Assembly (NCBI GenBank): GCA_938045315.1
Contig: CALINM010000209.1
Location: 1-16,838, forward strand
Origin: an uncultured bacterium
GTDB lineage: Bacteria; CALINM01
DNA: 16,838 nucleotides
Direction of reading: 5' to 3'
In this document: positions 1-16,838 of the stretch, piece after piece
How the letters are laid out: the number at the start of each line of letters is the position of its first letter
Position numbering within the stretch: position 1 is the first letter of the stretch
The notes under the pieces: model-generated
What the model was told of the DNA's origin: nothing
Seen by the model: the letters and a program-made list of their open reading frames with translations, nothing else
Databases searched by the model: none
Program-made: the position numbers and the translations under genes

Positions 1-42
1 GTCTCCTCCTTATAAGGGTATTTTTCACTCTATGGAGGAGAC
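1..42. repeat. 9-bp inverted repeat at left edge
   Basis: GTCTCCTCC at 1-9 is the exact reverse complement of GGAGGAGAC at 34-42, with a 24-nt loop. There is no T-run after the right arm, so it does not look like an intrinsic terminator. The right arm is itself a good Shine-Dalgarno sequence on the + strand, and the left arm read on the - strand (AAGGAGGAGAC) would be one for a divergent gene starting left of the window. The repeat could therefore mask a ribosome binding site, or the two arms may simply be two back-to-back ribosome binding sites. The left arm may extend beyond the window. Confidence 0.45.
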
Positions 43-48
43 TACCAT

Positions 49-69
49 ATGTGTGACATTTCAAAATAG
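49..69 (+). other. Possible 6-codon leader ORF
   Basis: ATG at 49 opens a reading frame MCDISK and then TAG. GGAGGAG at 34-40 lies 8 nt upstream, a good Shine-Dalgarno match and spacing, and much better than anything before the following M23 peptidase gene. The candidate promoter of the M23 gene (94-122) lies downstream of this ORF, so any peptide would belong to a transcript starting left of 34. It may be chance in a short intergenic stretch. Confidence 0.2.
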
Positions 70-93
70 TAACCACAGAATGCTATTTAAAAA

Positions 94-122
94 TTGACAT
101 TAGAGAGTTATTTATATAAAAT
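94..122 (+). promoter_or_regulatory. Sigma-70 type promoter for the M23-secA cluster
   Basis: A perfect TTGACA at 94-99 is followed after 17 bp by TAAAAT at 117-122 (5 of 6 to TATAAT). The expected transcription start is about 129-131, which coincides with the ATG of the M23 peptidase gene at 131. The mRNA would have almost no 5' untranslated region. Confidence 0.6.
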
Positions 123-130
123 GCAATTTT

Positions 131-1093
131 ATGGGTATAAACACAGAGAAGCTAAAAAAATTTTTTGAAAAAGCTGCATTTTCAATCAAAGATTTCTGGC
201 ATAAGCATAAAAATGATTGGAAAAATCCAAAGTTCTTTACGCTCATGATCCTCCCCCATGACACAACAAATGTGAAAAAAATCCAGCTCAATTCTAACTG
301 GTTTAAGATTTTTGCCCTGATTTCTGTAATATTCTGGATTTCTTCTCTATTTATGTTTTTTAGCTATTTTAATTTGAAAAATAAGGTTGCCTACTTAGAA
401 GATGTGGAAAAGAAAGCAATAAAGCAAAAAATAGAGATGGAAACTCTTAATTCAAAAATTCAATTTCTTGAAACTCAGCTTGCAAGGCTTCAAAACATGG
501 ATTTAAAAGTTAGGGAAATGGTTAATCTGGAAGTAAATAGTTCTGGTATAAACTTCGCTGGCGGTAACTCAAACACTAAGAGTGATGATTTAACTAAAGT
601 TATGTTAGAAAGGGCTGAAAATCTGGAAAGGGAAATAAAATTCAGAGAAAAAAGCATGAGTGAGCTTATAGAATACCTTGAAGATAGACGTTCACTTTTT
701 ATGGCAACACCTTCTCTATGGCCAGTAAGGGGTTTTATAACATCAGACTTTGGGTGGAGAAGAGATCCAATAACAGGTATTACTGAATTTCATGAAGGAA
801 TAGATATTGCAAGTCCCTATGGGGCTAAAGTTGTTGCTGCTGCGGAGGGAATTGTTATAGAATCTGGTCCCGATGGTGGCTATGGTAAAGTAGTTGTAAT
901 AGATCATGGTTATGGTATAGTAACAAGATATGCCCATCTTTCTGCAAGTTATGTTCCTGTTGGTAAGAAAGTAAAAAAGGGAGAAGTTATAGGTGCAGTT
1001 GGAAATTCTGGTAAAAGTACAGGACCACATGTTCACTATGAGGTACGAATAGACGGTGTGCCAGTCAATCCTCTTAAGTACCTCTTTGGGTAA
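131..1093 (+). CDS. Membrane-anchored M23 (LytM-type) peptidase
   Basis: This 320-residue protein is a cell-wall endopeptidase of the M23/LytM family, or an activator of amidases if degenerate. Residues 1-55 are basic and cytoplasmic and contain the LMILPHDTTNVKKI-type segment often seen ahead of the anchor in such proteins. One transmembrane helix spans about 57-80. Coiled-coil-like segments cover about 84-124 and 152-190. The M23 domain occupies about 195-320, with the zinc ligands HEGID (H221, D225) and HVH (H300, H302) and the catalytic-region H269 all present, so it should be an active zinc peptidase in the periplasm. The ATG at 131 has no Shine-Dalgarno sequence and lies at the predicted transcription start. 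The ATG at 121 is in another frame and is not the start. The gene leads into secA 51 bp downstream. Confidence 0.9.
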   Translation: MGINTEKLKKFFEKAAFSIKDFWHKHKNDWKNPKFFTLMILPHDTTNVKKIQLNSNWFKIFALISVIFWISSLFMFFSYFNLKNKVAYLEDVEKKAIKQKIEMETLNSKIQFLETQLARLQNMDLKVREMVNLEVNSSGINFAGGNSNTKSDDLTKVMLERAENLEREIKFREKSMSELIEYLEDRRSLFMATPSLWPVRGFITSDFGWRRDPITGITEFHEGIDIASPYGAKVVAAAEGIVIESGPDGGYGKVVVIDHGYGIVTRYAHLSASYVPVGKKVKKGEVIGAVGNSGKSTGPHVHYEVRIDGVPVNPLKYLFG

Positions 1094-1144
1094 TCCTTTC
1101 TTTTTTTATTTCAATAGCTTCTATAAAAAACTCTGGAGTTAAAA

Positions 1145-3766
1145 ATGCTTGAATTTATTCTGAAAAAAATTATGGGTACTAAAAACGATCGCGAATTAAA
1201 ACAATTATATCCCATTGTAGATAAAATAAATTCTCTTGAGAACACATTTAGATCCCTTTCTGATGATGAATTAAAGAATAAAACAAAGGAATTTAAACAA
1301 AGAATTACTAATGGTGAATCTCTGGATTCTATACTTCCTGAAGCTTTTGCTGTTGTTAGAGAAGCTTCAAGAAGAACATTAAATATGAGACATTTCGACT
1401 GTCAATTAATAGGAGGTATTGTTCTCCATCAAGGTAAAATTGCTGAAATGAAAACAGGCGAGGGGAAAACACTTGTAGCTACACTTCCAGCATATCTAAA
1501 TGCATTAACTGGAAAGGGTGTGCATATTGTTACAGTAAACGATTATCTCGCAAAAAGAGATAGTGAATGGATGGGGACAATTTATAGATTTTTAGGGCTA
1601 ACTGTTGGCTGCATTGTCCATGATTTGGATGATGAAGAAAGGAAAAAAGCCTATTATTCTGACATAACTTATGGTACAAACAATGAGTTTGGATTTGATT
1701 ATTTAAGAGATAATATGAAATTTTCTCTCCATGATTATGTGCAAAGGGAATTTAATTATGCCATAGTTGATGAGGTGGATAGTATTCTTATCGATGAAGC
1801 CAGGACACCACTTATAATTTCTGGCCCCTCTGAAGAATCTACAGAGCTTTATTATGAGATTGATAAAATAATTCCCTATTTAAAAAAAGAAAGCGACTTT
1901 ACAATCGACGAAAAGTCAAGGGTAGTGGTTCTTACCGAAGAAGGAATAACTAAAGTAGAAAAACTACTTAATATAACAAATCTTTACGATCCAAGACATG
2001 TTAATATTCTTCATCATGTAAATCAGGCCTTAAGAGCCCACCATCTTTTTAAAAGGGATGTGGATTATGTTGTCAAAGATGGCGAAGTTATTATTGTTGA
2101 TGAATTTACCGGTAGACTTATGCCTGGGAGAAGATGGAGCGATGGACTTCATCAAGCAGTAGAAGCGAAAGAAAAGGTAAAAATTGAGAAAGAAAATCAA
2201 ACTTTAGCAACAATAACATTTCAGAACTTTTTTAGAATGTATAAAAAACTTGCAGGTATGACTGGTACTGCAGAAACTGAAGCAGCGGAATTCAAGAAGA
2301 TATATAATCTCGATGTAGTGGTAATTCCTACAAATAAGCCAATGATTAGGGTTGATTATCCTGATGTTGTCTACAAAACAGAAAAAGAGAAGTTCAAAGC
2401 TGTTGTTGAGGAAATAAAAAAATTATATCAAATGGGAAGGCCTGTGCTTGTGGGAACAACATCCATTGAGAAAAACGAAAAACTATCTGCACTTTTAAGA
2501 AAAGAAGCGATACCCCATCAAGTTTTAAATGCAAAACATCATGAAAAGGAGGCAGAAATTATAGCCCAGGCAGGAAGACTTAAAACTGTAACAATAGCAA
2601 CAAATATGGCTGGACGCGGCGTGGATATTCTTTTAGGTGGCAACCCTCATCTACTGGCAAAAGCCAGGGTAAATTACGATACATCTAATCCAGAGTATGA
2701 AAAAATTTTAGAGGAATACATAAGAAAGTGTGAGGAAGAGAAAAAAAAGGTAATAGAATTGGGAGGACTTCATATAATAGGTACAGAAAGACACGAAAGT
2801 AGGAGGATTGATAATCAGTTGAGAGGAAGAGCTGGAAGACAAGGAGATCCTGGTAGTTCCAGATTTTATCTTTCCTTGGAAGATGATCTAATGAGAATTT
2901 TTGGTTCAGAAAGAGTTGCTTCAATTATGGAAAAATTGGGGATCGAAGAAGGCGAATCAATTGAACATTCACTTGTTACAAAGGCTATAGAAAATGCTCA
3001 GAAAAGAGTAGAAGCCCATAATTTTGAAATAAGAAAGCATCTCCTTGAGTACGACGATGTTATGAACAAACAAAGGGAGTTTGTATATACTTTTCGAAGG
3101 AGATTGTTACAAAATGAAGATCTTAAAGAGGCAACAATAGATGTAATATATGAAGTATTAGATTGGTGCTTTAATGAGCTAATATCTGAAAAGAAAAGGG
3201 AGTGGAATATTCATGGTTTTACAGAACTAATAAGGAATATTTTTGATATAAGGGTAAGCAAAGAAGAGGTTGAGGATTTCTATCCCGACGATGAAAAATT
3301 GTATGAGCACATAGAAAAATTAGTTTTCCATACATATGAATCAAAAGAGCAGGAATATGGTTCTGAAATTATGAGAGAGCTTGAAAAATATTTTCTCTTA
3401 ACTTCCCTTGATAATGCATGGAAAGAACATCTTTTAAATATAGATCATCTAAAAGAAGGTATAGGGCTTAGAGGTTATGCCCAGAAGGATCCACTGGTAG
3501 AATATAAAAAAGAAGCTCACTTACTTTTCATGGAAATGTTAAATAATTTCAGAAAAGATGCTATGATGAAACTCTTTAATGTGAGAATTGTTCAAAAAGA
3601 AGAAGTCCCAGATTTAGAAAAAGAGCGAGAAAGATCCAGGGGGCTAAAATTTGGTGGTGATGTAAAAAAAGAGCCCTTAAAAAAGAGAGCAAAAATTGGG
3701 AGAAATGATCCCTGTCCGTGCGGAAGTGGAAAAAAATATAAAAAATGCTGTGGGGCAAAGGAATGA
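1145..3766 (+). CDS. secA: Preprotein translocase ATPase SecA
   Basis: SecA is the motor ATPase that pushes unfolded preproteins through the SecYEG channel. The 873-residue length is normal for the family. Visible elements are the Walker A GEGKT at 105-109, the [15 protein letters not shown] Walker B/DEAD region near 208-222, the pre-protein cross-linking region after about 225, the second helicase motif block with [10 protein letters not shown], and the helical scaffold. The C-terminal SEC-C zinc motif is [13 protein letters not shown] (C857, C859, C868, C869), which binds SecB and ribosomes in well-studied cases. GGAG at 1135-1138 gives a 6-nt spacing to the ATG at 1145. The stop TGA shares bases with the argJ start (ATGA), which implies translational coupling. 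All motifs are intact. Confidence 0.98.
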
Positions 3767-4935
3767 TTAAAATAAAGGGTGTTAAATTTGCAGGCATCTA
3801 TTGTGGTGTTAAGAAAAACAAAAAAAAGGACCTTGCGTTAGCTTTTTTTGAAAAACCTGCCCTTGCCTCGGGTGTATTTACTAAAAATAGAGTTAAAGCC
3901 CCTTCAGTGATTCTCACAAGGCAAAGAATTAATAATCCCATAAAAGCTCTCATTGTTGTTAGCGGCAATGCTTGTGTTTGTGTGAAAGGTGACTATGAAG
4001 ATGCTAAAATCGTGACTAAATATTTAGCTAATTTTTTAAATGTGCAGGATAAAAATGTTGTTCATTCAGCTACGGGTGTTATAGGGGTTAAATTACCCGT
4101 TGATAGAGTAATAAATAGCATCCCTCAGTTGATAAAAGCATTAAAAGATGAATATGAAGACTTTGCAGAAGCTATCACTACAACTGATGCATACAAAAAA
4201 GTAGAGAATCTATCAGTATCTATAAATGGTGGCAGGATAAATATACTTGGTATCGCAAAAGGTGCAGGCATGATTGCTCCAGATTTAGCGACCATGCTTG
4301 TTTATATATTTACAGATGCAAAGATTGAAAAAAAAGCACTTGATAAAGCACTAAAAGAAGCAGTCGAATCTTCTTTTAATTCCATGAGTGTGGATGGTGA
4401 TACCAGCACTAATGACATGGTGCTCTTATTCTCCACTGGTATGGCAGAAAATAAGATAATAACCCTTAGAGAGGGTCTTGATAAATTTATCGAGGCCTTA
4501 AAAAAAATTTGTATAATGTTGGCAAAAAAAATAGTTAAAGATGGCGAGGGGGCTACAAAACTTATCGAAATAGTAATAAAAAATGCAAAAAATATTGGAG
4601 ATGCAAAGAAAATAGCAAGAACAATTGCAAATTCACCCCTGGTCAAAACAGCTTTTTTTGGATGCGATCCAAACTGGGGTAGAATTATGGCTGCTATTGG
4701 TAGAGCTGGTGTGTCTATTATCAAAGAAAAAATTGATATTAATATACAAAGAATGCCTGTGGTAAGAGGAGGCGTGGAAGCAGAGGAATTTGATGAAACT
4801 GCATTAAAGAAAGAATTATCTAACAATGAAATCATGGTAGAGATAGATTTACATAGTGGCAAGGCAACAACTACATTTTATACTTCTGATTTAACATTAG
4901 ATTATGTGAAATTAAACTCCTCTTACAGGACGTGA
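3763..4935 (+). CDS. argJ: Bifunctional ornithine/glutamate N-acetyltransferase ArgJ
   Basis: ArgJ moves the acetyl group from N-acetylornithine to glutamate and, in bifunctional forms, also makes N-acetylglutamate from acetyl-CoA, thus running the cyclic arginine pathway. From the ATG at 3763 it is 390 residues. The precursor self-cleaves before a Thr nucleophile, and the hallmark [13 protein letters not shown] is present with A176-T177 as the cleavage bond. The SATGVIG segment at 102-108 supplies the oxyanion-hole Thr-Gly pair. The protein ends [10 protein letters not shown], close to the usual family C-terminus, so it is complete. I chose 3763 over the in-frame ATG at 3745 because it gives the family-like N-terminus [11 protein letters not shown], overlaps the secA stop as ATGA, and has GGGG at 3752-3755 upstream. 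No other arginine gene is in the window. Whether it is mono- or bifunctional cannot be seen. Confidence 0.96.
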
Positions 4936-4953
4936 ATAAAGGTTGGAGTCAAA

Positions 4954-6255
4954 ATGAAAAAGACTTATGTTCTTGATACTAATGTACTGGTCCATGACCC
5001 AGAGTGTATTTTTAAATTTGAAGACAATGACATAGTTATACCAATTACGGTTGTTGAAGAGCTGGATAAGTTAAAAAAAGGACATGGTGATATTTCATAT
5101 TCTGCAAGAAGTGCTTTAAGAATTATTGATTCTCTTAGAGAAAAGGGGAATATATCAAAGGGTGTTGAGCTTGATACGGGTGGCACACTTGTTGTTGCAA
5201 TAGATAAGAACTATGATCCCTGCAGCCCTGTTCTTATGGATAATAGAATCATAGCCCTTGCTATAGAATTAAGCAAAAAAAAGAAAAAAAAGCCAGTAAT
5301 TTTAGTATCAAAAGATACAGCGGTGAGAATAAAGGCAGAAGCATTGGGAGTGGAAGTTCAAGACTATAGGCATGATAAAACCTACCTTTTTCAAAAATAC
5401 GGACTTATTAGAAAAGATTTAGACTATGAAAATGGTATCAGATCTCTTCGCTATATAAAAAAAGGGGAAGAAATCTACAGGTTAATTGGCGAAAAAACTA
5501 TAGAGCAGGTTAAAAGATGGAAAAATATAATGGGTATAAATCCTAAAAATGATGAACAATTATGCGCTTTGGATGCCCTTTTAAATGATAGAATTGATAT
5601 TGTCGCTTTGACAGGAAAAGCAGGTACAGGAAAAACCTTGTTAGCGCTTGCAGCGGGTATGTATCTTTTAGAAAAATCAATGGCAAGGATACAAAACTTA
5701 AAAAATCAACAAAGAGAACAAGAGATGGCTAATTGCAGGTATTTTGAGCAGATACTTGTGGCTAGGCCTGTGATACCAATAGTTGGACAAGATATTGGCT
5801 TTTTACCCGGTGATGTGGAAGAAAAATTGGGCCCCTGGATGCAACCAATATATGACAACTTAGATGTAATAATTGGAAGTCCAAAGGATTCTAAAAAAGA
5901 GGAGAAGCCTGTAAAATACAAAAGCTCAAAATACTTAATAGATTCTGGCATGATACAAATAGAGCCCTTAACTTACATAAGAGGTAGAAGTCTACCTCAT
6001 AGATACATAATTGTAGATGAAGCCCAGAACTTAAGACCCTTAGATGTAAAAACAATAATCACAAGATGTGGAGAGGGTACAAAAATAATTTTTACGGGGG
6101 ATTTATATCAAATTGATACTCCCTACCTTGACTTTGGCTCTAATGGCTTAGCATATCTCATAAGTAAATTTATTAATGAAGAGAATTTTTGTTATTTAAA
6201 TCTTGTACACAGTGCGAGATCAAAATTAGCCGAAAGAGCAGCAGAATTGTTGTAA
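4954..6255 (+). CDS. PIN-PhoH fusion ATPase/ribonuclease
   Basis: This 433-residue protein fuses an N-terminal PIN nuclease domain (about 1-140) to a PhoH-type P-loop ATPase (about 190-433). The PIN domain begins with the YVLDTNVLVHDP signature and keeps acidic residues expected in the active site: D8, E35/E36, D96 and D121. The ATPase has Walker A GKAGTGKT at 221-228, Walker B IIVDEAQ at 352-358 and the FTGDLYQID motif near 380-388. In mycobacterial PhoH2 this architecture is an RNA helicase coupled to a ribonuclease. Here the RNA substrate is unknown. The gene follows argJ by 18 bp with GGAG just upstream of the ATG, so it looks cotranscribed with secA-argJ. A run of lysines near 109-113 comes from an A-rich tract. 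Confidence 0.92.
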   Translation: MKKTYVLDTNVLVHDPECIFKFEDNDIVIPITVVEELDKLKKGHGDISYSARSALRIIDSLREKGNISKGVELDTGGTLVVAIDKNYDPCSPVLMDNRIIALAIELSKKKKKKPVILVSKDTAVRIKAEALGVEVQDYRHDKTYLFQKYGLIRKDLDYENGIRSLRYIKKGEEIYRLIGEKTIEQVKRWKNIMGINPKNDEQLCALDALLNDRIDIVALTGKAGTGKTLLALAAGMYLLEKSMARIQNLKNQQREQEMANCRYFEQILVARPVIPIVGQDIGFLPGDVEEKLGPWMQPIYDNLDVIIGSPKDSKKEEKPVKYKSSKYLIDSGMIQIEPLTYIRGRSLPHRYIIVDEAQNLRPLDVKTIITRCGEGTKIIFTGDLYQIDTPYLDFGSNGLAYLISKFINEENFCYLNLVHSARSKLAERAAELL

Positions 6256-6270
6256 GATAAGGAGGTTTTT

Positions 6271-6540
6271 ATGAAAATTAAGATAATAAAGCCTTCAGAG
6301 GAGTATTTGAAAGAAAGAGGTATTAGCAATTGGCCTATTTGGACAAAGGAGGTTTCTCAATTTAACTGGTACTATGACGAAACGGAAGAGTGCTATATAT
6401 TAGAAGGGAAAGTAGTGATAGAGTTAGAAGATGGTGGAAAAGTAGAGATAAATCCTGGTGACTTTGTTACCTTTGAAAAAGGTCTTTCTTGTAAATGGAA
6501 TGTCATCGCTCCTGTGAAAAAGCATTATAACTTTAAGTAA
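6271..6540 (+). CDS. Small DUF861 (Cupin_3) family protein
   Basis: This 89-residue protein is a single-domain cupin of the DUF861/EutQ-like family. The hallmark segment is WPIWTKEVSQFNWYYDETE, followed by CYILEGKV, the GDFVTFEKG turn and a KHYNF C-terminus, all typical of these short cupins. The usual metal-binding histidines of cupin motif 1 are not evident, so a catalytic role is not implied, and the substrate is unknown for most members. A perfect AAGGAGG at 6259-6265 precedes the ATG by 5 nt, and the gene starts 15 bp after the phoH-like stop. It is therefore probably the last gene of the housekeeping cluster. I see no convincing terminator after it. Confidence 0.85.
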   Translation: MKIKIIKPSEEYLKERGISNWPIWTKEVSQFNWYYDETEECYILEGKVVIELEDGGKVEINPGDFVTFEKGLSCKWNVIAPVKKHYNFK

Positions 6541-6681
6541 AACATGCTTTTATGACATTTATGTACAATGGAAATTAAAATAGTAATTTATAAAGACAAA
6601 AAATAAATTGAAGCAATAAAATAAGTAACAAAAAATTCTAAGTTGATTTTGTTTAGAATGTGTTTTTGAAGGATTTTTAAA

Positions 6682-6858
6682 CTGCATAGATACCGCTCTT
6701 CAAAGGGAGGTTATAACGCTAAAACTGGATTAAGCGATAGAGTTGTACTTTGTTTACAAAAAATCATTGATATGCTTTTTATGGAACATCCACTACATTT
6801 CAAAAAAATAATTATAGATTCCACAGATATTTCTTCGGGACCAAGGCTAATAATATAA
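6682..6858 (+). pseudogene. Possible decayed transposase fragment
   Basis: One frame is open from 6682 to the TAA at 6856-6858 and reads LHRYRSSKGGYNAKTGLSDR, then about 20 further residues, then FKKIIIDSTDISSGPRLII. It has no start codon with a ribosome binding site and no neighbouring coding frame. The IIIDSTDISSG segment following a FMEHP-like helix resembles the first acidic motif (D-x-D-x-T-D type) of IS1380/IS4-superfamily DDE transposases, where a similar segment precedes a conserved HG. The match is short and judged by eye only. It could equally be a remnant of another gene or chance openness. Confidence 0.27.
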
Positions 6859-7002
6859 AAAAAGACAATGTTGTAAATCTACCATTTGATTAGAATGTAA
6901 AATAAAGATGATTCTATACATAAAATAACACTTGAGGTGGCAACTTAACCATATAATGCATCTGGTTGTTTTATATTTGTTAATTTATACTTAGTAATTT
7001 AT

Positions 7003-7030
7003 TTGACATTAATTATTCGATTAGTAAAAT
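7003..7030 (+). promoter_or_regulatory. Promoter of the WYL regulator gene
   Basis: A perfect TTGACA at 7003-7008 is followed after 16 bp by TAAAAT at 7025-7030. The expected transcription start is near 7037, just before the ribosome binding site AAGGAG at 7036-7041. Two TTAGTAA copies, at 6991-6997 and 7021-7027, bracket the -35 and overlap the -10 element with starts 30 bp apart (about three helical turns). That is a layout suitable for an autorepressor. Confidence 0.6.
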
Positions 7031-7048
7031 AAATTAAGGAGTTTTCAT

Positions 7049-8020
7049 TTGTCAAAAAAATTAGCTTTTGAAAGATACTATTGGTTTCATAACCAGATAA
7101 AAGCAGGTAAATTTCCAAATTCGAAAACATTGGCAATTAAATTTGAAATTTCACAAAAACAGGCTCAAAGAGACGTAGAGTTTATAAGAGACAGGCTTAA
7201 TGCTCCTCTTATATATGATAAGAAGAGAAGAGGATACTATTATGAATCTGAAAATTATGAATTGCCACCCCTTTGGCTCAAAGAAGATGATTTAATTAGC
7301 CTAATAATATCCTATAATCTTACTAAGAGTATTCCAGATAAACACATAAAAAAATCTCTATACAACATTATTCAGTCAATTATAAATAAAAACAGCAACA
7401 AAAGAATAAACATTTCAGATTTTTTATCAAAAGTCTCTGTTAAACATATTGAGTACTACCGCATTGATGAGTCAATTTTTCAAAAAGTAATACAAAGCCT
7501 TTATTATGATCAAAATTTAAAGATTGAATATTATTCACCCCATAAAAAAGAGAAATCAGAGAGAGTAATAAAACCACTTCATCTTTTGTGTTATATGGGA
7601 AGATGGCATGTTATTGCTTACTGTAATACAAGAAAAGATTTGAGAACATTTGCTTTATCGAGAATTAAAAAGATTAAAATATCCGATATAAAAATATACA
7701 TACCTGAAGATATTCAAGATGTAAGCGATTATATAAATAAAACATTTGGATTAATAAGTAACAATAATAAAGGTACTGATGTATGTTTAGAGTTCAGTGC
7801 TGAAGTGGCAGATTGGATAAAAGAGCAGATTTGGCATGAGGCTCAGATAATTACAGAAAAAGAAGATGGTAGTGTATGTTTAATATTTCCTGTTACAGAT
7901 TTTTTGGAGTTAAAGGGAGAGATACTCAAATATGGCTCTGCAGTAAAAGTTGTCTACCCAGAAGAATTAAAAGAAGAAATAAAAAAAGAAATCGAGAAAA
8001 TGAAAAAAAATTACATATAG
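7049..8020 (+). CDS. WYL-domain transcriptional regulator
   Basis: This 323-residue protein has an N-terminal DeoR-like winged helix (about 5-65, with FEISQKQAQRDVEFIRDRL as the recognition region), a central WYL domain (about 140-212) and a C-terminal WCX domain (about 243-315). The WYL signature reads GRWHVIAYC, with WHV at 186-188 replacing W-Y-L, a common variant. It is followed by FALSRIKKI. WYL proteins next to CRISPR-Cas loci are known regulators in some bacteria: Sll7009 of Synechocystis represses a type I-D array. The start is TTG at 7049, chosen because AAGGAG at 7036-7041 sits 7 nt upstream and it gives the family-like N-terminus. It is separated from cas6 by 174 bp on the same strand. 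The ligand, possibly a nucleic acid or nucleotide, is not visible from sequence. Confidence 0.9.
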   Translation: MSKKLAFERYYWFHNQIKAGKFPNSKTLAIKFEISQKQAQRDVEFIRDRLNAPLIYDKKRRGYYYESENYELPPLWLKEDDLISLIISYNLTKSIPDKHIKKSLYNIIQSIINKNSNKRINISDFLSKVSVKHIEYYRIDESIFQKVIQSLYYDQNLKIEYYSPHKKEKSERVIKPLHLLCYMGRWHVIAYCNTRKDLRTFALSRIKKIKISDIKIYIPEDIQDVSDYINKTFGLISNNNKGTDVCLEFSAEVADWIKEQIWHEAQIITEKEDGSVCLIFPVTDFLELKGEILKYGSAVKVVYPEELKEEIKKEIEKMKKNYI

Positions 8021-8194
8021 GACATCTTTTGGGGGAGTATGTTTAGTAAAATTCAAAAAGAATAGAAATAATTTGTTTAGTACAATATTTATAAAAGTTT
8101 TTTGTTTTAGGTTAGATGAGTAATTGGTATTATTGGTATTAAATGTTTAATGAATTAAAAATTTTGGGCTTTTTGCAATAGCATTTATAATTTT
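8021..8194. promoter_or_regulatory. cas operon upstream region with repeated motifs
   Basis: The sequence GTTTAGTA occurs at 8041-8048 and 8075-8082, extended as TTAGTAAAAT (8043-8052) and TTAGTACAAT (8077-8086). The same TTAGTAAAAT overlaps the -10 element of the WYL gene promoter. ATTGGTATT is duplicated in exact tandem at 8123-8140. These are candidate operators for the cas genes. Downstream, a perfect TATAAT at 8186-8191 with a poor -35 (TTGGGC at 8164-8169) lies 3 nt before the cas6 ATG. Promoter assignment is uncertain. Confidence 0.45.
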
Positions 8195-8884
8195 ATGATG
8201 ACCCTTGAGAAAGTGGAAATAAATTTTGTTTGTGAAAAACCAATAAATTGTGGAGTAACTGCTCTTAGAGGTTTTTTCGGGAATTTATATAGAAACAGGC
8301 CAGAGTTTCATGGACATATGGGCAGGAAGTTAATTTATAAGCATCCGTTGATTCAATATAAGATTTTTGGCGGTTCGCCCCTTCTAATTGGTTTAAAAGA
8401 GGGAGCATATTTACTCAAAGCTGTTCCGAAGATTGAATACCTTGAACTTTATAATCAAAAATATAGTGTTTTAAAGCAAAATACTATAAATTCCATGGTT
8501 GAATTTGGTGTAACTGATACTATGATTTCCTATTTTTTTCTAACACCATGGGTTGGATTGAACAAAGAGAATTACCAGTATTATTTACAATTGAAGCGAA
8601 GAGACTCGGATATACATGGTTTTCTCAATAAGATTATTATTGGTAACATTATTTCTATGAGCAAGTCATTGAGATATACTGTTGACAAAAAAATATTGAT
8701 AAGATCGAGTCTTAAAGAATATAAGCAAATCAATATAAAGCGAAATGTGGCACTAATAGCTTTTGAAGGAGAATTTGAGACAAATTTTTTGATACCAGAC
8801 TTTTGGGGCATTGGCGCAAAAGTTTCCTTTGGCTATGGAACGGTTAAGCGTAAAAATGGAGGTGAAACAAAATGGAGAGAATAG
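8195..8884 (+). CDS. cas6: Cas6b-type CRISPR RNA endoribonuclease
   Basis: Cas6 cuts the array transcript inside each repeat and leaves an 8-nt 5' handle, expected here to be ATTGAAAC. The 229-residue protein resembles the Cas6b family: a ferredoxin-like N-terminus with TALRGFFGNLY, then HGHMG (H39, H41) and the PLIQYKIFGGSPLLIGLKEG stretch, and at the C-terminus the glycine-rich RNA-binding loop GIGAKVSFGYGTV at 205-217. Which His or Tyr is catalytic cannot be fixed by eye. There are two adjacent ATG codons, 8195 and 8198, with no Shine-Dalgarno sequence. A TATAAT ends at 8191, so the message may be leaderless with its start at about the second ATG. The 3' end overlaps cas8 by 13 nt. Annotation pipelines may call it hypothetical because of its divergence. 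Confidence 0.82.
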   Translation: MMTLEKVEINFVCEKPINCGVTALRGFFGNLYRNRPEFHGHMGRKLIYKHPLIQYKIFGGSPLLIGLKEGAYLLKAVPKIEYLELYNQKYSVLKQNTINSMVEFGVTDTMISYFFLTPWVGLNKENYQYYLQLKRRDSDIHGFLNKIIIGNIISMSKSLRYTVDKKILIRSSLKEYKQINIKRNVALIAFEGEFETNFLIPDFWGIGAKVSFGYGTVKRKNGGETKWRE

Positions 8885-10563
8885 AAATAACCTTTCCCAA
8901 ATTAAACCACTTTTGGCTGGATTCAGGGTTGTTAGGGCTTACTGTAATGCTCAAAGAAGTTGCAAGCGGGATAGATAAAGTAGTTAACGATGAAGGCTTG
9001 ACTTTAAGAGGAACAGAAAAGGAAATACAGGAGGCTCTTAAAAAGGCTTATGACTTGTTAATCGAGCAGTATTATGATTTATCAACCAAGAAACAAAGAG
9101 ACGATACCACTTCGTATAATTTTTACTATGATAGCAAAAAAGATGAGTTTATTGCTTTTCCAAAAAAGAAATCTGTTGGTATTGCTGAGCTTATATATAA
9201 TAAAATACCTCGCCCTGAAGGCACTTCAATCGAGTGGGATAAAAAGGAGAAAAGAGAAATTCTTATAAATGGTAATACCGTCAAAAGAAATCGTGGTATC
9301 CTTCCAACTTCACACGCACATCTTCAGAAGAGGCTGGATGAATTCTTAGATTCTCATGGTTTAGATGTAACTACCGAATATTTGCTCATTGACGGACCTT
9401 ATGTGGTGCGACCTAACGTTACTATACCTGATAAGTTTTCATCTACCACAAAAGGGCAATGTTATTTATGTGGAAAAGATAGTCCCATATTAAAAGATGC
9501 TGGACAAACAATATTTCCTTTTTTTACTGGATCAAGCGGATTACTAAATTTCAACACTATGAGTAGTAAACCTGAAAAGGTCTGTTGGAAATGTGCCTTC
9601 GTTAGCAAGTTTGTGCCAGTTAATGGGTTCTATCTTTCTCAAGGAGATAATCTCTTTGTCTTTTTACCCTACTCTGTATCTTTTGAGAAAATGCTGGATG
9701 TTTATACCCCCCTTCAGGATGCAAAATATGAAGATCCCAATCTCTTCAAGAATTTCAAGCATCCATTAGGTTTTGAAAAATATGAAGATGGATATTTTCA
9801 AAAGCCCTTTGAAGTTGCATTTGCCTTTTTATATACAATTTACAGAAAGATTTTGCTCCATCAAAGAGCAGATGAAGAAGGTATATTGAATTGGGAAGAG
9901 ATGTGTAACCTTACGATTTCAAAAGCACCACTAGAATTTGTAATTCTTCATACAGAGTCAAAGGGACAGACCTCTATGGGGAAAATGGTTTGGCCATTTA
10001 GAGATTCCGTTTATTTCTTCAGATTAATGGAGCATATTGAAAGATCTAAAATAAAGATCAAAGAGGTTATGAGACTACTTATAAATTTTTCACAGAAAAA
10101 TACCAATAAAACACTGATTAGGAACAAGGTGTGTGAACGAATACTCAAAAAGCAAACAATACTCGATTTGATAGAATATCATGTATTTAATATTGATGAA
10201 ACTTATATTAAACCACTGTTTGATTTTGTAGTAATATATGAAAAAGCTATTAAAAAGGAGGGAAATTCTATGACTAATGAGGCACAAGAAGCTGCTGTAA
10301 CACTTGGCAAAAGTATTGGAATGGCAGTAGCCAAGAATGGTAAAAAGGGCGACCTTTTTGCATTGAGAAAAGCAAGACGGAAAACTGATTTCTTGAATGA
10401 ATTGAACAGGCTCCAGTTTAAATGTGGACTTGTTGTACCACCCGAAATATATGAAGGGAAACTTACTGATTCAAATTTTATAGAATTCAAGCAGTTTTGT
10501 ATGATTGCCGCTTTAAAAAGTTTTTATGATGCTGCAAATAAAACCAAAGGGGAGGGTAAATAA
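8872..10563 (+). CDS. cas8: Cas8, Cst1-like CXXC-CXXC large subunit of Cascade
   Basis: This is the large subunit of the type I-B effector complex. It recognises the PAM and helps open target DNA. It is 563 residues long, with two zinc-binding pairs, CYLC (C197, C200) and CWKC (C238, C241), and the hydrophobic SSGLLNFNTMSSKPEKVC region between them. That is the layout of the Cst1/CXXC-CXXC family (also named Cas8a1; within the Tneap I-B group). The N-terminus is SGLLGLTVML-like, and the last third is mainly helical. GGAGGTGA at 8858-8865 sets the ATG at 8872, and the gene overlaps the cas6 end. A second strong ribosome binding site and ATG lie in frame at codon 467, so the C-terminal 97 residues are probably also made as a separate Cas11 subunit. 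The family is very divergent, and the exact Cas8 subgroup is inferred from the cysteines and neighbours. Confidence 0.88.
   Translation: MERIEITFPKLNHFWLDSGLLGLTVMLKEVASGIDKVVNDEGLTLRGTEKEIQEALKKAYDLLIEQYYDLSTKKQRDDTTSYNFYYDSKKDEFIAFPKKKSVGIAELIYNKIPRPEGTSIEWDKKEKREILINGNTVKRNRGILPTSHAHLQKRLDEFLDSHGLDVTTEYLLIDGPYVVRPNVTIPDKFSSTTKGQCYLCGKDSPILKDAGQTIFPFFTGSSGLLNFNTMSSKPEKVCWKCAFVSKFVPVNGFYLSQGDNLFVFLPYSVSFEKMLDVYTPLQDAKYEDPNLFKNFKHPLGFEKYEDGYFQKPFEVAFAFLYTIYRKILLHQRADEEGILNWEEMCNLTISKAPLEFVILHTESKGQTSMGKMVWPFRDSVYFFRLMEHIERSKIKIKEVMRLLINFSQKNTNKTLIRNKVCERILKKQTILDLIEYHVFNIDETYIKPLFDFVVIYEKAIKKEGNSMTNEAQEAAVTLGKSIGMAVAKNGKKGDLFALRKARRKTDFLNELNRLQFKCGLVVPPEIYEGKLTDSNFIEFKQFCMIAALKSFYDAANKTKGEGK
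10255..10261 (+). promoter_or_regulatory. Internal ribosome binding site within cas8
   Basis: AAGGAGG lies 8 nt upstream of an in-frame ATG at 10270. The match is as strong as that before any gene start in the window, and it lies in coding sequence that specifies K-K-E-G, where synonymous codons could have avoided it. Confidence 0.7.
10270..10563 (+). CDS. cas11: Putative Cas11 small subunit by internal translation of cas8
   Basis: Starting at the in-frame ATG (codon 467 of cas8), this gives a 97-residue product beginning MTNEAQEAAVTLGKSIG and ending KTKGEGK. It is predicted to be mainly alpha-helical and rich in basic residues (KNGKKGDLFALRKARRK). That suits a small subunit binding along the target strand in the belly of Cascade. 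Independent translation of the small subunit from the 3' end of the large-subunit gene is established for types I-B, I-C and I-D. This operon has no stand-alone small-subunit gene, so the position, size and ribosome binding site all fit. Expression itself is inferred. Confidence 0.68.
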   Translation: MTNEAQEAAVTLGKSIGMAVAKNGKKGDLFALRKARRKTDFLNELNRLQFKCGLVVPPEIYEGKLTDSNFIEFKQFCMIAALKSFYDAANKTKGEGK

Positions 10564-11448
10564 ATGAAAAACGCAAAATCATTAACCATTACTTATTTAA
10601 CACTTGTATCATTTGGTAGCCTTAATGGTTCTGACAAAGAGGCGGATAACATCTCAAGTATCAAAAAGATTACGCGTGATACAGAACAGTTTCCTTATGT
10701 TTCTGCACAAGCGATAAGGCGCGCATTAAGAGACCAGCTTGCAGTTATGGGAAGAACACTCTCTGAAGTAGTGGCAGCAACAATTAAAAAGGGGGCCGCC
10801 ACCACAGAGCAAGATCCAGTAAAATATATAGATGATGATCTGTTTGGGTATATGGGGACCGAAGAAGCAAAAGAAGGTAATAAAGGAACTTCAAAAAAAA
10901 GAACTTCTCCTGTTAGGGTATCGCCTCTTGTATCCCTTCACAAATATGAAGGAGATTTAGATTTTGCAACAAACTTTATGGGAGTTGAAGCAGGTGGAGA
11001 CCCAAACATTTTTGAAACCGAAATTCATTCTGGTCTATATAGAGGTACAATACTTATAGAATTAGATAGAGTTGGATGTGGAGAAGGATTTACAGAGGAA
11101 TTATCAAATAGTGAAAAGTTTGAAAGGGTGAAAGATTTACTAATAGCTTTTAAAAATCTTTGGACATCAGGTAGACAAACAAGATTTCTCGCTGATATCT
11201 CACCGAAATTTATTGCTGCTGCAATGCTTACAACAAAAAATCCAATATTCCTTGAATCAATAGTTCCTAAAAATGGCGGGGTTAATGTTGAATTGATTAA
11301 TGAGACAATCGAAGACTATGAAAAAGAAATTGTGGAAAAAGTGTTTGGCGCAAGAAAGGGATTATTCTCTAATTTACCAGAAGGAACTGTTTCAATTGGA
11401 GAGGCTTTTGACAAAATGATGGAATGGATTGACGAATATTATAAGTAG
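10564..11448 (+). CDS. cas7: Cas7 (Cst2/DevR-like) Cascade backbone protein
   Basis: Cas7 polymerises along the crRNA spacer and forms the backbone of Cascade. The 294-residue protein has the RRM-like N-terminal strand (LTITYLTLVSFGSLNG), the characteristic PYVSAQAIRRALRDQL helix at 44-59, DDLFGYMG at 91-98, the RTSPVRVSPLVSL segment at 113-125 and the C-terminal FLADISPKFIAAAML block. These are hallmarks of the Cas7 branch that includes Cst2 and DevR. It begins directly after the cas8 stop (TAA then ATG, 0 bp gap) with AAGGGGAGG in the end of cas8 as ribosome binding site. Spacing to cas5 is 11 bp. Confidence 0.94.
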   Translation: MKNAKSLTITYLTLVSFGSLNGSDKEADNISSIKKITRDTEQFPYVSAQAIRRALRDQLAVMGRTLSEVVAATIKKGAATTEQDPVKYIDDDLFGYMGTEEAKEGNKGTSKKRTSPVRVSPLVSLHKYEGDLDFATNFMGVEAGGDPNIFETEIHSGLYRGTILIELDRVGCGEGFTEELSNSEKFERVKDLLIAFKNLWTSGRQTRFLADISPKFIAAAMLTTKNPIFLESIVPKNGGVNVELINETIEDYEKEIVEKVFGARKGLFSNLPEGTVSIGEAFDKMMEWIDEYYK

Positions 11449-11459
11449 AGGAGGGTTTT

Positions 11460-12167
11460 GTGTTTGCTTTTATAGTTAAAGGCTTTGCTCAAACGGCATC
11501 TTTTAGGATTCCTGAAAGCCATACATTTCAGCCAACCCTGCCACTGCCTCCAGTTACAACCCTAACAGGATTGATGGGGGCAGCATTGGGGCTTAATTTT
11601 AAAGAAGCTATGATATTTAGAAAACAGAAAGAAATCCTTTTTGGTGTTATTGGTTCACATCAAGGAGAGATGAAAGACCTATGGAAATACAATAAGATAA
11701 AATACAATGAGTCCCTAAAAGATGTCCTTATACGAGAGTATCTAACCCATTTCTCACTGACTATTGCTATAGCTTCAAAGGAACAAATGGTTTTGTCAGA
11801 AGTAAGAGACTGTTTTTGCAATCCAAAATACGCTTTAACCCTTGGCAATAGTGATGATCTTTTTAAGATTATACATATAAGTTCCATTGTTGAGGCAGAA
11901 AGAGTTGAATGCTCAAGCTTTGAAAATACAGTGCTTGCAGGGGACCATACATTAGATTATGAGTCTGCTATTGATTTAAAAAATACTCCTGTTACTTACA
12001 GGATAAGGGCTCCACAGGTTTTTCTCCTACCGACAGATTTTCATTTTAAAGGTGAGGAAAGAAGGGTAAGTAAAAGGGAGCAGTTCACCTTTGTGGGTTC
12101 ACCCATAAAATTGAAAACCCCCCTGTGGGCTTATAAAATTCAAGACCTCGTATTCGTTTTATTATGA
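11460..12167 (+). CDS. cas5: Cas5 subunit of type I-B Cascade
   Basis: Cas5 caps the 5' handle of the crRNA and contacts Cas8. The 235-residue protein has the family N-terminus: FIVKGFAQTASFRIPESHTFQPTLPL..., then PPVTTLTGLMGAALG at about 30-44, matching the Cas5 signature of Phe-Arg, the PLPP turn and the T-x-x-G-x-x-G-A helix. The start is GTG at 11460, selected by GAGGAGG at 11448-11454. The neighbours and N-terminus suggest the Cas5t/Cas5h branch. The stop overlaps the cas3 start as ATGA. Confidence 0.93.
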   Translation: MFAFIVKGFAQTASFRIPESHTFQPTLPLPPVTTLTGLMGAALGLNFKEAMIFRKQKEILFGVIGSHQGEMKDLWKYNKIKYNESLKDVLIREYLTHFSLTIAIASKEQMVLSEVRDCFCNPKYALTLGNSDDLFKIIHISSIVEAERVECSSFENTVLAGDHTLDYESAIDLKNTPVTYRIRAPQVFLLPTDFHFKGEERRVSKREQFTFVGSPIKLKTPLWAYKIQDLVFVLL

Positions 12168-14416
12168 CCTTATACGCGAAACCAGATCAGACTTATAAAG
12201 AACATCTTGAGGCAGTTTATAATGCCTGGAAAGAGACTATAAATGCCAAGAGACCTTTAATTGAGAGGGTAGCAAACAAATATAATTTCTCCGTTGAAAG
12301 ATTTCTCAAAGGTTCTCTTTTAACTGTTGCCTTTCATGACATAGGAAAGATGACTGCACCCTTTCAAGAAATGATGCAGGCTATAATTCACAACAAACCT
12401 TTCAACAAAAGCAAAAACTATCGTCATGAGCTAGTATCATTTATATTCACAGTAAAATATTGGAAGGTTATAAACAAAGATGAGTATCTTTCTACTATCC
12501 CCCTAGAAGCACTTGCTGTTGTCGGTCATCACAAAAGTCTTGATTCTGACCTAACATCATTTAGCAGAGAAAGTGCTAGTGATGTGCCATCTATACTTCC
12601 CGATGGGATTAATGAAGCTCTGGCAATCGCTGTAGATTTATTCAAAAGAGAAGGATTTATACTACCTTCAATAGTACAATGCAATAAACACGAAGACCCT
12701 TTTAAATCGTTGTCAAATTTGATAGTAAGCGGTATACTAAGCAAAGGGATTGAAAAAGATGGTGCCGAAAAATGTAGAACAATTTATTTTCTTTTGAAGG
12801 GAATTCTCCATTATGCCGATTGGTATGGCTCAGGTAAAAGCAGCGTTAAGTACAGTATTAACAAAGACATATCATTGGTTATCAATGAACTTAAGCAACG
12901 ATGCTATAGAAAAGGCATAAAATTTAATGGGTTAAGACCATTCCAGGAAAAATGTATCGGACACTTAGGTCATTTAATTGCAATAGCTCCGACAGGTAGT
13001 GGAAAGACTGAGGCAGCTATCTTATGGGCATTGAAAAATGCAGAAGATATGAAAAATGCAAAAATACTTTATTTGTTGCCCACCATGGTAACGGCAAATA
13101 ATACTTATAAAAGATTATGTGATTTTTTTGGGAAAGAAAATGTAGGATTAACTCATTCAACTGCAAATTTGCTTCTACAAAATGATTCTTCATGGGAAGC
13201 AGAGGAAGATAAATGGGAAAATAGACACGATGTCCTTTTTAATCAAACTTTTATGAAACCTGTAACAGTGGGTACTGTTGATCAACTATTGACAACTGGA
13301 TTTAATGCAGGAAATTGGACTTTAAAAGAGGCAAATGCTTCTAATTCAGTTATTATAATTGATGAAATACACGCATATGATGGCTGGACAATGGGACTTA
13401 TTATTTCGTCAATTAGGCATTTTTCTTCGCTTGGTGCAAGATTTATGTTAATGAGTGCAACTTTGCCTCAAACACTACAGCAATTGTTTTATAATGAGTT
13501 ACAAAACGCTGCTATAGTCAAAGAAGACACTCTTTTAAATGCCAAAAGAAGTAAATACTTTGTAGTAGACAATTTTTTAGATAGTTCTTTGAGAGATATT
13601 GAGAAGGCAGTATTAGATGGTAAAAGGGTGTTAGTAGTTGTGAACACTGTTAGTTTATGCCAGGAATTAGCTCAAAAATTATCACACCTTAATGCGCTAT
13701 GCTATCATTCTCAATTTATATTAAAAGATCGTAAAGAAATTGAAAAAAAAATTACAAATGCTCAACTCGTCATTGCTACCCAGGTAATAGAAGTTTCACT
13801 CGATATTGATTTTGACTGGCTCTTTACGGAATGTGCACCCCCTGATGCCATTGCCCAAAGAGCGGGAAGAATAAATAGATATAGGGATTCACAAAGAGAT
13901 AGCAGGGTATATATCTTTAGGGCCACAGAAAAGGGAGCGAAGATTTACAATCAAATAAATTTGCCGAATTTTCTTGAACGATCTTTTGAGGAATTTTCTA
14001 AAGAGATTACTAATAAAGAAAAATTGAGTGAAAATGATCTTATCAATATTGTGGAGTTAGTTTACAAAGACTATCGAATAGAAGATTCCGAAGCTTTTAA
14101 AGAAGCTAAATTACAATACAATTTGTCTCAATCCAGAAGAAACATGATTTTAGATAGTCGTTTAGGAGAAGAACAGCAAGAAGTAACACGTTTGGTAAAA
14201 TATGAGACAGTTTCTGTAATACCAGTATGTTTTATGAAGGAAGTTTTAAATTTGAAACCCTCAGAGAGACATTTGTATGAAGTAAAAATTCCATTATGGT
14301 ATGCACTTAAGCATAAAGAAGAAAAAAATGGAATTACTTTTTGCGACATTGATTATGATTCTAATATCGGTGCAACATTCTCAAAAGACAATGAAGCTGT
14401 AAATATTATATTTTAG
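12164..14416 (+). CDS. cas3: Cas3 nuclease-helicase (HD plus DExH fusion)
   Basis: Cas3 is recruited to Cascade-bound DNA, where it nicks, unwinds and degrades the displaced strand. The 750-residue protein starts with an HD nuclease domain (about 1-235) that retains H14, FHDIGK (H58-D59), RHE (H88) and the GHHKS pair (H122-H123). The superfamily 2 helicase follows: Walker A APTGSGKT at 275-282, DEIH at 400-403, the MSATLP motif, QVIEVSLDIDFDWLFTE, and QRAGRINRY. All catalytic motifs are intact, so both activities are expected in one polypeptide. Translation is coupled to cas5 by a 4-nt overlap. A 115-bp gap follows before cas1, the largest inside the cas cluster. Confidence 0.97.
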   Translation: MTLYAKPDQTYKEHLEAVYNAWKETINAKRPLIERVANKYNFSVERFLKGSLLTVAFHDIGKMTAPFQEMMQAIIHNKPFNKSKNYRHELVSFIFTVKYWKVINKDEYLSTIPLEALAVVGHHKSLDSDLTSFSRESASDVPSILPDGINEALAIAVDLFKREGFILPSIVQCNKHEDPFKSLSNLIVSGILSKGIEKDGAEKCRTIYFLLKGILHYADWYGSGKSSVKYSINKDISLVINELKQRCYRKGIKFNGLRPFQEKCIGHLGHLIAIAPTGSGKTEAAILWALKNAEDMKNAKILYLLPTMVTANNTYKRLCDFFGKENVGLTHSTANLLLQNDSSWEAEEDKWENRHDVLFNQTFMKPVTVGTVDQLLTTGFNAGNWTLKEANASNSVIIIDEIHAYDGWTMGLIISSIRHFSSLGARFMLMSATLPQTLQQLFYNELQNAAIVKEDTLLNAKRSKYFVVDNFLDSSLRDIEKAVLDGKRVLVVVNTVSLCQELAQKLSHLNALCYHSQFILKDRKEIEKKITNAQLVIATQVIEVSLDIDFDWLFTECAPPDAIAQRAGRINRYRDSQRDSRVYIFRATEKGAKIYNQINLPNFLERSFEEFSKEITNKEKLSENDLINIVELVYKDYRIEDSEAFKEAKLQYNLSQSRRNMILDSRLGEEQQEVTRLVKYETVSVIPVCFMKEVLNLKPSERHLYEVKIPLWYALKHKEEKNGITFCDIDYDSNIGATFSKDNEAVNIIF

Positions 14417-14531
14417 TAATGAAATAAAAGTGGTTTTGTAATTATTAAAACTTTGTTCATGGGCATAGGTAAGTCAGCTTCTGAGGTTTAAAACTATTAA
14501 GAGGTTGAAAAATGAAAATGAGTGGTAAAAG
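14417..14531. other. cas3-cas1 spacer region
   Basis: This 115-bp gap splits the interference genes from the adaptation genes. It contains TTTAGTAATGAAAT starting at 14412, another partial copy of the TTAGTA motif, and a short TCAG-CTT-CTGA hairpin at 14474-14484. A mini-ORF overlaps the cas1 start. I see no convincing promoter with both -35 and -10 elements. Confidence 0.4.

Positions 14532-14544
<13 letters not shown>
14512..14544 (+). other. Possible 10-codon leader ORF overlapping cas1 start
   Basis: ATG at 14512 opens MKMSGKRCSL and then TAA, with GAGG at 14501-14504 at suitable distance. It overlaps the cas1 ATG at 14532, which has only a weak AGTGGT ahead of it. Ribosomes finishing this peptide could restart at cas1. 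Coding is unproven. Confidence 0.25.
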
Positions 14545-15807
<1,263 letters not shown>

Positions 15808-15809
15808 GT

Positions 15810-16439
15810 ATGGATTTAGAAGAAATAATAATAAAAGAACAATTAGATGATGAAACCACTCCTATGATAACCCCCTCAGATGTTATAGAATACGTTTATT
15901 GTCCAAGATTTACATACTTTTTGAACTGTCTCGATATCTCGCAAAATGAACATCTTAGATATAAAGTAATTAAAGGTAGAGAGTTACATGAGAAAAGAGA
16001 AAAAACAAATATTGAATATAATAGAAAGAAGTTGGGATGCATAAAAAAAGAAGTTTCCGTTTATTTGGCATCAACAAAATATAGAGTTAGAGGTGTGGTA
16101 GATGAAGTATTATATTTGAGTGATGGAACTTTAGCACCTTTAGATTATAAATATACAGAATATACAGATTTTACTTTTAAAACACATAAGGTACAGTCCA
16201 CCTTATATGCAATGCTTATAAAAGAAAATTATGGTTCTGAAGTAAAAAAAGGCTTCATATGCTATACAAAGAGCAGAAATATTATAAAGGAAATTATATT
16301 TAAAGAAACTGACTTCAAAAATGTTATACGAATTGTGGAAGAAATTTTTAAAATAATAACAAATGGCTATTTTCCTAAGAGGACTAACTTTGATATTAGA
16401 TGTGTTGATTGTTGTTACAGGAATATTTGTCCAAAATAA
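15810..16439 (+). CDS. cas4: Cas4 nuclease
   Basis: Cas4 is a RecB-like iron-sulfur nuclease that trims prespacers and selects them by PAM. The 209-residue protein has the first cluster cysteine in VYCPR (C31), H60 in RELHEKRE, D98 in RGVVDEV, D112 and K114 in PLDYKYT, Q129 and Y133 in QSTLYAML, and three further cluster ligands near the end (C198, C201 and C207 in CVDCCYRNICPK). C202 is an additional neighbouring cysteine. It is complete. It begins 2 bp after the cas2 stop with little ribosome binding site, so translation is probably coupled. It is placed after cas2, next to the leader, rather than before cas1 as is usual in I-B loci. The start at 15810 adds about 20 acidic residues before the conserved TPSDVIEYVYC. 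A later start cannot be excluded. Confidence 0.94.
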   Translation: MDLEEIIIKEQLDDETTPMITPSDVIEYVYCPRFTYFLNCLDISQNEHLRYKVIKGRELHEKREKTNIEYNRKKLGCIKKEVSVYLASTKYRVRGVVDEVLYLSDGTLAPLDYKYTEYTDFTFKTHKVQSTLYAMLIKENYGSEVKKGFICYTKSRNIIKEIIFKETDFKNVIRIVEEIFKIITNGYFPKRTNFDIRCVDCCYRNICPK

Positions 16440-16632
16440 GAGACTAAAGTGGCAAAATTATTAAAAAAATGGTATGATTGACTGTAAGTAATTTATAGTA
16501 TTAAATAAATTAGGCTAAAAAGAAGCTTTTTTTAAGTGATCTTTGACATCTAAAATAGTGAAAGTTTGCTAAATAATGTGGACTAAAAAAGATAAAAGTT
16601 ATTGATTAGATATGATAATTTATGATAATATG
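16440..16632 (+). promoter_or_regulatory. CRISPR leader
   Basis: This 193-bp, very AT-rich, non-coding sequence ends exactly at the first repeat, as leaders do. TTGACA at 16543-16548 is a candidate -35 but has no good -10 at 16-18 bp. TTGATT at 16602-16607 with GATAAT at 16624-16629 (16-bp spacer) would start transcription at the first repeat. TATGATAAT is directly repeated at 16611-16619 and 16621-16629, 3 bp before repeat 1, and could be a leader-anchoring site for Cas1-Cas2 or part of the array promoter. New spacers are expected to enter at 16633. Confidence 0.7.
16512..16533 (+). terminator. Weak candidate intrinsic terminator after cas4
   Basis: AGGCT at 16512-16516 can pair with AGCTT at 16524-16528 (one G-U) over a 7-nt loop, and a T-run follows to 16533. 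An alternative stem is AAAAAG with CTTTTT at 16517-16531. Both are weak, so readthrough into the array remains possible. Confidence 0.3.
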
Positions 16633-16838
16633 GTTTTAGACCCACTTCCATAAAAACAAGGATTGAAACACCCCTAAATAAATCAACTACACATGCTAAT
16701 ACAACGTTTTAGACCCACTTCCATAAAAACAAGGATTGAAACTCAAGTAGAGGGTGCTCAGTTAGCTGAAAATCAATGTTTTAGACCCACTTCCATAAAA
16801 ACAAGGATTGAAACAAACAAATGAACGTACAAGTTGGA
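16633..16838 (+). CRISPR. Type I-B CRISPR array, left end, continues past window
   Basis: Three identical 37-bp repeats lie at 16633-16669, 16706-16742 and 16778-16814. They begin GTTTTAGACCC and end GGATTGAAAC. The complete spacers are 36 bp (16670-16705) and 35 bp (16743-16777). A third begins at 16815 and is cut by the window edge. The 3' end ATTGAAAC is the usual 8-nt handle of I-A/I-B type repeats. The repeat has little internal hairpin, but its ends GTTTTAG and TTGAAAC can pair over 7 bp with two G-U pairs. The leader is on the left, so these are the newest spacers and the transcript runs rightwards, same as the cas genes. No spacer matches elsewhere in the window that I can see. Confidence 0.98.

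Follow-up and report, generated by a model that had tools for sequence, protein, structure and literature searches.

Internally translated small subunits of type I-B systems

Small subunits made by internal translation of the large-subunit gene have been called widespread in types I-B, I-C and I-D since 2020 (PMC7684278, PMC10212523). In the type I-B system of Synechocystis sp. PCC 6714 (8H67), Cas11b is made from an internal start of cas8b, and three copies of it form the belly of the complex (PMC11096372). In Haloferax volcanii, tagging, mass spectrometry and mutation of the start codon showed that Cas11b comes from an internal ATG of cas8b (PMC11899642). In Thermotoga maritima type I-B1, Cas8b1 needs the internally encoded Cas11 to join Cascade, and in E. 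coli no Cas11 arose from the internal start in its gene (PMC13199841).

Here we describe a candidate of the same kind in the window, by which we mean the whole 16,838-nt stretch of DNA that was analysed. Like that of Synechocystis, its cas8b has an in-frame start close to the 3′ end, from which a Cas11b identical to the C-terminal helical domain of Cas8b would be made. However, the Synechocystis protein belongs to the Myxan/Cmx8 branch of Cas8b, and a search of solved chains found no sequence similarity to the window Cas8 family. As in T. maritima, Cas11 would be encoded within the 3′ part of the gene, but T. maritima Cas11 is larger (15.1 kDa versus 10.8 kDa) and its internal site, silent in E. 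coli, is described as suboptimal, whereas the window site is strong. H. volcanii shares the internal ATG in cas8b, yet it is archaeal and its GGATG motif is weak. Cas11c, from the type I-C system of Desulfovibrio vulgaris (PMC7684278), and Cas11d, inside type I-D cas10d (PMC10212523), are alike in drawing two subunits from one gene, but they belong to other subtypes with other large subunits. The statement in the initial annotation that internal Cas11 translation is known in types I-B, I-C and I-D thus agrees with the literature (PMC11096372, PMC11899642, PMC13199841, PMC7684278, PMC10212523). The mechanism itself is already published for these subtypes; what the window adds is a divergent Cas8b that the NCBIfam models leave unnamed.

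A complete type I-B locus with a divergent Cas8b

A complete type I-B locus lies in the window, with a Cst2/DevR-type cas7, cas5, cas3, cas6, cas1-cas2-cas4 and an array, in the order WYL-cas6-cas8-cas7-cas5-cas3-cas1-cas2-cas4-CRISPR array. Its features are as follows.

7049..8020, plus strand: WYL-domain regulator at the head of the locus (PADLOC WYL, E 9.4e-36)
8195..8884, plus strand: cas6 (Pfam Cas6b_N and Cas6b_C; PADLOC Cas6)
8872..10563, plus strand: cas8, the Cas8b large subunit of 563 aa and host of the putative cas11 (PADLOC PDLC01582, E 3.1e-38; PDLC01414, E 2e-15)
10255..10261, plus strand: putative internal Shine-Dalgarno motif AAGGAGG of cas11 (read directly; -12.1 kcal/mol; kept in homologues)
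10270..10563, plus strand: putative cas11, Cas11b small subunit of 97 aa (in-frame ATG; predicted fold; structural matches)
10564..11448, plus strand: cas7, Cst2/DevR (TIGR02585, 230.7 bits, cut-off 72.75)
11460..12167, plus strand: cas5, GTG start (TIGR02593 above cut-off; TIGR01895 below cut-off)
12164..14416, plus strand: cas3, HD and helicase (TIGR01587 and TIGR01596 above cut-off)
14532..15515, plus strand: cas1 (TIGR00287, 290.8 bits)
15505..15807, plus strand: cas2 (PADLOC Cas2b, E 1.9e-37)
15810..16439, plus strand: cas4 (PADLOC Cas4b, E 1.1e-77)
16633..16838, plus strand: CRISPR array with three 37-nt repeats GTTTTAGACCCACTTCCATAAAAACAAGGATTGAAAC, followed by the contig end (repeat search and sequence)

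None of the gaps between the genes of the operon contains a separate small-subunit gene, and inspection of gaps and gene order bore out the initial annotation on this point. In the locus of a Syntrophaceae relative (L005, 6922-7242), the WYL regulator before cas6 is only a 106-aa C-terminal piece and may be truncated.

The window Cas8 is Cas8b in the broad sense and reaches the cut-off of no curated Cst1/Cas8b1 family model. Its clear profile matches are those to PADLOC Cas8b (best E 3.1e-38), and cas7 follows it directly at 10564; none of the Cas8 or Cst1 models of NCBIfam matches it. Its assignment to the Cst1/CXXC-CXXC branch held in part: the CXXC pairs are there (C197/C200 and C238/C241), but the Cst1 models go unmatched and Pfam Cas_CXXC_CXXC reaches 12.8 bits, below its cut-off of 21. 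That this branch is less studied no longer holds, since a 2026 study reconstituted the Cas11 that T. maritima cas8b1 encodes within it (PMC13199841). Profile comparison of the Cas11 regions of the window family with those of Cst1-type genes found no similarity, so the relation between the two groups rests on position and role. Profile searches of the solved chains with our Cas11 and Cas8 alignments returned nothing relevant. Because an NCBIfam match is absent and the Cas11 region is unlike that of Cst1-type genes, the label Cst1 is a loose one, while the central claim of an internal Cas11 stands.

A strong internal start site in cas8

Direct reading of the sequence places AAGGAGG at 10255-10261, an 8-nt spacer at 10262-10269 and ATG at 10270-10272, all within cas8 (...att aaa AAG GAG Gga aat tct ATG act aat...). 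The ATG shares the frame and stop of cas8 and leaves 97 residues to the end. The strength of each Shine-Dalgarno site was taken as its duplex energy with the consensus anti-Shine-Dalgarno sequence ACCUCCUUA, which may differ from the 16S rRNA end of the host itself; on this scale the internal AAGGAGG scores -12.1 kcal/mol. The sites before the annotated genes score -10.6 (cas8), -11.7 (cas7), -12.5 (cas5), -6.5 (cas2), -4.0 (cas1) and 0 (cas6 and cas3) kcal/mol. AAGGAGG with ATG 10270 is the top-scoring internal start anywhere within cas8 and stands level with the sites of cas7 and cas5. The initial annotation had placed the site here and rated it equal to those of the annotated cas genes, and both points hold.

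Taken alone, the window gene puts this site only moderately beyond chance. Among synonymous-codon shuffles of cas8, 11% reach equal strength at the same place and 11% do so somewhere in the gene. The motif could then be a chance purine-rich stretch encoding Lys-Lys-Glu-Gly, with the C-terminal domain working only within Cas8. The site is slightly more accessible in the RNA than the gene average (0.58 versus 0.46), with 16% of places more open; since this barely exceeds the average, we make no claim from accessibility. Given how soft the evidence from the window gene is, with these shuffles and a Lys-Lys-Glu-Gly that favours the motif, we examined homologues for conservation.

Conservation of the internal start among cas8 homologues

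We gathered 30 cas8 genes blind to the site: genes adjoining a cas7 detected by the TIGR02585 profile in 386 genomes, genes that a Cas8b profile detected among 395 genomes from a single phylum, and genes from plasmid-collection records. A scan of genome contigs yielded two relatives only, and for this reason whole genomes were searched for the survey, by way of cas7 or with a Cas8b profile. The window Cas8 itself found no match in the plasmid collection. The window Cas7 found nine records there, four of which gave a usable cas8 (Runella, Lactobacillus, Listeria and Acetoanaerobium); that of a Lysinibacillus plasmid is fragmented. Among the viral contigs searched there were no relatives.

In 28 of the 30 genes, the top-scoring internal start lies 80-150 codons upstream of the stop. 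Uniform placement would put 16.5% of best starts in this zone (binomial 4e-20) and codon shuffling 49% (binomial 2e-7), both probabilities being computed on genes that are partly related. The GGAGG-like cores fall in each of the three codon phases (11, 11 and 4 of 26), and the start codon, which may be ATG, GTG or TTG, follows 4-10 nt downstream of the motif in every counted case. A motif in three phases followed by any of three start codons points to the RNA, rather than the peptide, as the object of selection. As a control, we scored the adjacent cas7 genes: no internal site there reaches -10 kcal/mol, and the best sites average -5.2 kcal/mol, at no fixed position. Set against the shuffles of the window gene, the kept position, the three phases, the varied start codons and the negative control make a chance purine-rich stretch very improbable.

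The site can be followed most closely in three close relatives from other lineages, whose Cas8 proteins are 53 to 74% identical and carry GGAGG 5-8 nt before the aligned ATG. The linker around the site has gained and lost codons among them, and the site is kept nonetheless. It reads AGAGAGGAGGGAAAACCTATG in the Syntrophaceae UBA4767 relative, ATAAAGGAGGGCAAAATG in the Desantisbacteria relative and GGAAGGAGGTAATGGAATG in L013, from a genome that shares its phylum with UBA4767.

There are two exceptions to the 80-150 codon zone. In L026 the best site, judged by eye, is at seemingly the same boundary before a longer tail of 201 codons. In Runella (Bacteroidota), an ATG stands at the aligned place and the Shine-Dalgarno motif is absent; since an evident motif is found at none of eight Runella cas gene starts, this cas8 likely starts internally in the manner of Bacteroidota. 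In a few cas8 genes even the best sites are weak (-5.6 kcal/mol in L036 and -5.9 kcal/mol in L047). The Cas8 of the Runella rosea plasmid NZ_CP030854.1 (L046, 4226-5992) is annotated as a hypothetical protein.

A conserved motif could also be a ribosome pause site that aids the folding of Cas8, rather than a start, and the motif does sit at a predicted domain boundary. Yet a start codon follows it at 4-10 nt whatever residue is encoded, Runella retains the ATG without the motif, and known I-B systems use an internal start (PMC11899642). We regard pausing as still less probable than a chance stretch, and an internal start as the preferred reading. The expectation that homologues would keep the start at the aligned place was borne out by the 28 of 30 genes, and these sequence comparisons suggest that the internal start is near-universal across divergent type I-B cas8 families, some of them outside the curated NCBI models.

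Predicted fold of the 97-residue product

The product had been described as 97 residues long, basic and rich in helices, which agrees with what we found. It would have a mass of 10.8 kDa and a pI of 9.48, with 17 Lys and Arg versus 11 Asp and Glu. AlphaFold2, given three sequences, predicted a four-helix bundle (helices 3-23, 27-33, 38-51 and 67-94); the best of five models, with pLDDT 91.5 and pTM 0.83, was the sole confident one. Full-length Cas8 was modelled poorly (mean pLDDT 41), and residues 466-558 are almost its sole well-predicted part; the internal start at residue 467 coincides with this region.

Foldseek with the 97-residue model gave no significant match (best E 0.67), although CRISPR complexes recur among the low-ranking ones. 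With VIA-align, the top ten of 178 chains are all CRISPR complex chains or Cse2/CasB. The type I-A Cascade entries 9cro, 9crq and 9crp lead (Z 9.7-9.8, 2.0 Å over 91-93 residues), and the ten also include 7tr6 (type I-A Cascade), chains of type I-E-like Cascade or surveillance complexes (5u07, 5cd4, 4tvx and 4u7u) and free CasB/Cse2 (3wa8 and 2zca). The rows give entry titles, and from their size and number the matched type I-A chains would be Cas11a. Further down the list come a Csm complex and the C-terminal part of Cas8 from a type I-B CAST (8fcj, residues 395-498, Z 4.8). The entry 8H67 is missing among the rows, and a missing row is uninformative. Helical bundles easily score such Z values, and our reading draws on which entries head the list rather than only on how high they score. 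The model superposes on free CasB/Cse2 and on chains of CRISPR complexes, in line with what had been foreseen, and the product is predicted to have a helical fold like that of the small subunits Cas11 and Cse2.

Probable synthesis of two proteins from one gene

The window Cascade could instead be served by a separate cas11 gene elsewhere. We searched the genome assembly, 92% complete in 244 contigs, for a stand-alone cas11 as Cse2, as Csa5 and with the window Cas11 sequence itself, and found neither Cse2 nor a second copy of the window Cas11. There was one strong match, to Csa5 (105.5 bits, contig C73), and together with the incompleteness of the assembly it lends this explanation some weight. 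However, this Csa5 forms the C-terminal end of a type I-A cas8a frame that has its own cas7 and cas5 behind it, and hence belongs to another Cascade. It was the sole other Cas11 found. We give a separate gene about as little credence as the pausing described above.

We therefore return to two starts within one gene. From the sequence, the strength of the site, its conservation, the predicted fold and the search for a separate cas11, we infer that the window cas8 very probably yields Cas8 and, from a second start, Cas11b. Ribosomes starting at 8872 would make full-length Cas8 with a small-subunit-like C-terminal domain, and ribosomes binding AAGGAGG at 10255-10261 would start at ATG 10270 and make Cas11b, the C-terminal domain on its own. 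On the model of the solved type I-B Cascade, from which both copy number and place are taken, each complex would hold one full-length Cas8 and several free Cas11b subunits, and the latter would line the belly beside the C-terminal domain of Cas8 and hold the displaced non-target strand in the R-loop. Expression of this Cascade in a foreign host from its annotated genes could miss a subunit, as with T. maritima, and the survey gives a simple rule for annotating cas11.

A Cas8a-Csa5 fusion in type I-A

The Csa5 found on contig C73 lies in a locus (L053, 3017-1596, minus strand) in which Cas8a and Csa5 are fused in one frame of 473 codons with an internal ATG at 1979. The first 326 residues match the Cas8a profile end to end and the C-terminal 127 are Csa5. 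At the boundary, which reads TTTTAAAGGAGGTGGCTATG, AAAGGAGGTG stands 3 nt upstream of the in-frame ATG, exactly where Csa5 begins. Cas7a-like and Cas5-like genes follow downstream on this contig of about 3 kb. A small MntA-like nucleotidyltransferase frame (1666-1316, minus strand) overlaps the end of the fusion and precedes cas7.

Among the 386 genomes, one other (G016, of a different phylum) carries a Cas8a-Csa5 fusion, with the boundary TTTTAAAGGAGGTTGCTATG; in two more genomes, the small subunit stands as a frame of its own. In the G016 locus (L058, 38-11701, contig C76), a III-F-like module (HD protein, Cas10, Cas5, Cas11 and Cas7) precedes the fusion, and Cas7a, Cas5, Cas6, Cas1 and a 16-repeat CRISPR array follow it; cas7 comes directly after the fusion, unlike in L053. 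The two fusions are 76% identical in the Csa5 part and 37% in the Cas8a part.

Type I-A has been described with a distinct cas11 gene (PMC13199841), and a Cas8a-Csa5 fusion with an internal start was unreported in the largely open-access literature that we searched. PADLOC has separate profiles for Cas8a and Csa5, whose source may have been either separate genes or the divided halves of a fused one. The C73 Csa5 is likely an internally translated Cas11a, and the two loci, read from their sequences, make it probable that internal translation of Cas11 extends beyond types I-B, I-C and I-D to a Cas8a-Csa5 fusion of type I-A. If confirmed, the fused case would extend the principle to a separate-gene subtype and could be an intermediate in the fusion of large and small subunits; a gene fusion that retained the old start would explain the origin of internal cas11 genes.

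In another genome (G762; L056, 1824-3188), a Cas7-like gene beside a free Cas11 frame ends in a long tail. Within this tail, a very strong site of -13.0 kcal/mol precedes an in-frame ATG that lies 104 codons before the end, and the tail is possibly another internally started protein.
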